From NCBI GenBank assembly GCA_024231855.1, contig JAAEQD010000345.1, positions 1-64,000 on the forward strand: a stretch of 64,000 bases of DNA. The letters run 5' to 3'. Positions 1-64,000 of this stretch are shown in pieces. Numbering within the stretch: the first letter of the stretch is position 1; every line of letters begins with the position of its first letter. The notes beneath the pieces were generated by a model. The model was not told the DNA's origin and did no database searches. It was given only the letters and a program-made list of their open reading frames with translations. The stretch comes from Candidatus Zixiibacteriota bacterium (GTDB taxonomy: Bacteria; Zixibacteria; MSB-5A5; UBA10806; 4484-95). Position numbers and translations under genes: made by a program.

Positions 1-2028
1 ATAATTGATATAACTGACCCATCAAACTGCATAACTCTTGGAACCACTGCCCTATCGGGAGATCCGCATAAGGGAGTCAGGGTCAGAGATGGATATGCCT
101 ATGTCGCGGTCTATCATGCAGGCCTGGAAGTTATCGATGTGGGTGATCCTAATAGTCCCTTTTCTATAGGTTTGGCGGATACCCCGGGAAATGCCTGGGA
201 TGTCGATATTGATGGCGATTTCGCTTTTGTGACTGAACGCGAATCCGGTTTATCGGTTGTGGATATTTCGAATCCGAGTGATCCTTCACTTAATTCCACT
301 TATCCTATTAATGGAGTTATTCACGGCGTCTTTGCCAGTAGTAATTTTGTATATGTTGCCGATGGGAATTCCTTGGAAATCTTCTTACGTGAGGGAACTA
401 CCTCCAGTCTAGCTCTGGATATCGGTGATGTTTATAGCGAACCGGGACAGCCGGTGGAAGTTCCTATTACCGGTTTGGGATTCAACGATATGGAAATCGC
501 CGGCGTAGAATTACATCTCGCCTATAACACCGACTGCCTAGAATATACAAATATCGTTTCCGATTACCTGGATGATGCCACAATTAATGTCGTCGATGGA
601 CAGATACATATACTCTGGGAGAATTATCTCACTCCATTTATGCTTCCCGATGAGAGCGCCTTACTAACACTTCAATTTACGATTTTAGGTGAACTTGGTC
701 AGATTTGTGAAATTGACTGGGCGGACCAGAATGAGTTAGTTGATCCGATAGGTGATCCATTGGCGGGTATCGAATACTCACCCGGTTCCGTTGAAGTAAC
801 AACATTTAGTGATTTAGCTGGAAACATAACCTATTATGACCTGACTACCTTTGTGGCTGATGTCACGGTTAATCTGGAGGGCGAAGCCCAACAGGAAACC
901 ATTTCCGATGAAAGCGGCAATTACCTGTTTGAAGACAATCCTCCCGGTGAATACACCATCTGCCCATCCCTGGCGGATGATGATGAGGCAGTCACGGTCG
1001 GTGATATAATTCTCATTCGTCGTCATATAGTACAGCTTGAATTATTCGATTCGCCATTTAACTACATCGCCGCGGATGCCAACGGCAATGGTTATGTCAG
1101 CGTTTCCGATATTATCAAATTACGCCGATATCTGGCGGAGTTGGAGGATATCCCGGCCGGCAACTGGAAATTTGTGGACGCGGCATATGAAATAACCGAG
1201 GATAATTGGGCTGACGCGCCCGGTTGCATCGATGTAACCCTTGAGTTTACCAATATATCTGATCTGGATTTCATCGGCGTTAGGATCGGCGATGTAGATC
1301 GCTCATGGGGGTCCGGCGGGTTGATCCTTGAAGCGCAAACTGATTCAGTAACGATTGATATAGTTGATGGCTCCGGACAGATTGGTGAGATAATCGCGAT
1401 TCCCATAACGGCGGATGGATTCACGGCTGTAGCCGGCTTGGAACTCCATCTTGATTATCCTGAAAACGGCCTCGAAATAATAAGTATAGGCCACGATAAT
1501 TTTGATGAGCCCACAATCAATATGGGCAATGGCGAAATTCATTTAATATGGGATGATATTAACGATCCCGTAACGGTTGAAGATGGCGAGGAAATAATTA
1601 CTCTGGAGTTTGAAATCCTCGAAACAGCTCTTGATACGATGCCAATATCTTTCGGGATTAACTACGTAGTCGATGAGTACGGTACCGATTATTTTGTTGA
1701 ATCGAGAGACGGATTCGCGTTTGCCGGTCCGGTTTTCATAGGTGATGAAAACGATAATTTACCGAATTCATACGGATTGGCGCAAAACTATCCGAATCCA
1801 TTTAACGCGCAAACTACGATAAAATATAATCTACCTAAATCATCCCAGGTCTCAGTGGCAATATACGATATCCTGGGCAATCAAATCGAAACACTGGTGT
1901 CGGATAATCAGCCGGCCGGATACCATCAGATTATCTGGTACGCGAAGGATGTATCATCCGGCATTTATTTTTATAAAATCCAGGCGGGTGATTTCAATCG
2001 CGCTAAAAAGATGATATTACTGAAGTAA
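1..2028 (+). CDS. Secreted LVIVD/cohesin/dockerin protein with T9SS-type sorting domain (5' partial)
   Basis: The reading frame is open from base 1, so the gene starts before the window; the ATG at 139 is only the first internal Met. The first ~115 residues hold LVIVD-type repeats (GLEVIDVGDP, GLSVVDISNPSDPS), typical of surface beta-propellers. Two cohesin-like domains follow, starting near IGDVYSEPGQPVEVPI and IVDGSGQIGEIIAIPI. Between them sits a dockerin-like pair of calcium loops (VGDIILIRRHIV and DANGNGYVSVSDIIKLRRYL). The C-terminus, from QNYPNPFNAQTTIKY to the end, is a FlgD-like/T9SS type A sorting domain ending in KKMILLK. Family knowledge: such proteins are exported and anchored at or released from the outer surface. 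Having cohesin and dockerin modules in one chain suggests self-assembly, which is inference. A hairpin with a T-run follows the stop codon. Confidence 0.85.
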   Translation: MIDITDPSNCITLGTTALSGDPHKGVRVRDGYAYVAVYHAGLEVIDVGDPNSPFSIGLADTPGNAWDVDIDGDFAFVTERESGLSVVDISNPSDPSLNSTYPINGVIHGVFASSNFVYVADGNSLEIFLREGTTSSLALDIGDVYSEPGQPVEVPITGLGFNDMEIAGVELHLAYNTDCLEYTNIVSDYLDDATINVVDGQIHILWENYLTPFMLPDESALLTLQFTILGELGQICEIDWADQNELVDPIGDPLAGIEYSPGSVEVTTFSDLAGNITYYDLTTFVADVTVNLEGEAQQETISDESGNYLFEDNPPGEYTICPSLADDDEAVTVGDIILIRRHIVQLELFDSPFNYIAADANGNGYVSVSDIIKLRRYLAELEDIPAGNWKFVDAAYEITEDNWADAPGCIDVTLEFTNISDLDFIGVRIGDVDRSWGSGGLILEAQTDSVTIDIVDGSGQIGEIIAIPITADGFTAVAGLELHLDYPENGLEIISIGHDNFDEPTINMGNGEIHLIWDDINDPVTVEDGEEIITLEFEILETALDTMPISFGINYVVDEYGTDYFVESRDGFAFAGPVFIGDENDNLPNSYGLAQNYPNPFNAQTTIKYNLPKSSQVSVAIYDILGNQIETLVSDNQPAGYHQIIWYAKDVSSGIYFYKIQAGDFNRAKKMILLK

Positions 2029-2053
2029 TCGTAAAAGTATTGTCGATTTAAAA

Positions 2054-2114
2054 GTCAAAGAGGAATCAGGATTTGTCTGTTATTACTAGACTCGCGGCCT
2101 GATTCCTTTTTGAC
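2054..2114 (+). terminator. Intrinsic terminator-like hairpin after the sorting-domain protein
   Basis: GTCAAAGAGGAATCAGG (2054-2070) pairs with CCTGATTCCTTTTTGAC (2098-2114), with one G-T pair. A T5 run lies inside the 3' arm. It sits 26 nt after the stop codon at 2028, so it probably ends that transcript. Confidence 0.65.
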
Positions 2115-2283
2115 TATAATGACATATATTGATCTCGAATTCGTAATACCCTTACCGGGCTTTATACTTGACTATGGCAGGCTAATTAGTTAGCTTAATG
2201 GCCGATTAGTTAGATTAGGACCGTATTTTTGGATTTCAAGAAAACATTGATTAGCGAACTAAGGCGAAGGGCTAGCGAGCATT

Positions 2284-3009
2284 ATGGCACATTCGGAAAA
2301 TAAATCAAAAGATGCCTATATAGGCAAAGAGTATTACGATGATAGTTCCTATTTTGACAAACAAACATCCGTTTTTATGGATTTAAATAATCCATTTCAA
2401 CAATACCGTATTTCTAATGTTTTAAAAATCTATACGCCTCAGAAAAACGAACGAGTTTTGGATTTGGGCTGCGGCTGGGGCACTTTTGTTTTTTTGCTTG
2501 CCCCTTCATGCAAAGAAGTAATTGGTCTGGATTTTAGTAGTAAGAGTATCGATCTATGCAATGAATTCCTCGAGAAAGACCCTCAAGAAAATATCAAGTT
2601 TATCTGCGCTGATGCCGCCGATACGGATTTGGAAGCTGAATCATTCGATTTGATAATCAGCGCCGATCTGTTTGAGCATATTTATCCGGAAGATTTCGAG
2701 CGGATTATTGACGAGTGTCAGCGGCTTTTAAAGCCCGGAGGTAAGCTTTCAATCTGGACTCCTCATCGCGGCCATATCCTCGAAATATTGAAAAACAACA
2801 ATATTATTCTTAAAAGAGATATTGCTCATGTTGACTACAAGACGATGGACGGTATGATTGCTTCTCTAAAGAAAAAAGGCTTTGCCATAAAAAAGAGCTA
2901 TTATGCCGAATCGCATGTGCCGATTCTTCGTACAATTGAAAAACTTCTGCTAAAATTTATTCCGATATTCCAGCGGCGAATCGTAATCTTGGCCGAAAAA
3001 CAGGCATAG
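2284..3009 (+). CDS. Class I SAM-dependent methyltransferase
   Basis: This 241-aa protein has a Rossmann-type methyltransferase core. Motif I is VLDLGCGWGTF at residues 58-68, an acidic residue follows strand 2 (VIGLDFSSKSI), and motif IV-like DLIISADLFEHI is followed by LLKPGGKLSIWTPH. This is the Methyltransf_11/UbiE-like fold. The fold gives no substrate. The next gene is a second, different methyltransferase, followed by a flippase-like membrane protein and a YfhO-type protein, so a role in modifying an envelope lipid or glycan is reasonable but inferred. No strong SD lies next to the ATG; GAAGGG occurs about 13 nt upstream. Confidence 0.8.
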   Translation: MAHSENKSKDAYIGKEYYDDSSYFDKQTSVFMDLNNPFQQYRISNVLKIYTPQKNERVLDLGCGWGTFVFLLAPSCKEVIGLDFSSKSIDLCNEFLEKDPQENIKFICADAADTDLEAESFDLIISADLFEHIYPEDFERIIDECQRLLKPGGKLSIWTPHRGHILEILKNNNIILKRDIAHVDYKTMDGMIASLKKKGFAIKKSYYAESHVPILRTIEKLLLKFIPIFQRRIVILAEKQA

Positions 3010-3152
3010 GTAGAAGAAATAAAGCCGAAACGAGCGATTATCCTGAAATGACTTGATAAAACAATTGTATAAAACTATATTAGTGGCCGAAAATGAATAC
3101 GGGTTTAATAATTTAACTTAATCGCTAACCCTCAGAACAAGAGGAGATTTGA

Positions 3153-3854
3153 TTGCCTTCCGCAAAAGACATCAAAGACTGGTATAACGATATGTACGCG
3201 AAAAGCGGCGCGGAGAGCATGAGACCTTTTGAGGCTTACTCGGTATTTCTGGAGTTTATGGGCGCCGAAAGTGGCAAAAAGCATCTGGATGTCAGTTGTG
3301 GGACAGGTTATCTGTTGTTGGCATCGACTAAAGCCGGCCTGGAGACTTATGGCGTCGACATCTCAGAGGAAGCGGTTAAAGTTGCCAAGTCTGTCACCCC
3401 GGAATCGAAAATAGAGGTCTGTCCCGGCGAAGACCTGAAATTCGACGATGGTACTTTCGATTTTGTCAGTTGCCTGGGATCGTTGGAGCATTTTCTCGAC
3501 ATGTCTAAAGGTCTTCAGGAGATGAAACGGGTAGCCAAAGATAGCGCCAGATTCTGCATTGTTGTTCCCAATTCAAGATTTATCTATTGGAAATTTACGT
3601 CGGACACTGGTACCGAACAACAGGATATCAATGAAACACTGATGACAGATAAGCAATGGCGCGAGCTATTCGTTAAGAACGATTTCGAGATTATCGGTGT
3701 TCATCAAGATAAATGGTTTATGAAAAGAATCCGGATTTTCGTATCGGCCAATCCATTCAAGATTATCAAAAACGCGATGATTAAGCTGATATGGTCTTTT
3801 CTCCCTCTCGATTGGACATATCAATTTATTTATATAATGAGAAAAGCAAAATAG
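3153..3854 (+). CDS. Class I SAM-dependent methyltransferase
   Basis: A second methyltransferase (233 aa), not closely similar to its upstream neighbour. The SAM loop is HLDVSCGTGYLLLAS (44-58), in which the usual GCG is replaced by SCG. The strand-2 acid is in YGVDISEEAV, and the post-motif region is FDFVSCLGSLEHF, followed by MKRVAKDSARFCIVVPN. The start is TTG at 3153, supported by GAGGAG 6 nt upstream. The last ~40 residues are basic and hydrophobic (IKNAMIKLIWSFLPLDW), which suggests membrane association. The substrate is unknown; context suggests envelope lipid or polysaccharide. Confidence 0.8.
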   Translation: MPSAKDIKDWYNDMYAKSGAESMRPFEAYSVFLEFMGAESGKKHLDVSCGTGYLLLASTKAGLETYGVDISEEAVKVAKSVTPESKIEVCPGEDLKFDDGTFDFVSCLGSLEHFLDMSKGLQEMKRVAKDSARFCIVVPNSRFIYWKFTSDTGTEQQDINETLMTDKQWRELFVKNDFEIIGVHQDKWFMKRIRIFVSANPFKIIKNAMIKLIWSFLPLDWTYQFIYIMRKAK

Positions 3855-3899
3855 ATGTGATTTTTCGTATTATTATCGATTGATCATTAATTTCGGTAG

Positions 3900-3911
3900 T
3901 ATAATAAAGAT
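3900..3911 (+). promoter_or_regulatory. -10 box directly before the start codon of the flippase-like gene
   Basis: A perfect TATAAT (3900-3905) is followed by only AAAGAT and then ATG at 3912. No SD is present. A -35 is not clear (TTGATC lies 14 nt upstream of the -10). This spacing would put the transcript start at or next to the ATG, implying a leaderless mRNA. Confidence 0.45.
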
Positions 3912-4811
3912 ATGAATATTAAAACCATATTTAAATCCCTCTTTATAGTCGCGGCCCTATCCATAATGGGTTATTACTTTCAAGACAACTGGGCTTCACT
4001 TCAGGAATATGAGTGGGATATTGATATAAAGCTGATGTTGCTTTCGTCTATACTGCTCTGGTTTGCTATCTCGGGCTACATTTTCGTCGTAAACTACATT
4101 CTCAAAAAGTTAACCGGTGTTAAAATCAGGTTTATCCAGATGTACCGAATAATCAATATCACCAATATTGGCCGTTACCTGCCGGGCAAACTCTGGAATA
4201 TGGTGGGTTTCTTTATGTATGTGGAGGAATATGGTCTCACTAAAAAGCAAATAACGTTATCGATTATGGCCAGCGAGGTAGCCGGCAAGGGCGGCGCGTT
4301 ATTTCTGGGACTGTTCTATTTCCTGTTTTCAACCAAATTTCAAAACCTTCTACCCCTGATGATCGCCCTTTTAGCGGCTTGCTTGATAGTTATGCATCCG
4401 AGGGTACTTGAAAAAATCGTGAATATCGGATTGAAGATTCTTAAAAAACAGCCTGTTAAAATAAGTTTTTCCTATGGCAATATGCTGGTGTTTTTCCTGA
4501 TTTATATAGGCGTCTGGCTGATTTACAGCCTGGCTTTCTACACACTTGTTAAATCTATAACGCCAGTGGAAATCAATTTCATCCATTTCATGCCGATCTT
4601 GCCGATGTGCTGGGTGGTTGGCTATATAATGCTGTTTGCCCCCGGCGGTATTGGTATCAGAGAGGGAATGCTGACTCTGACTTTGAGTGAATTTATGTCG
4701 CCTGAGATCGCGCTGACGATAGCTCTCGCTCAACGCATATGGACCCTCGGCGTTGAAGGCTTGAATTTTCTCCATTCAATGATGATAAAATCAGATACGA
4801 TGAAAAAATGA
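3912..4811 (+). CDS. Lysylphosphatidylglycerol synthase TM-region / YbhN-like integral membrane protein
   Basis: This 299-aa protein is almost entirely hydrophobic, with about 7-8 membrane segments. It carries the signature region NITNIGRYLPGKLWNMVG (about residues 78-95), typical of the LPG_synthase_TM / UPF0104 family (AglD, YbhN, MprF N-terminus). A second conserved patch is FAPGGIGIREGML near residue 241. Members act in membrane lipid or glycan-lipid translocation, often beside glycosyltransferases. It follows two methyltransferases and precedes a YfhO-type protein, which fits an envelope glycolipid cluster. Which lipid it handles cannot be read from the sequence. Confidence 0.8.
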   Translation: MNIKTIFKSLFIVAALSIMGYYFQDNWASLQEYEWDIDIKLMLLSSILLWFAISGYIFVVNYILKKLTGVKIRFIQMYRIINITNIGRYLPGKLWNMVGFFMYVEEYGLTKKQITLSIMASEVAGKGGALFLGLFYFLFSTKFQNLLPLMIALLAACLIVMHPRVLEKIVNIGLKILKKQPVKISFSYGNMLVFFLIYIGVWLIYSLAFYTLVKSITPVEINFIHFMPILPMCWVVGYIMLFAPGGIGIREGMLTLTLSEFMSPEIALTIALAQRIWTLGVEGLNFLHSMMIKSDTMKK

Positions 4812-4934
4812 GTTTGGCTTACCGCGAATTAAATACAATTCACGTATTCGTGAAAATATCATGACAGAACCGAGAAAAACATTTATATTAGGAACTGGCA
4901 AAGGATTGGAATGTAGTTATTTTTGGAGCCTATT

Positions 4935-7355
4935 ATGAATCCAAGCAAAAAAACGAAGATCACAGCTGATCTATTCGAGAGTCTACCCGGCAAACCTGTC
5001 TGGTATTATTTTTCACTTTACCTTATCATGGTTATTCTATTGTTTCGAGAGACGTTGTTCTCGCCCTCGAATTTTCTATACGGCTCCGACCTAATCGAGG
5101 CGGGCGGCGTGTTTTTCCGGACCATGCTTATCGACTATTTTCGCGTTCATTTCACCTGGCCGCTCTGGGATCCTTTCATTCATGGTGGTATGCCTTTCGT
5201 CGATGGCATGCACGGCGAAATATTCTACATGCCCAGTTTCATAATTTATATGATATTCAAGCTTAGCTTCGCCTGGGGTTTCATCCTGGCCTTGCATGTT
5301 TTCCTGGCCGGTATCTTTATGTATATGTTTTTAAAAGAAATCAAAATCCGAGGTATGGTGGCTTTTCTGGGCGGCTTGATGTATATGATGGCTCCGTTTT
5401 TAATCTCACTGGTTTACGCCGGGCATAATGGCAAAATATTTATTATCGCCCTGACTCCTCTCATTTTATTTATCTACCACCGGGCTTTCACCCGTACGAG
5501 CCTTTTCTATTATATTCTGCTGGCTATCATTATATTCTTAGGGATCACCACATCCCATATGCAGATGGCTTATTTTATGTTTTTCATGCTTGGCATATAT
5601 TTCATAACAACAACAATCCAGCGTTGGCGTCTCGATAAGATAAACCCGCTCAAACCGACATTGCTATTCAGCGCGGCGGTGGGCCTGGGCTTGATTATGG
5701 CGTCGATGCAATTCGTTACGCCTTATCAATATCTGCAAAAATACTCGATGCGTACTATTCGCACGCAAAGCGAGAACAAATATGAATACGCCACATCGTG
5801 GTCGATGAATTACGAGGAGGTCGGAGCTAATTTCTTTCCCGAATTTTGCGGCGACAATATTAAAGGCCAGCCGACTACATACTGGGGGCCGAACTATTTT
5901 AAACTCAATTCCGAGCATTTCAGTATCATTGCCCTGTTTCTGGCGATTCTTGGTATCGGTTTGTGGCAGCGTCGAGGTAAGTGGTTTTTCTTCTGGACCA
6001 TAGTAATAGCAACGCTCTACGCTCTGGGGGCCAATACGCCGGCATTTCGAATATTCTATTTAATACCGGGAGTAAAAAGTTTCCGGGCGCCTGGGATGAT
6101 AAATTTTCTTGTGGGTTTCTCGGCGATCACCCTTGCCTGCATGGGACTCGAGAGCTTCCTACAGGCTAAAAAATCTGATCAGACATTCAAGAAAACGTGG
6201 CGGATTTATACCTACATCAGCATCGGTTACTCCTTTATCGCTTTTCTTGTGATTATTTTGCAGATGGGATTTTTCAAGATCTGGTTCGCAATATTCGGTA
6301 CACCGGACGCGCAGAAAACGCAAGTATTGCAGATGGGACTGGATACGATCACGATTGGAGCGGTTATTAGTCTGATCGCCGTTTTGGGCCTTTATTTCCT
6401 CTTGAAGTTCTATCGCGACAAGAAAATCAAGGCCGGCTTGATTATTACCGCCCTGGCCTTATTCACGATCATATATATGTGGTATTTTAATTCAAGGTAT
6501 TTCATATCTTTTGATCCGCGGTCCAACTATGCTAAAACCCCGGTCGTTGATTTCCTGCAATCCAAACAGGCCGAGGAGCAATTTCGGGTATTTGTGATGC
6601 CCCAAACTTTAAGAGATTATTATCTGGCATATCATGGTATCGAGGAGCTCTCGTTTACCATTCTCCATGGCAATCATTTGGCCACGTTCGAGAAGTTGGC
6701 CGGTCAAAGGGCGCCTATGGCTGGTCTGATTTATCAGCCGATTCAGGATTTGTTAAACGCCAAATATATTGTCAGCGCTCAACAACTTCCACCGCAGTAT
6801 TTCAAGCCGGACAGATTCAGGATGATTAAAAGAGCCGGTAATCTTTTAGTTTATGAAAACCTGACCGCTCTGCCCCGCGCTTTTCCCATGTATCGCTATA
6901 CCGTTATCGAAGATGAAGACAGGATTATCGCGATGCTCAGCGATACGACATTCGATTACAGATCGACGGTAATTTTCGAGGAGATTCCGGATAATCCGCC
7001 GCCAGACTATGATGATTCGCTCCAATTCGCGGTAGTACCGGCAAGGATTTTCGACAGCGAGCTCAACCAATTCAGAGTCGATGTAGAAATGATCGAGGAT
7101 GGTTTCTTATTCCTAAGCGAAAACTACTACCCTGCCTGGCGCGCTTATGAAAACGGGAATCCTCTGACAACACTCAAAGCGAATTATAATTTCAGAGCGA
7201 TTCCATTGAAGAAGGGCAGTCATACTATCGAGTGCAAATTCGAAAATAGCACATACACAGCGACGTTCGCTATCAGTAAAATCACTTTCATTCTAATGCT
7301 TCTAGGCTTGATCGGACTTGCAATTAAGGACAGAATCGGGCGGCCGAAGGATTAA
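4935..7355 (+). CDS. YfhO-family multi-pass membrane protein
   Basis: About 806 aa. An N-terminal half with roughly 12 membrane segments is followed by a large extracytoplasmic region and a last membrane segment near the C-terminus (FAISKITFILMLLGLIGLAI). This matches the bacterial YfhO family, GT-C-like proteins linked to lipoteichoic or other envelope glycosylation. Hallmarks include YGSDLIEAGG near the N-terminus and ENYYPAWRAYENG near the C-terminus. The ORF track starts at TTG 4923, but GGAG (4925-4928) lies 6 nt before ATG 4935, so I use 4935. Sugar and acceptor are unknown. Confidence 0.8.
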   Translation: MNPSKKTKITADLFESLPGKPVWYYFSLYLIMVILLFRETLFSPSNFLYGSDLIEAGGVFFRTMLIDYFRVHFTWPLWDPFIHGGMPFVDGMHGEIFYMPSFIIYMIFKLSFAWGFILALHVFLAGIFMYMFLKEIKIRGMVAFLGGLMYMMAPFLISLVYAGHNGKIFIIALTPLILFIYHRAFTRTSLFYYILLAIIIFLGITTSHMQMAYFMFFMLGIYFITTTIQRWRLDKINPLKPTLLFSAAVGLGLIMASMQFVTPYQYLQKYSMRTIRTQSENKYEYATSWSMNYEEVGANFFPEFCGDNIKGQPTTYWGPNYFKLNSEHFSIIALFLAILGIGLWQRRGKWFFFWTIVIATLYALGANTPAFRIFYLIPGVKSFRAPGMINFLVGFSAITLACMGLESFLQAKKSDQTFKKTWRIYTYISIGYSFIAFLVIILQMGFFKIWFAIFGTPDAQKTQVLQMGLDTITIGAVISLIAVLGLYFLLKFYRDKKIKAGLIITALALFTIIYMWYFNSRYFISFDPRSNYAKTPVVDFLQSKQAEEQFRVFVMPQTLRDYYLAYHGIEELSFTILHGNHLATFEKLAGQRAPMAGLIYQPIQDLLNAKYIVSAQQLPPQYFKPDRFRMIKRAGNLLVYENLTALPRAFPMYRYTVIEDEDRIIAMLSDTTFDYRSTVIFEEIPDNPPPDYDDSLQFAVVPARIFDSELNQFRVDVEMIEDGFLFLSENYYPAWRAYENGNPLTTLKANYNFRAIPLKKGSHTIECKFENSTYTATFAISKITFILMLLGLIGLAIKDRIGRPKD

Positions 7356-7374
7356 GAATTAATTAAAATCCCTG

Positions 7375-7403
7375 AAAAAAGCCGATCCTGATCGGGATCG
7401 GCT
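7375..7403 (-). terminator. Intrinsic terminator for the CorC-YbeY-PgpH-PhoH run
   Basis: Read on the minus strand, AGCCGATCC and GGATCGGCT form a perfect 9-bp stem followed by a T6 run. It lies about 28 nt after the corC-like stop codon. On the plus strand there is no T-run, so it mainly serves the minus-strand operon, although it also lies just after the yfhO-like stop. Confidence 0.8.
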
Positions 7404-7430
7404 AAAATTCATTAATATACCAATCGCGTA

Positions 7431-8348
7431 TTATATGAGTTGTTCACCTTTTTTGTGCTCTGGCGAAAGTTCGACACCAACTCGAGTAATACGTTGGCCT
7501 ATAATTTTTATGGCGGTGAATTTAAGGCATTGGTAGTCGACCGTTACTCCCTGGTCGGGCAGACCGCCGACGATATCATAAATTACGCCGCCAACCGTTT
7601 CGAATTTATCCTCGGGAAGAGCCAGATCAAGTTCCTCGTTAAGTTCCGAAATCGGCAGACTACCCTTAACCGTGAAATGTGTTTCATCGATTTTCTTAAT
7701 AATCGGATCATCAAGATCGTACTCATCCTCTATTTCGCCGACGATTTCTTCGAGTATGTCCTCCAAAGTAACCAGGCCCGCCGTGCCGCCATATTCATCG
7801 ACTACGATTGCCAGATGCACTTTCTGCTTTCTCATCTCTTTGAGCAGCTCGGAAACATTCTTGGTTTCAGGTACGAAAAATGGGGGTCTGGCCTTGGTAT
7901 CAACAAGCTCATTCGGATCGGTAACGCTGTCGATGAATATATCCTTGATATAGAGCACGCCCTTTATCTCGTCCAGCGATTCGCCGAAAAAGGGAAACCT
8001 GGAATGGCCGTGTTTTTTTACTAATTCAATTACATCACGGATCGGGGTCCCTTCCTCAATACCAACCATATCAACCCTGGGAACCATAATTTCTTTAACC
8101 GTTGTCTGGGCCAGATCCACGATGCCGTGGATCATATCTTTGGCCGATTCCTCGAGTAAATCATCTTCGGTTGATAGTTGACTTGAGAATTCCTCAATCG
8201 ATTTTTCGATAAAAGCGTCCCGTTGGCTTGGAGAAAGCCGAGAGTCGGATTCCGGGGAAAATTGTTTTAGAAAATTTTTCAGCGAATGTATTAAACCGGA
8301 TCGCTGATCATCTCTACTGGGGGGCTCAGCGCCGTCTTTTGGTTCCAT
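7431..8348 (-). CDS. CBS-domain CorC/HlyC-type transporter-associated protein
   Basis: 305 aa. After an acidic N-terminus come two CBS domains (TVKEIMVPRVDMVGIEEG, then the region around FFVPETKNVSELLKEMR). The CorC_HlyC domain is C-terminal (about residues 215-290, VKGSLPISELNEELDLALP ... FETVGGVIYDIVGGLPDQG). VVDEYGGTAGLVTLEDILEE is a family hallmark. There is no DUF21 membrane domain, so this is the soluble CorC type linked to Mg/Co handling and envelope integrity. The gene overlaps the end of ybeY by 23 nt and closes the operon before a terminator. Confidence 0.85.
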   Translation of the reverse strand: MEPKDGAEPPSRDDQRSGLIHSLKNFLKQFSPESDSRLSPSQRDAFIEKSIEEFSSQLSTEDDLLEESAKDMIHGIVDLAQTTVKEIMVPRVDMVGIEEGTPIRDVIELVKKHGHSRFPFFGESLDEIKGVLYIKDIFIDSVTDPNELVDTKARPPFFVPETKNVSELLKEMRKQKVHLAIVVDEYGGTAGLVTLEDILEEIVGEIEDEYDLDDPIIKKIDETHFTVKGSLPISELNEELDLALPEDKFETVGGVIYDIVGGLPDQGVTVDYQCLKFTAIKIIGQRITRVGVELSPEHKKGEQLI

Positions 8349-8778
8349 CAGGTATCCTTTTTAAAAATTTATTTATATAACTCTCTTGTAATTTCCACAT
8401 TTTATTTTTATCGGTAGTTTTTAAATCATCATAGCCTATTAAATGCAGCAAACCATGAAGGCAAAGCCTGACAACTTCTTCAAGGTAATCCACCTTATAA
8501 TCCCTGGCTTGTCGAGCTGCTATTTGTAAATCAATATAAACCTCGCCTTCAATATAATTTTTCATCTTAATATCCGCAAGGTTGAAAGCCAAGACATCGG
8601 TGGGACGGTTTTTTCGCTTGAATCTAGAGTTCAAATTTGACATTTGCCTGTCGTTATTGAATATAATCAATAACGAGCCATCAATATTATTGTCAGCCGC
8701 CACCTTAATGAGCATAGTCTTAATTTCGCGAAGAGGCAATTTAAATCTTTTGTCTGAAAATTTAAGCGCGAGTTTTAT
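8326..8778 (-). CDS. ybeY: Endoribonuclease YbeY (probable non-standard AUA start)
   Basis: The zinc-site helix HGLLHLIGYDD and the upstream RKNRPTDVLAF motif identify YbeY, an RNase of 16S rRNA maturation and ribosome quality control. The third metal ligand, His in HGxLHLxGYDH of E. coli, is Asp here. ORF callers start at TTG 8739, but that removes the first beta-strand (IKLALKFSDK) and lacks an SD. In frame upstream, AGGGAGGTG ends 5 nt before an ATA codon at 8778-8776. No ATG, GTG or TTG exists in that stretch. Starting there gives 150 aa, the usual family length (E. coli 155). ATA starts are rare, so the start is inferred. It overlaps the pgpH-like stop codon by 4 nt. Confidence 0.85.
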   Translation of the reverse strand: MKLALKFSDKRFKLPLREIKTMLIKVAADNNIDGSLLIIFNNDRQMSNLNSRFKRKNRPTDVLAFNLADIKMKNYIEGEVYIDLQIAARQARDYKVDYLEEVVRLCLHGLLHLIGYDDLKTTDKNKMWKLQESYINKFLKRIPDGTKRRR

Positions 8779-10994
8779 ACCGGCACCTCCCTTTTATCCG
8801 GATATTTAATACGCCGGTGATGGAAAGCAGTTAGTACCCTAACGAAACTATCCTCGATTTTTTTAATATCTCTGAGAGTGAGGTTGGAGTTTTCCAGCAA
8901 GCCGGAGTCGAATTTATCCATAAATATTCGGTGCACCTGATTTCTAATGCGCGCCGGCTTGGGATCTTCAAGGGTTCTGGAAGCCGCTTCGACCGAATCA
9001 GCCAACATAACTATAGCGACTTCCTTTGATCTCGGATTCGGTCCGGGATATTGGAAATCCCTTACGTCCGCGGCATTATCATGCTCTTTCATGGCTTTAT
9101 CATAGAAATAAGACATCACACCGGTACCATGATGACCGGTGATAAAATCGATAATATTTCTGGGCAGATTATGTCTGAGAGCCAGATCGACTCCCTCTTT
9201 TACATGGGCTTCCAATATCATCGCCGACATTGTTGGGGCCAGTTTTTCATGTTTATTTGTCGCCCCGGTCTGATTTTCCACAAAATACTCCGGCTTGAGC
9301 ATCTTCCCGATATCATGATAGTATGAACCTACTCTCGCCAGTAGCGAATTGGCGCCAATCGCCTCGGCGGCATCCTCCGCCAAGGTGCCAATCATTATCG
9401 AATGATGATAAGTTCCCGGAGCTTCAATCGCCAGCCGCTTCAAAAGGGGGCGATTTAAATCCGATAACTCCAGTAGAGTGACATCGGTAGTTATGCTGAA
9501 ACCGCTTTCGAATAACGGTAACAGCCCGATAGTTAAAATCGGCGATAAGAAGCCGTTTATGACCGCCAGCGAGACATGTTTAATAGATTCGGCGGCCGGT
9601 GTGAGTTTCAGGGACTCAATGATGTAAACCGTGCCAGCGTAAGTCAGACACAGGTATAATGTGGGACGGAAGAATTCATGGCGGTGACGAACTCCCCGTA
9701 CTGAAAAACCGGCAACAGTACCGGAAATTATCGTCACAAACGCTATATCGAGCTTAAAACCTGATAGCACTCCCACAAGAAGTCCCAGTGAAACAGTCAG
9801 CGCCAGCCCCACTTCCTCATCGAAAAGAATAGTGGCAAGCATAGAGGCAATCGTCAGCGGAACCAAATAGCGCGACAAAAAGCCTTGCGAAACAACGATG
9901 TTCAATAGCAACACTTCCAGGCCGATTAGTAACGCGAAAAGAAGCAAATAGGTATTGGATCTAATTATTTCGCGCCTGAAGAAGAAAAGAAAGAATACGA
10001 AAAACAGGATGGGAAAGGCAACGAAAAACAATCTGCCCAAAGGCGGCAACAAGAAATTCAATATGCTTGTTCCCTGCCGCCGCGAGCGTTTGTATTTTGC
10101 CAGGGAAGCAAGCTTGTCGCGATGGACTTCTGTTACTCTTTCCTTGGCTTTGATTATCAACTCATCCTGCAATACGATCCCTTTAGTAAGTTGAATCGCC
10201 TCGAGTTCCGCTTTCCGACTTTGTTCGGTTTTTTCTTTATCGAATATCAAATTCGGCTCAAGAAACATCATGGCTATCGAGGCTATCGCCCGGGCCACGT
10301 CAGTATCCTCCAACGAAAGCCTTTCGGCTTGATTGACGATGAAAATCCGGGCACGCGCCAAATCGAAAACCCTATCGCGGGCTACGGTTCTTGTTCTCGA
10401 TGGGCCATCGATTGCCGCCAAACCTGAATTTTGAAGCGGTAGATTACTGATATCCATAACCACACCACGGGCTAAAAGACTGTCTATTATCTGGACCGCG
10501 GCCTCGCGGATAATTTCAGAGCCGCCAAGAAGGGTAATAATCACGGAATCGGGGATTACCGGGTAATGGCTTTTCAGATCGGCTACCGCTTTATATCGGC
10601 TCGAAGAATCAACCTGGATCGAATCCAGCAAATCGAGAAAGCCCTTAACTCGATCGGAAACCATCTGGGTAAGGAGCGTATCGTAATTCAATACCGGCAT
10701 TAAACTGGACACGACCACTTGCCTGTCTCGTTCAAGCTCCTCTTCGCTTTTAAATATATTGAATTCAAACGGGGCGCGAATATCCTCGGCCGCGATTTCG
10801 TTCAATCTGGGAATATCAAGCGGCAGGTACACCTTTTCAATAGGGTAAAGGAAAGCAATTCCCAGAATAAGAACAGCACCAATCGCGATACTATAGGTCA
10901 GATTTTTATTGAAGAGCATAGGCTTCTTCTTATCATCCAGCAAAATATCGCCGGGCTTGGCCGGTTTATTATTTCCTTTTCGCGGCTTTTTCAT
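8775..10994 (-). CDS. 7TMR-HD family membrane phosphohydrolase (PgpH-like, probable c-di-AMP phosphodiesterase)
   Basis: 739 aa. A cytosolic N-terminus and first TM (SIAIGAVLILGIAFLYPI) precede a large extracytoplasmic 7TMR-HDED domain (to about residue 300), then about seven TM segments (320-480). A C-terminal HD domain contains YHHSIMIGTLAEDAAEA, SYYHDIGKM and FITGHHGTG. PgpH proteins of this architecture hydrolyse c-di-AMP to pApA. The neighbour order PhoH-PgpH-YbeY-CorC is a widespread operon. Its ATG overlaps the PhoH stop codon as ATGA, which suggests translational coupling. The c-di-AMP substrate is by family only; I saw no diadenylate cyclase in the window. Confidence 0.85.
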   Translation of the reverse strand: MKKPRKGNNKPAKPGDILLDDKKKPMLFNKNLTYSIAIGAVLILGIAFLYPIEKVYLPLDIPRLNEIAAEDIRAPFEFNIFKSEEELERDRQVVVSSLMPVLNYDTLLTQMVSDRVKGFLDLLDSIQVDSSSRYKAVADLKSHYPVIPDSVIITLLGGSEIIREAAVQIIDSLLARGVVMDISNLPLQNSGLAAIDGPSRTRTVARDRVFDLARARIFIVNQAERLSLEDTDVARAIASIAMMFLEPNLIFDKEKTEQSRKAELEAIQLTKGIVLQDELIIKAKERVTEVHRDKLASLAKYKRSRRQGTSILNFLLPPLGRLFFVAFPILFFVFFLFFFRREIIRSNTYLLLFALLIGLEVLLLNIVVSQGFLSRYLVPLTIASMLATILFDEEVGLALTVSLGLLVGVLSGFKLDIAFVTIISGTVAGFSVRGVRHRHEFFRPTLYLCLTYAGTVYIIESLKLTPAAESIKHVSLAVINGFLSPILTIGLLPLFESGFSITTDVTLLELSDLNRPLLKRLAIEAPGTYHHSIMIGTLAEDAAEAIGANSLLARVGSYYHDIGKMLKPEYFVENQTGATNKHEKLAPTMSAMILEAHVKEGVDLALRHNLPRNIIDFITGHHGTGVMSYFYDKAMKEHDNAADVRDFQYPGPNPRSKEVAIVMLADSVEAASRTLEDPKPARIRNQVHRIFMDKFDSGLLENSNLTLRDIKKIEDSFVRVLTAFHHRRIKYPDKREVPV

Positions 10995-11953
10995 TTCTTA
11001 TGTTTTTCGTATTTTTCATAAGCGTGTATAATCTGTTGCACCAACCTATGCCTGACAACATCTTTACGTGTCAACTTAACAAATGATACGCCTTTTATAT
11101 TAGAGACTATTCTCCCTACCTTGGGTAAACTTGATTTGCTTTTATCCTCAAGATCTATCTGCGTTATATCGCCGGTCACAACTGCTTTCGAACCCATGCC
11201 CAGACGCGTTAAGAACATCTTCATTTGATTGTATGAAGTATTCTGGGCCTCATCAAGAATCACGAATGAACTATTTAACGTTCGACCGCGCATGAAAGCC
11301 AATGGGGCAATTTCAATTTGGCCCAGTTCGATCAATCTCTTGATTTTCTCGGCTTCGATCATATCGTGCAGGGCGTCATATAATGGCCTGAGATAAGGAT
11401 CGACCTTGGCCCTGATATCGCCCGGTAAGAAACCTAAAGACTCGCCCGCCTCAACCGCCGGACGGGTCAGGATTATCCGGTTTACACTCTTCTGCTTGAA
11501 CGCCATAACGGCCATAGCTACGGCCAGATATGTCTTGCCTGTTCCGGCTGGTCCGATTGAAAAAACCAGGTCGTTTTTTTCGATAGCCTGAACATATTCG
11601 TTCTGACCGATTGTTCTGGGTTTAATAGTTTGATGAGTAGTTAAAGATATAACCAGCGGTTCGACATCGAGAATCTGTTCATTGGGACCGGTACCATTTT
11701 CCTTAACCATAGTAATAGCATAATGAATATAGCGATCGGTCAATTCTCCGGTAGCCTTCAGGTGGTCTGAAATATCGTTAAGAACCTTGTCCACGGCCTC
11801 AACCTCGTCATCGCTTCCCTTAAGATAGACCCAATCGCCGCGCGCGGTTATTTCTATCGGGAATTCGGATTCGATCATCCGCAGATGCGTATTTTGGTAT
11901 CCGAACAGAAGTCGCTGATCGATGTCTTCCAGAAATATCTTCTTTTCAGCCAA
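10991..11953 (-). CDS. PhoH-like ATPase (PhoH/YbeZ type)
   Basis: 320 aa. Walker A is SIGPAGTGKT at residues 132-141, and the Walker B-like motif is FVILDEAQNT. VTGDITQIDL and LTRKDVVRHRLVQQII complete the PhoH signature. The N-terminal ~100 residues form the KH-like part seen in YbeZ proteins. Proteins of this type work with YbeY in rRNA processing and are encoded beside it, as here. The start is TTG at 11953; an AAGG lies about 13 nt upstream, so the start is the least certain part. Confidence 0.88.
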   Translation of the reverse strand: MAEKKIFLEDIDQRLLFGYQNTHLRMIESEFPIEITARGDWVYLKGSDDEVEAVDKVLNDISDHLKATGELTDRYIHYAITMVKENGTGPNEQILDVEPLVISLTTHQTIKPRTIGQNEYVQAIEKNDLVFSIGPAGTGKTYLAVAMAVMAFKQKSVNRIILTRPAVEAGESLGFLPGDIRAKVDPYLRPLYDALHDMIEAEKIKRLIELGQIEIAPLAFMRGRTLNSSFVILDEAQNTSYNQMKMFLTRLGMGSKAVVTGDITQIDLEDKSKSSLPKVGRIVSNIKGVSFVKLTRKDVVRHRLVQQIIHAYEKYEKHKK

Positions 11954-11959
11954 AATCTT

Positions 11960-13786
11960 TTATCGCCTTATGTTCTTTATAGTCAAACCTAATTCATCCA
12001 ATTGATCCTGATTAACAGGCGATGGCGAACCATCCATAAGCGAGCGGGCGCCGGTGGTCTTGGGAAACGCGATAACGTCCCGGATCGAATCGCTGCCTGT
12101 CATTAATGCCATAATCCTATCCAGACCGGGCGCTATCCCGGCATGGGGCGGGGCGCCGTATTTGAGAGCCTTAAGCAGGAAACCAAACATTTTTTCCGCG
12201 CGTTCCTCGGAAAGTCCCAGGATTTTTAAAACCTTCTGCTGCATTTCTGAGCGATGTATTCTAATTCCGCCCGATGCAAGCTCGGAACCATTGCAGACTA
12301 GATCGTACTGATTGGCGTAAATTCTTGCCCAGGGATGGGTTTCATTATCAAGTGGCAGATCTGAAGCGAAACCCTCATCCAATAAGGGAATATCTTCTTC
12401 GCAGGGTGATGTAACGATGTTATGCATAGCATCAAATCGCTTCAGCTCGGCGTTGTATTCGAATAACGGAAATTTATAAACCCAGGCGAATCGCCATAAG
12501 TTTTTATCAATCAAATCATATTTTTTACCAATTGAGAGCCGCAAATTACCCAGGCAGGATAAGGCCCGATATTTTCTATCGGCAACGATAAGTATTAAAT
12601 CGCCCGATTCGGCGTTCATTTGATCTATTATTGCGTCAAGGCTTTCCTGTTTCAGGAATTTCAATATTGGGGATTTCGGGCCTTCATCTTTTAAGGCGAT
12701 ATGGGCCAGGCCCTTGCCGCCTGTACCCTTTACGATATCCTGAAGCTGATCGAGATTTTTTCTTGATAAACCAGCACCGCCTTTGAACAACAGGGCACCC
12801 ACATAACCGCCGGCTGAAACCGCGTTTTCGAAAACTCCGAAACCGCAATCCTTTACCTGATCACTCAATTCGATGATTTCCATATCGAATCTCATATCGG
12901 GCTTATCAATACCAAACCTGGCCATTACCTCATCATACGTCAACCTGGCAAATGGAATCTGAAGCTTAATTCCCAATATACTGTCAAACAAGTGAACCAT
13001 CATGCTTTCAACAATTCCGAAAACCTCATCGATTCCAACAAAAGCCATTTCCATGTCGATTTGGGTATGCTCGGGTTGACGGTCGGCCCTCAAGTCTTCA
13101 TCCCTCAGGCACCGGGCAATCTGGAAATAGCGGTCGAAACCGGAAATCATGAGTATTTGCTTAAACAATTGGGGCGATTGCGGCAAGGCGTAAAACGAGC
13201 CTTTATTGACACGCGACGGCACAATATAATCGCGCGCGCCTTCCGGAGTCGATTTGATTAGAAGCGGTGTTTCGATCTCGGTAAAGCCCTGGCCATCGAG
13301 GAATTTCCGGATTTCCAGGACGGCTCTATGGCGAAGGAGAATTTTATCTTTCAGTACAGGGCGCCGCAGATCGAGATAGCGGTATTCCAGACGAAGCTCC
13401 TCCGACGCATCGACATCATCCTCAACTAAAAATGGCGGTGTCTCGGATTGATTTAAGACAGTCAGGCCATCGGCGGATACTTCGATCTCGCCTGTGATCA
13501 TATTGCGATTGCGGGCATTATCAGGACGCGGTTGAACCCGCCCCATAGCCTGAATAACGAATTCATATCGCAGTTTCCTGGCAAATTCCATAATATCGGA
13601 AGGACAATTTTGCGGATTAAAAGTTATCTGGGTGATTCCCCAGCGATCTCTCAAATCGATGAAGATTACTCCTCCCAGATCCCGCCATCCGGCAACCCAG
13701 CCACAAAGAACGACCTTTTCCCCCACGGTCTCCAAATTGAGTTCACCGCAGTTATGAGTTCGGTAGCCTGTTTTGAAATTAGTCAT
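11960..13786 (-). CDS. aspS: Aspartyl-tRNA synthetase
   Basis: Class II aaRS of bacterial size (608 aa from the start used here). It has the N-terminal OB-fold (CGWVAGWRDLGGVIFIDLRD), motif 2 (FDRYFQIARCLRDEDLRADRQPEHTQID), a GAD insertion domain (about residues 290-410) and motif 3 (GIAPGLDRIMALMTG). The ORF track starts at 13822, but ATG 13786 begins the typical MTNFKTGYRTHNCGEL N-terminus and has AAAGG five nt upstream, so I use 13786. Whether it is discriminating or also charges tRNA-Asn cannot be decided here. Confidence 0.95.
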   Translation of the reverse strand: MTNFKTGYRTHNCGELNLETVGEKVVLCGWVAGWRDLGGVIFIDLRDRWGITQITFNPQNCPSDIMEFARKLRYEFVIQAMGRVQPRPDNARNRNMITGEIEVSADGLTVLNQSETPPFLVEDDVDASEELRLEYRYLDLRRPVLKDKILLRHRAVLEIRKFLDGQGFTEIETPLLIKSTPEGARDYIVPSRVNKGSFYALPQSPQLFKQILMISGFDRYFQIARCLRDEDLRADRQPEHTQIDMEMAFVGIDEVFGIVESMMVHLFDSILGIKLQIPFARLTYDEVMARFGIDKPDMRFDMEIIELSDQVKDCGFGVFENAVSAGGYVGALLFKGGAGLSRKNLDQLQDIVKGTGGKGLAHIALKDEGPKSPILKFLKQESLDAIIDQMNAESGDLILIVADRKYRALSCLGNLRLSIGKKYDLIDKNLWRFAWVYKFPLFEYNAELKRFDAMHNIVTSPCEEDIPLLDEGFASDLPLDNETHPWARIYANQYDLVCNGSELASGGIRIHRSEMQQKVLKILGLSEERAEKMFGFLLKALKYGAPPHAGIAPGLDRIMALMTGSDSIRDVIAFPKTTGARSLMDGSPSPVNQDQLDELGLTIKNIRR

Positions 13787-13957
13787 TAATACCTTTCCCA
13801 AGTCCAACATGCAAAAAACCAACGAGATAACAAAACATATCCGCCGGCTTAACCATTTTTAACAACATTTACTCTTTAATCGTATTATTGTTCATATTCT
13901 CGCTTCTAATAATTATCGACTAATTTAGACCAATTTTGAGCATTATTCCCGATCAAC

Positions 13958-14350
13958 TTATTTCCCGGCAAAGGATTTGTTTAAATCCCGTCTTGCCTTA
14001 AAAATATAAGCTGAACCAACGCCAACCGCAAGCCCAATAGCATCGGCAATCCAATCCATGATATTGCCGTCGCGGCCAGGGACATAGAATTGGTGGACCT
14101 CATCGCTGGCCGCATATATAATGCCCACTGAAAGCGCCAGAATTAGCATTTTAGATCCCCGTAGAGGCAGTCTCCATTGGGCCACGGACCGCCAGAGTAA
14201 GATACCAAAAAAGGCGAATTCGACAAAATGGACCAATTTGTCTCGCAGGTTAAAATCCGGAATCTCCGTAGGCAAAACGGAGATTGAGGAGACAAAAAAA
14301 ATCAACCCGGCACAAACAATCACCGGGAGGTGATACTTCAATAGCTGCAT
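13958..14350 (-). CDS. VanZ-like membrane protein
   Basis: About 130 aa with 3-4 membrane segments. The VanZ-like signature is clear: RDKLVHFVEFAFFGILLWR, then AASDEVHQFYVPGRDGNIMDWIADAIGLAVG. VanZ proteins have teicoplanin-resistance members, but most are of unknown role. The track start at TTG 14392 falls inside what looks like the -35 box, so ATG 14350 (MQLLKYHLPVIV) is the better start. No SD is present. Confidence 0.8.
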   Translation of the reverse strand: MQLLKYHLPVIVCAGLIFFVSSISVLPTEIPDFNLRDKLVHFVEFAFFGILLWRSVAQWRLPLRGSKMLILALSVGIIYAASDEVHQFYVPGRDGNIMDWIADAIGLAVGVGSAYIFKARRDLNKSFAGK

Positions 14351-14359
14351 ATTAGTCAA

Positions 14360-14389
14360 AATATACGAATTTAGAATAAATAATGTCAA
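14360..14389 (-). promoter_or_regulatory. Sigma-70-like promoter for the VanZ-like gene
   Basis: On the minus strand TTGACA (14389-14384), an 18-nt spacer and TATATT (14365-14360). ATG begins at 14350, 9 nt after the -10. The transcript would have essentially no leader, matching the missing SD. Confidence 0.6.
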
Positions 14390-14390
14390 C

Positions 14391-14416
14391 AAAATAAGGC
14401 CCGCCTTGGCGGACCT
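14391..14416 (-). terminator. Terminator-like hairpin after the histone-like gene
   Basis: On the minus strand GTCCGCC pairs with GGCGGGC (one G-T pair; the arms sit almost back to back, so the real stem is nearer 6 bp), followed by CTTATTTTGTT. It lies about 70 nt beyond the stop of the lysine-rich gene, immediately before the VanZ promoter. The T-run is interrupted, so strength is uncertain. Confidence 0.45.
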
Positions 14417-14483
14417 TATTATATCCCGGTCAAATTAAGAACGACTGTAATCGATTTTTCAATTGCAGTCAGCTACTTAAGCG

Positions 14484-14834
14484 TTATCTTCTTTTTTTCG
14501 CTTTCCTTTTAGTAGCTTTTTTCTTAGTTGTTTTTTTCTTAGTAGCTTTTTTCTTAGTTGCTTTTTTCTTGGTTGCTTTTTTCTTGGTAGCCTTTTTCTT
14601 AGTTGCTTTTTTCTTGGTTGCTTTTTTCTTGGTAGCTTTTTTCTTAGTTGCTTTTTTCTTGGTTGCTTTTTTCTTGGTGGCTTTTTTCTTTGTCACCTTT
14701 TTCTTGGCTACTTTTCTCTTGGCAACTTTCTTCTTGGCTACTTTTTTCCTGGCAACTTTTTTCTTAGTAGTTTTTTTCTTAGTTGCTTTCTTCTTAGTTG
14801 CTTTCTTTTTAGTTGCTTTCTTTCTGGCCGGCAT
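14484..14834 (-). CDS. Histone H1-like lysine/alanine-rich repeat protein
   Basis: 116 aa, about half lysine. After MPARKK the chain is nearly all (K)KKAT pentad repeats with a central variant block (ARKKVAKKKVAKRKV), ending KRKAKKRR. Such proteins resemble bacterial histone H1-like (Hc1/AlgP-type) proteins that bind DNA through a disordered cationic tail. ATG 14834 is chosen over GTG 14840 because AAAGGAGGTG overlaps the GTG and is correctly spaced from the ATG. The stop of the GxxExxY gene lies 38 nt upstream, so the two are probably cotranscribed. Function is inferred from composition only. Confidence 0.75.
   Translation of the reverse strand: MPARKKATKKKATKKKATKKKTTKKKVARKKVAKKKVAKRKVAKKKVTKKKATKKKATKKKATKKKATKKKATKKKATKKKATKKKATKKKATKKKATKKKTTKKKATKRKAKKRR
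14510..14825. repeat. 15-bp tandem repeat inside the histone-like gene
   Basis: The plus strand shows repeated units such as GTTGCTTTTTTCTTG, each coding one KKKAT pentad on the minus strand. Units differ mostly at synonymous positions. About 20 units can be counted, with a degenerate stretch around 14690-14765. Confidence 0.85.
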
Positions 14835-14872
14835 AGTCACCTCCTTTCACTGCTAAAGGTTTATGATTTTAA

Positions 14873-15268
14873 TTATCGGTATACAGCTTTTATTTCCACT
14901 TTTTCATTGGCGAAATTAATAACCATACCAATTTTCAAATTTAGAGCTTTCAGGAAATTTCTTTGCTTAGACTGGTCTGAACTAGCAATCTCTTCAGCAG
15001 AGAGCACCGTTATAATCATCTGCTTATTAACCAGGAAATCCAGCTGATATCGCCCGGCGATTTCCCCCTTATACGAGAGTTCGACTTTTTTATCGGTTTC
15101 GTATGGAATTTTACGCAGCTTCAATTCATAGGCAAAAGCCCGGCAATAATCGGTTGTCGAAAAACCCAGGCCGATATTTTTCTGGATCTCCAGAGCGGCT
15201 TCGGTCACCTGATTTTGCAGGTCTTTGACATCCTGATCGGTCATTTCAGCTAACTCGTTTTCAGTCAT
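14873..15268 (-). CDS. GxxExxY family protein with degenerate motifs
   Basis: 131 aa from ATG 15268, which has AGAGG seven nt upstream; the longer track ORF begins inside the upstream palindrome and is unlikely. The fold matches the GxxExxY family (PD-(D/E)XK nuclease-like): an N-terminal helix (VTEAALEIQKNIGLGF), FAYELKLRKIPYE, YKGEIAGRYQLDFLV, and KIGMVINF. The name-giving Glu is Thr (GFSTTDY), and the expected ExK after the LDFLV strand reads ITVLS, so the nuclease-like site looks lost. The family's cellular role is not established. It may be cotranscribed with the histone-like gene. Confidence 0.7.
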   Translation of the reverse strand: MTENELAEMTDQDVKDLQNQVTEAALEIQKNIGLGFSTTDYCRAFAYELKLRKIPYETDKKVELSYKGEIAGRYQLDFLVNKQMIITVLSAEEIASSDQSKQRNFLKALNLKIGMVINFANEKVEIKAVYR

Positions 15269-15403
15269 AAACATACCTCTAACTCGTTGAATGCAAAAAA
15301 CATGCCAATAATTACCATCTACCCCAATAAACACATAACCGTATAATACATAAAGAGTTACATATGGAACACTAAACTCATTGATACATAACGAGATAAT
15401 AAT

Positions 15404-15425
15404 AATGCGACAACTCTGTCGCATT
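15404..15425. promoter_or_regulatory. Perfect palindrome AATGCGACA-N4-TGTCGCATT, with a third half-site
   Basis: A 9-bp perfect inverted repeat with a 4-nt loop (ACTC) lies between the GxxExxY gene and the sigma-54 activator gene. A third copy of ATGCGACA occurs at 15472-15479. No T-run follows, so an operator for a dimeric regulator is more likely than a terminator. Confidence 0.45.
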
Positions 15426-15519
15426 GTATTTCAACAAGTTATGGTTTACCTTGGTAAAACTACACGAATCTATGCGACACTAATGTCTCAATGATAAAGA
15501 TTATGGGTAATATTACTTA

Positions 15520-17325
15520 TTAGGAATGCATATCTTGCGGATTTAATTCGCAACGTTCCATCATTCGTTGGAATTGTTTGCGATGCATTTGAGTCAAACG
15601 AGCCGCCTCAGAGACATTGCCGCCGGCCTTTCGCAAAGCTCTTATAAGAAAGTTTTTCTCCATTACGCCAACGGAGTCATCCATCATTCTTTTCTTTACC
15701 AGTTTGAGTTGATGGGAGTTTTGAGGCAGGTATTCGGCTTCGGGACCGGCAGGCGATTTTATATTATCCGGAAGATCATCAATCGACAGCGTCCTGGATT
15801 TACATAGCACAATCGCTCGTTCGAGGGCATTTTCAAGTTCTCTGACATTGCCGGGGAATTTATACTGTTCGATTAAATTTAAGGCCTCCTTAACAATGCC
15901 ATCAATTTCTTTATTGTTTTTTTCGGCATAATATTGAATGAAATGATTGACCAGCCCGGTTATATCGGTCACTCTTTCTCTTAGCGGTGGTATCTTAATA
16001 TTGATTACATTAATCCGGTAGTACAAATCATCCCGGAATTCACCGGCTTCAACCATTTTTGACAGGTCTCGTTTGGTGGCGGTGATTATTCGAACATCCG
16101 ATTTAACAACTTTATTGGAACCTAAAGATTCGAATTCATGAGATTGCAAAAACCGTAATAACTTCACCTGAAGCGTTAACGACAGTTCGCCGATTTCATC
16201 AAGCAAAATCGTACCGCCGTTGGCTTGTTCGAATTTGCCGGGTTTACGGCCCACCGCGCCGGTGAAAGCGCCTTTTTCATAACCGAACAATTCCGACTCC
16301 AGGAGTGTTTCGGGAATCGCCGAGCAATTTATCGGGATAAAGGATTCCTCTTTCCTGGAGCTATTGCTATGTATTGCCCTGGCTATCACCTCTTTACCGG
16401 TACCCGATTCGCCCTCGATCAAAACCGCCGTGTCAGAGTCGGAGATATCAGCCACGATAGACAGTACCGTTGCCATCTGGGGCGAATTGCCTATCACATC
16501 GGAAAAGTCATATTGCTTTCTGAGTTTGGCCAGCATCTTCTGACGTGATTCAACCAGCCGACTATATTTGATGTTATTGGCTATCGCCTGAGCAATACGT
16601 TCTTCCAAAGCCTCCAGCAATTCGGTCTCATCGACTGAAAAACTTTTTCGATAGGCGCCGAAATAAAGCGTGCCGATAATAGTCTCATCCGATTTTAAGG
16701 GTAAACACATAACCGAACCGATTTTTCGCTTGCCGTTGCTGCTTTTATTTTTAAGTATAAGATTGTTCATTATTATCGAACTGCCGCTATCGATAGCCGC
16801 ATCCAGTACTTTATCTTTAAATTCGAGCAGCAAAGAATTGTTACTTGTCGAATTCGATTTTTTGGCCAATCGCACTTTGCCTTCGTCATCGATCAATTCA
16901 ACTATGCCATATTCAGCATCCAGGATATCCGTTGTCGAATCGATAACAGTTTGAAGCAGGTTATCGAGTTTGGATTCATTTTCGAGAATGGATGTGAGTT
17001 CGTATAAAAGTTTAAAATTCCGTCTTTCGTCTTCCAGAATGCCAAGCTTGTTTTTCAACCACGAGTAATCTTTAGTTAATTTATCAACTCCGCGGGTAGA
17101 TTCCTTTCTCAGTTTTTCAACCGAATCCTCCAGGCAAGCGATAAGTTTTAATATATCCTCGATTTGATTTTTATCTTTGCATTGAAGCTTGAGGATATCC
17201 TGAAGACTTACTACCAACTCCGAGATATATGTGTTGATCGGGGAAATCCTGGCGATGCTTAATGCTTTAAAAGCATCGAGGCTTTCCGCGAAACGTTCAC
17301 TTCTTTTTTTAATCTTAACAGTCAT
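15520..17325 (-). CDS. Sigma-54-dependent transcriptional activator with GAF sensor domain
   Basis: 601 aa. A coiled N-terminus (~1-100) is followed by a GAF domain (~105-250; VMCLPLKSDETIIGTLYFG). The AAA+ sigma-54 interaction domain (~272-505) has Walker A GESGTGKE (304-311), the sigma-54 contact loop GAFTGA (352-357), Walker B-like GGTILLDEIGEL, and the arginine-finger region FRDDLYYRINV. The C-terminal Fis-type helix-turn-helix is GGNVSEAARLTQMHRKQFQ. There is no receiver domain, so the GAF domain probably senses a small ligand, as in FhlA/NifA-type regulators. AAAGG precedes the ATG. Its targets are unknown. Earlier in the operon direction lies a 174-nt gap and then prmC. Confidence 0.9.
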   Translation of the reverse strand: MTVKIKKRSERFAESLDAFKALSIARISPINTYISELVVSLQDILKLQCKDKNQIEDILKLIACLEDSVEKLRKESTRGVDKLTKDYSWLKNKLGILEDERRNFKLLYELTSILENESKLDNLLQTVIDSTTDILDAEYGIVELIDDEGKVRLAKKSNSTSNNSLLLEFKDKVLDAAIDSGSSIIMNNLILKNKSSNGKRKIGSVMCLPLKSDETIIGTLYFGAYRKSFSVDETELLEALEERIAQAIANNIKYSRLVESRQKMLAKLRKQYDFSDVIGNSPQMATVLSIVADISDSDTAVLIEGESGTGKEVIARAIHSNSSRKEESFIPINCSAIPETLLESELFGYEKGAFTGAVGRKPGKFEQANGGTILLDEIGELSLTLQVKLLRFLQSHEFESLGSNKVVKSDVRIITATKRDLSKMVEAGEFRDDLYYRINVINIKIPPLRERVTDITGLVNHFIQYYAEKNNKEIDGIVKEALNLIEQYKFPGNVRELENALERAIVLCKSRTLSIDDLPDNIKSPAGPEAEYLPQNSHQLKLVKKRMMDDSVGVMEKNFLIRALRKAGGNVSEAARLTQMHRKQFQRMMERCELNPQDMHS

Positions 17326-17499
17326 ACCTTTAACTGATTTTAGATTCGAAACAAATTTTTGTCAAACTTTTTTTATCGAATAAAATTAGTTTCTCATTTA
17401 AACCTTTATTTATATCGTCAAAGTTTCTAAAGTTATGATAGAGTTAAGAAATATTTTGCGGATAAAAAAAAGTACATGATTATGTCGAGATATAATAAA

Positions 17500-18363
17500 T
17501 TATCGTTTTACTCCTACGACAACACGTTGGATACCGGCTAAATCATCAATGATATTTATTTCGGAATTCGGTAAGCATGAATGAATAATGCTTACTACCT
17601 TATCAGCCTGACCGAATCCGACCTCAAAACAAATAATGCCTTTCGGATTGAGCGCGGTTGTCGCTCTTCGTGAAATCGATTTAAAAAAAGTAAATTGATC
17701 ACCCCTCGCTACCAACGCAACCTTCGGTTCATAATACCTGACCTCGGGTTGAAGATCGTTATAATCGCTATTGTCGACATAGGGCGGATTCGAAACTATC
17801 GCGTCGAATTTACCGCAGTCGCGCCAGAACCGCGATTGCAAACAGTCGGCACAAACGAACTCTATTTTACCGTTAACGTAGTTAAGCGAGGCATTGGCTC
17901 TGGCCAAGTCTAATGAATCGGCGGAAACATCTACGGTTGTTACGGATACATCTTCGACATTGGCGGCTATGGCGATCGCGATATTGCCCGAACCCGTGCC
18001 GATATCAAGCAACCGAGGAGACTTCATCGGTTTAATCAGTTCGACCAGGTTTTCCACCAATACTTCTGTTTCCGGGCGCGGGATCAACGCCCTCTCATCG
18101 ACCTTTAACTTGACATTATAAAATTCAACTTCGCCGATTAAATACTGTACCGGCACGTGAAGGCATCGTTTTTCCAATAACCGATCATATTGCTTGATTT
18201 TTTCATCGGCTATGATTTCATCGGATGATAATTGCAGATCGGAGGAGGTTTTGTTCAGAATGTATTGAAGGATTAACCGGGAGGAAATTTCGGCGTCATC
18301 AATACCGGCGGTCTTCAATCTGACCAGACCCCGGCTGATAAGTTCAGCGACAGAAACGGGCAT
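17500..18363 (-). CDS. prmC: Peptide chain release factor N5-glutamine methyltransferase
   Basis: 287 aa, full family length. It has the HemK/PrmC N-terminal helical domain, the SAM loop LLDIGTGSGNIAIAIA and the catalytic NPPY motif (DAIVSNPPYVDN). It methylates the Gln of the GGQ loop in release factors; prfA lies 3.7 kb upstream on the same strand. Normally prfA and prmC are adjacent, but here tldD, tldE, a barrel gene and a 74-aa Tat-peptide gene lie between them. The start ATG follows the upstream stop codon TAG by 2 nt, so translation is likely coupled. Confidence 0.92.
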   Translation of the reverse strand: MPVSVAELISRGLVRLKTAGIDDAEISSRLILQYILNKTSSDLQLSSDEIIADEKIKQYDRLLEKRCLHVPVQYLIGEVEFYNVKLKVDERALIPRPETEVLVENLVELIKPMKSPRLLDIGTGSGNIAIAIAANVEDVSVTTVDVSADSLDLARANASLNYVNGKIEFVCADCLQSRFWRDCGKFDAIVSNPPYVDNSDYNDLQPEVRYYEPKVALVARGDQFTFFKSISRRATTALNPKGIICFEVGFGQADKVVSIIHSCLPNSEINIIDDLAGIQRVVVGVKR

Positions 18364-18365
18364 GG

Positions 18366-18590
18366 CTAGCGGTCAAGACCGAACGGATCTTTACCGCGAG
18401 GACCTCTATCGAACAAAGCCAGGCTCGATTCCGTACAACCTCCCCGAGGGTAAACGAAACCTGGATTGACGCCCCCGCGAGAAACGTTTATCGATTTCGA
18501 GGCTATTTGCCCGGCTTCGGCGCCAGACAAGCCGACCGCCAGGCCAACGCCAATCAGTCCGGTCGCTTTTATAAAGTCACGTCTTTTCAA
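18366..18590 (-). CDS. Small Tat-signal secreted protein of unknown function (74 aa)
   Basis: I do not recognise this gene. It opens with a textbook twin-arginine signal: KRRDFIK, a hydrophobic stretch (ATGLIGVGLAVGLSG) and a probable cleavage after AEA. The mature part would be only about 47 residues, rich in Gly, Arg and Pro with one Cys (GFVYPRGGCTESSL) and ending RGPRGKDPFGLDR. Its ATG overlaps the stop of the beta-barrel gene (ATGA), and prmC follows by 2 nt, so it is embedded in a tight operon with tldD and tldE. It could be a small cofactor-binding protein or a peptide handled by TldD/TldE; neither is shown. Confidence 0.65.
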   Translation of the reverse strand: MKRRDFIKATGLIGVGLAVGLSGAEAGQIASKSINVSRGGVNPGFVYPRGGCTESSLALFDRGPRGKDPFGLDR

Positions 18591-19174
18591 ATTTTAATCC
18601 TATAACTGAGACCCGCCTGAAGGGCTGACCCATCAAAACGATAGTCTCTTTCCTCTATTATGAAACGAGCCGTTTGGAATCTATATAGTAACTCTAACCC
18701 GATTGATTCCTGAAGCGCTATATCCAGCCCGACAACGCCATACAGACCAAAACCACCGTCGCTTTCCCCTTCGGCCTCGGATAAACTGCCGCCGCCGGTA
18801 CCCACGCCAAATACCAGGTAATTGCCGCCCGAATCAGTTAAGCCATGGTTAATTCGGAAATCGAGATAGAAGCTATACATTCGAATATCTTCTTCGAAAA
18901 AGGCGTATGGCTCAATCTGTCGACTAAGATATTCAAAACTCGGACCGATCGAAAAAAGATCAGATACAAAATACTCCATTGATACTCTGAAAGCCATGCT
19001 GTCATAAATATCATAAGTAGCATCGCGATTGGTGAATTTAATATTGCCGGCCGGAATATATGATAAACCAAGCCTGGTCGTAATCTGTCCTTTGGAATTA
19101 TCCTGACCGGTATTGTTGGCCGAAACCTTAACAGGAATCATCAATAAAACGACCAATAAAATTCTTACAATCAT
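18587..19174 (-). CDS. Outer-membrane beta-barrel protein
   Basis: 195 aa. A cleavable signal (MIVRILLVVLLMIPVKVSA) is followed by alternating amphipathic strands (TTRLGLSYIPAGNIKF, VSMEYFVSDLFSIGPSFEYL, YGVVGLDIALQESIGLELLYRF) and a C-terminus ending LSYRIKI, like OmpA/OprF-type 8-strand barrels (outer membrane protein beta-barrel domain). It overlaps tldE and the Tat-peptide gene by 4 nt on both sides, so all three are probably translated together. A role in peptide export or envelope anchoring is speculation. Confidence 0.75.
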   Translation of the reverse strand: MIVRILLVVLLMIPVKVSANNTGQDNSKGQITTRLGLSYIPAGNIKFTNRDATYDIYDSMAFRVSMEYFVSDLFSIGPSFEYLSRQIEPYAFFEEDIRMYSFYLDFRINHGLTDSGGNYLVFGVGTGGGSLSEAEGESDGGFGLYGVVGLDIALQESIGLELLYRFQTARFIIEERDYRFDGSALQAGLSYRIKI

Positions 19175-20496
19175 TCTGCCGATACAAAGTTGAAGTTATT
19201 TATTTTCATCGCCGGAACATACATCATTACGCCATACTTGTAAACAAGCCTTCTCTCTTCAGAAAGGACTTCGGCGCTATTGAATGCTTCCAGCATCGAT
19301 TGATTGATTCGCATATCAGCCACCGGTGAGACTTTATTGCCATTTTCAATCAAGAATGTACCGTCACGAGTGGTGCCGGTAACCAGGGTGCGGATCGGGT
19401 TGATGAAGTTGACATACCAGAAATGGGCAATATAGATAGCTCGTTCGGTAGAAGAGATTATTTCGTCCAGCGGTATCGTCCCCGGATTCATAACCATCGC
19501 TTTTGGGTAAGGTCCAAAACTATTATCGGGGGCCAGGGCATTGCCGGTCGATTCGGTATCATTCAAGGCGGCGAAATAACTGTTATAAACCAGGCCTTTG
19601 GCGATGCCATTTTCGATAATTCGCACTTTTCGACGCGGTACGCCTTCATAATCAAACGGTATATATCTCATTTGTGAATGAAAGGGGTCCTCGGTGATTG
19701 TGATATTATCGCCCATTATCTTTTCACCCATTTTACCGGCCATAAAATTCGGCCGTGAAACTTTACCTTTGCCGCCAAACCCCAAAAAGCCCAAAAACAA
19801 AAGGAAATCGGCAACCGCTTCAGGATCGAGAATTACCGTGTAAGGACCGGGCTCTAAAGATAATGGTTCTACCGATCTGGCCGCTTTAGTTACGGCCCGG
19901 TCCGCTATCGCTTTAAAATCGATCTCATCGACATCACGTGTATGGGTTTGAGCGAATCCCGCCCGCCCGGCGCTATCGCTTAAAGTAATCGACAACCTGG
20001 CCTCGGCAACCTTACCTTGTTGACGGGTTCCCAGACTGTTGGCCACGGCCAGTTCCGTTTGCGAGGTCTGGAACATTCCGGCCGTTTCGAGGCTGTCTTT
20101 TCCGGCGATATCAACAATAGTCTTAATGGCGTTAGCCCTGTCAAAAGCCGAATAGTCGGCGGTTGATTTTATGAAACCGGTCGATTCAGGAGCACCCGAC
20201 GATTTAACCAGAGACGAGAATTGTGGATCATCATGCTGCTGAGAACATATTTCAACTGCTTTTTTCACAAGATTATCAACGGCTTCCTGTGAAAGATTGT
20301 TCGTTTTAGCGATACCAATTTTCTGGCCGATAATGGCCCTGCACCAGACCGTATGGTCGGTGCGGCCAATGTTACCGTTGATTTTATTTTCGGCGAATCG
20401 CGTTAGATAGAATTCCTCGCTTTCGCAAACGAGTTCGGTTTGATCGGCGGAGGATTTATTCAGGCTTTTGTCCAATATTTCGAGCGCTTTAGACAT
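19171..20496 (-). CDS. TldE/PmbA-family subunit of the TldD-TldE metalloprotease
   Basis: 441 aa from ATG 20496. The track ORF runs upstream to 20607, but ATG 20496 follows TAGGTG and overlaps the tldD stop as TGATG. Family features are the N-terminal YLTRFAENKINGNIGRTDHTVWCRAIIGQ, the DPEAVADFLLFLGFLGFGGKGK region and the C-terminal LVTGTTRDGTFLIENG. TldE lacks the zinc HExxxH motif and pairs with TldD, which fits: I see no HExxxH here. Together the pair forms a chamber that degrades unfolded peptides and matures peptides such as microcin B17. Confidence 0.9.
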   Translation of the reverse strand: MSKALEILDKSLNKSSADQTELVCESEEFYLTRFAENKINGNIGRTDHTVWCRAIIGQKIGIAKTNNLSQEAVDNLVKKAVEICSQQHDDPQFSSLVKSSGAPESTGFIKSTADYSAFDRANAIKTIVDIAGKDSLETAGMFQTSQTELAVANSLGTRQQGKVAEARLSITLSDSAGRAGFAQTHTRDVDEIDFKAIADRAVTKAARSVEPLSLEPGPYTVILDPEAVADFLLFLGFLGFGGKGKVSRPNFMAGKMGEKIMGDNITITEDPFHSQMRYIPFDYEGVPRRKVRIIENGIAKGLVYNSYFAALNDTESTGNALAPDNSFGPYPKAMVMNPGTIPLDEIISSTERAIYIAHFWYVNFINPIRTLVTGTTRDGTFLIENGNKVSPVADMRINQSMLEAFNSAEVLSEERRLVYKYGVMMYVPAMKINNFNFVSAE

Positions 20497-21941
20497 CAAA
20501 CACCTACCTTCACCTGTCTGAATCTCGCCGGCGCGGCGCCTTGACCCACACGGCCATTCTGAGCCGGTTGGCCTTTGCCGCAATTGGGAGTCCCCCAGAG
20601 ACGCCAAAGCGACTCATTGCCGATACCATCGCAGGAATTCCAGAATTCGATCGTGTTACTCGCGTAAGTGGGATTTTTAATCAGTTTACCCAATTTACCG
20701 CCTTTTATCTCACGGCCTAACTCGCAACCAAAATGGAAGCTCTCGCGGGTGTCATCGATTGACCAGGATGATGTAGTCTCCATCAGAATGCCATCATCGA
20801 TACCGGAAATCAAATCTTCCAGAGTCTTGTCGCCGGGTTGAAGAATTGTATTGGTCATGCGACAGATCGGCATATTACCCCAGCCATCGGCCCTGTTCGC
20901 GCCGGTAGATGCTTTGCCGATACGGGCCGCGGTCTCCCTGGATGAAAGGTAATTGACCAGGACGCCGTCCTTGATCAAATATTCTCGATTGGCGGCTACG
21001 CCATCATCATCAAAACCGAAAGTGCCCAGGCCATGAGGCGCGGTGGAATCGGCGGTGACATTTATTATATCCGAGCCATATTTAAGATTATCAAGCATAT
21101 CCGGTATCGCGAAACTCGTACCAGAGAAATTGCGCTCGACACCGAATACGCGATCCAATTCCAGGGGATGACCAATTGATTCGTGTATCACCAGCGACAT
21201 ATGCGAGCCATCCAGAATAATATCGGTAGTTTTCTCCGGGCATGGTTCGGCATCCAGTAGAGCCGCCGCCTCTTCGCATATAATCGGGATGTTATTTTCG
21301 AAATCGATATGATCCAGAAACTCATAGCCCCGAGTCTCGAATTGGCCTTCGTTGGCCGGATAGCTTCTGGAGGCTCTGTCACGATGTGACCGCATGGCGG
21401 CAACGCTAATACCGGCGCCACTATGATAGATAGTCTGCTCGATCTCGGAACCTTCAGAGTTAACGAATCCTTTATAAATCTTCCTAAAATCGAGATATCC
21501 GCTTCGAGACCTGATACCCTCATGTTTGCCCATCAGCTCATCCAGGTGAGCCAGAAACGCGAGTTTTTCGGTAAGAGAAATCTGGAATGGATCGGTTTTG
21601 ATTTTCGTCTTAAACGAATCCTTAACTTGAGGATTGGCCGCAAGCTCTATCGGTATTTTCTGCAATAATGCCGAAGCTTTTCCGATGTTAATTGCTTTCC
21701 GAACGATGCGATCTATTTCTGTTACATCCGTATTCGCGGAACTGCAGAAACCCCAGGCGCCATCGACAATAACTCGGATACCAAATCCCCTGTCGATACT
21801 GTGACTGACGTCCTCCGGGGCGCCATCCGAATACGATAACTCCTCGGATTCGGTATGAACGTAACGGAAGTCGGCATAAGTCGCGCCGGCGCTAATCGCT
21901 TTTTCCATGGCGAGTACACCCGCAATTTTAAAATCTTTCAT
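20496..21941 (-). CDS. tldD: Metalloprotease TldD
   Basis: 481 aa from ATG 21941 (MKDFKIAGVLAMEKAISAGA), the family-typical N-terminus. The zinc site is HESIGHPLELD in the middle of the chain, with further conserved GTFGFDDDGVAA and CRMTNTILQPGDKTLEDLI. The catalytic motif HExxxH is intact. It stops 1 nt into the tldE ATG, so the two subunits are translationally coupled. The promoter lies directly upstream and no SD is visible. Confidence 0.92.
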   Translation of the reverse strand: MKDFKIAGVLAMEKAISAGATYADFRYVHTESEELSYSDGAPEDVSHSIDRGFGIRVIVDGAWGFCSSANTDVTEIDRIVRKAINIGKASALLQKIPIELAANPQVKDSFKTKIKTDPFQISLTEKLAFLAHLDELMGKHEGIRSRSGYLDFRKIYKGFVNSEGSEIEQTIYHSGAGISVAAMRSHRDRASRSYPANEGQFETRGYEFLDHIDFENNIPIICEEAAALLDAEPCPEKTTDIILDGSHMSLVIHESIGHPLELDRVFGVERNFSGTSFAIPDMLDNLKYGSDIINVTADSTAPHGLGTFGFDDDGVAANREYLIKDGVLVNYLSSRETAARIGKASTGANRADGWGNMPICRMTNTILQPGDKTLEDLISGIDDGILMETTSSWSIDDTRESFHFGCELGREIKGGKLGKLIKNPTYASNTIEFWNSCDGIGNESLWRLWGTPNCGKGQPAQNGRVGQGAAPARFRQVKVGV

Positions 21942-21951
21942 AATAAACAGA

Positions 21952-21980
21952 ATATTATAATTTAAATTTAAAACAGTCAA
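21952..21980 (-). promoter_or_regulatory. Promoter of the tldD operon
   Basis: TTGACT (21980-21975) is followed after 15 nt by TATAAT (21959-21954), or after 17 nt by TAATAT (21957-21952). ATG begins at 21941. Either -10 leaves almost no leader, and no SD precedes tldD. Confidence 0.5.
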
Positions 21981-22024
21981 CAATAATTATCAAAAACTAT
22001 TGTTGATAGTAATTCGATATTCAA

Positions 22025-23122
22025 TCAGGCTTTGGTTTTACTCTCTTCGGCCAGGGCGACTTTTTTCTCAAAAGCGAAATTCTTGGCGGCGTTGATTAAT
22101 TCATCAAGTTGACCGTTTAAAACACCATCGAGATTATAAAGAGTCAGACCAATACGATGATCGGTCACCCTGTTTTGGGGGAAATTATAGGTTTTTATCT
22201 TTTCAGACCGGTCCCCGGAACCAACTATTGATTTCCGGGACTTGGAGATTTTCGAGTTATGTTCATCGGTAATTCTATCGAGAAGTCGAGCACGCAAAAC
22301 TTTGAAAGCCTTGGCTTTATTTTTATGTTGAGATTTTTCATCCTGGCAAGTAACCACCGTATTGGTTGGCAGATGAGTTATTCGCACCGCCGAATCGGTA
22401 GTATTTACCGATTGACCTCCCGGCCCGGATGAACGGAAGACATCTATTTTCAAATCGTTGGGATCGACTTTCAGATCGATATCCCCGGCTTCAGGCAAAA
22501 CAGCCACCGATGCCGCCGATGTATGGAGACGTCCCGATGTCTCGGTTACCGGCACTCGCTGTACCCGATGGATGCCGGATTCATACTTCAAATCGCCATA
22601 AATATCGACACCTTCAACCGAGAATGTTATCTCTTTGAACCCGCCTATCCCAGTATCACTGGAGTTCATGACATCGAGTTTCCAGCCCTGTGTTTCGACA
22701 TATTTCGAGTACATACGGTAAAGGTCGGCCACGAATAAGGCGGCTTCCTCGCCGCCGGTACCGGCCCGTATCTCGATTATGACGTTTTTGACGTCTTCGG
22801 GATCCTTGGGTACCAGCCTGGATTTCAACCTGGTTTCGAGTAACAGCAGCTTCTCCTGAAGTTCGGGCAATTCCTCATTAGCCAACTCGGCCAGTTCGCC
22901 TTCCGGGTCTTCTTTAATTAAAAGCTCATTATCGCTAATACTTTTCAGGATTTTAAAATATTCTCTGCCTGTTTTCAGAGTTTCTTCTATTTCGGCTCGC
23001 TGTTTGGCAGTCGTTCGGTAGAGCTTTTGATCGGAGAGCACCTTTGGATCGGACAGCATTTCATCGAGTTGCTCCAGCTTGGACTTTAATGGCGCTAACA
23101 ACTTTTCAAATGGAAATTCCAT
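22025..23122 (-). CDS. prfA: Peptide chain release factor 1
   Basis: 365 aa, full length. The GGQ loop is SSGPGGQSVNTTDSAVRITH, with the PrfA-type CQDEKSQHKNKAKA following. The N-terminal coiled domain (LEQLDEMLSDPKVLSD) and domain 2 (IEIRAGTGGEEAALFVADLYRMY) are present. It recognises UAA and UAG. ATG 23122 lies 2 nt after the DUF1385 gene stop codon TGA; the track start TTG 23128 overlaps that stop codon. The Gln of GGQ is the target of PrmC, encoded downstream in the same run. Confidence 0.93.
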   Translation of the reverse strand: MEFPFEKLLAPLKSKLEQLDEMLSDPKVLSDQKLYRTTAKQRAEIEETLKTGREYFKILKSISDNELLIKEDPEGELAELANEELPELQEKLLLLETRLKSRLVPKDPEDVKNVIIEIRAGTGGEEAALFVADLYRMYSKYVETQGWKLDVMNSSDTGIGGFKEITFSVEGVDIYGDLKYESGIHRVQRVPVTETSGRLHTSAASVAVLPEAGDIDLKVDPNDLKIDVFRSSGPGGQSVNTTDSAVRITHLPTNTVVTCQDEKSQHKNKAKAFKVLRARLLDRITDEHNSKISKSRKSIVGSGDRSEKIKTYNFPQNRVTDHRIGLTLYNLDGVLNGQLDELINAAKNFAFEKKVALAEESKTKA

Positions 23123-23124
23123 GG

Positions 23125-24141
23125 TCAAACTCTAACTTTCTCATTATACAGCTGCGTTCCTTCGATCGAGGCAATCAAAGATGTGATTCCCACTTCAAGT
23201 TGATCATCCTCCGGTTCGCGGGTAGTAATTTTCTGAAGCCATAATCCGGGCGCGATAAAGAATTTCGTGAGCTTATTATTTCTTGTTTTACCGGAAAGCT
23301 TCAGAAGCTCGTAAGAAACCCCCGCAACTAAAGGCAGAAGTGAAAAATGTAGAGCGAACCTCTGCAGCAGAAACGGTTGATGGCCAAAGGTACTGGCGAA
23401 TATCGAATCGGAAACCGCGTAAGTAAGGATCGCCATTAACGCGACAATTAAAATAAAACTGGTGCCGCAACGAGGGTGAAGCGTGGTAAATTTCCGGGTA
23501 TTCTCGACTGTCAGAGGTAGATCCGCCTCGAAAGCGAATATCGTTTTATGTTCCGCGCCATGATAAGCGAAGATTCGCTTAATATCTTTTAGATATGAAA
23601 TCGCCTTTATATACATAACAAACATCACCATTCTGATAATTCCGGCTATCAAATTGAATCCCAGCGCTTCCTTATGCACATTTAGAAGCTGGGCGAATAA
23701 TAGCGGCAGGAAGAAAAATATTCCGATAGCCAGAGCCATTGACACGACAATCGTCCCCGCCAGAGCCAGGTTCATTTTCCGAGACACCGGGCTTGAGATA
23801 TCCGATGCATCGCTCTCTTCATCAGCGGCGGTTACCTCGGCGGAATAGTTCAACGTTTTGATGCCGATCACCAACATCTCAAAAAAGGAGACGATGCCCC
23901 TGAGTATCGGCTGACCCAGAAACTTGTGCCGCTTGGCCAGAGAGATATATGGCTCTGTACGGGTTGTAATTTCGCCGGAGGCCCGTCTGATTGAGGTTGA
24001 TATCCGATCAGGGGACCGCATCATAACACCCTCGATGACCGCCTGGCCGCCAACATTTTTATCTACCCAAAAGAATGGCAGACTTATGATTGCCAATAAT
24101 GATTTCAAACTAGGCCCAAATTGATACAAAAATAGCGGCAC
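23125..24141 (-). CDS. DUF1385 (YqhQ-like) membrane protein; start uncertain
   Basis: The protein carries the DUF1385 signature VGGQAVIEGVMMRSPD, AYHGAEHKTIFAFE and TLHPRCGTSFILIV, with about five membrane segments in the second half. Function is unknown, although the gene is often found between L31 and PrfA genes, as here. The annotated GTG at 24141 lies within the hairpin of the rpmE terminator, so the real start is probably a later in-frame TTG (for example 24108 or 24096), giving about 323-327 aa beginning near LLAIISLPFFWVDK. Confidence 0.85.
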   Translation of the reverse strand: MPLFLYQFGPSLKSLLAIISLPFFWVDKNVGGQAVIEGVMMRSPDRISTSIRRASGEITTRTEPYISLAKRHKFLGQPILRGIVSFFEMLVIGIKTLNYSAEVTAADEESDASDISSPVSRKMNLALAGTIVVSMALAIGIFFFLPLLFAQLLNVHKEALGFNLIAGIIRMVMFVMYIKAISYLKDIKRIFAYHGAEHKTIFAFEADLPLTVENTRKFTTLHPRCGTSFILIVALMAILTYAVSDSIFASTFGHQPFLLQRFALHFSLLPLVAGVSYELLKLSGKTRNNKLTKFFIAPGLWLQKITTREPEDDQLEVGITSLIASIEGTQLYNEKVRV

Positions 24142-24165
24142 CCCTTCAAGGGTTATAGTGCCGCT
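24134..24165 (-). terminator. Intrinsic terminator after rpmE
   Basis: On the minus strand AGCGGCAC and GTGCCGCT form a perfect 8-bp stem (extendable through CCCTT/AAGGG) followed by ATTTTTG. It starts 10 nt after the rpmE stop codon and overlaps the proposed GTG start of the DUF1385 gene. Confidence 0.75.
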
Positions 24166-24174
24166 GTAATTTTG

Positions 24175-24375
24175 CTACTTTGTTCCGTATTTCCGTTTAT
24201 AACGGTCTACCCGGCCGCCTGTATCCACCAGCTTCTGTTTGCCGGTGAAAAACGGGTGGCAGTTAGAACAAATCTCAACTGTCAAATCCTTTACCGTTGA
24301 GCGGGTTTCGATCACGTTGCCGCAGGCACAGGAAATTTTCGTCTCGTAGTATTTAGGATGTATTCCTTTTTTCAT
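24175..24375 (-). CDS. rpmE: 50S ribosomal protein L31, zinc-binding type
   Basis: 66 aa. The zinc ligands CxC and CxxC are intact (ISCACGNV and [10 protein letters not shown]), which marks the C+ form of L31. [20 protein letters not shown] is typical. Two ATGs are adjacent; GGGAGG is only 1 nt from the first and 4 nt from the second, so 24375 is preferred. CCGGAC/GTCCGG (24384-24389 and 24412-24417) could fold around the SD, hinting at a leader structure, but this is weak. Confidence 0.93.
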
Positions 24376-24429
24376 CATTCCTCCCGGACGCCCTAATATA
24401 ATTGTTTTGTTGTCCGGCGCAAGACCATT

Positions 24430-25713
24430 TTAACGTAAAAGAACCATTTTTTCTGTTTCATTTGTTCCTGCCAAACGAGCAAAATAGATACCTGTTACCA
24501 CCTCCTGGCATCTCATATCCAGCCCGTTCCAGATTACACTGTTATATATCGAATGATCTGACCTTGAGCTTAACCGTTTTACCAATCGGCCGCCGATATC
24601 GAATATCTCGATTGTAATGGTATTCCCCGTTTTGCTCTCATAAGGTATCACCACAGATGAGTTAAAGGGGTTGGGATATGGCGTATTTAAGCTGCATTTA
24701 TAGGGGATTTCCGCTATTTCATCAATTGATGTACGGGTATCCAAAATGGCGATAGAGACCGGCCCGGAGCCGACATTATAGGTATCGATTATCTCGCCTT
24801 CAGAATTAAATTTCGAAACCGAATTAGCAATCTGTCCCACCGAATAGATATAATCAAGCGAATCGATGGCTATTCCATAAGAGCCCGTACCGACCAGGAT
24901 TGGATTATCATCGCCTCTTAACAGTACTCGATCCAGGGTATCGTAGCTGTACACATGCCCGTCATTGACCCAACCTCCGGCCGAAATAAAACCGATTCCG
25001 GCCGAGTTGATGGCGAATTTGACCGGAAAACCGCCGGTCGCCAGCGAATCGACCGCCATCATCTCCCAGGGATCGATAAAATATATCATGCCAAATACCG
25101 AGCTATAATTGCCGGTACAGATTACATTGATCAAGCCATCCGGGCCAACCTCGACAGCCTGAGGATTCTTGCTTACATTTACCCTGGCCAGTTCGGTACC
25201 GCTACTGGTTTCCAGAATGGAAACCGAACCCTGGCCATAGCTGAAATCGATCGGATTAAAGCCGGTATTGGTGACATAGAGGCGATCCCCCTGAGAGACA
25301 ATACCCTCGGGCGAAAGCCCTACCTCATAGGTGTCGATAACCGATCCCGCCGTTAAATCCACAGCGTAAACCGATGATGTAGCCAGGCCGGTGACATAGG
25401 CGAAACCGCCGGAAACCGCGACATTCCAGGGATTGCTGTTTAGCGGAAGTAGAATCTCCATATCTATTGAGTAGTCTGACGGGTCAATTACCATCAAACT
25501 GGCGGAAGTCGAATTGACCACATATAGCATTTCGCTATGGCAAATGACTTGATTAGGAACAGCTCCCAGAGTAACGATATGATTTTGAACCTGACCTGTC
25601 TCAAGATTTATTCTCGAAAGGGTTTCGGCGGAGCCGTTGATGACAAAAGCGCTATTCTGAGCCAAAGCCAAACTGGCGCCGATCAGTATGAATAGTAATA
25701 CAATTTTTTTCAT
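24430..25713 (-). CDS. Secreted YncE-like beta-propeller with T9SS sorting domain, probable B12-binding partner of the TonB receptor
   Basis: 427 aa. A type I signal (MKKIVLLFILIGASLALAQ, no lipobox Cys) precedes about seven YncE/NHL-like repeats (NLETGQVQNHIV, DPSDYSIDMEILLPLN, VDLTAGSVIDTYEVG, FNSEGEIIDTYNVGSGPVS). A C-terminal sorting domain runs from NTPYPNPFNSSVVIPY to EKMVLLR. The gene begins 15 nt after the TonB-receptor stop with GGACAGGAA as SD, so it shares that operon and its cobalamin riboswitch. In Bacteroides, BtuG is a surface beta-propeller lipoprotein that captures B12 for BtuB. By position and fold this is a good BtuG analogue, but B12 binding is inferred and direct homology is not shown. 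Confidence 0.78.
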   Translation of the reverse strand: MKKIVLLFILIGASLALAQNSAFVINGSAETLSRINLETGQVQNHIVTLGAVPNQVICHSEMLYVVNSTSASLMVIDPSDYSIDMEILLPLNSNPWNVAVSGGFAYVTGLATSSVYAVDLTAGSVIDTYEVGLSPEGIVSQGDRLYVTNTGFNPIDFSYGQGSVSILETSSGTELARVNVSKNPQAVEVGPDGLINVICTGNYSSVFGMIYFIDPWEMMAVDSLATGGFPVKFAINSAGIGFISAGGWVNDGHVYSYDTLDRVLLRGDDNPILVGTGSYGIAIDSLDYIYSVGQIANSVSKFNSEGEIIDTYNVGSGPVSIAILDTRTSIDEIAEIPYKCSLNTPYPNPFNSSVVIPYESKTGNTITIEIFDIGGRLVKRLSSRSDHSIYNSVIWNGLDMRCQEVVTGIYFARLAGTNETEKMVLLR

Positions 25714-25728
25714 TTCCTGTCCTTTATT

Positions 25729-27909
25729 TTACAGTTTTATTGTCATACCTAAGTGGAAGCTTCTCGGAGGCATCGGTTGATACTCCAGAAGCTCATAGTC
25801 TATATCAGTAAAATTATCAATTTTAAAATCCCAAATCGACGATACGTTTCTAATTTTAAACTCGACACCGGCCGATAAATTTACTCTCGTGTACGGCTTA
25901 AGCCACTTGGTATTCGCTTCCAAAAAATAGCATTTGCCCGAATCATACATCGATACGGTTAAATATACTCCGCCATAATTTAGGTTTATCCATAGCGTAT
26001 TGACATATAGAGGCTGATGGATAATGAATTTACCATAATTATCATTGCCCTCTTCCCGGTTCAATGCCCAAGAACGGACTCTTGAGAAATCCGCTTTTAA
26101 AATGCCATTGGGAGATTTATAACCGGCGATGAAAGTCGTACTGAAAAGATCGGAATTCGAAACGTTTACCGGCTTGAATTTCACACCCTGTGAGCGGCGC
26201 CAATATATCAGATCTTTATAACGAATATCACGATACTCGATCGAAAATCGCCAATCGCCAAACCGGGTAAAAGCGGCAAACAGTTCAGATGTAAAAGATC
26301 GTGATTGTTCCGGCTTCAAATCGGGATTGGCCATGACGAAAACATCCTCCCGCCAATGAAGTTCAGCTAAACCGGGCAATCGAAAGGAATTGGCATAGGA
26401 CGAACGTAAGCCGATTGAAACAACCTTCTCATAGATAATTGATGAAGTCAAAGAGGTTGAGGTATAATCCTTGTTATCGGCATTACAGAAAGAACTGGAT
26501 AAACCCGCGGAGAGCGATATTCTATCAACCTTCCGCATCAATCCCAAATTGCCTGATACTTTGTGAATATTACGAATAATCTTGCGAAGTGCCGATGTCG
26601 GTCGGATGAAATCCTGGCCTACAAGCATACTATGTTCATGAGATAATTTTGAATTGACTTTGAGCCATTCCGATTTAATGTATTCAAAGCCCGAGGTCAA
26701 GTTCAATTCACGTTCATGGTATTTAGTATCGAAGGGAATCCAACTTTCGTAATCATTATATAAGGTTTTCCTTTCCAGGTATGATAACATAGTCATGATA
26801 CGACTGGATTTTCCCGGATCACTGGATAATTCTCCTCCCACCGAGATTGCGCTTTTATTCGATATGGCATTCGGCGAGGGTGCGTCAATTCGCCCGGGAA
26901 CACCGTTGACTCCATCATAAATAAAACCCGATAAACTCAGATAGTTTTCATATAGCGAATTAGAGTATGAAAAAAAGTACTTATTTCGGTCAGAAAAAGC
27001 ATTTAGCCTGGTTTTATCGTCACCAGATCTATCAATATAGTTATAATCATTTCTGATGAAGCAATTTTCCCATATTCCATTTAATACTCCATAGCCGGCT
27101 TTCGAGTAATTGATCCCGGTTACATAGTTTTCATCACCAAAACTACCTCTTGATATCGAGACTTCAACTGGACTTAAATTACCGCCCCTTTTTGTGACAA
27201 GATTAACTGTCCCGCCTAATCCGCCATCAGTGACGGCATCTGTGGCTCCCGGTGAATAATATTCGATTTTGGAAATCGCGTTTAAGGGTATTTGCTCCAG
27301 ATCGGCCCTGCCGGTTAAAAGGGAATTTAACTCACGGCCATCGATTAAGATGTTTACGCCCTCGGATCTGATACCATTGGCTGAAATATACGTTTCACCG
27401 GTCGCGGGCGAACTAATCAGATTTAATCCGGGAATACTACCGATTAATTCCTTTACGGATTGATTTGATTTTTTATCGAGTTGATAACTTTTTGCGATTA
27501 GACCGAAATTGCCATTACCGGCAGGCGCGGATGCTTTAACATGAATCGGAGCGGAATTAATTAAATCCTGCCCAAGAAAAATATCGCGCCTTACAGTTAC
27601 ACCCCGGCCAATAGCGATTCTATCATTAGTGCAGACAATAACCGAGCCGAAACCGCAACTCAGGCGATATTCTCCCGGAGGGATGTCGTAAAAATAGTAA
27701 AATCCTTCATGATTTGTAGCAGATTTGTATGAGGTGTTCTTTATAGCTATTATGGCGTCGGCAACCGGTCCATGTTTGTCAATCACCTGTCCATAAAGCT
27801 TAAGTATACTTTGAGAATAAACCGAATTAGCCGCCGCTACAACTATAATCACCGTCAGGATGAGTAATAAAAAACTCCAGGAGGTCCGGAGCCCAAATAA
27901 TGAATTCAC
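25729..27909 (-). CDS. TonB-dependent outer-membrane receptor, probable cobalamin transporter (BtuB-like)
   Basis: About 726 aa. Signal sequence, then a carboxypeptidase-regulatory-like domain (LYGQVIDKHGPVADAIIAIK) and the plug (SVKELIGSIPGLNLISSP, GVNILIDGRELNSLLTG, ISKIEYYSPGATDAVTDGG), then a 22-strand-type barrel ending FHLGMTIKL. B12 as substrate is indicated by the cobalamin riboswitch directly upstream. GTG 27909 is preferred over TTG 27915, because GAGAGG lies 6 nt upstream of it. I see no clear TonB box, and no BtuCDF genes are in the window. Confidence 0.87.
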   Translation of the reverse strand: MNSLFGLRTSWSFLLLILTVIIVVAAANSVYSQSILKLYGQVIDKHGPVADAIIAIKNTSYKSATNHEGFYYFYDIPPGEYRLSCGFGSVIVCTNDRIAIGRGVTVRRDIFLGQDLINSAPIHVKASAPAGNGNFGLIAKSYQLDKKSNQSVKELIGSIPGLNLISSPATGETYISANGIRSEGVNILIDGRELNSLLTGRADLEQIPLNAISKIEYYSPGATDAVTDGGLGGTVNLVTKRGGNLSPVEVSISRGSFGDENYVTGINYSKAGYGVLNGIWENCFIRNDYNYIDRSGDDKTRLNAFSDRNKYFFSYSNSLYENYLSLSGFIYDGVNGVPGRIDAPSPNAISNKSAISVGGELSSDPGKSSRIMTMLSYLERKTLYNDYESWIPFDTKYHERELNLTSGFEYIKSEWLKVNSKLSHEHSMLVGQDFIRPTSALRKIIRNIHKVSGNLGLMRKVDRISLSAGLSSSFCNADNKDYTSTSLTSSIIYEKVVSIGLRSSYANSFRLPGLAELHWREDVFVMANPDLKPEQSRSFTSELFAAFTRFGDWRFSIEYRDIRYKDLIYWRRSQGVKFKPVNVSNSDLFSTTFIAGYKSPNGILKADFSRVRSWALNREEGNDNYGKFIIHQPLYVNTLWINLNYGGVYLTVSMYDSGKCYFLEANTKWLKPYTRVNLSAGVEFKIRNVSSIWDFKIDNFTDIDYELLEYQPMPPRSFHLGMTIKL

Positions 27910-27913
27910 AGCC

Positions 27914-27932
27914 AACCTCTCACTCGCAGGTT
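27914..27932 (-). promoter_or_regulatory. Hairpin hiding the SD of the TonB receptor
   Basis: On the minus strand AACCT (27932-27928) can pair with AGGTT (27918-27914) across a 9-nt loop. The second arm overlaps the GAGAGG SD. It follows the riboswitch aptamer directly, so it may be the translational expression platform. The stem is only 5 bp. Confidence 0.4.
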
Positions 27933-27943
27933 AATTTTTGGCC

Positions 27944-28101
27944 AGCGGCAGGCAGGTTTCCTGACTTACGACAAACGGATCGACCTATGCCTTCCCATCA
28001 TTGGACAGTGGCATAAGTGGGAATTAGTCGTTTACAGTAGCGGGACTGTGACGGATTTCCACCGTCTTCCCTTTTATCCCAAAAGGGCACCAAACCGCTT
28101 A
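27944..28101 (-). ncRNA. Cobalamin riboswitch (AdoCbl-type aptamer)
   Basis: On the minus strand the aptamer core is present in order: GGTGCC near the 5' end, AAAAGGGAA, then GGTGGAAATCCGTCACAG, TCCCGCTACTGTAA, a variable arm with GGGAAGGC, and the B12 box GTCAGGAAACCTGCCTG. This matches the Rfam-type cobalamin element closely. It lies between a good promoter and the TonB-receptor gene, so it controls uptake of B12 by repressing expression when cobalamin is present. Confidence 0.95.
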
Positions 28102-28114
28102 ATTTATTATAGGC

Positions 28115-28144
28115 TTTATACGAGATTTCACATCAGAATGTCAA
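28115..28144 (-). promoter_or_regulatory. Sigma-70-like promoter of the B12 uptake operon
   Basis: TTGACA (28144-28139), an 18-nt spacer and TATAAA (28120-28115). The expected transcript start is about 28107, just before the riboswitch. Confidence 0.7.
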
Positions 28145-28157
28145 GGAAATTCTGATG
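28131..28157. promoter_or_regulatory. Perfect palindrome over the -35 box of the B12 operon
   Basis: CATCAGAAT (28131-28139) and ATTCTGATG (28149-28157) form a 9-bp perfect inverted repeat with a 9-nt centre. The -35 TTGACA lies within it. This layout suits a repressor site that blocks sigma factor binding, adding a second control layer to the riboswitch. Confidence 0.5.
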
Positions 28158-28250
28158 GCCAAATATTTTACCCTTTACTTAAGGGTGGATTTCTCGATTA
28201 TGGATCTTACCGGCCGTTAGAATTCGGTTACCATTTTTACGTACGCCGGA

Positions 28251-28916
28251 CTAATCCTGTTTCCGTCTTTTAGTCTTAGATAATCCTAAAACTTCGTTAC
28301 GATGGATAGCGACTGACGCCTTGGTTCTATTCAAGGCGGCGGCAATCTGACTATCGGTCATATCTTTATAATTTCTTTCGATAAAACTGTTCTCCTCGTC
28401 GGAATAGCCCTTGATCACTCGCTTGGGCCTGTTTAAAATGCGATTACGGTGATGCGTAACCGAGATCAATGATCGATTCAGAGCTTTGGCAATCGATGTA
28501 TCAGTCATTCTTTCGAAATTATCGAGAATAAATTGGTTTTCCTCCTCGGTGAAATTTCGACGATTTACTTTCTTTTTGCCCAGAACGACTAAACGGCGGT
28601 AGATGATAGATTTCAGCGGTTTGCCAAGCTGAATAGCCATTTCCGAATCGGTCATCTTATAATAGTTGCCGAGAATAAAACTATCATCGTTTTCAGTAAA
28701 ATTATACTTGCTTTTACGTCGTCGAGGCCGGTTTTTCAGCGCCATCATACGAGAGCGCCTTTTTATACCTAGTTCTTTGAATACCAATTGAACATACTGA
28801 CGGCTGCAACCGTAGTGTTCACCGATATCGGTTAGGGATAGCTTTTCCTGATGATACATCTGGAACAGTTTTTCTTTTTCGCTAACCATGCGTTGTTTTA
28901 AAGCGCGTTCTGCCAT
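28251..28916 (-). CDS. DNA-binding protein with HTH and three tandem Myb/SANT-like repeats
   Basis: 221 aa, strongly basic. An N-terminal helix-turn-helix (LSLTDIGEHYGCSRQYVQLVF, residues ~27-47) is followed by three repeats with 49-residue period at 73-113, 122-162 and 171-211. Each reads F/Y-T/S-(D/E)-(E/N)-(E/D)-x-x-F-I-x-x-N-(Y/F), then MTD-S/T and a second helix ending RN or RR (for example MTDSQIAAALNRTKASVAIHRN). This resembles Myb/SANT or phage-type trihelix modules. Linkers are lysine/arginine rich. It is likely a sequence-specific or nucleoid protein; target unknown. SD AAGGGG precedes the ATG. GlmS lies 29 nt upstream, so the two may be cotranscribed. Confidence 0.7.
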   Translation of the reverse strand: MAERALKQRMVSEKEKLFQMYHQEKLSLTDIGEHYGCSRQYVQLVFKELGIKRRSRMMALKNRPRRRKSKYNFTENDDSFILGNYYKMTDSEMAIQLGKPLKSIIYRRLVVLGKKKVNRRNFTEEENQFILDNFERMTDTSIAKALNRSLISVTHHRNRILNRPKRVIKGYSDEENSFIERNYKDMTDSQIAAALNRTKASVAIHRNEVLGLSKTKRRKQD

Positions 28917-28945
28917 AATTTGCCCCTTATGGTTTTTAATTAAGG

Positions 28946-30772
28946 TTATTCAACTGTTACACTCTTGGCTAAATTTCTTGGTTGATCTACATCACATCCT
29001 CTCATAACTGATATATGGTACGCTAATAGCTGCAAAGGTATTATCGAAATAAGCGGAAGAACGAAATCCCGGGCTTTGGGGATATAGATGACATCATTAA
29101 CCATCGACGCGATTTCGGTATCGCCTTCCGTGGCGATGGCAATGACATTCCCCCGGCGGGCTTTAATCTCCTGAATATTCGACATAACCTTCTCGTAAAC
29201 AGCATCCTTCGGTGCCAGTACGACAACCGGCATATTTTCATCAATTAAAGCAATCGGACCATGCTTCATTTCCGCGGCCGGATAACCTTCGGCATGAATA
29301 TAAGATAGCTCCTTGAGTTTGAGAGCTCCCTCTAAAGCAACCGGAAAATTCAAACCCCGACCAAGGTAAAGAAAATTATCTTTTTGATAATATTTTTCCG
29401 CAATTTGCTTTATTTCCTCGTTTTTCTCTAACATCACACTTACCTGATCAGGTACCCGTTGAATCGCTTCTATCAGCCTTTCCCCCTGCTCGAGGGACAT
29501 ATGTCTCATCCTGGCCAACAAAATCGTAATCAATGATTGCACCATTATCTGCGAAGTAAACGCTTTGGTAGAAGCCACGCCGATCTCCGGGCCGGCGTGG
29601 ATATAAACACCGCCATCGGTTTCCCGAGCAATCGAAGAACCGACAGCGTTACAAATACCCAAACAAGTCGCGCCTTTGCGTTTGGCCTCGCGCAAAGCGG
29701 CCAGAGTATCGGCGGTTTCGCCGGATTGCGAGATCACGAGTACAAGCGAATCCGGGTCAATAATCGGGTTTCTATAACGAAATTCCGAAGCATATTCGAC
29801 CTCAACCGGTATCCGGGCATGTTCTTCGATCAAATATTCGCCGATTAAGCTGGCATGCCAGGACGTGCCGCAAGCAGTTATTAAAATCCTTTTTATCTGG
29901 CATAGTTCTTTATACTGAAGATTTAAGCCATTAAGTCTGACCGAACCATCCTCGAATTTAAGTCTACCGCGAATGGCATTGCGCAAGGTAGTAGGCTGCT
30001 CCATGATTTCTTTCAGCATAAAATGCGGATATCCGCCCTTCTCGATCATATCAAGGGACCAGTTTATATCCTCGATTTTAGGGCTGATCGTAGTTCTATC
30101 AATGCGCGAAACCGTGAAACCTTCCTGGGTTATTTCGGCAAGTTCACGGTCTTCAAGGTAAACTACCTGGTTGGTATATCTCAGGATCGCCGCGACATCG
30201 GAAGCCACAAAATTCTCGCCCTCGCCGTTTCCAATCACCAGGGGCGATCCCAGCCTGGCCGCTACGATTCTATCGGGCGAATCCAGACAGACTACCGCGA
30301 TGCCATATGTTCCATCAACCTGATTCAAGGCGATTCGTACCGCCTCGAGAAGATCACCGTTATAATGCTCGCTAATCAGGTGGGCCAGGATTTCGGTGTC
30401 CGTATCGGTGATAAATATATGGCCTTTTTTCTGAAGCAATGTTTTAAGGCTTTTATAGTTTTCGATAATTCCGTTATGAACTACCGCTATTCTGCCACTA
30501 TCATCAATATGGGGATGCGCGTTAATATCAGTGGGCTCACCATGGGTTGCCCATCGAGTGTGACCGATACCAAGCCTGGCGGAAATATCTTTGTCTTTTA
30601 TTTGTGCTTCCAAAGCGCTGATTTTTCCGGCGGCTTTTTGAATGATGATATCCGAGTTTTCGATACAGGCTATACCGGCTGAGTCATAACCTCTATATTC
30701 CAGTTTTTTCAATCCTTCAATTAATATAGGGACGGAGTTTTTCTCTCCGATATATCCAACTATGCCACACAT
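28946..30772 (-). CDS. glmS: Glutamine-fructose-6-phosphate aminotransferase (isomerizing)
   Basis: 608 aa, full length. The N-terminal glutamine amidotransferase domain starts with Met-Cys (MCGIVGYIGEKN), where Cys2 is the nucleophile after Met removal; GHTRWATHGEPTDINAHPH is present. Two SIS domains follow (ACGTSWHASLIGEYLIE, SQSGETADTLAALREA; PAAEMKHGPIALIDE), ending PRNLAKSVTVE. It makes glucosamine-6-phosphate for UDP-GlcNAc. GAGAGG precedes the ATG, and the glmM-like gene lies 13 nt upstream. I found no glmS ribozyme; the short gap leaves no room. Confidence 0.95.
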   Translation of the reverse strand: MCGIVGYIGEKNSVPILIEGLKKLEYRGYDSAGIACIENSDIIIQKAAGKISALEAQIKDKDISARLGIGHTRWATHGEPTDINAHPHIDDSGRIAVVHNGIIENYKSLKTLLQKKGHIFITDTDTEILAHLISEHYNGDLLEAVRIALNQVDGTYGIAVVCLDSPDRIVAARLGSPLVIGNGEGENFVASDVAAILRYTNQVVYLEDRELAEITQEGFTVSRIDRTTISPKIEDINWSLDMIEKGGYPHFMLKEIMEQPTTLRNAIRGRLKFEDGSVRLNGLNLQYKELCQIKRILITACGTSWHASLIGEYLIEEHARIPVEVEYASEFRYRNPIIDPDSLVLVISQSGETADTLAALREAKRKGATCLGICNAVGSSIARETDGGVYIHAGPEIGVASTKAFTSQIMVQSLITILLARMRHMSLEQGERLIEAIQRVPDQVSVMLEKNEEIKQIAEKYYQKDNFLYLGRGLNFPVALEGALKLKELSYIHAEGYPAAEMKHGPIALIDENMPVVVLAPKDAVYEKVMSNIQEIKARRGNVIAIATEGDTEIASMVNDVIYIPKARDFVLPLISIIPLQLLAYHISVMRGCDVDQPRNLAKSVTVE

Positions 30773-30785
30773 ATCCTCTCCATTA

Positions 30786-32126
30786 CTAACCTATTAAATC
30801 TTCTACTTCATCGGCCAAGATTTTGGCCTTTCGGGCATTATATGCCTCGGTCATGAGTCGGGCTATTGGCTCGGTGTTAGATAGTCTCAGCTGAAGCCAG
30901 CTGTCATTGAAGCCAATTTTAATCCCATCTCGTTTATCGGCTTTTCCCAGCTTAAAAGCCTTAATTATTTTATTAAAATTCAGCTTTTTTCCTGAAAGCT
31001 TTATTTTTCTCTTGATCATCGTGGTTCGAGGCAGTTCCGCGGTTAATTCGGAAATAGTTTTGCGGCTGGAGGTCAGGTATTGAAGCATTATCGCGGCGGC
31101 AATCATTCCATCACGGCCATAGTGAATTCCCGGATATATCAATCCACCATTACCTTCGCCGCCAACAACCCCGTTAACACGCTTCATTTTTTCGCTTACA
31201 TTGACCTCGCCTACCTTTGTTCGGTAGATCTTAACGCCAGCCTCACCGGCTACGAAATCATTAATCATCGATGAGGACAAATTGACGGCGATTGGGCCTT
31301 GCTTCCGCGTAAGAACGTACCTCATGCCCAGGGCCAGGGTAAATTCCTCGCCCAGCGGTTTACCTTTTTCATTCACCATTGCCATCCGGTCACTATCGGG
31401 ATCGAAAGCAAAGCCGATATCGGCCTTGAATGACTTAACAGCCCGACATAGCTGTTTCAAGTTTTCAGGGACAGGTTCTGGAGGGTGAGGAAATGTACCG
31501 TCGGGAACAGCATTGATCAATTTCAAAGAACAACCAAGTGAATTAAACAAGTCGGCGGCAACTCCGGAAGCGGTTCCGTTTACACAATCCGCAACGACCC
31601 TGAATTTTCGACGCTTAATAATAGCGGGCCTCAAAATATCAAGCGCCAGAATAGCTTTAATATATTTTTGGTCCCAATCATCCTCAATGCTATAAAATCC
31701 GAATTTCATTATATTGGGTTTTCTACTATTTTCACCCCGATTATAAATTTTCAAAAATCTTTTGCCTTGAGTTTCTGTCAGGAAAGAACCGCCCGGTCCA
31801 ATGAGTTTCAGGGCATTATATTCAATCGGATTATGACTCGCCGTAACTGCGACTCCCCCGGCAGCTCCAGATTCTTTGACAGCGAATTCCACGGCTGGCG
31901 TCGTAGCAACCCCAATATCTATAACATCACATCCAGCAGCCATCAGGCCAGTGGCAACCGCCGAAAATATCATTGGGCCGTGCGGTCTGGTATCTCGCCC
32001 AAGAATCGCTTTGCCGCCCTTTAAATATCTTCCAAAAGCTTTGCCATAACTTAAGGCGACTTCCGCAGTTAATGCATCGCCGACGATTCCTCGTATTCCG
32101 GATACTGATACTAATAGCTTATTCAC
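30786..32126 (-). CDS. Phosphoglucosamine mutase-type phosphohexomutase (GlmM-like)
   Basis: 446 aa from GTG 32126, which has GGAG eight nt upstream and gives the family N-terminus VNKLLVSVSGIRGIVG; the longer track start adds unrelated residues. The phosphoserine loop is VAVTASHNPIEYN, the metal loop FAFDPDSDRMA, the sugar loop GGEGNGGLIYPG and the phosphate loop RLSNTEPIARLM. Adjacent glmS supports GlcN-6-P to GlcN-1-P conversion, although the sequence alone does not exclude phosphomannomutase activity. Presumed cotranscribed with glmS. Confidence 0.85.
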   Translation of the reverse strand: MNKLLVSVSGIRGIVGDALTAEVALSYGKAFGRYLKGGKAILGRDTRPHGPMIFSAVATGLMAAGCDVIDIGVATTPAVEFAVKESGAAGGVAVTASHNPIEYNALKLIGPGGSFLTETQGKRFLKIYNRGENSRKPNIMKFGFYSIEDDWDQKYIKAILALDILRPAIIKRRKFRVVADCVNGTASGVAADLFNSLGCSLKLINAVPDGTFPHPPEPVPENLKQLCRAVKSFKADIGFAFDPDSDRMAMVNEKGKPLGEEFTLALGMRYVLTRKQGPIAVNLSSSMINDFVAGEAGVKIYRTKVGEVNVSEKMKRVNGVVGGEGNGGLIYPGIHYGRDGMIAAAIMLQYLTSSRKTISELTAELPRTTMIKRKIKLSGKKLNFNKIIKAFKLGKADKRDGIKIGFNDSWLQLRLSNTEPIARLMTEAYNARKAKILADEVEDLIG

Positions 32127-32205
32127 CAATAAAACTCCAAATATAGCCTGTATAATCCCTCGATTACAAAATAGCATATAATGAATATAGATGTCAACGA
32201 GAAAA

Positions 32206-32982
32206 TTATTTTCTCATTCTTTTGTTCATTCGATAAAGACTGAACATGTAAAAGAGTAAACCACAAGTTAGCAACCACAATAAATCACCTGGAATCGTAT
32301 TTAAGTTCGTACCGCTACATAATGCTCTCGTAATATTAACGATGTGATAAAGAGGCATCATATAAGCGATCTTCTGGGCCCAAACGGGAAGCTGGCTTAC
32401 CGGGAAAAACGTACCGGCAAATAAAAACATCGGCGTCATTATGACGGTGAAGAAATAATCGACATAGCTTATCGACGGTATGTATGTCATATAAGACAAT
32501 GCTATCGCGCCATTAATAAATCCGGCGAAGACACATAAAAATGGAATTAAGAGAGCTAATGGCGATTTAATCAGGCCAAAAGCAGCAATAACAATAAGTA
32601 TCGATACGCCCTGGATTAAAGCCTTAAAAGCGCCATATAAAATTTCACCGGTCGCCACATCCTCAATCGAAACAGGCGTGGAAATCATAGCATCGAATGT
32701 CTTTTGGTAATACAATCGAACATATGAGCCGACCGCGTTTTCAAAAAAAGGCGCGGTCATCATCACCGAGGCAATTAAAGCCGGCGCGATGAATTCAATA
32801 TAAGGCGTTTCCTGTACCCGAACAATTAAAGCGCCCAGGCCATATCCCATCCCCACCAGGTAGAATAAGGGATCAAGGAACGGCGGGATTATTGATGTTT
32901 TCCAGGTTTTAAAGAACACATCATAGTTTCGCGCCAGAACATGAAAAGACCGATATGAAATTCCACTGATCAGCTCTGTCAT
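32206..32982 (-). CDS. ABC-2 type transporter permease
   Basis: 258 aa from ATG 32982, with AGGGGA upstream; the track start at 33036 adds a basic leader of doubtful value. About six membrane segments, with the ABC2/NodJ-type order: WKTSIIPPFLDPLFYLVGMG, TAPFFENAVGSYVRLYYQKTFDAMISTPVS, EDVATGEILYGAFKALIQG, and FLFAGTFFPVSQLP. It should export a lipid, glycan or drug. No ATPase gene is adjacent in the window, so its partner is encoded elsewhere. Confidence 0.82.
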   Translation of the reverse strand: MTELISGISYRSFHVLARNYDVFFKTWKTSIIPPFLDPLFYLVGMGYGLGALIVRVQETPYIEFIAPALIASVMMTAPFFENAVGSYVRLYYQKTFDAMISTPVSIEDVATGEILYGAFKALIQGVSILIVIAAFGLIKSPLALLIPFLCVFAGFINGAIALSYMTYIPSISYVDYFFTVIMTPMFLFAGTFFPVSQLPVWAQKIAYMMPLYHIVNITRALCSGTNLNTIPGDLLWLLTCGLLFYMFSLYRMNKRMRK

Positions 32983-33076
32983 AAGATTTCCCCTTTTCGT
33001 AGGCCGGATAATAACAACCTCTCGTTCTATTGTCAATAGAAAGTATCCGAGATGAGGAAGTAAAGCGTGACATTTC

Positions 33077-33104
33077 TTGACTGTCGCGGAATATGGTATA
33101 TCTT
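33077..33104 (+). promoter_or_regulatory. Promoter of the MATE gene
   Basis: TTGACT (33077-33082), 16-nt spacer, TATCTT (33099-33104), then TAGTGA and ATG at 33111. There is no SD, which fits a leaderless transcript starting at the ATG. Confidence 0.5.
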
Positions 33105-33110
33105 TAGTGA

Positions 33111-34460
33111 ATGGAATTCTCCCTGGAACCCTCCAACCGTCAGCTGAGAAGAGCTATTTATTCACTGGCGCTGCCAATTGTCTGGTCTAATCTTTTACAG
33201 CGCGGCGTTGGAATTATTGATGCCATGATGGTCGGTCATCTGGGCGCTGAAGAGCTTGCCGGTGTCGGTATGGCCCAACTGGTTATATTTCTGGCTATGG
33301 CGATGATGATGGGCATTGGCATTGGGACAATGATATTGGTAGCTCGCGCCACCGGCGCCAGGAAACCCGATGAAGTCATTCAAGCTGCCGGAACCGGGAT
33401 AACTATAGGTCTGATTGCCTCGATCTTCCTGGGAGCTATTGGTTATCTAATAAGCTATCGGGCCGTTATCTTTATCGGAGCTTCACATGAGGTTGCCCTT
33501 ATGGCGGAAGAATATCTTCATATCATCTTCATATTTTTATTCGCGAGAGGTCTGATTTTTGTAATCAGCTCGATATTTCAGGGTTCCGGCGACAGTAAAA
33601 CGCCTCTATATGTTATTATATGGGTTAACATTATTCACATCGCTCTGGCCTATCCTCTTATCTACGGTTTTTTGTATGAACCTCTGAGTATTCGCATTAT
33701 TCCGCTTGGAGTCAAAGGAGCTGCCTGGGCTAATGGTTTGACCGAATTTGGCGGCGTAATTATTCTTTATCTCCTGGCTGTCAAAAAGGGCTTAGTCAAG
33801 CTATCGGTTTCTAAAGTCGATTTATCGTACTTTAAAAAGTTAAGCCGTCTCGGTATTCCCGTTTATCTAGAACGTGTTCTAATTACCACTTCCCAGATGG
33901 TTTATGCCAAAATGGTGGTCAGTTTTTCTGTAGCCGCCTACGCGGCTCATCAGATCGGTTTTAATATCGAAGCCCTGGCATTTTTACCGGGATTAGGCTT
34001 CGCCCAGGCCGCTACTGCCATGGTTGGTCAAAATTTGGGGGCGAAAAAGCCTGATCGTGCCAGGCGCGTCGGCTATCAATCCAATTATATTGCTTTGGGG
34101 GTAATGATATTATTTGGTGTCTCTTATCTTATCATTCCGCGTTTTTGGGTAGGCCTGTTCACCACCGAGGCCGAGGTTATCGCCTACGGTATTATATTCT
34201 GCTATATAGCCGCATTTATCCAAGCCCCCCTGGCGTCGGCCATGGTTTTTGCCGGAGCGCTTCGAGGGGCGGGTCAAACCCGTTTCGTTATGTTCACCAC
34301 GATTATCGGAGCCTGGGGAGTGCGTTTGCCATTCGCTTATATATTTGGGATTTTAGCTGGCGGAGGCATTATTTGGGTATGGATAGCCATGCTGGTTGAT
34401 TGGATCGCACGCAGCGCGATACTTTTCGGACGGTATAAATGGGGTAAACAATTCGAATAG
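33111..34460 (+). CDS. MATE family efflux transporter
   Basis: 449 aa with 12 predicted membrane segments in two homologous halves. Hallmarks are LALPIVWSNLLQRGVGIIDAMMVGHLGAEELAGVGMAQ in the first half, FQGSGDSKTPLYV in the loop, and FAQAATAMVGQNLGAKKPD with FAGALRGAGQTR in the second. The family exports cationic drugs or metabolites in exchange for Na+ or H+. Substrate unknown. It diverges from the ABC-2 permease, and its promoter lies in the short shared gap. Confidence 0.9.
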   Translation: MEFSLEPSNRQLRRAIYSLALPIVWSNLLQRGVGIIDAMMVGHLGAEELAGVGMAQLVIFLAMAMMMGIGIGTMILVARATGARKPDEVIQAAGTGITIGLIASIFLGAIGYLISYRAVIFIGASHEVALMAEEYLHIIFIFLFARGLIFVISSIFQGSGDSKTPLYVIIWVNIIHIALAYPLIYGFLYEPLSIRIIPLGVKGAAWANGLTEFGGVIILYLLAVKKGLVKLSVSKVDLSYFKKLSRLGIPVYLERVLITTSQMVYAKMVVSFSVAAYAAHQIGFNIEALAFLPGLGFAQAATAMVGQNLGAKKPDRARRVGYQSNYIALGVMILFGVSYLIIPRFWVGLFTTEAEVIAYGIIFCYIAAFIQAPLASAMVFAGALRGAGQTRFVMFTTIIGAWGVRLPFAYIFGILAGGGIIWVWIAMLVDWIARSAILFGRYKWGKQFE

Positions 34461-34627
34461 AAGCACACTCTATAAAGTACCTGGAATTATCTACAAGGTA
34501 AAGTATTCCTGGTTATTCCATCGGATTTCTTCACGAATGAACGCCGTTATTGAAGCATTACCGGCCCATACCCAAATCAATGTTTCATAGTGAAATATAC
34601 AAAGGATAATGGATGAATTGATTCGAT

Positions 34628-34653
34628 CGTTCAAAACGTTCACAAAACGTTCA
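34628..34653. repeat. Three CGTTCA direct repeats upstream of the receiver gene
   Basis: CGTTCA at 34628, 34637 and 34648, about one helical turn apart. The 276-nt gap between the MATE and receiver genes holds nothing else I can support. They may be binding sites for a regulator of the downstream gene. Confidence 0.35.
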
Positions 34654-34737
34654 TTACGCTCGTCCATTATATCGAAAATCAAAATTTAACTAAATCTAAT
34701 TATTATCTTGCCGAAATCATAAGCAGAGGAAAAGATT

Positions 34738-35118
34738 ATGTCTAGAAATTCATCGAAGAAAATATTGATCGTTGACGACAATCCGAACATGTCGGTTCTT
34801 CTTTCCGATATTCTCGAGATATTCGAATATGAAGGGGCCCAGGCCGAAGACGGCGAAGTGGCTTTAGACAAACTCAAAGAAGAAAACTACGCGATGGTTT
34901 TTACCGATCTGAGAATGCCCAAGATGGATGGTATCGATCTTCTTAAAGCGATAAAAAATCAACATCCTGGCCTGCCGGTAGTTGTTATCACCGGTTATTC
35001 ATTAGGTGAAACACAGAATATTTTATTAACAGAACGGGCCGATGGCTTCCTGAATAAACCGTTTAAGGTGAACGAAATAAAAGACTTACTGGAAAAACTC
35101 CTGGACTTCTCCGGCTAA
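34738..35118 (+). CDS. Stand-alone response regulator receiver (CheY-like)
   Basis: 126 aa, a single receiver domain. The acidic pocket is KILIVDDNPNM, the phospho-acceptor Asp is in MVFTDLRMPKMDG, the Thr is in VVVITGYSLGE and the Lys is in FLNKPFKVNEIKDLLEKL. No output domain is attached. No histidine kinase lies next to it. GAGGAAAAG precedes the ATG. It likely acts by protein-protein contact in a two-component or phosphorelay system. The next gene, an ECF sigma factor, is about 230 nt away. Confidence 0.92.
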   Translation: MSRNSSKKILIVDDNPNMSVLLSDILEIFEYEGAQAEDGEVALDKLKEENYAMVFTDLRMPKMDGIDLLKAIKNQHPGLPVVVITGYSLGETQNILLTERADGFLNKPFKVNEIKDLLEKLLDFSG

Positions 35119-35350
35119 TAAATTCAATTTCGCCCAAATCTCAAATCATCAATCATCTGAACATAATCAGCCTAATTGTATTAATCATGTTTATAAGGCT
35201 CAATAATTACTCAATCGCACCATTTTGCAAAAACACTATAAATTTGATTGAAATATTTGATAAGGTATAATATTTTATGTAATTAGTTATCAAAGTAGCC
35301 GAGGTTGAAACTTTTAACCTGGGATAGCGTAGTTTTAGAAGGAAGGCGTT

Positions 35351-35920
35351 CTGAACACTGAATCGGAAGAAATTTTAATTAGGCAAGCCTTAAAAGGCGA
35401 TCAGAAGGCTTATCAAACTCTTTTTGAGGCGCACCGGCAGGCAATCTATCATATCATCATCAAGATAGTGCGCAATTCCGAAGAGGCCCAGGACCTGGTT
35501 CAGGAGACGTTTATAAAAGCTTTCGGCTCTTTGAAAACATACAATCCCACTTATCGGTTCACCACCTGGCTTTATAAAATAGCCGCCAATTCTTCTATTG
35601 ACTTTATACGTAAGCGCAGAATTCAGACATTTTCACTGGATCAACCGCTAGAGACAAAAGATGGTCGAGTTACTGTTGAGGTGGCGGATATGTCCTATCA
35701 TCCCGAGCGTGACCTGACAGCGAAGCGGCAAAAGTTGTCGATTTCCGAGGCGATAGATTCGCTGCCCAAAAAATACAAGCAGGTTATAGTCAAGCGACAT
35801 CAGGAGGATAAATCTTACGAAGAGATTGCCTCTGACCTGGACGTACCGGTTGGAACGGTTAAAGCCCGCATTTTCAGGGCCAGGGAATTGTTGAAGAAGA
35901 AGCTGAAGTCATTAAGGTAA
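35351..35920 (+). CDS. ECF-type RNA polymerase sigma factor (probable CUG start)
   Basis: The track starts at GTG 35468, which would cut into region 2. In frame upstream the full region 2 start is coded (EEILIRQALKGDQKAYQTLF), back to a stop codon at 35336. The only plausible start is CTG at 35351, four nt after GGAAGG. That gives about 189 aa. Region 2 continues with AQDLVQETFIKAFGSLKTY and TWLYKIAANSSIDFIRKR. Region 4 holds LPKKYKQVIVKRHQEDKSYEEIASDLDVPVGTVKARIFRARELLK. No anti-sigma gene follows; instead a DUF4097 and a bactofilin-like membrane protein come next in a tight run. Confidence 0.87.
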   Translation: MNTESEEILIRQALKGDQKAYQTLFEAHRQAIYHIIIKIVRNSEEAQDLVQETFIKAFGSLKTYNPTYRFTTWLYKIAANSSIDFIRKRRIQTFSLDQPLETKDGRVTVEVADMSYHPERDLTAKRQKLSISEAIDSLPKKYKQVIVKRHQEDKSYEEIASDLDVPVGTVKARIFRARELLKKKLKSLR

Positions 35921-35935
35921 TGATAGGAGGCTGCT

Positions 35936-36985
35936 ATGAAGAAGATTTTGATCACATTTCTGCTTTTGACAACGACCGTATTTGCCCAGCAGGAATTCAA
36001 GGATGAATTCAGTCAATCCGCGGAAAATATCGAAACGGTTTTAGTCGATTGTTCGCACGGCAGAATATTCTGCGAACCATCCGCCGATAATAAGATCACA
36101 GTCCATATAAAAAAGGTGGTTTACTTAAAGCAGGAGGATGACGCCAAGGAATTGGCCGAGGCCTGCAAAGTCGACTACAATACCAGCGGTAGAAATTTTG
36201 AGATCGAAGTGGATTTCCCGCGTTCCGGCCGTCACAAAAGAAATCTTATGAATAAGCTTTTCTCATTGGATTTCGATGATGATATTGAGATTTTAATCAA
36301 TGTGGCAATACCTCCCGCTATCAAATTCGCGGTTAAAACTTCATCCGCGGATATTTCCGTTTCGGGTATCAACAATGATATCGATATTCGCGGCTCATCG
36401 GCCGATGTTAGCCTCGAGGATATCGATGGAAACTGCATTATCGATTTATCATCAGGCGACCTGGAAGCGTTTAACATCAATGGCGAGCTTTCTCTATATG
36501 GATCGTCTTCCGATTTTGAACTGGATGGCATAGCCGGAGCAATTGACATATCAACATCTTCTGGAGATGGCATAATCGATGACATTAATGGAAATATCAA
36601 ATTAAAAACATCATCCGGTGATATCAAAATATATAACCTTGAAGGTGATCTTGATTTTAGTTCTACATCCGGAGATCTCACGGCCGGTAATATTTCCGGC
36701 TATATAGATGCCGGGTCCTCTTCAGGAACAATTAATTTGAGACGATTAACCAATAAGGAAGGTAGATATTTCGTGGAAACAACTTCCGGCGATGTTCATC
36801 TGGAAGTCGATCCCCGTTTTGACGGTCATCTGGAGATTGAAACGATCTCCGGGGCCATCGACACCTATCTGGATATTTCATTGGATAGACAGTACGATGA
36901 GTTCATAACCGGCAGCACCGGGGAAGGAAATGGAAAAATCGAAATAGAAACTTCATCAGGTGATGTTGTACTGGAGAATTATTAA
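35936..36985 (+). CDS. DUF4097-family periplasmic beta-strand repeat protein
   Basis: 349 aa. Signal peptide (MKKILITFLLLTTTVFAQ), then a region with CSHGRIFCEP. From about residue 120 it is a long right-handed beta-helix-like series built from GD(V/L)xxxxxSSGD-type turns (SSADISVSGINNDIDIRGSSAD, TSSGDIKIYNLEG, TTSGDVHLEVD). DUF4097 proteins often follow ECF sigma or anti-sigma genes. AGGAGG precedes the ATG, and the gene starts 15 nt after the sigma factor. Possibly an envelope sensor or adhesin-like product; role unknown. Confidence 0.8.
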   Translation: MKKILITFLLLTTTVFAQQEFKDEFSQSAENIETVLVDCSHGRIFCEPSADNKITVHIKKVVYLKQEDDAKELAEACKVDYNTSGRNFEIEVDFPRSGRHKRNLMNKLFSLDFDDDIEILINVAIPPAIKFAVKTSSADISVSGINNDIDIRGSSADVSLEDIDGNCIIDLSSGDLEAFNINGELSLYGSSSDFELDGIAGAIDISTSSGDGIIDDINGNIKLKTSSGDIKIYNLEGDLDFSSTSGDLTAGNISGYIDAGSSSGTINLRRLTNKEGRYFVETTSGDVHLEVDPRFDGHLEIETISGAIDTYLDISLDRQYDEFITGSTGEGNGKIEIETSSGDVVLENY

Positions 36986-38202
36986 TGCGTTTGAAAGTGA
37001 ATAAATATCTTCTCATTCTGTTTGTGTTGCTTTTATATCCTATCGCGGCTATCTGTGGTCCGCCTGATCAGGAAATTAAGTTTGATGATAAGGACTTAAT
37101 AATAATTCAGGATTCGCTGGAGAAGGAAGCCCTGAAAATGGCTTTATCAATGGACAGTTTGACCGATGAAATTGATTCACTTATCATGGTTTCGCTGGAT
37201 TTGTATGACACCCTGGATTTACCGAGTTTCCCGGAGATAATCATAGATGAAAAAGGTGTTATCAAAGTAATGACGGATACCGGCCTTATAATTTACTCCA
37301 TCGATAGCAGCCTGACTCCCACCCATAAGGGCTATTATGAAGATACTGACATAAAACGTCGGGATATTACAAAGTGGGGCATTAACATTGTCATCGACGA
37401 AGGCGAAAGGGTCATCTCCGATATTACCCTATTTAGTGGTGATGTCACAGTGAATGGTTCGGTTGAAGGGGATGTTACCGTTATTGGCGGGGATATTTTT
37501 ATCAATTCTACCGGCTATGTTCGGGGAGACGCTATCTCGATTGGCGGAAAGGTTAAAAAGGAGGAAGGCGCCAAAGTAACGGGATCATCCATGTCGATTA
37601 ACGCTCCTTTCCTCGTTCTGCCCACGGGTTCGGTGTTTCAGATTATTCAGGCGATTATGCTGTTTGTAATGGTAATCAGCTGGTTTTTCGCGGCGGTTTC
37701 TATTTCATTATTTTCCAGACCGATTGTTCGCATTTCGGGTAAATTATCAGCGCATCCAATTAAATCATTTTTTCTTGGTTATTTGATGTATATAGCGTCA
37801 TTTTTAGCCTGGTTATTGCTTTTGGTTTCGGTGATAGGAATACCTCTGGCGCTAATCGGCCAACCGATTGCATCTATGATAATTGTAATTTTTGCTTATG
37901 CCGCTGGAAACCTTGTTCTTGGGGAGAAGCTATTTAAGCAAGCGTCACCTGTTAAAGCATTCTTTATTGGAAGTATCGTTAGCACGGGATTGCCATTTAT
38001 TCTTCTTTTATTCGGCTATCTCAGCGATTCGCTCGCGCTTTTCGTAATAAATATGGTGCTTCTGTCAGCTCTACTGTTTATAATCCTGCCTTTAGGACTT
38101 GGAGCGGCAACGCTTGGCCGGTTTGGCTTACCACCCAAAGTAAAGAAAACCGAAAAGGAACAACCTCAGGCCGCCGGGCCTCTAGCCAGCCAAACAGAAT
38201 AA
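36985..38202 (+). CDS. Bactofilin-like beta-helix plus multi-pass membrane protein
   Basis: 405 aa. Signal or N-terminal membrane segment (YLLILFVLLLYPIAAICG), an acidic stalk, a short bactofilin-like repeat block (ITLFSGDVTVNGSVEGDVTVIGGD, GYVRGDAISIGGKV) and then about six membrane segments (from FQIIQAIMLFVMVISWFF to LPLGLGAATLGR). It overlaps the DUF4097 stop codon by 1 nt (TAATG). The pairing of polymer-like repeats with membrane passages suggests an envelope scaffold or stress-response factor. It could serve as the anti-sigma partner, but no anti-sigma domain is visible. Confidence 0.7.
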   Translation: MRLKVNKYLLILFVLLLYPIAAICGPPDQEIKFDDKDLIIIQDSLEKEALKMALSMDSLTDEIDSLIMVSLDLYDTLDLPSFPEIIIDEKGVIKVMTDTGLIIYSIDSSLTPTHKGYYEDTDIKRRDITKWGINIVIDEGERVISDITLFSGDVTVNGSVEGDVTVIGGDIFINSTGYVRGDAISIGGKVKKEEGAKVTGSSMSINAPFLVLPTGSVFQIIQAIMLFVMVISWFFAAVSISLFSRPIVRISGKLSAHPIKSFFLGYLMYIASFLAWLLLLVSVIGIPLALIGQPIASMIIVIFAYAAGNLVLGEKLFKQASPVKAFFIGSIVSTGLPFILLLFGYLSDSLALFVINMVLLSALLFIILPLGLGAATLGRFGLPPKVKKTEKEQPQAAGPLASQTE

Positions 38203-38355
38203 TTCCCGGCAAATAAAATCCTTTCATAGGTCACCTGATATATATATTGGTTTTGGGATATTTTGCATTCCGGCAATTTGTTGCTTGCGTTTATAGCATT
38301 TGGAATTATAAAATCTAATTAGTACGCTATAAATTTATAAGCTGGAGGAGTTAAA

Positions 38356-41175
38356 ATGCGCATCTTAATGATTTACCCGAAATTATTAACGGTAATTTCG
38401 ATTCTTCTTTTACTTGGCGGCAATGTTTCCGCCGAAACAGACAAAGCCGGTTCGCCATCGGGACTATATTTTACTGGTGATCGATATAACCTCAATATTC
38501 CGGGACCTTCAGGTTATCTGGGCTTCCCTCTTGGCTCAAAACCTGTAAGTCATTCACAATTATCGGAATATATTAAAATCCTGGCAAATTCATCCGACAG
38601 GGTTCAATTGTTCAGATACGGTCAAAGTTACGAAGGTCATGATTTGTATTACCTGGTTATAACATCGAAAGAAAATATGACTAAAATAGATGGGATTAAG
38701 GCATCCCATTATAAGCTGGCCGATCCCAGAGTACTCAAACCTGGTCAGGAGATCGACAAATTAATCGATCAGCTTCCGGCAATTGTTTGGGCCGGTTATA
38801 GCATTCATGGCGATGAGCTATCCTCAACGGACGCGGCAGTGGCGGTAGCCTATCAATTAGCCGCCGGGATTGATACGGAAACTCAATATATCCTGGATAA
38901 TTTGGTTTTGATACTTGATCCTTTACAGAATCCCGATGGCCGGGAACGTATGCTGACCCAGATCAGACAATTCGCGGGCAAAGTAAATAATCCAGATATC
39001 CAAAATATCCAACACACCGGCGTCTGGCCCTGGGGACGAGGCAATCATTACCTGATAGACTTAAACCGCGATATGTTCACGCAAATCCATCCCGAAACAA
39101 GGGGCAAAATCGGTGTCTGCCTTGACTGGCATCCACAGGTAATGATTGATGCCCATGAGATGGGATCATTAAGTACCTATCTTTTTTCCCCGGCAAGGGA
39201 ACCGTTCAACCCTCATTGGTCAAAAAACATATTAAAATGGTGGGACGCGTTCGCCTCCGACCAGGCGGATGCCTTTAATAACTACGGATGGAGTTATTAT
39301 ACCCGCGCCTGGCATGAGGAATGGTTTCCCGGCTACACTTCGGCCTGGGGTATATATCTGGGCATGGTCGGCATACTGTATGAGCAAGCGGGTGTCAACG
39401 GCCATTTGGTGAAGAGGCGGGATGGCAGCACCCTTATATTTTCCGAAACAGTTCATCATCACCTGGTAAGCACTCTGGCCAACCTTAACACAGCCGCGGA
39501 AAACCGGCGGAAGATATTAGATGACTATTACAATGAGAAAGTTAGAGCGCTGGCTAATGATGACAATTCAATCGGCCAGGCTTTTCTGGTTGAACCATCG
39601 CAAAACCCACACCGGGTCATTCGATTTATCCGGATGTTGATTGAGCAGGGTATCGAGGTTAAAAAAGCCGATAAGGAATTTACCGCCCATGATTTAAAAG
39701 ATTGTCGTGAAGATAATATCTCCGGCAAGAAATTCCCGGCGGGAACATTCGTGGTGGAGTTCGCCCAACCATCCCGGCTTTTAGCCCAGGTACTTCTTGA
39801 TTTCGATATCCGCATGGACAGCAATTTCCTTCATGATGAACGCCGATCTATCGAGAAGGGCTGGGGTTCGAAGATGTATGAGATATCCGCCTGGTCAATG
39901 CCATTAGCATTTGGTTTGGAGAGTTATATAGCCAAAAGCAAATTTGGCGCGGACCTTTCCTTTGTTTCAGAAGTCGAGGCAAAAACTGGAATGTTATCAG
40001 ATCCAAACCAGGCTTTCGGTTTCATGATAGATTATGTTAACGATGCCACCACATATCTGTTGGCTGAGTCATTTGAGAATGCCCTGAAACCAAAAGTCGC
40101 CATGAAGCCGGTCACGATTGACGGCAAATCATTCGGTCGGGGAAGCATATTATTTATAAAAAGAGAAAATCCCGACAACCTGATTGATATATTAAGTGAA
40201 CTGGCTGAAAAACATCGGGTAAATATTCATGGTATCAATACAGCCCTGGCTACCGCGGGATCTGATCTCGGCGGCGGCGATTTCAGGATGCTGGAACAAC
40301 CGAGAATTGCCATGCTTACCGGTAATCCAATAGATTTTCAGGCTTACGGCAACCTGTGGCATATGCTCGATTATGATTACAGCCTAAGGGTAACATCAAT
40401 TGATATCTCGAGATTGGGGAGAACCGATCTGTCAAAATACAACGTTTTAATAATACCCCCGACTTGGGGAGGCGCCAACTCATATAAGGCATCAATTGGG
40501 AAAAACGGTTTGAATAAGCTTAAAACCTGGATGACACAGGGCGGCAGCCTAATCGCCATCGGTCCCGCCTCGGCCTATTGCGCCGATACCGCCAACGGAC
40601 TATCTCAGGTCAGGTTGAAACACCAAGCGCTGAAACAACTCGATGAGTACGAGTATGCTCTTAAACGGGAAAAGGCGGCTGATGAAATCGTAATCGATAG
40701 TTTGCTGATCTGGGATGGCCCGAAACCAAAACCTAAAGCCGATAAAAAGAAAAAAGCCAAACTTGATTTAAAACAACTCAAGCGTGATGATGAATTCGCC
40801 AGGAAATTCAATCCACGAGGTGTAATTTTCGACTGTGGCATCGATACCACTACCTGGCTCTCTTTCGGACTCGATAACGAATTGCCTGTTTTGATGGCGA
40901 CTAATTCCGCTTTTTTAGCCAAACCGCCGGTGACGACCGTGGCGAGATTAAAAAGCGAAGCCGATCTTAGATTGGCCGGATTAGTCTGGCCTGAAACCCG
41001 AACCAGATGGGCTAATACCGCTTATTGTACCCGTGAATCGAATGGCCGAGGACAACTAATTTTATTTGCTTCGAATCCGAATCTGAGGTCCTATTTCCAC
41101 GGGTCAAAACGCCTGCTTGTTAATGCTATTTTGTTAGGGCCCGGACTGGGGAGCAGATTGTCGGTACCTTATTAG
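38356..41175 (+). CDS. Secreted M14-family zinc carboxypeptidase-like protein
   Basis: 939 aa. Signal peptide (LLTVISILLLLGGNVSA). Zinc ligands fit M14: HGDE at 151-154 (HxxE) and His267 in MIDAHEMGS, with the family region LDPLQNPDGRERM at 188-200. The N-terminal M14 domain covers about 60-400. The C-terminal half (~620-900) has a class I glutamine amidotransferase-like fold region (YNVLIIPPTWGG, GGSLIAIGPAS), common in large M14 proteins of this group. A lysine-rich insertion (KPKPKADKKKKAK) sits near residue 800. Substrate unknown; likely periplasmic or surface peptide degradation. SD GGAGGAG. Confidence 0.83.
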   Translation: MRILMIYPKLLTVISILLLLGGNVSAETDKAGSPSGLYFTGDRYNLNIPGPSGYLGFPLGSKPVSHSQLSEYIKILANSSDRVQLFRYGQSYEGHDLYYLVITSKENMTKIDGIKASHYKLADPRVLKPGQEIDKLIDQLPAIVWAGYSIHGDELSSTDAAVAVAYQLAAGIDTETQYILDNLVLILDPLQNPDGRERMLTQIRQFAGKVNNPDIQNIQHTGVWPWGRGNHYLIDLNRDMFTQIHPETRGKIGVCLDWHPQVMIDAHEMGSLSTYLFSPAREPFNPHWSKNILKWWDAFASDQADAFNNYGWSYYTRAWHEEWFPGYTSAWGIYLGMVGILYEQAGVNGHLVKRRDGSTLIFSETVHHHLVSTLANLNTAAENRRKILDDYYNEKVRALANDDNSIGQAFLVEPSQNPHRVIRFIRMLIEQGIEVKKADKEFTAHDLKDCREDNISGKKFPAGTFVVEFAQPSRLLAQVLLDFDIRMDSNFLHDERRSIEKGWGSKMYEISAWSMPLAFGLESYIAKSKFGADLSFVSEVEAKTGMLSDPNQAFGFMIDYVNDATTYLLAESFENALKPKVAMKPVTIDGKSFGRGSILFIKRENPDNLIDILSELAEKHRVNIHGINTALATAGSDLGGGDFRMLEQPRIAMLTGNPIDFQAYGNLWHMLDYDYSLRVTSIDISRLGRTDLSKYNVLIIPPTWGGANSYKASIGKNGLNKLKTWMTQGGSLIAIGPASAYCADTANGLSQVRLKHQALKQLDEYEYALKREKAADEIVIDSLLIWDGPKPKPKADKKKKAKLDLKQLKRDDEFARKFNPRGVIFDCGIDTTTWLSFGLDNELPVLMATNSAFLAKPPVTTVARLKSEADLRLAGLVWPETRTRWANTAYCTRESNGRGQLILFASNPNLRSYFHGSKRLLVNAILLGPGLGSRLSVPY

Positions 41176-41212
41176 ATCTATCAAGTAAATAGCCTTAATT
41201 AAAGTTAACAAA

Positions 41213-41239
41213 AAACGGGCTTCCATCGGAAGCCCGTTT
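41213..41239. terminator. Convergent terminator between M14 gene and sigma factor gene
   Basis: AAACGGGCTTCC (41213-41224) and GGAAGCCCGTTT (41228-41239) form a perfect 12-bp stem with a 3-nt loop. On the minus strand it is followed by a T-run, so it is strongest for the sigma factor gene, but it serves both converging genes. Confidence 0.9.
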
Positions 41240-41262
41240 CGCGTTAGATAATCGTTCACGAT

Positions 41263-42117
41263 TTAGTTCAAATACGCCCTCAATGATTTGGACCGGGAAG
41301 CGTGCCTGAGCCTTTTGATAGCTTTCTCTTTAATCTGGCGGACTCTTTCGCGCGTTAATGAGAACCGCGCCCCAATCTCTTCGAGAGTAAGCGGTTTCTC
41401 ATGAGTCAGGCCAAAATAGAGATTAATTACTTCGGCTTCCCTGGGGGTTAACGTATCGAGCGCCTTTTCGATCTCGACCCGCAAGGATTCATCCAACAGG
41501 CTCTCATCGGGAGAAGGTTGAAACTCGTCCTCCAGGATATCAATCAGGGAATTATCCTCGGATGCTGAAAATGGAGCATCAAGGGATAGATGAGAATTCG
41601 AGATTTTCAGAGTATCCGCGACTTCTTTTTCAGTCAATTCCAGTTCTTGAGCAATTTCATCGGCTGATGGTTCTCGGCCAAATTCCTGCTCCAGGTTGGC
41701 GGATATTTTGCCGATTTTATGAAGCGTGCCCACTCGATTCAACGGCAATCTGACAATACGCGACTGTTCGGCCAAAGCTTGAAGAATAGCTTGTCTTATC
41801 CACCAGACGGCATAAGAGATAAATTTAAAACCACGGGTCTCATCGAACCTCTTGGCCGCTTTAATCAGGCCAATATTTCCCTCGTTAATTAAATCAGAAA
41901 GGGACAATCCCTGGTTTTGATACTGTTTTGCTACAGATACGACGAAGCGAAGGTTGGCTTTGGTTAATTTTTCGAGGGAACTCTGGTCTCCTCGTTTAAT
42001 TCTTTTAGCCAACTCGATTTCTTCCTCGGCTGTTATTAAGGGTGTTTCGCCAATTTCACGAAGATAGAGGTCTAAAGACTGCTCTTCATCGCGGAATCTT
42101 TTTGACTGCTTTGACAA
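41263..42117 (-). CDS. rpoD: RpoD/SigA-type sigma-70 factor (short, FCB-like)
   Basis: 284 aa with regions 1.2 ([20 protein letters not shown]), 2 ([52 protein letters not shown]), 3 and 4 ([36 protein letters not shown]). There is no region 1.1. This is the size of primary sigma factors in Bacteroidetes/Chlorobi. It is probably the housekeeping sigma factor, though a group 2 sigma cannot be excluded. Start TTG 42117 with AAGGAG about 9 nt upstream. Confidence 0.87.
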
Positions 42118-42235
42118 CGCTAAGCGCTCCTTTTGACAAAATCCGGACTCTAACTAACGTAACTAATTTACCATCGGCAACAATACCGACGGAAAGAGTA
42201 TTTTGTTTCAAAAACTTCAAATTCGTACTGCTTTT

Positions 42236-43750
42236 TTAAGGTTTTATGGCCTTATGCAGTGTCCTACTGCCCCTCATAACTAAAAACAGAATCGATTTTT
42301 CGCGATCTTTTAAATCGTAGGCTATATTAAAGAATTCATCACTGGTCTCGACCGGCCGGTGATCTATTTCAATAATCAAATCTCCGCTAAACAGTCCACC
42401 GTCATCGGCCGGGCTGGCCGGTTCGACGCTTTCGATTATCACCCCGGGTTCGAAATCGATGTTCATCCTGGTGGCCCTATCTCGGGTGAATGTGGCTGGT
42501 TTAATCCCCAACCAACTGTCTCGAGTTTCGGTTTCACCCGGAGTAGAGGCAACATTAAGAAAATCACTTCTATTGCCCAGTGTAAACTCCAGATCCTTAT
42601 AATCGCCTTCTCTATTTACTTTCATCGAGATATCTTTGCCCGGCCCGGCATCGGCAATAATGAATCGGAATTCCTGCGCGGAGGCCACTTTCCGGCCATC
42701 TACTTCGACAATAACATCGCCCATTTCCAGGCCGCCATCTTCGGCCGGCGAATCCTCTTCCACAGATTCAACCAGAACACCCTCTGCGTCACTGAGATCA
42801 AGCGCTTCGGCCAGATTGTTATCAATATCGCCAGGTAATATTCCCAGCCAGCCGCGGGAAATAGAACCGGAGTCTTTAAGTTCTTCAGCGATTTTTTTGG
42901 CCAAATTTATCGGAATCGCAAAGCCTATGCCTACATTTCCGCCGGATGGCGAAACGATTGCTGAATTAATACCGACAACTTCACCGCTTAAGCCTACCAG
43001 AGGCCCACCCGAATTCCCCGGATTAATCGAAGCATCTGTCTGAATGTAATTTTGATAGATCGGATTATCCGGCCCAAAAACCAGGCCGCTGCGCCCTAAA
43101 GCCGATATAACACCTATAGTTACAGTTCTATCCAGGCCTAATTGCGGGAATGGGTTACCAACCGCGATCGCCCAATCACCGACTAAAATCGAATCGGAAT
43201 CACCCAATTCCAGATACGGCAGCTCCTCATCGGTATCGATCTTGATTAAGGCTACATCGGTTTCCGCATCCGAGCCAATTACTTCAGCTTTAAATTCCTG
43301 AGTATCAGATAATCGAACGATAATATCGTCGGCATCCCGTACAACATGGTTATTGGTCAGAATATAACCATCTGCACTTATAAAAAATCCCGATCCAAGT
43401 GGTTCGCTTCGGCGCATCTTGGGTTCATCGGGGGTTTGTGGCGGAACTCCGAAGAATCGACGCCAGATATCGTCATCGAAAAACGTATGAAATTTGTCTT
43501 CCACCATACTTTTCGCGGAAATATTTACGACCGCCGGCTTAACCTTTTGGGCTACATAGACAAATGGCGAATGGTGTGTATTGGGGTCCATATAATAAGA
43601 TGAAACCGGAGGGGCTGTATTGTCAGATTTATCCTGAGCCACCAGATCATTGGAGCTATAATTAGAGCCAATAACCATCCCCATTAGCATAGCAATACCG
43701 GCTATCAACATCACCGTAAACAATCCTTTTATCTGACCCATTCTTTTCAT
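42236..43750 (-). CDS. DegP/HtrA-type periplasmic serine protease with two PDZ domains
   Basis: 504 aa. N-terminal membrane/signal segment (LFTVMLIAGIAMLMGMVIGS). The catalytic triad is His135 (ILTNNHVV), Asp165 (ETDVALIKI) and Ser247 (NPGNSGGPL). Two PDZ domains follow: RGWLGILPGD... (about 300-385) and SWLGIKPATF... (about 410-500). This is the Do/DegP architecture for periplasmic protein quality control. GAGGG precedes the ATG. It lies head to head with a second HtrA gene 411 nt away. Confidence 0.92.
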   Translation of the reverse strand: MKRMGQIKGLFTVMLIAGIAMLMGMVIGSNYSSNDLVAQDKSDNTAPPVSSYYMDPNTHHSPFVYVAQKVKPAVVNISAKSMVEDKFHTFFDDDIWRRFFGVPPQTPDEPKMRRSEPLGSGFFISADGYILTNNHVVRDADDIIVRLSDTQEFKAEVIGSDAETDVALIKIDTDEELPYLELGDSDSILVGDWAIAVGNPFPQLGLDRTVTIGVISALGRSGLVFGPDNPIYQNYIQTDASINPGNSGGPLVGLSGEVVGINSAIVSPSGGNVGIGFAIPINLAKKIAEELKDSGSISRGWLGILPGDIDNNLAEALDLSDAEGVLVESVEEDSPAEDGGLEMGDVIVEVDGRKVASAQEFRFIIADAGPGKDISMKVNREGDYKDLEFTLGNRSDFLNVASTPGETETRDSWLGIKPATFTRDRATRMNIDFEPGVIIESVEPASPADDGGLFSGDLIIEIDHRPVETSDEFFNIAYDLKDREKSILFLVMRGSRTLHKAIKP

Positions 43751-44161
43751 AAACTATCCCTCACGCAATTTTACACAGACTAACATAATAATTCATCTTA
43801 ACAAGATGTCAAGTATTTTTTGTTCCCATCTTTGTACGAATATCGGCAAATTCTGTTCCGATTCTAAGGTCAAAACACCGTCTAATTATACATTTTTTTC
43901 TGACTTGATTTTTTTGGGGCAATGAAGTAATAAGTTATCATGCTTGGAATAGTCTCGGAAATACTCAATCCTTTTACAATATTTCAAAAATTAGTTCTAC
44001 ACCCAGCGGTTATTAGCCGGTTTTCGGGTTCCAGGTACTATTGCACTTATAACAATCATAAAATTAGAGTAATTGTGTTTATTAATACCCTTTTCAGAAA
44101 CATCGTCGATGAAAATGATGTATACTTTTTAGTAGGATAAAGTCTTAAACCAGGAGAATAA
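43751..44161. other. 411-nt gap between two divergent HtrA genes
   Basis: The gap is AT-rich, and I can support no gene in it; the 66-codon ORF at 43940 lacks an SD and recognisable features. TATACT at 44121-44126 could be the -10 for the plus-strand protease, but no good -35 accompanies it. AGGAGA lies just before its ATG. Confidence 0.4.
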
Positions 44162-45496
44162 ATGAGGATTGTACTTACCATTATTTTCGGATTAGCTATC
44201 TCGATTTCACCGGCTTTCGGCCAAGGCCTTCAGATTTTCGATGACTTGCAGGAATTGATAATATCGGTTTCGGAGGCCGTAAAGCCAACTGTAGTCCATA
44301 TTGAGGTGGTCAAGAAGCATAATAGTCAGCGCTATGAATCACTTGGTTCGGGTTTGATTGTCAGTGACGACGGCTACATCATTACAAACGAACATGTTGT
44401 AGATAAATATGTCTCGGTTAGAGTAACACTCGAATCTAAACTTGAATATCCGGCGGAAGTTATAGGCACCGATAAATTGACAGATATAGCTCTGCTAAAA
44501 ATCGATGTTCCTCCCAGCGAGAGCTTCAAGGTTGCCAGGCTGGGTAATTCCGATTCCGTCCAGGTTGGCGAATGGGTATTGGCAGTCGGTAATCCTTATG
44601 GTTTCGATCGAACTGTGTCATTCGGGATCGTATCCGGAAAGGGCCGGACATTAAACCTTCCCAATAACGCGCCCTTATTGAACGATTTTATACAGACCGA
44701 CGCGGCTATCGATCCGGGTTCTTCGGGAGGCCCTCTGGTTAATCTGCGAGGTGAGATTATTGGAATCAATTCGATTGGTGTCGGCCGGATGCAAGGATTC
44801 ACGATTCCGATTAATATCGCGATCGATGTCATGGACAAACTGCTGGCCACCGGGAAAATCGATCGTGGGTATATCGGGATCGTCGTGCAACCGCTCAATA
44901 GAAGCTATGCCAAATATTACAATCAACCCGATTTACAGGGCATCGTTATCGGCGATGTATTCAAAGACCATCCCGCGGATAAAGCCGGTATCAAACCGGG
45001 TGATATAGTCACATCCTTCGATGGTCAAGAACTTTCCGCCGAGAATGAAGATGATTTGACCAAATTCACCCTTGATATTTCACAGTCCAAGATTGGCGAA
45101 AAGAAAGAAGTTGAAATATTCAGAGATGGTAAAACCCGCAAAGTTTCGGTTAAGATCGGTCAGAAGCCAAAAGTTAAACCGGATGAATATGAGACCGAAT
45201 TGGATTTCACGGTTGAAGAAATCACCGAGCATATGTTTCGAAGTTATCTTCTGCAATCTCGGGATGGCGTTTATGTCAGGTATGTTGAAGTCGGTTCGCC
45301 GGCCGATAAAGGCAACTTGTATGCCGGCGATGTGATTATCAAAGTTGGCGATAATGAGATCAAGAACCTGGAAGATTTCAAGAAAACCATGCAGGAAATA
45401 GGTGAACCGGAATTTTTAATGCTTCGGGTACTACGAGGCAAAGACTTCGCTTTTGCTTTATTGGATTTCACGGAAACCGAATGGGAGTCTGAATAG
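44162..45496 (+). CDS. HtrA-like trypsin/PDZ serine protease
   Basis: 444 aa with a signal peptide (LTIIFGLAISISPAFGQ). The triad is His78 (IITNEHVV), Asp108 (LTDIALLKI) and Ser188 (DPGSSGGPL); the residue before the catalytic Ser is Ser rather than the usual Asn. Two PDZ-like regions follow, RGYIGIVVQPLN... and FRSYLLQSRDGVYVRYVE... It lacks the lengthy N-terminal insert of its divergent neighbour. Likely a second periplasmic quality-control protease. Confidence 0.9.
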   Translation: MRIVLTIIFGLAISISPAFGQGLQIFDDLQELIISVSEAVKPTVVHIEVVKKHNSQRYESLGSGLIVSDDGYIITNEHVVDKYVSVRVTLESKLEYPAEVIGTDKLTDIALLKIDVPPSESFKVARLGNSDSVQVGEWVLAVGNPYGFDRTVSFGIVSGKGRTLNLPNNAPLLNDFIQTDAAIDPGSSGGPLVNLRGEIIGINSIGVGRMQGFTIPINIAIDVMDKLLATGKIDRGYIGIVVQPLNRSYAKYYNQPDLQGIVIGDVFKDHPADKAGIKPGDIVTSFDGQELSAENEDDLTKFTLDISQSKIGEKKEVEIFRDGKTRKVSVKIGQKPKVKPDEYETELDFTVEEITEHMFRSYLLQSRDGVYVRYVEVGSPADKGNLYAGDVIIKVGDNEIKNLEDFKKTMQEIGEPEFLMLRVLRGKDFAFALLDFTETEWESE

Positions 45497-45542
45497 CAAC
45501 AAAACAAATAATTTCTACGGTAATTAGTTTAGATGAATACAA

Positions 45543-45570
45543 AAACCCCGGGCGATCAGACCCGGGGTTT
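45543..45570. terminator. Convergent bidirectional terminator
   Basis: AAACCCCGGG (45543-45552) and CCCGGGGTTT (45561-45570) form a perfect 10-bp stem with an 8-nt loop, and A/T runs on both flanks. It serves the HtrA-like gene and the Spy-like gene that converge on it. Confidence 0.9.
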
Positions 45571-45606
45571 TATAATTTAACCGCTTAACCTATTAGTCGA
45601 AACGTA

Positions 45607-46071
45607 TTAATAGTCGGCGGCCAATTCGATGCTATCCAGTTTGATAATCATAGCTTCGACCGAACTCAGGTTTGCGTATGCCCTGAGCTGCTCGCGGGTT
45701 AAAACCGCCCGCGCTTTTGTAATAGCCTCAAGTTCAAGCGATTTCAATTCGGCCAGGAATTTATAGTATTCCTTGATAATGTGATCCGAGGCCGTACTAT
45801 GCATGTTGGTCCAATTAGAGGTAAACTCATCAATTTCCATCTTTCTGATTTCGGCCTGGGCTCTGGTTTGAATCATCTTTTCAATAATTACATTGTTGAT
45901 GATGCTTAATTTTTTAAACTGTGAATCGGTCAATTCAAGTCCCGTTTTGTGATCCAGGATGCTATTAATAGCTGTCTGAGGAATCTTGCTTCCGGCATAC
46001 AACAATCCCGGTGAGGCGATTATCATAACCAGCGCGAATACCAGCGCTACTATCGTTATTTTTTTAGACAT
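45607..46071 (-). CDS. Spy/CpxP-like small periplasmic protein
   Basis: 154 aa from ATG 46071, preceded by GAAGGAG; the track ORF starts further upstream at 46140. Signal peptide (ITIVALVFALVMIIASPGLLYA), then all-helical sequence with LELTDSQFKKLSIINN and VLTREQLRAYANL, which echo the LTxxQ motifs of Spy/CpxP chaperone-like proteins. It is clearly a paralogue of the next gene (IPQTAINSIL versus LPQTPINQIL). Likely periplasmic chaperone or metal sensor, inferred. Confidence 0.7.
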   Translation of the reverse strand: MSKKITIVALVFALVMIIASPGLLYAGSKIPQTAINSILDHKTGLELTDSQFKKLSIINNVIIEKMIQTRAQAEIRKMEIDEFTSNWTNMHSTASDHIIKEYYKFLAELKSLELEAITKARAVLTREQLRAYANLSSVEAMIIKLDSIELAADY

Positions 46072-46510
46072 GTTTACTCCTTCGTTAAGGATATTAATAC
46101 CCTGTTTTAATTCCTTAGGTTTTTTGAAGAGCCAGTTCAACCGAAAATAATTTTCAGGTTGTTGAAGTTTAAGGTCGGCCGACTAACCTTCAAACTTCTT
46201 CTTATGCTCTCCCTTGTTGCCTTTTGCCTAAATACGGAATCCAGGTATTAAGGTTTCATTATTTATGACAATTATATTAATCATAATTACAAAATTTAAA
46301 CATCGAAGGAATTCGCCAGGGTCTAGTCGCTTGAATCCCAGGCGACTCAATCAAGTGTCTTTTTTCCAGGTAGAATTTCACAATTAATAAATCTGATAAC
46401 ATATGGTAATAGATTTCAGATTTATTGAATTAGTCGATAGTATTACAAAAAATCCCCGGAGGGGAGACGCCGGGGATTCCAGGAGAAAAAAGACGTGAAT
46501 TATTGTATAT
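46072..46510. other. 439-nt gap between the two Spy-like genes
   Basis: It holds a long imperfect hairpin (GAAGTTTAAGGT at about 46165-46176 pairs with ACCTTCAAACTTC at about 46186-46198, one bulge), a shorter AGTCGC-N11-GCGACT inverted repeat at 46325-46347, and the terminator below. No gene is supported. The large hairpin may be a leader structure for the Spy-like gene. Confidence 0.45.
46451..46478 (-). terminator. Terminator of the second Spy-like gene
   Basis: AATCCCCGG (46451-46459) and CCGGGGATT (46470-46478) form a perfect 9-bp stem; on the minus strand it is followed by a T6 run. It lies 32 nt after the stop codon. Confidence 0.85.
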
Positions 46511-46969
46511 CTAAAACGCGCCTATTTTTTCGGTATTCATATCCTTCATAGCCAACTCTACAGAGAGTAGTTCGCTGAATTTATCAACCTGTTCTTTCGA
46601 TAGAATTTTACCCGCTTGCACCAGGGCTTCGAATTCAAGGTTTTTCAAATCAGCCAGGCAATTATAATAATCTTTGACCGTGCTTTTGAATTTGGGATTA
46701 CTCATATCGTCCCATTTCGCCGAATATTTGTCGATTTCGCCCTTAAACATCTGGGCTTTGCCTTTGATTTGAAGCATCTTGTTGATAATGCCATTATTAA
46801 CCCGATTCAGATTCTTTATCTGTGAATCGGAAAGCATCAAACTGCTTTTATTTTCAAGAATTTGATTTATCGGCGTTTGGGGAAGGTTGCCGGCGATGGC
46901 TATACCGGTTACGCCAATTATAGCGACCATCGAAATCGCGATGATATAAATTGTCTTTTTCGTTTTCAT
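46511..46969 (-). CDS. Spy/CpxP-like small periplasmic protein (paralogue)
   Basis: 152 aa. Signal peptide (TIYIIAISMVAIIGVTGIAIA), then helical sequence with LMLSDSQIKNLNRVNN and ILSKEQVDKFSEL. Aligns along its length with the downstream gene, so the pair arose by tandem duplication; the two have diverged considerably. AGGAG precedes the ATG. Each copy has its own terminator, so they are probably transcribed separately. Confidence 0.7.
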   Translation of the reverse strand: MKTKKTIYIIAISMVAIIGVTGIAIAGNLPQTPINQILENKSSLMLSDSQIKNLNRVNNGIINKMLQIKGKAQMFKGEIDKYSAKWDDMSNPKFKSTVKDYYNCLADLKNLEFEALVQAGKILSKEQVDKFSELLSVELAMKDMNTEKIGAF

Positions 46970-47205
46970 TGTTACTCCTTACTTCCTACTTCTTACTACT
47001 TAAAACGGCTGCTGCAAAATTCAATTGTTCGAACCAATGCCTTCTAATATACCTACGGGAAATGACGGGAAGTGTTTCGCTATTTATCTCTATCGGGAAA
47101 AAAAGGATCAAGAAAAATCAGTAAAATAAACGCGAACCGGTCTGGATATTATATTATAGATCGTATTTATTTAGCGGTACTTCCGAGTACAAAAAATCCT
47201 TGCTT

Positions 47206-47736
47206 TCACTTGCCGGATTGAATTGATTTTTCGAGAAGCGAATCTTCTTTACATTCTATATGCTCTCGCAACGCGAACCAAAGGGGACGGATCGCCTTTA
47301 TCGCTTCCTCTGAATACACGCCACTGTTTATATAGCTTGGAGATGTTACAACAATGTACTCAGCGGTTTCGCCAAAATAGAGCGGCGGGTAAGAGGAACT
47401 GTATGCGTACTTTTTGATTGCTTCCATGATGTCAGGCTTTGAGGCGATCAGGTAGAAATACAATTTGACCGAAGGATTATAATTGATACCCCTCTTTGTG
47501 TCAGCATTAAACAAGACAACGGGATTGGTAAAGTCTACGCGGAAAACAGGTTCATCAAGGCCTTGTGGATATCCTTTATTCCCGACATCCGTCACAACGG
47601 TATATTTCCAACCATGAGGAAGATCGACTTGAAGGCCGGAGATGAGAGTTACAGTTTTGGGACCCGGCTGCGGAGAACTGCAGAAGAAAATCAAAAGCAA
47701 GGAAAGAGAAACAAGATGTACACTTCTCAACATCAT
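47206..47736 (-). CDS. Putative lipoprotein of unknown function
   Basis: 176 aa. The N-terminus (MLRSVHLVSLSLLLIFFCSS) has a lipobox-like LIFFC, so the mature protein probably starts at Cys with a lipid anchor. The body includes VDLPHGWKYTVVTDVG and PVFRVDFTNP; I recognise no family. Two ATGs are adjacent at the start (GGGA upstream). The next gene upstream starts 20 nt away on the same strand. Confidence 0.6.
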   Translation of the reverse strand: MMLRSVHLVSLSLLLIFFCSSPQPGPKTVTLISGLQVDLPHGWKYTVVTDVGNKGYPQGLDEPVFRVDFTNPVVLFNADTKRGINYNPSVKLYFYLIASKPDIMEAIKKYAYSSSYPPLYFGETAEYIVVTSPSYINSGVYSEEAIKAIRPLWFALREHIECKEDSLLEKSIQSGK

Positions 47737-47755
47737 TTTTCCCGTCGAATGAATA

Positions 47756-50122
47756 TTATCTTAAAACCTCACGACCGCTGCCTGAAAAGAGATCGAGCAC
47801 CGCTCCGCGAACTTCATCCGGGCCGGCAGCGCCTATATTAACCTGATAGCATTTGCACTTTTCGAACATGCGCCGATAGAATCGTTTCTGTTGCTCATGC
47901 CTATCAGTAGTTCTGGTCAGAATATAAGGATTGAAAAAGGGGTGGCTGGTCGCCGATACGGCTTGAGCCGGCGGTCTTCCCTCTTCTAAAACGCGGAGAG
48001 CCTGATCGGGCGACAGCTCTTCGGAGACAGGCCCGAAATGATCGTTTTTAAATAATACAATGGTTTCAACCTGGGCGCGTTTGACATGCTTTTCGGGACC
48101 GCCCAGCCAGTACGGATCGAGCATAGCCCGCGATTTTTCCGAGGCGGTAAAACAGTATGGTTCGCCCCTGTCGAGATCGCATTCTCCACTGTAATGACAG
48201 TCCTGGTTTTCACACATATCTTTAGAGGTCACCACGTTTTCACATCTACATCTCTCCAGAAGCGGTTTGGCGGCCGGGTATTTTTCGATAAAATCCGTGC
48301 GCATGAAGAATTTTCGCTCGATGCTTTCGGCTAAAACGCCCGCGCCGCTTAAGCGCACCAAAGACAGATCGGGGCTGATTATTTTCGACGGGCCATGGCT
48401 TATAAGCCCGGCCAGATGTGTCGACTTACCGGAAGCCGGCGGGAAAAAGAACAAAGCCCCACTACCGGCGATATCGAATCCGGCGGCATGAACGGCCAGC
48501 GAGTTGTAGAGTTTTTCAGAGATATCAGAAACGATTCCCATGGCCAGACTTCTCAACTGAGGATAGAAAGCCGAGTTAAAAAAGAATGCCGTATGAGATT
48601 CGGAACTGTAATAGGCACGCGGCTCACGACCGGTTATTCCTTTGACAGCATAAATAATACCATGGGGTTCAATCTCAGCTTCGAGTTCGGCCGGATAGAA
48701 ATTATCCACCCAGAAATCGTAGAGATGGGGACTATTAGTACGAAGCTGCAAAACCGCTCCGGCGATATTCACATTCCATTCGTAGTAGTTATCATGCGTG
48801 AAACTGTTTTCCGATTCCGCTACCAGGGCCTCCCGCATATCGAGGTTTATACCCGTTTCGATTTCGACGAAGTTTTGTTGTTTGGTGACAGTATTATTCA
48901 GCGCTTTACCTATGGCTTTACGGGATGGCGTTAGCCTGGCCAAAGCATCGGATACCCTGCTTAAGCCCTCATCGATTCTGTCCATGGCCGCGGCGTAGGA
49001 AAATCTGAGATAGCCCTCCATGCCAAAAGCATCACCGGGTATAATCGCCACGTGGGCTTCTTTCATCAGGTAGTAGGCCAGGCCATAAGAGTTGCGTATA
49101 GACTGACCGTTGAACTCTTTATCGAAATACGCTTCGAAATTGGGGAAAAGATAAAACGCTCCTTGCGGCTGGGGACACGATACACCTGGTATCGACCTTA
49201 ACCGAGACAGAGCCAGATTTCGTCTTCGCTGGAATTCATAAACCATTTTTTCGATATCGAGCTGCGGCCCGTTAAGCGCCTCTATTGCCGCTTTCTGGGA
49301 AATCGAGCAGGCATTGGAGGTGTTATGGCCCTGAACCATATTCATACCGGCAATGATCTCTTTAGGGCCGGCGGCATAGCCGAGCCGCCAACCGGTCATC
49401 GAATAAGCCTTGGACACGCCATTGATAATAACGGTTATATCCCTGGCTTTGGGCAAAACCGAGGCGGCGCTATAGAATTTGAATCCGTCATATACCAGCT
49501 TTTCATAAATCTCATCTGCGATAATAACAATGTTTTCCGAGATGGCGATTTCGACAATTTCCTCGAGTTGATCGCGGGTATAAGCCGCTCCGGTGGGATT
49601 ACTTGGATTATTCATAAACAGGCATTTAGTCCTGGGAGTAATTGACTGGGCGAAATCCCTGGGAGTCATCAAAAAACCGTTCTCCTCGAGACAGCGAACA
49701 TAAACCGGCGTGCCCTTGGCAAGATTGACAAAAGCCGGATAGGACACCCAATAAGGCGAGGGAATAATCGCCTCATCGCCTTTATTAAGTATAGCCGTAC
49801 ACAGGTTGAACAGACTGTTTTTAGCGCCGGTAGAAACGATTATTTCCTTGGGGCTATATTCCAGGCCGTTATCATCATGAAGTTTCTTGATTATTGCCTG
49901 TTTCAACATCGGGATGCCATCATTAGCGGTATAGTGAGTAAAATTCTCTTCAATCGCCTGCTGGCCCGATTTTTTTATATTTTCCGGCGTGGGGAAATCC
50001 GGTTCGCCGATTGAGAGATCGATAACATCGACGCCCTCAGCCTTGAGCTGTTTGGCTTTGGCCGAAATTCGGAGAGTGGCGGATTCGCCTATTCGCTGTA
50101 ATCTATCTGCTAAAAAACCCAT
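47756..50122 (-). CDS. Aspartate-type aminotransferase fused to a PEPCK/HprK-like P-loop domain
   Basis: 788 aa in one uninterrupted frame. Residues 1-395 are a complete class I PLP aminotransferase: SIGEPDFPTPENI, TGAKNSLFNL, NNPSNPTGA, the PLP Lys in NGVSKAYSMTGWRLGYA (about 238), and the C-terminal Arg in YLRFSYA. Residues ~415-788 are unlike any aminotransferase: LYNSLAVHAAGF, then a P-loop-like FFPPASGKST (559-568, K566), IISPDLSLVRL, and eight Cys (625, 627, 637, 642, 648, 657, 756, 758). The P-loop and its setting recall HPr kinase/PEP carboxykinase-type folds. Flotillin precedes it by 5 nt, and a PEPCK gene lies further off. Substrate of the second domain unknown; it could be a regulatory kinase or a sensor. 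Confidence 0.75.
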   Translation of the reverse strand: MGFLADRLQRIGESATLRISAKAKQLKAEGVDVIDLSIGEPDFPTPENIKKSGQQAIEENFTHYTANDGIPMLKQAIIKKLHDDNGLEYSPKEIIVSTGAKNSLFNLCTAILNKGDEAIIPSPYWVSYPAFVNLAKGTPVYVRCLEENGFLMTPRDFAQSITPRTKCLFMNNPSNPTGAAYTRDQLEEIVEIAISENIVIIADEIYEKLVYDGFKFYSAASVLPKARDITVIINGVSKAYSMTGWRLGYAAGPKEIIAGMNMVQGHNTSNACSISQKAAIEALNGPQLDIEKMVYEFQRRRNLALSRLRSIPGVSCPQPQGAFYLFPNFEAYFDKEFNGQSIRNSYGLAYYLMKEAHVAIIPGDAFGMEGYLRFSYAAAMDRIDEGLSRVSDALARLTPSRKAIGKALNNTVTKQQNFVEIETGINLDMREALVAESENSFTHDNYYEWNVNIAGAVLQLRTNSPHLYDFWVDNFYPAELEAEIEPHGIIYAVKGITGREPRAYYSSESHTAFFFNSAFYPQLRSLAMGIVSDISEKLYNSLAVHAAGFDIAGSGALFFFPPASGKSTHLAGLISHGPSKIISPDLSLVRLSGAGVLAESIERKFFMRTDFIEKYPAAKPLLERCRCENVVTSKDMCENQDCHYSGECDLDRGEPYCFTASEKSRAMLDPYWLGGPEKHVKRAQVETIVLFKNDHFGPVSEELSPDQALRVLEEGRPPAQAVSATSHPFFNPYILTRTTDRHEQQKRFYRRMFEKCKCYQVNIGAAGPDEVRGAVLDLFSGSGREVLR

Positions 50123-50127
50123 GAGAC

Positions 50128-51552
50128 TTATTCGCTTTTACCGTCGGTTTCAACATCATTATCTGATTTACCATCGGTCAGCCTGTGTAAGATTTTAGTA
50201 AGATCGACACCTGAAAGACTCTTGACGACTTCGGGAAGTTGGGCCATCACACCGGCAACCTGGCCGGTAATCTTCGAGGCGCCATCCGCGCCATTACCAA
50301 CCATGATAATTTTATCGACCTTAGACAGCGGCTCGGACACCGATTTGGCCAGTTCCGGTAAGACATCGATAAACATCTGATAGATAGCGGCCTCATTATA
50401 CTTGGTCCAGGAGGCCGCTTTTTCGGCCATCGCCTGAGCCTCTGCTTCGCCCTGGGCTTTGATAACTTCGGCCCTGGCCAACCCTTCATGTTTGATAGCC
50501 AAGGCCTTACCCTTGGCGGCGGCCCCCAGCCTGACGCTTTCACCTTCAGCTTCTACTTCCTTTTGATACTTCATGGCATCAGCGGCTTTTTTAATCGTCG
50601 ATTCGAGTTCTTTTTCTTTGCGGACAATTTCTTTATCTTCGAGTTTAATTGACTGGTCTTTTTCGATAAGTCTAACTTCGTATTCTTCTTTCTTAAGCAG
50701 TTGGTTCATTTTCAGACGTTCGAGATCATACGCTGAATCAGCTTTAGCCCGTTTCTGGTTAATACCGGCTTGATGGTCGGCGCGTTCCAGTTCGTAATCG
50801 CGGCTGGCCTGAGCGATTTCGGCTTCGGCCTTAAACTTGGCGATATCGCCCTCTTTACGAGCTTCGGCCGACTTGATGGTCGCCTCTTTATCGGCCTGAG
50901 CCTGGGCGATCTCAGCCTCGCCTTTGATTCGGGCGATGTGAGGTTTACCCAGGGCTTCAAGGTATCCCTGTGAATCGGATATCTCCTTTAAAGAGAAAGA
51001 AAGAATAGTCAGTCCCATCGCGTCGAATGATTTTTTAGCCATTTTCATAACATTGGCGGCAAACTCATCCCGGTTCTGGTAAATATCTTCAACCGTCAAT
51101 GATCCCAGTATACCCCGCATGTTACCCTCAAGAATTTGCTGGGCGATTTCGTTCATGCCCGACAAGCCCTTGCTTAGAAACTGCTCGGCGGCCATTCTTA
51201 TTGAATAGTCATCGCCTTTTACTTTAACTTGCGCCTGACCGACAGCTCGAAGTTCAATACCTTTGGCGGTCAAGGCATCCTGGATTTCTATATTAAGAGT
51301 AAATACTTCCAGGGGCAGAATATCGGCTCGTTCGAGAAATGGCTTCACCAGGGCTCCCCCGCCAACACTCATCCGATAGCCGATTTTCCTTTTGGTGCCA
51401 TCGGGATCTTCGATAGTTCGGCGTCTTCCGCCAGAAATAATTAAAACCTGATTAGGGCCGACCTTGCGGTACTGTCTCGACAAGGCTATAAAAAACAGAA
51501 CCAGCAGTACAATTGCCGCACCGATTATTATAATCCATCCAACCACTGTCAT
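50128..51552 (-). CDS. Flotillin-like membrane-associated protein
   Basis: 474 aa. An N-terminal membrane segment (WIIIIGAAIVLLVLFFIALS) is followed by an SPFH/Band 7 domain (VGPNQVLIISGGRR ... LTILSFSLKEISD, about 30-195) and a long Ala/Glu/Lys-rich coiled coil (about 200-400, KGEAEIAQAQADKEATIKSAEARKEG). The C-terminus has IIMVGNGADGASKI. This is the FloT/YuaG architecture, scaffolding functional membrane microdomains. AAGGAG precedes the ATG. It directly precedes the aminotransferase-kinase fusion (5 nt gap). Confidence 0.88.
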   Translation of the reverse strand: MTVVGWIIIIGAAIVLLVLFFIALSRQYRKVGPNQVLIISGGRRRTIEDPDGTKRKIGYRMSVGGGALVKPFLERADILPLEVFTLNIEIQDALTAKGIELRAVGQAQVKVKGDDYSIRMAAEQFLSKGLSGMNEIAQQILEGNMRGILGSLTVEDIYQNRDEFAANVMKMAKKSFDAMGLTILSFSLKEISDSQGYLEALGKPHIARIKGEAEIAQAQADKEATIKSAEARKEGDIAKFKAEAEIAQASRDYELERADHQAGINQKRAKADSAYDLERLKMNQLLKKEEYEVRLIEKDQSIKLEDKEIVRKEKELESTIKKAADAMKYQKEVEAEGESVRLGAAAKGKALAIKHEGLARAEVIKAQGEAEAQAMAEKAASWTKYNEAAIYQMFIDVLPELAKSVSEPLSKVDKIIMVGNGADGASKITGQVAGVMAQLPEVVKSLSGVDLTKILHRLTDGKSDNDVETDGKSE

Positions 51553-51902
51553 ATCCGGACTCCTTCTACGATTTATTCTTTTATCAAGCCAGCCGGCAAG
51601 ATTAATGTATTTTACATTAACCGGCCGACAAACCCGCTTTTAATCAACATGGAAACATATGCAAATAGCACCTTTAGCGCAACCATTTTCCATATATCTT
51701 TTAAAAATATTAATTTCCAGTCACTTAACCTATTAAGCATAGTCGATTATTTTAACCATAAGATTGTCAAAATGTTAGAAAAGAATAAGTAATTTCTTAT
51801 TGATTTTGCAAAATATAATAATTACCTTAAGTTGTGATAAAAAGCGCAATCTCGATTGATTGCTTAAAAGTTTAATGTAAGAATTTTCGCGGGATTGGAA
51901 CG
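51553..51902. other. 350-nt divergent promoter region
   Basis: Between the divergent flotillin and PEPCK genes. AT-rich; a TATAAT at 51814-51819 has no good -35 at normal spacing. I see no gene or strong hairpin. Confidence 0.4.
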
Positions 51903-53762
51903 ATGAGCGATATTTATAATGTAGAAGAGTATCAGCGGTTCGCCGACAACCTGAAGGCTGCCTTGAGCGGGCCTAATATCAAGCATTACAAACATAAACA
52001 ACTCCGCAAATACGCCCTCGAATCCGGGCGGCAAACCAGTAACGGCGCCTGGGCCTGGCGATCGATGGTATCATCCAGAATTGGCCCCAAGACGGTTTAT
52101 CTTGGCAGTGAGAAAGTCAGGCTGCCTAAGCCATCCGATTTACATCAAACGATTATCGAAAAAGCTCCGGATGAGCTTCATAAAGTCTTGCATCTTCTAA
52201 GGACAATGCCTTTCATCCACTTACGCCGTCAGATGGGCAATAATTCCGAGTTTAATCCGATTTGCAATCTTTACGTTAGCGTTGCCGATCGTAAAAACTA
52301 CCGCCTGGCCTACATGTGGGGCAATACGATGTTCGATCCGGGCAAGCGACCCGGGCCGGAATTCACCATGATTCATATTCCGGAGGAACATCAGCTTCGC
52401 CAACAGGTTCTGGCCATGCCTGAACATAACATTAATATCGCCCTGGGCACTGATTATATGGGTGAGGATAAAAAAGGAAATCTTCGCCAGGCGATGTGGA
52501 TCGCCGATCAACAAGGCATGCTGGGGCTTCATGCCGGCACCAAGATTGTCACCGCCTGGGATCAAAAAGACAATCGCCTGAAGCGGTACGGGGTGTTTCT
52601 GTTTGGATTGTCGGCTACCGGCAAATCCACCTGGTCTTGTCATCAGTTAGGTCTTGATCATAAGAAAAGGGAAGGCACGGAAGTCGCGCAGGATGATATC
52701 GTATTTTTGCGCAAAGACGGTTCGGCTTATGGTTCTGAAGCGAATTTCTTCGTTAAAACCGATGTCCAGCGTGAATTACAGGAGGCGATGTATTGGTCTC
52801 TGACCGATAAAACCGCGTTCTATGAGAATGTCATGATCGATTCCAACGGCAATCCCGAGTTTCTCGATGAATCGCTCTGCGGCAACGGCCGAGCGGTTAT
52901 TCGTAAAGATAAACTTCGCGTAAAAAGAGGCCGCCGGTTAGTCAGGATCGATTCACCGGGAGTGAATTTACCGCCTCTGACGGAACTTGACGGTATAATC
53001 TTCGCCTTTATCACCCGGCGAAATACGATAATGCCGTTTAGCCAGATACTTACCCCCGAGCAGGGAGTGCTGGCTTACCTATGGGGTGAATCATCGCACA
53101 GTATGGCTACCCAGCCGGCTAAAGCGGGCGAATCGGTTAGAACGGTCGGAACCGATCCTTTCATCATTGGCTCGCAAGCGGCCAAGGTTAACAGATTTCA
53201 TGAAATCGTCATGAATCTGGTCGAAAATAATCCCGGCAAAGTTCATTTCTGTCTGTACAACACCGGAGGTATCGGTGAGATCATCGAGACCAGCGAAATT
53301 GGCGGCAAGAAGGTCAAAAAGATGGTACGCAAAGTTACCCGGGTGCCTATTGAGGTTATGTCGGCAATCCAGCGAGGCGATTTCCGGGGAACGAATCAAT
53401 ATGCTCCCGGACGGCTTGGGACACTGGAGATCAAATCGTGCGTCGATACGGCGTTGGATCAGTATAGCCCGGACAAATGGTATTCAAAGGATCAGATCGA
53501 TTATTATATTAATGATCTGGTCGACGGCCGGCGCCAATATACCGAGTTTATCGCCGGACAGGGATTGAACAATGAGATAATCAATGAAGCCGAAAAGTCA
53601 TTTGCTATCGCCGGTGATAAAAAATCTAAAGTGGCGGTTCCGGATATACCCGAAGAAAAGCCCAAAGACGATGATTCCAAATCCTCACGTTCCGAGCTAC
53701 CCGACCTGAAATGGGAAACCAAATCCCGACCTCGGCGGTCGCGCCTGGGACGGTACAAATAA
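51903..53762 (+). CDS. ATP-type phosphoenolpyruvate carboxykinase family protein
   Basis: 619 aa. The PEPCK P-loop is FLFGLSATGKST (233-243), followed by the metal/second-phosphate region VAQDDIVFL and a YGSEANFFVKT region that aligns with the PEPCK kinase-2 end (EGGCYAKT in E. coli PckA). A GLHAGTKIVTAWD region sits just upstream of the P-loop. The C-terminal ~50 residues are basic and disordered, ending RRSRLGRYK. It would convert oxaloacetate and ATP to PEP for gluconeogenesis. Length exceeds the typical ~540 aa, so a divergent PEPCK-like kinase is also possible. Confidence 0.75.
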   Translation: MSDIYNVEEYQRFADNLKAALSGPNIKHYKHKQLRKYALESGRQTSNGAWAWRSMVSSRIGPKTVYLGSEKVRLPKPSDLHQTIIEKAPDELHKVLHLLRTMPFIHLRRQMGNNSEFNPICNLYVSVADRKNYRLAYMWGNTMFDPGKRPGPEFTMIHIPEEHQLRQQVLAMPEHNINIALGTDYMGEDKKGNLRQAMWIADQQGMLGLHAGTKIVTAWDQKDNRLKRYGVFLFGLSATGKSTWSCHQLGLDHKKREGTEVAQDDIVFLRKDGSAYGSEANFFVKTDVQRELQEAMYWSLTDKTAFYENVMIDSNGNPEFLDESLCGNGRAVIRKDKLRVKRGRRLVRIDSPGVNLPPLTELDGIIFAFITRRNTIMPFSQILTPEQGVLAYLWGESSHSMATQPAKAGESVRTVGTDPFIIGSQAAKVNRFHEIVMNLVENNPGKVHFCLYNTGGIGEIIETSEIGGKKVKKMVRKVTRVPIEVMSAIQRGDFRGTNQYAPGRLGTLEIKSCVDTALDQYSPDKWYSKDQIDYYINDLVDGRRQYTEFIAGQGLNNEIINEAEKSFAIAGDKKSKVAVPDIPEEKPKDDDSKSSRSELPDLKWETKSRPRRSRLGRYK

Positions 53763-53781
53763 ACAGAAAATAATCTTTCGA

Positions 53782-53812
53782 CCGCGGCAGTCTTTCGGCA
53801 CCGCGGTTTTAC
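53782..53812 (+). terminator. Terminator after the PEPCK gene
   Basis: ACCGCGG (53782-53788) and CCGCGGT (53802-53808) form a perfect 7-bp stem, followed by TTTA. It starts 20 nt after the stop codon. Confidence 0.75.
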
Positions 53813-53921
53813 TTTTATAGTTAATTATTGCAGCCGGTTCAAGTGTATGGTATTCTAAGATGAATGAATTAGGCTAGAGCATGTGCCATTTAACATTAAC
53901 AGTATTATTACGAGGACAATA

Positions 53922-54236
53922 ATGGATAGACGAACTTTTTTACACATTAAAGAAATGACGCGAAGAAATACGCCCGACTTAATGCGGACTTTTCTGGCGA
54001 ATGAAAGAACATTTTTATCCTTTATCAGAACATCTTTAACATTATTTATCGTGGCATTTACTCTTATTAAATTCGTGGATCATGTCCTGTTAGAATTTAG
54101 CGGTTGGGCATTTGTTGCTTTTGGAGTAGCGACTTTTTTCGTAGGGCTGACCCGATACTTTAGGATGAAAATAATTATAAGGGCATTTACCAAGAGTTAT
54201 CCGGAAAACGAGCGCAGGAAACAACCTGAAAATTAA
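53922..54236 (+). CDS. DUF202 (YidH-like) membrane protein
   Basis: 104 aa from ATG 53922, which has GAGG 7-8 nt upstream; the track start at GTG 53883 is not supported by an SD. The DUF202 signature FLANERTFLSFIRTSLTLFI is followed by two more membrane segments (WAFVAFGVATFFVGLTRYF). Function unknown across the family. Confidence 0.75.
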   Translation: MDRRTFLHIKEMTRRNTPDLMRTFLANERTFLSFIRTSLTLFIVAFTLIKFVDHVLLEFSGWAFVAFGVATFFVGLTRYFRMKIIIRAFTKSYPENERRKQPEN

Positions 54237-54246
54237 ATGAGAGTAA

Positions 54247-54609
54247 TTATTTGGCTCCAACTAAAAGGACTCCGCCCAGTATCAAGCCCAGGCCAAACCA
54301 TTTGATCAACGAAAACGGTTCTTTGAATATGAAAAAGGAAACCAGAACAATCGCGCCATAGGCGAGGCTGGTAACCACGGGGTAGGCAACCGAGATATCG
54401 ATTTTGGATAACAGTACCATATAGCCGCCTACCGATGAGACATAACAGAATAATCCAAATAACACCGAAAGATTAGTGAAAATCCTGGCGAAATTCGTTA
54501 ACAGGGCACCGGGGGCAATCGCGCCTATCTGATTCATACCGGCTTTCAAAAAGACGTGGCCGCAGACATTAAAGGCGACTACGAAAAGCATTACCAGGTA
54601 ACGAGTCAT
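54247..54609 (-). CDS. SMR/EamA-type small membrane transporter
   Basis: 120 aa with four membrane segments. The end pattern (YPVVTSLAYGAIVLVSFFIFKE and WFGLGLILGGVLLVG) is SMR/DMT-like. The Glu that drives proton-coupled drug export in EmrE (Glu14) is replaced by Asn in AFNVCGHVFLKAG, so it is unlikely to be a drug antiporter; an ArnE/ArnF-like lipid-sugar flippase role fits better. Starts with AAGGAG at proper spacing. It lies near a UbiA-type prenyltransferase gene on the same strand. Confidence 0.7.
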   Translation of the reverse strand: MTRYLVMLFVVAFNVCGHVFLKAGMNQIGAIAPGALLTNFARIFTNLSVLFGLFCYVSSVGGYMVLLSKIDISVAYPVVTSLAYGAIVLVSFFIFKEPFSLIKWFGLGLILGGVLLVGAK

Positions 54610-54716
54610 CGATTTATCTCCTTATTTAAAAGCCACTGTCCGAATTGGTTAATCGGGCAAGCCAAGACTAAATATCGTTTCTTCTTAACTAATATAAATC
54701 GATAGATGTGATTATG

Positions 54717-55802
54717 CTAATACTTTTGAAAGAGTTCGCCCCAGTGAGTATTCTCAAGCCATGAATTGAGAATCTTCTTGCCCTTGACAGGATACCAGAG
54801 GTAATCGTGGTAAAAAGCCGAGCCGAATATGAATATATTCACCAGCGGCGTATGGAATAAAAGTTTCTGCAAAAACTTCAACGGTGAAAACCAGAATATA
54901 TCTCCCACCGATGAGGCCAGGTTATCGCCGACGGAGAAATTAAAATTCACCTCGCCAATATCCTCGCCGACAATCTCGATTTCGCGAGGATTACCGCAAC
55001 CCAAACCGGCTTCATTCGCGAGGTTGATATATTTTATTGTCAGCGGGTCGAATCCCATCATTTTGGCGGCTACGGCATCTATGGCCACCTGGTCGGCGGA
55101 GGCCAGGATTATATTTTTAACATAGGGAGTCATGGTTCGCGGGCCGGGCCCCGACCCGGCCGTGGTACCATCCATGAAACAGAACAGGCCGGTATGAATC
55201 TCTTTCTGGATATGCAGCAAATCAACCAGCGTTTCGTGGATTACCGAATGAGTGTAATGCCGCCTCGTGTTTAGGAGTCCGCCAAACGCGTTTTTCATCG
55301 CACCGGTAGTAGTGGTATAAATATGAGTTTTAACGGTCGGCAGATGGACTATATTTCTGCCATGCATAAACTCCGGTATCGAAATGCCCTCAGGGAACAT
55401 CTTGTCCAGTACCAACATCCGGGCTTTCGGCTTGTAGACCGACCATTTCAGGTCTTTAGGATCGTTGTTATATCGTTCGGGAATATCATATCTTTCATAA
55501 ATCGGCTTCAACTTGAGAAGCTTCCCCCCTACATATGGATTGGTTACCACCGTGTCGTTATGAACGGCAACCAGTTTGTTCAAGCCGGTATTTTGAAGCG
55601 ACTTGATCGCCCCTTCAAGCTGCCACGGCACGGTATTAGCGCCGGGGAACGGCAGATGCCAGGAGATATTATCCTTTAAAATAGTTTCGGAATCGGCGTT
55701 CAGGAAATCTTTCAGTCCGGCTAATTCACCGGCGCGGACATAATCATCCAGGATACTGGCGGGCGAAGTTTTTAAAACGACTACTTTTGATTTATTATTC
55801 AC
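54717..55802 (-). CDS. DUF362 domain-containing protein
   Basis: 361 aa. DUF362 hallmarks: KVVVLKTSPASILDDY at the N-terminus, ILKDNISWHLPFPGANT, NIVHLPTVKTHIYTTTTGAMKNAFGGLL and MDGTTAGSGPGPRTM, then ILASADQVAIDAVAAKMMGFDP. The family is often an iron-sulfur associated protein of unknown reaction; I see no Cys cluster here. It starts at GTG with no clear SD and follows the prenyltransferase gene by 6 nt, so it is probably co-translated with it. Confidence 0.82.
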   Translation of the reverse strand: MNNKSKVVVLKTSPASILDDYVRAGELAGLKDFLNADSETILKDNISWHLPFPGANTVPWQLEGAIKSLQNTGLNKLVAVHNDTVVTNPYVGGKLLKLKPIYERYDIPERYNNDPKDLKWSVYKPKARMLVLDKMFPEGISIPEFMHGRNIVHLPTVKTHIYTTTTGAMKNAFGGLLNTRRHYTHSVIHETLVDLLHIQKEIHTGLFCFMDGTTAGSGPGPRTMTPYVKNIILASADQVAIDAVAAKMMGFDPLTIKYINLANEAGLGCGNPREIEIVGEDIGEVNFNFSVGDNLASSVGDIFWFSPLKFLQKLLFHTPLVNIFIFGSAFYHDYLWYPVKGKKILNSWLENTHWGELFQKY

Positions 55803-55808
55803 AATATT

Positions 55809-56681
55809 CTATTTCGCCTGAAGGATAATCAACACAGCGACAATCCACAACCCTACGCAGATCAATAACGGTATATCAGTTATCAGAAGTTTCGTCGGAT
55901 TCCCGCCTTTCTCCTTTTGATGAACGAGATACAGATATCGGAAAATTCCATAAAGCACGAACGGTACGGTAAGTACCATATTATCGGTACCGAGCTTACT
56001 TTTGATTTCCGGAGAAAGAGTGTAGAATGTATAGGCGACGACGGTCGAGGCCGTGACCACGCTCATCATCTGGTCCAGGAAATAGGGCGAATAATGAGCC
56101 AGTGATTGGCGATGAGATATGGCATTATCACCCAGGACAACCAGTTCATGACGACGTTTAGCGAAGCCCAGGAATAAAGCCAATAAAATCGTGCAAACCA
56201 GGAGCCAGGATGATATTGGCACAGATATAGCTATAGCCCCGGCTGCCGCCCGGATAACAAACCCAACGGCCAAAACCATGACATCAATTATTACGATTTT
56301 TTTCAGGCCGATATTATAGCCGAAATTCAATAACACATACATGGTAAAAAATCCCAGAAAATACGCTCCCAGCGATAGACTCAGGAGGAATCCAAGCGCC
56401 AGAAGTATAAGCGCGATTATCCAGGCGGAGGAAAAAGACAGTTGACCGGACGCAATAGGCCTGTTTTTCTTGGATGGGTGAAGTTGATCCTGACGGCAGT
56501 CGGTAATATCATTTATGAAGTAAATGGCAGAGGCTGCCAGACAAAAGGCGACAAAACCTTTGGCCGCCAGAAGGACAGAATCGGGATCGGTATATTTTTG
56601 GGCAAAAATCAAAGCGGCAAATAAAACCAGATTTTTTACCCAATGATAAACACGGGCAGTCTTAAGAATATCGATAAACAT
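55809..56681 (-). CDS. UbiA-family prenyltransferase, decaprenyl-phosphate phosphoribosyltransferase type
   Basis: 290 aa with about eight membrane segments. The first Asp-rich motif region is YFINDITDCRQDQLHPSKKNRPIASGQL, where the HPxKxxRPIASG run is typical of DPPR synthases (UbiA-like enzymes that attach phosphoribose to polyprenyl phosphate). The second conserved region is AKRRHELVVLGD. Such lipids donate pentose to cell-wall polymers. A -10 like TAATAG sits 6 nt before the ATG, with TTGACT 18 nt upstream, and no SD. An SMR-like small transporter and DUF362 gene follow, which may handle the product. Confidence 0.82.
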   Translation of the reverse strand: MFIDILKTARVYHWVKNLVLFAALIFAQKYTDPDSVLLAAKGFVAFCLAASAIYFINDITDCRQDQLHPSKKNRPIASGQLSFSSAWIIALILLALGFLLSLSLGAYFLGFFTMYVLLNFGYNIGLKKIVIIDVMVLAVGFVIRAAAGAIAISVPISSWLLVCTILLALFLGFAKRRHELVVLGDNAISHRQSLAHYSPYFLDQMMSVVTASTVVAYTFYTLSPEIKSKLGTDNMVLTVPFVLYGIFRYLYLVHQKEKGGNPTKLLITDIPLLICVGLWIVAVLIILQAK

Positions 56682-56728
56682 AAATATCTATTAAGCAATA
56701 CTGGATTAGCAAGTCAAGCAAATAAAAA

Positions 56729-56750
56729 AAAGGGGCCCGCAATGACCCCT
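56729..56750 (-). terminator. Terminator of the PorV-SPOR gene
   Basis: On the minus strand AAGGGG and CCCCTT arms form a stem followed by a T-run of seven or more. It starts 26 nt after the stop codon. Confidence 0.75.
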
Positions 56751-56775
56751 TTATCACATAAACCTGGAAGAGTTA

Positions 56776-58035
56776 TTATTCTGTATCAACAGTGCTGTTG
56801 AATCCTTCAGAGATTATCTTTTTCTGAAGCTTCTCAGCTTTATCAAAATTATCCGTTTTGGTTACCGTCACCCTGTATTTGCCTTCAGCCTGGGCTTCGG
56901 TTTTGCTTTTAATCCCGAATCTTTTTAGCACTTCAACCTGCTTTTCGGCAGATTCACGATCACTGAAATTTCCAGCGCAAACCACATAAGTCGATTTGGC
57001 CAATTTATCATCCTTAATCGAATTTTCATCAATCACGGCTGCGGCCGGCGAAGATTCGACATCTGATTCGCTTATAACAGCAGGCGCGGGAGTTATTTCA
57101 ACAGGTTGCGAATTATCGAAGTTAATCTGACGGCTACTGCCGAAGCTAAGCGTAAACGAGAAGAAATGAGTTTGGCCCATATCGCCGCCGGGATTGAACG
57201 CGTAATCAATATTAATACCGGCCAGATTCAGCCCGGCTCCCAAATTGAGGGAATTGGAGGCGTTATCGCCGCCCATGCCACCGTATCCCGATCGTAATGA
57301 CATGAAACCGGCCATCTGGTATTCAAGACCGGCCGCAAATGAGGTTTTGCCATCAAAAGGTACATTAGCACCGGCCAATATGGTCACCGGCAATTGAAAT
57401 GAACTATAAGCCGTACCAAACGAAACCGAGGTTGGCAGGCTGAAGCTATCGGTTTCATATTTTACTTTGGGCCCGATATTATTGGCCACGGCGCCGATAC
57501 TGAAATCACTAAAATGAAATTGAGCGCCTAAATCGAAAGCGTAGCCAGTCGCGGAAACATCATCGAGTTTTTCAGTAATATATTTACCGCTTAAGCCTAT
57601 CGATAAACTATGGCTTATACTCCTGCTGAAAGAGACTATGCCAACCAAGCTATGAGGGCTGATCGCGCCGGTACTCTGATTTAAGGCATTATAACCTTCT
57701 ATCTGACCCATATGCAAATAGGCCGCCGAAGCGGCTATAGTTGTTTTCCCACCAACAGGGAAAGCGCCGCCTAAAAATTCATATGATATATCCTGATACC
57801 AAAGATTATGCATAAAATTGACGCCGGGCTTCTCTAAATTAGACAGGCCGGCCGGATTAAAATAGCTGGCCGCTATATCGTCGCTTAAGGCGCTCCCCGC
57901 GCCACCTAATGAAGCCTGATAAGCCGATACATTAATATTAAGAAAATCGGCAGCCGTTGTGCCGGAAGCCGAAGCGATTAAAGGCATGGCCACGACGAGT
58001 ACTATTATTATCGTGTTTCTCATTTTGTGGTGCAT
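56776..58035 (-). CDS. PorV/PorQ-family outer-membrane protein with C-terminal SPOR domain
   Basis: 419 aa. A signal peptide (TIIIVLVVAMPLIASA) is followed by a PorV/PorQ-type barrel: FLNINVSAYQASLGGAGSALSDDIAASYFNPAGL, and LEYQMAGFMSLRSGYG near residue 240. A linker (about 300-345) then leads to a SPOR domain (TYVVCAGNFSDRESAEKQVEVLKRFG to FNSTVDTE). PorV is an outer-membrane carrier of T9SS cargo; SPOR domains bind denuded peptidoglycan. The fusion would bind a T9SS-type barrel to the cell wall. GGAGGG lies 5 nt before the ATG. No other T9SS core genes are in the window. Confidence 0.8.
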   Translation of the reverse strand: MHHKMRNTIIIVLVVAMPLIASASGTTAADFLNINVSAYQASLGGAGSALSDDIAASYFNPAGLSNLEKPGVNFMHNLWYQDISYEFLGGAFPVGGKTTIAASAAYLHMGQIEGYNALNQSTGAISPHSLVGIVSFSRSISHSLSIGLSGKYITEKLDDVSATGYAFDLGAQFHFSDFSIGAVANNIGPKVKYETDSFSLPTSVSFGTAYSSFQLPVTILAGANVPFDGKTSFAAGLEYQMAGFMSLRSGYGGMGGDNASNSLNLGAGLNLAGINIDYAFNPGGDMGQTHFFSFTLSFGSSRQINFDNSQPVEITPAPAVISESDVESSPAAAVIDENSIKDDKLAKSTYVVCAGNFSDRESAEKQVEVLKRFGIKSKTEAQAEGKYRVTVTKTDNFDKAEKLQKKIISEGFNSTVDTE

Positions 58036-58440
58036 AATTTCCCTCCTTCAGGCACAATTACTTGCAAACTGCGTGCCTGCCCGCCAAAGCCATGTTGCGC
58101 ATAGCGTAATATGCTTTACACCAACAGGTTAAGTGTTGCACCGCTCTAGCGACGATTAAAGGAGGATTTTTCATATTCAGTATAATTTGTTACCAATCTT
58201 CGAGAAGAACAGCCAAAATAATCAAGCTCTTCTTTTTCAGCACTCCATAAGTGGTTGATTCCTAATGCGATTGGGTTTACTTACCTCTACAACCCCAAGT
58301 GTTTAATCGTTGAACATCTCCCACTATTGAACATCTAGGATTTTTACTACACCTATCGGATTTTGTCAATAATAAAATAGTGTAAAATTTTACAAACTGA
58401 CTGTTAAATCATTGAGAAGGGTAAAAATTGTCATATATAT
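58036..58440. other. 405-nt leader region with hairpin before the PorV-SPOR gene
   Basis: On the minus strand CAGGCAC and GTGCCTG (58079-58073 and 58055-58049) form a perfect 7-bp stem whose 3' arm touches the SD (AAGGAGGG). Farther out are a short weak inverted repeat (about 58202-58233) and a direct repeat of TTGAACATCT near 58310-58335 on the plus strand. It does not match a riboswitch I recognise. It may be a structured leader controlling translation of PorV. Confidence 0.45.
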
Positions 58441-59664
58441 TTATAGTTTTGATGCCAGAAGGTTTAGAAAAAGACCGACATCGGTAACCACGCCAATTGC
58501 CTGCTTCGAGCCGCGATCGGCCAATTTCGTCACTACTGATGGATTTATATCCACGCAAATAGTTTTAATATTGCCCGGAAGCATATTGCCAGTGGCAATG
58601 GAGTGAAGCATCGAGGATAACATAATCACCAAATCGGTATTTTTAATGGCCCTGGAATAGGCTTCCTGGGCTTTTATCATATCGCTGATCGTCTCCGGCA
58701 ATGGACCATCATCGCGAAGCGAGGCCGCCAGAACATATGGCACACCATACTTCGTACAAGTGTACATTATACCGGACTGCAGAGCCCGGGCTTTGACCAT
58801 TTTCTTGATCGAGCCATATTTATAAACCTGGTTAATCGCCCTTATATGGTGTCTATGGCCCCCTTCGACGGCCTTACCGGTTTTTGTATCAATACCAAGC
58901 GAAGTTCCGTACAACGCCTCTTCTATATCATGCACCGGCAGCGCGTTACCTGACAATAGCACATCAATATAGCCCTTTCGGATAAGTTTACATAGCGCCT
59001 CCCCGGCGCCGGTATGAATAACTACCGGGCCGGCGACCACTGCAACTTTCTTACGCTTATTGGCCAGCATCGAGGCCACTTCGGCAACCGCCAGTTGGAC
59101 TTTTTTCTCGGATGAAACCTCGGCCGACATGAATCCGAAATCTTTACGATCGCGATGTCTGAATTCGGGCGTTATTCTTATACCATCAAGGCCGCACACT
59201 ATCTTATCGCCACGGCTGATATCGCGCAGTTTGACGCATTCGATTCTATTGCCCCGGATGGCGATCACCGCATCCATTCGTTGGTTGGTGACTTTATACC
59301 ATCGCCGGTCAAGACGGATATGGGTTTGATGGTTTGTGGTTGAATAAAAGCCTTCGGGAGCAACACGGTTTTTCGCCGCCTTTTTCAGGGTGACCGGTTT
59401 ATCATCGACCGTTGAACACCCCAAATCATGCAATTGTTCGACTATATGAAGAAGTTGTTTCCTTGATTGGCATTTAACAACGATGTTGACGTTAGTCTGG
59501 TCGACATTGGTTTTACCCATTTCAAACGAGGTAATCTCGAACTTACCTCCCAGCCCGATAATCTTGTCCAGGACATCCGACATTATGCCCGAATCTACCA
59601 GATGACCCGTAGCGGTTACCTCGCGAGAGTACCAGCGTTGTACCGGTTTGGCTTTCATAGCCAT
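58441..59664 (-). CDS. TIGR00300-family protein (LOR/SDH bifunctional-type)
   Basis: 407 aa. N-terminal ACT-like region (ATGHLVDSGIMSDVLDKIIGLGGKFEI, QTNVNIVVKCQSRKQLLHIVEQL), then a large C-terminal domain with VVAGPVVIHTGAGEALCKLIRKGYID, SGNALPVHDIEEALYGTSLG and GHRHHIRAINQVYKYG. This is the conserved domain named TIGR00300, also found as the C-terminus of cyanobacterial ArgZ/AgrE arginine-degrading enzymes with ornithine cyclodeaminase activity. That activity is by family recollection; no arginine dihydrolase domain is fused here. A second ATG lies 6 nt downstream. Confidence 0.75.
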   Translation of the reverse strand: MAMKAKPVQRWYSREVTATGHLVDSGIMSDVLDKIIGLGGKFEITSFEMGKTNVDQTNVNIVVKCQSRKQLLHIVEQLHDLGCSTVDDKPVTLKKAAKNRVAPEGFYSTTNHQTHIRLDRRWYKVTNQRMDAVIAIRGNRIECVKLRDISRGDKIVCGLDGIRITPEFRHRDRKDFGFMSAEVSSEKKVQLAVAEVASMLANKRKKVAVVAGPVVIHTGAGEALCKLIRKGYIDVLLSGNALPVHDIEEALYGTSLGIDTKTGKAVEGGHRHHIRAINQVYKYGSIKKMVKARALQSGIMYTCTKYGVPYVLAASLRDDGPLPETISDMIKAQEAYSRAIKNTDLVIMLSSMLHSIATGNMLPGNIKTICVDINPSVVTKLADRGSKQAIGVVTDVGLFLNLLASKL

Positions 59665-59746
59665 TTTATCGGCCTGTTTGTCAATCTATAAAGCCGGTAA
59701 AAATGCAAAAAACGAAATATAAAAATATTCTGAGAACTTTTTAGTA

Positions 59747-60265
59747 CTATCTTAAATTATTTTTTAAACCTTCTCTGGTTTTCGTCAGGAAATCGAAAAT
59801 ATTTTTATCCAGGTAATCCGGGTAGGTCCAGGGAAGTTTCTGGAATTTGCCATCGGCGAAAATCAAAGTTATCTCGGCATAAATCCCCTCATTTAGATAG
59901 ACGCGATGTGAGAAATTTTTCGTTGAGGCCAGTACCAGCTTGGATGTTTCCAGATAGCCGGGATCCAGATTAATCCCGCGTTTGCCGTCTTTGGCGAAGA
60001 CGGATTCGATATCGATTGCCGTGCGCTTGGCAATCCAGAGGTCTTCGGGTTTGAAAGCGTAATCAAAGCTTAATATTGTTTTTTTTAAATCGGGGCCCAT
60101 TTCGGCCTGATAATAATCGGTGTGATCGAAAGCGATAACAGGTGATTTGCTATCGACCATGCCAAAAGCCCTCTCGAGGCTGAACATGATATCATCGAGT
60201 TTAATCCGCGGCGCGAATGTAACGGCACAAATTAGTTTTACCCGGGGCGGGTTTTGAATGCTCAT
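59747..60265 (-). CDS. DUF4416 family protein
   Basis: 172 aa. Features remembered from the family: PRVKLICAVTFAP near the start, FDHTDYYQAEMGPDLKKTILSF, KRGINLDPGYLETSKLVLASTKNFSHRVYL and TLIFADGKFQKLPWTYPDY. Role unknown. Its ATG overlaps the stop of the Fe-S gene upstream (ATGA), so they are translated together. Confidence 0.8.
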   Translation of the reverse strand: MSIQNPPRVKLICAVTFAPRIKLDDIMFSLERAFGMVDSKSPVIAFDHTDYYQAEMGPDLKKTILSFDYAFKPEDLWIAKRTAIDIESVFAKDGKRGINLDPGYLETSKLVLASTKNFSHRVYLNEGIYAEITLIFADGKFQKLPWTYPDYLDKNIFDFLTKTREGLKNNLR

Positions 60266-60945
60266 CTCTTCGGTTCCCGGTTAGGACCCTTGCAGGCTTT
60301 AATGCAAAGTCCGCAGATCATAACACCCATTCCTCGTCTTTGAGCGTGCTCCTGCAAACGCTTGTAGCAGGCCTGGCCGTCAAACTCCGCCGGACCTAAG
60401 CTGGAGATAGCATTAACGGGACAAGCCTTTACGCAGGCCCGGCAATTGCCGCAATCGATATCAAGAGAGGAATCGACGCGAAGCGGCATATCGGTTAAAA
60501 TGCTGGCCAACCGTACCGACGCGCCGTGGTCGGGATGAACCAGCAGGCCGTTTAATCCCTGATAACCAAGACCGGCATTTATGGCGGCATGACGTTGTGA
60601 CAGATGCGCTTGCTGCTTATCCCAATTCGTATAGACACTGGCCGGGATCGGTAACGCGTCATAGCTTTCCGCCTGAAGATATTGCCCTAACCTGAATGTT
60701 GTATCATCAAGCCTGAAATTGGCGGTTTTGTAATGATGCTTGTAGAGGATATTAGGTCCGTCGGTTAAAGTATCAAACACCTTCCGGCTAAGCCGAACGG
60801 CAATCGTGACAGTATAGGGCAAACCGGCGGCCGCCTGTTTTATCTCATTATCGAAATACCGCTCCAACCTGGATGTTTCCGATACGCCGAAAAGATCCAC
60901 GCCCAGTTCGGTTGCTTCGGCTTTGAGTTTGTCGTAATTATCCAT
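60262..60945 (-). CDS. QueG-like 4Fe-4S protein (short)
   Basis: 227 aa. The first Fe-S motif is CGNCRACVKACP, and further Cys lie in MGVMICGLCIKACKGPN (CGLCxxAC). The N-terminal GVDLFGVSETSRLERYF and LGYQGLNGLLVHPDHG resemble the DUF1730 half of epoxyqueuosine reductase. QueG is normally about 310-380 aa, so this is shorter and lacks the C-terminal HEAT part. It may be a QueG relative with another substrate. A consensus promoter (TTGACA-N17-TATTTT) lies 6 nt before its ATG, with no SD. Confidence 0.75.
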   Translation of the reverse strand: MDNYDKLKAEATELGVDLFGVSETSRLERYFDNEIKQAAAGLPYTVTIAVRLSRKVFDTLTDGPNILYKHHYKTANFRLDDTTFRLGQYLQAESYDALPIPASVYTNWDKQQAHLSQRHAAINAGLGYQGLNGLLVHPDHGASVRLASILTDMPLRVDSSLDIDCGNCRACVKACPVNAISSLGPAEFDGQACYKRLQEHAQRRGMGVMICGLCIKACKGPNREPKR

Positions 60946-60951
60946 TCGGGG

Positions 60952-60980
60952 AAAATAATGTTTATATGCTTAGTTGTCAA
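60952..60980 (-). promoter_or_regulatory. Promoter of the QueG-like/DUF4416 operon
   Basis: TTGACA (60980-60975), exactly 17 nt, TATTTT (60957-60952), then CCCCGA and ATG at 60945. The clearest leaderless-type promoter in the window. Confidence 0.65.
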
Positions 60981-61194
60981 ATGAGTTAATTGATATACGT
61001 ATTCAATAATCGATTTTCATCAGTTATATTGATCAGAAAATTAATGCGTATTTATAAGGTATAATTAGATTTAATTAGCCATCAGTAATATCAATATGGA
61101 CTATTACTATCCATGATATTAAATCTTTCCTATTGCTTTATTTGACCAAATATGTTAAACATAACTATATAGACCAATGTAGAGAGGGGGCTCT

Positions 61195-61491
61195 GTGGCC
61201 CAAAAACCTGAAAAATTCATGACCATGAATCCGGATAAGAGTAAAACCGGAGTCAACATCAGTCAGGTCAAATACGAGATCATGAAGGAAAACATTCTCG
61301 ACGCCTTCAAGGCGCGGCAGGAGCTTTCCTATTCAGGACTCGTCAATATGATCAACAACTGGCTGGCCGATAGTTTCGAGGGATCGATTCGCTGGTATGT
61401 TGAGGTCGTGAAGTTAGACCTGGAGGCCAGGAAAATCATCGAGAAGATTCCCAACACCAAGCCTCAAATGTATCGCTTATCGGGAAAATAG
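61195..61491 (+). CDS. Small uncharacterised protein (DUF6958-like)
   Basis: 98 aa from GTG 61195, with AGAGAGGGGG about 5 nt upstream. The core KYEIMKENILDAF, LSYSGLVNMINNWL, FEGSIRWYVEVVKLDLEARKIIEKIP and KPQMYRL looks like a small winged-helix or DUF6958-type domain; I am not certain of the family. Probably DNA- or protein-binding. It is followed by a GNAT gene at 24 nt. Confidence 0.6.
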   Translation: MAQKPEKFMTMNPDKSKTGVNISQVKYEIMKENILDAFKARQELSYSGLVNMINNWLADSFEGSIRWYVEVVKLDLEARKIIEKIPNTKPQMYRLSGK

Positions 61492-61515
61492 AACTGTTTT
61501 CCTGATTGGGAAAAA

Positions 61516-61923
61516 ATGATAATATATACTGATTCGCCCGAGGGTTTAACGGCGAATAACCTTCAAGGTTTTTTTGTCGGTTGGCTTAATCCGCCATCGC
61601 CTGAAACGCTTCTGAGAATATTGCATCAGAGCGATCATATCGAATTGGCCGTTGATGATCAAACCAGCATGGTTGTCGGTTTCATATCGGCGATTAGTGA
61701 TAATGTGCTATGCGCCTATATCCCGCTTCTGGAAGTATTGCCGGATTATCAGGGTAATGGAATCGGTAAGGAGTTGGTGAGGCGGGTGATAACACATTAT
61801 AAAGATTTATATATGATCGATCTTATCTGTGATGAAAACCTTCAAGCCTATTATGAAAAGCTTGGGATGGTTAAAGCATCCGGGATGATGATCAGGCGAT
61901 ACGATAAGCAATCCGGCCGTTGA
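61516..61923 (+). CDS. GNAT-family N-acetyltransferase
   Basis: 135 aa. The acetyl-CoA loop is YQGNGIGKELVRRV (R/Q-x-x-G-x-G/A type), flanked by AYIPLLEVLPD and DLICDENLQAYYEKLGMVKASGMMIRRY, the usual C-terminal motif B. Substrate unknown. It sits 24 nt behind the 98-aa gene, and no terminator is evident after it. Confidence 0.85.
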   Translation: MIIYTDSPEGLTANNLQGFFVGWLNPPSPETLLRILHQSDHIELAVDDQTSMVVGFISAISDNVLCAYIPLLEVLPDYQGNGIGKELVRRVITHYKDLYMIDLICDENLQAYYEKLGMVKASGMMIRRYDKQSGR

Positions 61924-61971
61924 ATTTGCTTATCCGCTAATAATTAATAATTTGGAATAATAACAACATAT

Positions 61972-63579
61972 TTATAGTTTAAATCCTTCAACAAGCTCTT
62001 TAAGTTGGTCGGCTTGTTGGGTAAGCTGTTCGGCGGCTTTAAATGACTGCTTAACGCCGGCGGCAGTTTCTTTGGATATCTGGTTCACGTTTTCGATGTT
62101 CTTTGATATTTGTTCGGTGGTATCCGATTGTTCGGCGGCGCTCTTCGACAACTGATTCATCATATCCCCAATCGATTCCACCGAAGTCGATATTTCATCA
62201 AGCGATGAATTGGTTTCTAATACCGATTTCTTTCCGTTATCTATTACTCGCCTGGAATCCTCAATCTGGCTGTTGGCTGTGGTGATGTCTGAATTAATCG
62301 CTGAAATAGTTTCGGCGATTTCTTTAGTGGCTATAGTTGTGCGTTCGGCCAGTTTGCGCACCTCATCGGCCACCACCGCGAAACCGCGTCCCTGTTCGCC
62401 GGCCCGGGCGGCTTCGATAGCGGCATTCAGCGCCAGAAGATTGGTCTGGTCCGCGATATCATCAATGATCTGGATAATCTCGCCGATAGCGCCGGCTCTT
62501 TCAGCCAAGCTTCCTATATTTTGAGCCGTTACTTTCGACGAATCGATTATATTATCCATCCCGTTTGAGGCGTCAATCGCAAATCGGCTCCCTTCCCGTG
62601 ATAAAGACGCGGTTTTATCTGTCTTTATTGACGATTCATTGGCGTTTTTGGATGATTCTATAATGGTCGCGGTCATCTGTTCAATAGCTACCGCTACCTG
62701 CGTTGTCTGATTAGTCTGATCCATCACACCGGATGAAAGCAATTCGGATGACTGCGAAATTTCGGAAGCGGTTTTGGCAAGTTGATTCGTATTTTGAGCT
62801 ACCTGGGAAATAATACCATACAGTTTGTCGGCGAATGTATTAAACCAGTAACTTAACCGGCCGATTTCATCATTGGATTTTATATCGATCCTCCGAGTCA
62901 GATCGCCCTCGCCCTGAGCAATATCCATCAGAGTGTCTTTTACAAGCTTGGCGGGTTTAATAACGGTATATTTCAGAGTAAAATAAATCCCCACCATGAT
63001 TACGGTCAAAACGGCCAACGCGATAATAATAAAGACGGATCGGTTCTGGGCATGCTGACCGATAATATCATCCGTGGAAGATGTCATCTCAAAAACGCCC
63101 AATAAATCGCCGGCCTTGCCATCATGACAATCAAGGCATCGTTCATCAGAAATAATCGGTGAATAATATTTCAACTGTTTATCTTGAGCCAGGTAATTAG
63201 CCGTTTTGGATTTCAGAGTACTGGTCAGAACCGGATTATTAATTTTGTCTCCAACTTCATCGCTGTTATTTGAAATTAAAATCTCATTAGTCGGATTAAT
63301 CAGCCTTACGCCGGCCAATAATTTTTTCTCGGCGGTCAAATTGACTATTGATCCTACGACATCCATCTCGCCCTGAAGCATGGGATATTCTATCCCCTCT
63401 AGTAGCATAGACGAGATTGACAATAATTCCTGTTCTTTCTTTTCAATATCGATATTTTGCTGTCTATTGAGAAGGAATGAAAAGGATAATCCCAGCAGAA
63501 TAACTATTAATAGCGATGTTACGCCTATTGTTTTAATGCTAATGCTTAAGCTTTTGATTTTATTTTGAATTAGCCCCAC
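61972..63579 (-). CDS. Methyl-accepting chemotaxis protein with heme c-type periplasmic sensor
   Basis: 535 aa from GTG 63579, which has GGAGGA eight nt upstream; the track start at 63624 has a weaker RBS. Two TM segments ([17 protein letters not shown] and [22 protein letters not shown]) flank a periplasmic domain with a CxxCH heme site ([10 protein letters not shown]). HAMP and a full MCP signalling domain follow ([47 protein letters not shown]). The CxxCH suggests redox or gas sensing. No flagellar or Che genes are in the window. Confidence 0.85.
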
Positions 63580-63843
63580 CGTTTGGTTCCTCCGATATAT
63601 TCTTGTTAGCCCCTTCCTTTTCATCGTTTTACTCTAATAATCGGATGTAAGCAATATTATGATGACGTAGAGGTAATAATTGTGTAACTTCGTGTTTCAA
63701 TTTATAGACAATAATCCGAATTTATTCCAATTAATGTCATCCGGTTAATACTTTATTGATATAAAAAGCAGTTGATAAATCCAACATATAAGCTTTAATT
63801 GGTATTTAGAATACATATAAATTTAAGATTAATTGGAGGAGAC

Positions 63844-64000
63844 ATGGATCTGACCAAACTAAAAGCCCCTCATGGCAATAAACTTCACTGTAAAAGCTGG
63901 CAAACCGAAGCGCCCCTGCGGATGCTTCTGAACAACCTCGATGCCGAAGTGGCGGAGAACCCGTCTGAGTTGGTTGTCTACGGCGGCCGCGGCAAGGCGG
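63844..64000 (+). CDS. hutU: Urocanate hydratase, 3' partial
   Basis: Only the first ~52 residues are in the window. [41 protein letters not shown] matches the family N-terminus (histidine degradation, urocanate to imidazolonepropionate). GGAGGAG lies just before the ATG. The gene runs off the end of the window. Confidence 0.88.

Follow-up and report, generated by a model that had tools for sequence, protein, structure and literature searches.

A class I/II aminotransferase fused to a putative HprK/PEPCK-superfamily domain, conserved with flotillin and PEPCK-like genes across a bacterial class

HprK and PEPCK are established relatives within the P-loop proteins, and flotillin is a membrane scaffold in the bacteria in which it has been studied. 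Stand-alone aspartate and prephenate aminotransferases, such as those of PDB entries 6f77, 6f35 and 1j32, are chains of about 390–475 aa without a tail. In contrast, the protein analysed here has about 390 residues more. Its gene lies in a window of 64,000 nucleotides (the whole stretch of DNA that was analysed) from a Candidatus Zixiibacteriota genome, next to genes for a flotillin and a PEPCK-like protein. The fusion gene, its aminotransferase domain (AT) and its C-terminal domain (CTD) are located as follows.

47756..50122 (−): AT-CTD fusion gene, 788 aa, with an ATG start and an open frame
48938..50122 (−): residues 1–395, predicted PLP-dependent aspartate aminotransferase domain (AT), from PF00155, NF004769, PDB 6f77 and motifs
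49409..49411 (−): Lys238, by homology the PLP Schiff-base lysine of GVSKAY
47759..48925 (−): residues 400–788, probable HprK/PEPCK-superfamily domain (CTD), from HprK_rel_A, hpr-ser, Foldseek and hhalign

The minus-strand frame at 47756–50122 contains neither an internal stop nor a frameshift, and the domain borders fall at about residues 1–397 for AT and 400–788 for the CTD. The Aminotran_1_2 model (PF00155) spans residues 32–381 (E 1.2e-77, 262 bits versus a gathering threshold of 19.7), while NF004769 (aspartate transaminase) matches the N-terminal part with an E of 2.5e-129 and 431.6 bits, under its 617-bit cutoff. The top PDB match of AT is 6f77 (AspAT A, E 1.5e-110), and aspartate and prephenate aminotransferases make up its nearest curated families and PDB entries. 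At AT residues 235–249 the motif reads GVSKAYSMTGWRLGY, and the lysine is present in every row of the alignment that covers this site. The motifs at 171, 200, 235 and 371 are retained across the relatives wherever covered; the lysine of SKAY, DEIYE, NPSNPTG and the arginine of LRFSYA occur family-wide and supply the PLP Lys, the Asp, the Asn and the carboxylate-binding Arg of a class I/II enzyme. The N-terminal half is for certain a class I/II aminotransferase. Judged by its residues it should be catalytically complete, and from its closest families we infer specificity for aspartate. This single 788-aa frame, with its PF00155 match and intact motifs, bears out the first-pass annotation of the locus, which had described a complete PLP aminotransferase running into a second domain without a frameshift.

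The second domain is far more remote from known families. Residues 400–788 alone gave zero Pfam matches over cutoff and zero PDB sequence matches, and PF01293 found no sequence match on the CTD. Sub-threshold similarity to HprK models nevertheless recurs: TIGR04352 (HprK_rel_A) matches the window CTD with an E of 3.5e-4 (19.8 bits versus a cutoff of 200), TIGR00679 (hpr-ser) matches four of five scanned CTD members with a best E of 5.5e-6 (11.5 bits versus a cutoff of 240 for the window CTD), and PF07475 matches two of the five but not the window CTD. In a separate whole-genome scan PF07475 also matches over the fusion of genome G010 (E 4.1e-4). None of these three curated HprK cutoffs is reached by the CTD. 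The PDB profile search placed HprK 1ko7 on top, marginally (E 0.009); Toprim matches in the same search (E 0.04) were treated as chance.

Structure prediction was carried out for two different lead sequences from an input alignment of six rows, and both AlphaFold models are poor, with mean pLDDT of 52 and 54. All 50 Foldseek matches listed for each of these low-confidence models are PEPCKs, the best E values being 2e-7 and 4.4e-10. Since the TM-scores are only about 0.3–0.4 and the rmsd about 9–16 Å, the matches were taken as superfamily evidence only. In profile–profile comparison with hhalign, the CTD aligns to a stand-alone relative from family f11 with a probability of 99.9 (E 5e-31), and this relative aligns in turn to the canonical PEPCK core with a probability of 56 and 31% identity over 54 columns. 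Because HprK and PEPCK are kin, the sequence line and the structure line agree, and these several weak but concordant lines suggest that the CTD is a remote P-loop domain of the HprK/PEPCK superfamily. The PEPCK/HprK-like assignment made at first pass is thereby upheld by the recurrent HprK-model matches and the PEPCK-only Foldseek listings; the structure prediction proposed alongside it yielded PEPCK matches, but from poor models.

Three further features lie within the CTD, and residue counts for them are based on an alignment of 34 CTDs.

48419..48448 (−): residues 559–568, FFPPASGKST, P-loop (Walker A) with the first Gly lost
48152..48250 (−): residues 625–657, Cys-rich insert (C625, C627, C637, C642, C648, C657)
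47849..47857 (−): residues 756–758, lineage-specific CxC, with Cys in 3/34 CTDs at 756 and 5/34 at 758

The PPASGKST of the window CTD occupies residues 561–568, and two P-loop glycines are absent from its FPPASGKST; the combination of an intact Walker A GxxGxGKS with DD is absent from this CTD. A Walker-A GK[S/T/A] is present in 11 of the 34 CTDs, including that of the window, and these 11 form one branch, clade A (families f1, f2, f4 and f5; support 99/97). In the 21 members of clade B (f7, f9, f12, f15, f18 and f19) the P-loop is of the PKGxKRG[S/T] type or similar, for example PKGLKRGST, and it is also altered in L035 and L036, two relatives from public genomes. At the second acidic motif, clade A includes members with DD, the window CTD reads P-D (SPD) and the 21 clade B CTDs read N-D. 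At the site of the metal-binding Lys213 of PEPCK, a Mn ligand together with His232 and Asp269, 33 of 34 CTDs have S, N, A or T and only L036 has Lys; the PEPCK His site holds His in 4/34, and the HprK His is mostly Arg. With the AT motifs kept, GK left in 11/34 and the metal Lys in 1/34, selection holds the chemistry of AT and not a kinase chemistry of the CTD. In most lineages the CTD is thus retained for something besides kinase chemistry; nucleotide binding by the window CTD is possible. A natural series is also seen within the CTD family, in which the P-loop is canonical in the stand-alone relative, decaying in the window and lost in clade B. The rest of the domain is strongly conserved, and the series may represent a kinase-type fold becoming a pseudoenzyme while attached to an active enzyme.

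The stand-alone relative is a protein of about 575 aa, encoded at 6420–8144 of locus L093 (genome G017) and at 6642–8378 of L094 (G031), where it adjoins ABC-transporter-type genes. It carries a canonical APTGTGKST together with SDDW and is possibly an active form of the domain.

The window CTD has cysteines at 625, 627, 637, 642, 648, 657, 756 and 758, as the first-pass annotation had described in proposing that eight clustered cysteines could hold a metal or cluster. The pattern is present, but it is not conserved as a set. Among the 34 CTDs, Cys625 occurs only in the window sequence, and near-universal cysteines are limited to C627 (33/34), C648 (30/34) and C657 (32/34). C637 and C642 vary together, both being Cys in the same 13 CTDs (clade A, L035 and L036) and both gone in the other 21. 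An eight-Cys cluster as a functional unit was rejected on these grounds, and the candidate metal or cluster site is reduced to a core of four to five cysteines in 13/34. In those 13, C627/C637/C642/C648/C657 would be compatible with a structural metal site, a pattern that shared ancestry alone could also give. A Trefoil match over the Cys-rich stretch (E 0.05, under gathering) was regarded as composition-driven.

The distribution of the fusion was searched in 133 genomes of the same phylum. The CTD was detected in 42 of them, 40 with the fusion family and two (G017 and G031) with the distant stand-alone protein. The fusion frames are about 780 aa long where the contig is complete, and their second domains are 35–69% identical. 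Carriers on single-contig genomes include G005, G007, G071, G072, G073 and G118. Named relatives from public genomes come from Zixibacteria MAGs, apart from L035, which is from a Latescibacterota MAG, and L036, from an unclassified one. No second carrier was found besides L035 among 80 genomes of its phylum, which argues for transfer or misbinning and against the module having another home there. Conservation of the fusion extends across a bacterial class, and the presence of the same fused frame in 40 of 133 genomes marks it as no chance feature and excludes the earlier concern that it might be unique to one assembly; the searches proposed at that time, for the same fusion and for stand-alone copies, returned these 40 genomes and the two distant proteins, respectively.

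Two neighbouring genes of the window belong to the conserved set.

50128..51552 (−): FLOT, flotillin/SPFH protein, ending 5 bp before the fusion gene (PF01145, PF15975, NF058507)
51903..53762 (+): PCKL, divergently transcribed PEPCK-like protein, 619 aa (PF01293, NF006821)

FLOT matches PF01145 (SPFH/Band_7) with an E of 8.7e-24 (85 bits versus a gathering threshold of 23.6), PF15975 (Flot) with an E of 1.1e-6 (29.2 bits versus 27) and NF058507 (FloT) with an E of 8.5e-112 (374.6 bits, under the 700-bit cutoff). The distance from the end of the flotillin gene to the fusion ranges from −4 to 42 bp in the 24 distinct genomes with room to show it; G006 is an exception in which flotillin is missing. 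This flotillin subtype is present in 37 of the 40 fusion genomes and in four others. The PCKL gene is divergent from flotillin in the window's family (G000, the window's assembly, and G002), L035 and L036; in f7, f9, f12, f15, f18 and f19 all four genes are codirectional, running flotillin, fusion, NDK, PCKL. The extra NDK gene between the fusion and PCKL belongs to one clade; the cluster of the clade that includes the window has none. A second NDK is found in 22/40 fusion genomes versus 3/93 others, and the catalytic NxxHGSD is retained in 12 of 12 operon NDKs. Gene order is stable across genomes though the flanking genes differ. Flotillin and PCKL track the fusion over 28 genera in a patchy distribution, and the pairwise distances of AT, CTD, FLOT and PCKL correlate (Spearman 0.72–0.90).

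Several observations concern the surroundings of these genes. In G011, PTS enzyme I- and HPr-like genes (L080, 1577–3620) lie about 2.4 kb from the flotillin–fusion operon and are absent from the other neighbourhoods read. In the window, two small proteins of secreted appearance, paralogues with 39% identity (45607–46140 and 46511–46969, both minus strand), are encoded between the fusion and a pair of genes for related HtrA-type proteases of 35% identity in divergent orientation (42236–43750, minus strand; 44162–45496, plus strand). A search for defence systems with PADLOC gave no meaningful match.

PCKL matches PF01293 with an E of 6.6e-23 (81.6 bits versus a gathering threshold of 26.5) and NF006821 with an E of 3.5e-83, under cutoff; none of the NCBIfam PEPCK cutoffs is reached. 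All 12 PCKL sequences compared retain residues equivalent to Y207, K212, K213, H232, K254, D269, K288 and R333 of E. coli PEPCK. At the Arg65 position, where the surrounding region aligns poorly, all 12 have F, N or Y, and D268 aligns to Q in an ambiguous alignment. Given the changed Arg65 and the missed NCBIfam cutoffs, oxaloacetate and PEP are no more than candidate substrates of PCKL. With a presence threshold of E ≤ 1e-60, PCKL occurs in 37 of the 133 genomes, and all of these carry the fusion (37/40 fusion genomes versus 0/93 others, G005, G006 and G008 being the carriers without it). The Fisher p for this near-perfect co-occurrence is 9e-30 by genome and 2.5e-21 by genus, both of which ignore the tree. 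PCKL is unlinked from the fusion in G003, G004, G007, G010, G011 and G033, and families f2, f4 and f5, like G003, have it elsewhere in the genome; that unlinked PCKL still co-occurs with the fusion argues for function over simple linkage. An origin of the CTD as a duplicate of PCKL was also considered and rejected, since hhalign aligns the P-loop segment only (probability 38.6) and the two are at most distant cousins, not recent duplicates.

Canonical PEPCK is also present in most fusion carriers, with two copies in the window's assembly, and canonical HprK is encoded separately in 126 of 133 genomes, the window's included, so the module adds to these enzymes and does not replace them. The two canonical PEPCK genes of the window's assembly lie about 51 kb apart on contig C366, the contamination estimate for this assembly being 8.5%. 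A further divergent PEPCK type, a protein of about 600 aa scoring about 99–114 bits over profile positions 4–299, was seen in G016 and G050 (f10) and in G046, G054 and G130–G132 (f16), genomes with no strong canonical PEPCK.

Combined, these data lead us to favour, tentatively and with rather less than even confidence, a flotillin-anchored aspartate/oxaloacetate(/PEP) module in which an active AT and its superfamily CTD work with PCKL, the CTD being a largely non-catalytic docking or nucleotide-sensing part. AT would catalyse the reversible reaction Asp + 2-oxoglutarate <-> oxaloacetate + Glu. The CTD, derived from a P-loop kinase-type fold, would be enzyme-degenerate in most lineages and at best a nucleotide binder in the window protein, with a mainly docking or regulatory role. 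The fusion would work with the separate, divergent PCKL and, in one clade, with the dedicated NDK, which would handle nucleoside triphosphates, while the dedicated flotillin would anchor the set at the membrane. Oxaloacetate made by AT would be handled locally, most simply by exchange with PEP. The fusion and its conservation, the residue patterns with the loss of the P-loop, the operon order and the co-occurrence are observations, whereas we infer the physical complex, the membrane anchoring, the action of PCKL on oxaloacetate/PEP and the role of the CTD. The changed Arg65 and missed NCBIfam cutoffs of PCKL, the additional canonical PEPCK, the three fusion genomes without PCKL (G006 being without flotillin as well), the NDK-less window clade, co-occurrence statistics that ignore shared ancestry and the poor AlphaFold models count against this module. 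The idea that the domain acts as a sensor for nitrogen metabolism, put forward at first pass, is possible, but the neighbourhood favours aspartate–oxaloacetate–PEP chemistry on a flotillin platform over a nitrogen regulator. A bolder form, which we consider rather unlikely, is a flotillin-organised assembly in which the pseudo-HprK/PEPCK domain of AT captures the divergent PEPCK and the dedicated NDK at the membrane, channels aspartate/oxaloacetate to PEP and recycles nucleotides locally, as a bacterial metabolon of lipid-raft type with a pseudoenzyme domain at its base.

That the CTD is instead an active HprK-like protein kinase/phosphorylase, responding to energy state and targeting PCKL, flotillin, HPr or AT, is unlikely. 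The HprK-model matches, with PF07475 over the G010 fusion, fit such an enzyme, as do the GK[S/T/A] of 11/34 CTDs including the window's (several of them with DD), the fully canonical APTGTGKST and SDDW of the stand-alone relative and the PTS enzyme I/HPr-like genes 2.4 kb from the G011 flotillin gene. However, 21/34 CTDs have a destroyed P-loop and those of L035 and L036 an altered one; the window CTD shows P-D in place of D-D and is short of two P-loop glycines; and most members carry Arg at the HprK His site. No HprK cutoff is reached, and canonical HprK already exists in 126/133 genomes. The active kinase of the first-pass annotation is weakened by the same GK count, by the rarity of DD and by the replacement of the metal Lys in 33/34.

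A signalling or membrane-stress device, in which PCKL is a kinase and AT/CTD its client or a metabolite sensor without oxaloacetate/PEP flux, appears improbable. In its favour, PCKL retains the P-loop and the metal residues while lacking the Arg65 substrate site, and flotillin genes outside the module adjoin PspC-like genes, as judged by eye. On the other hand, the Y207, K212, K213, K288 and R333 equivalents of PCKL fit PEPCK and not protein kinase chemistry, and the catalytic residues of AT are retained throughout.

It is also quite improbable that the genes are chance neighbours inherited together, with the CTD appended to a housekeeping aspartate aminotransferase for solubility or oligomerisation. 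Vertical inheritance would account for part of the co-occurrence, whose statistic ignores the tree, and three fusion genomes lack PCKL; yet in 28 genera flotillin and PCKL go with the fusion in a patchy distribution, even where PCKL is unlinked, and the gene order outlasts changes in flanking genes. Finally, an assembly or binning artefact or a one-off fusion can be dismissed almost entirely despite the 8.5% contamination estimate of the source MAG, because the same architecture recurs in 40/133 genomes and its presence on single-contig genomes excludes assembly error.

All parts of the module come from known superfamilies, while the architecture and the module themselves appear undescribed: we found no description of the combination in the open-access papers searched, an absence that is weak evidence. 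A flotillin operon with defined central-metabolism proteins would make the recruitment of flotillin clients directly testable. If the module interconverts aspartate, oxaloacetate and PEP, it would provide a spatially organised route apart from ordinary PEPCK.

In comparison with the stand-alone aminotransferases 6f77, 6f35 and 1j32, the N-terminal half matches over its full length and has the catalytic residues. FLOT likewise resembles the bacterial flotillin FloT (NF058507, PF01145/PF15975) over its length, but differs in its sub-cutoff NF058507 score and in its linkage to the fusion operon. With HprK (TIGR00679, TIGR04352, PF07475), the CTD shares the core order HGxxVDxxGxGxLxxGxxGxGKS...DD of the 1ko7 alignment; unlike HprK, it is fused to an aminotransferase, its core is preceded by some 130 additional residues and followed by a Cys-rich insert, and its P-loop and His are degenerate in most members. 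The ATP-dependent PEPCKs (PF01293; 1ayl, 1oen) are the top structural matches of both AlphaFold CTD models, and TSYYGQLKS..HGACV..GTGKSTSS of the stand-alone relative aligns to TSYAGETKK..MHCSAN..GTGKTTLS of PEPCK. By contrast, the metal ligand K213 of PEPCK is absent from 33/34 CTDs, and H232 is usually missing too.
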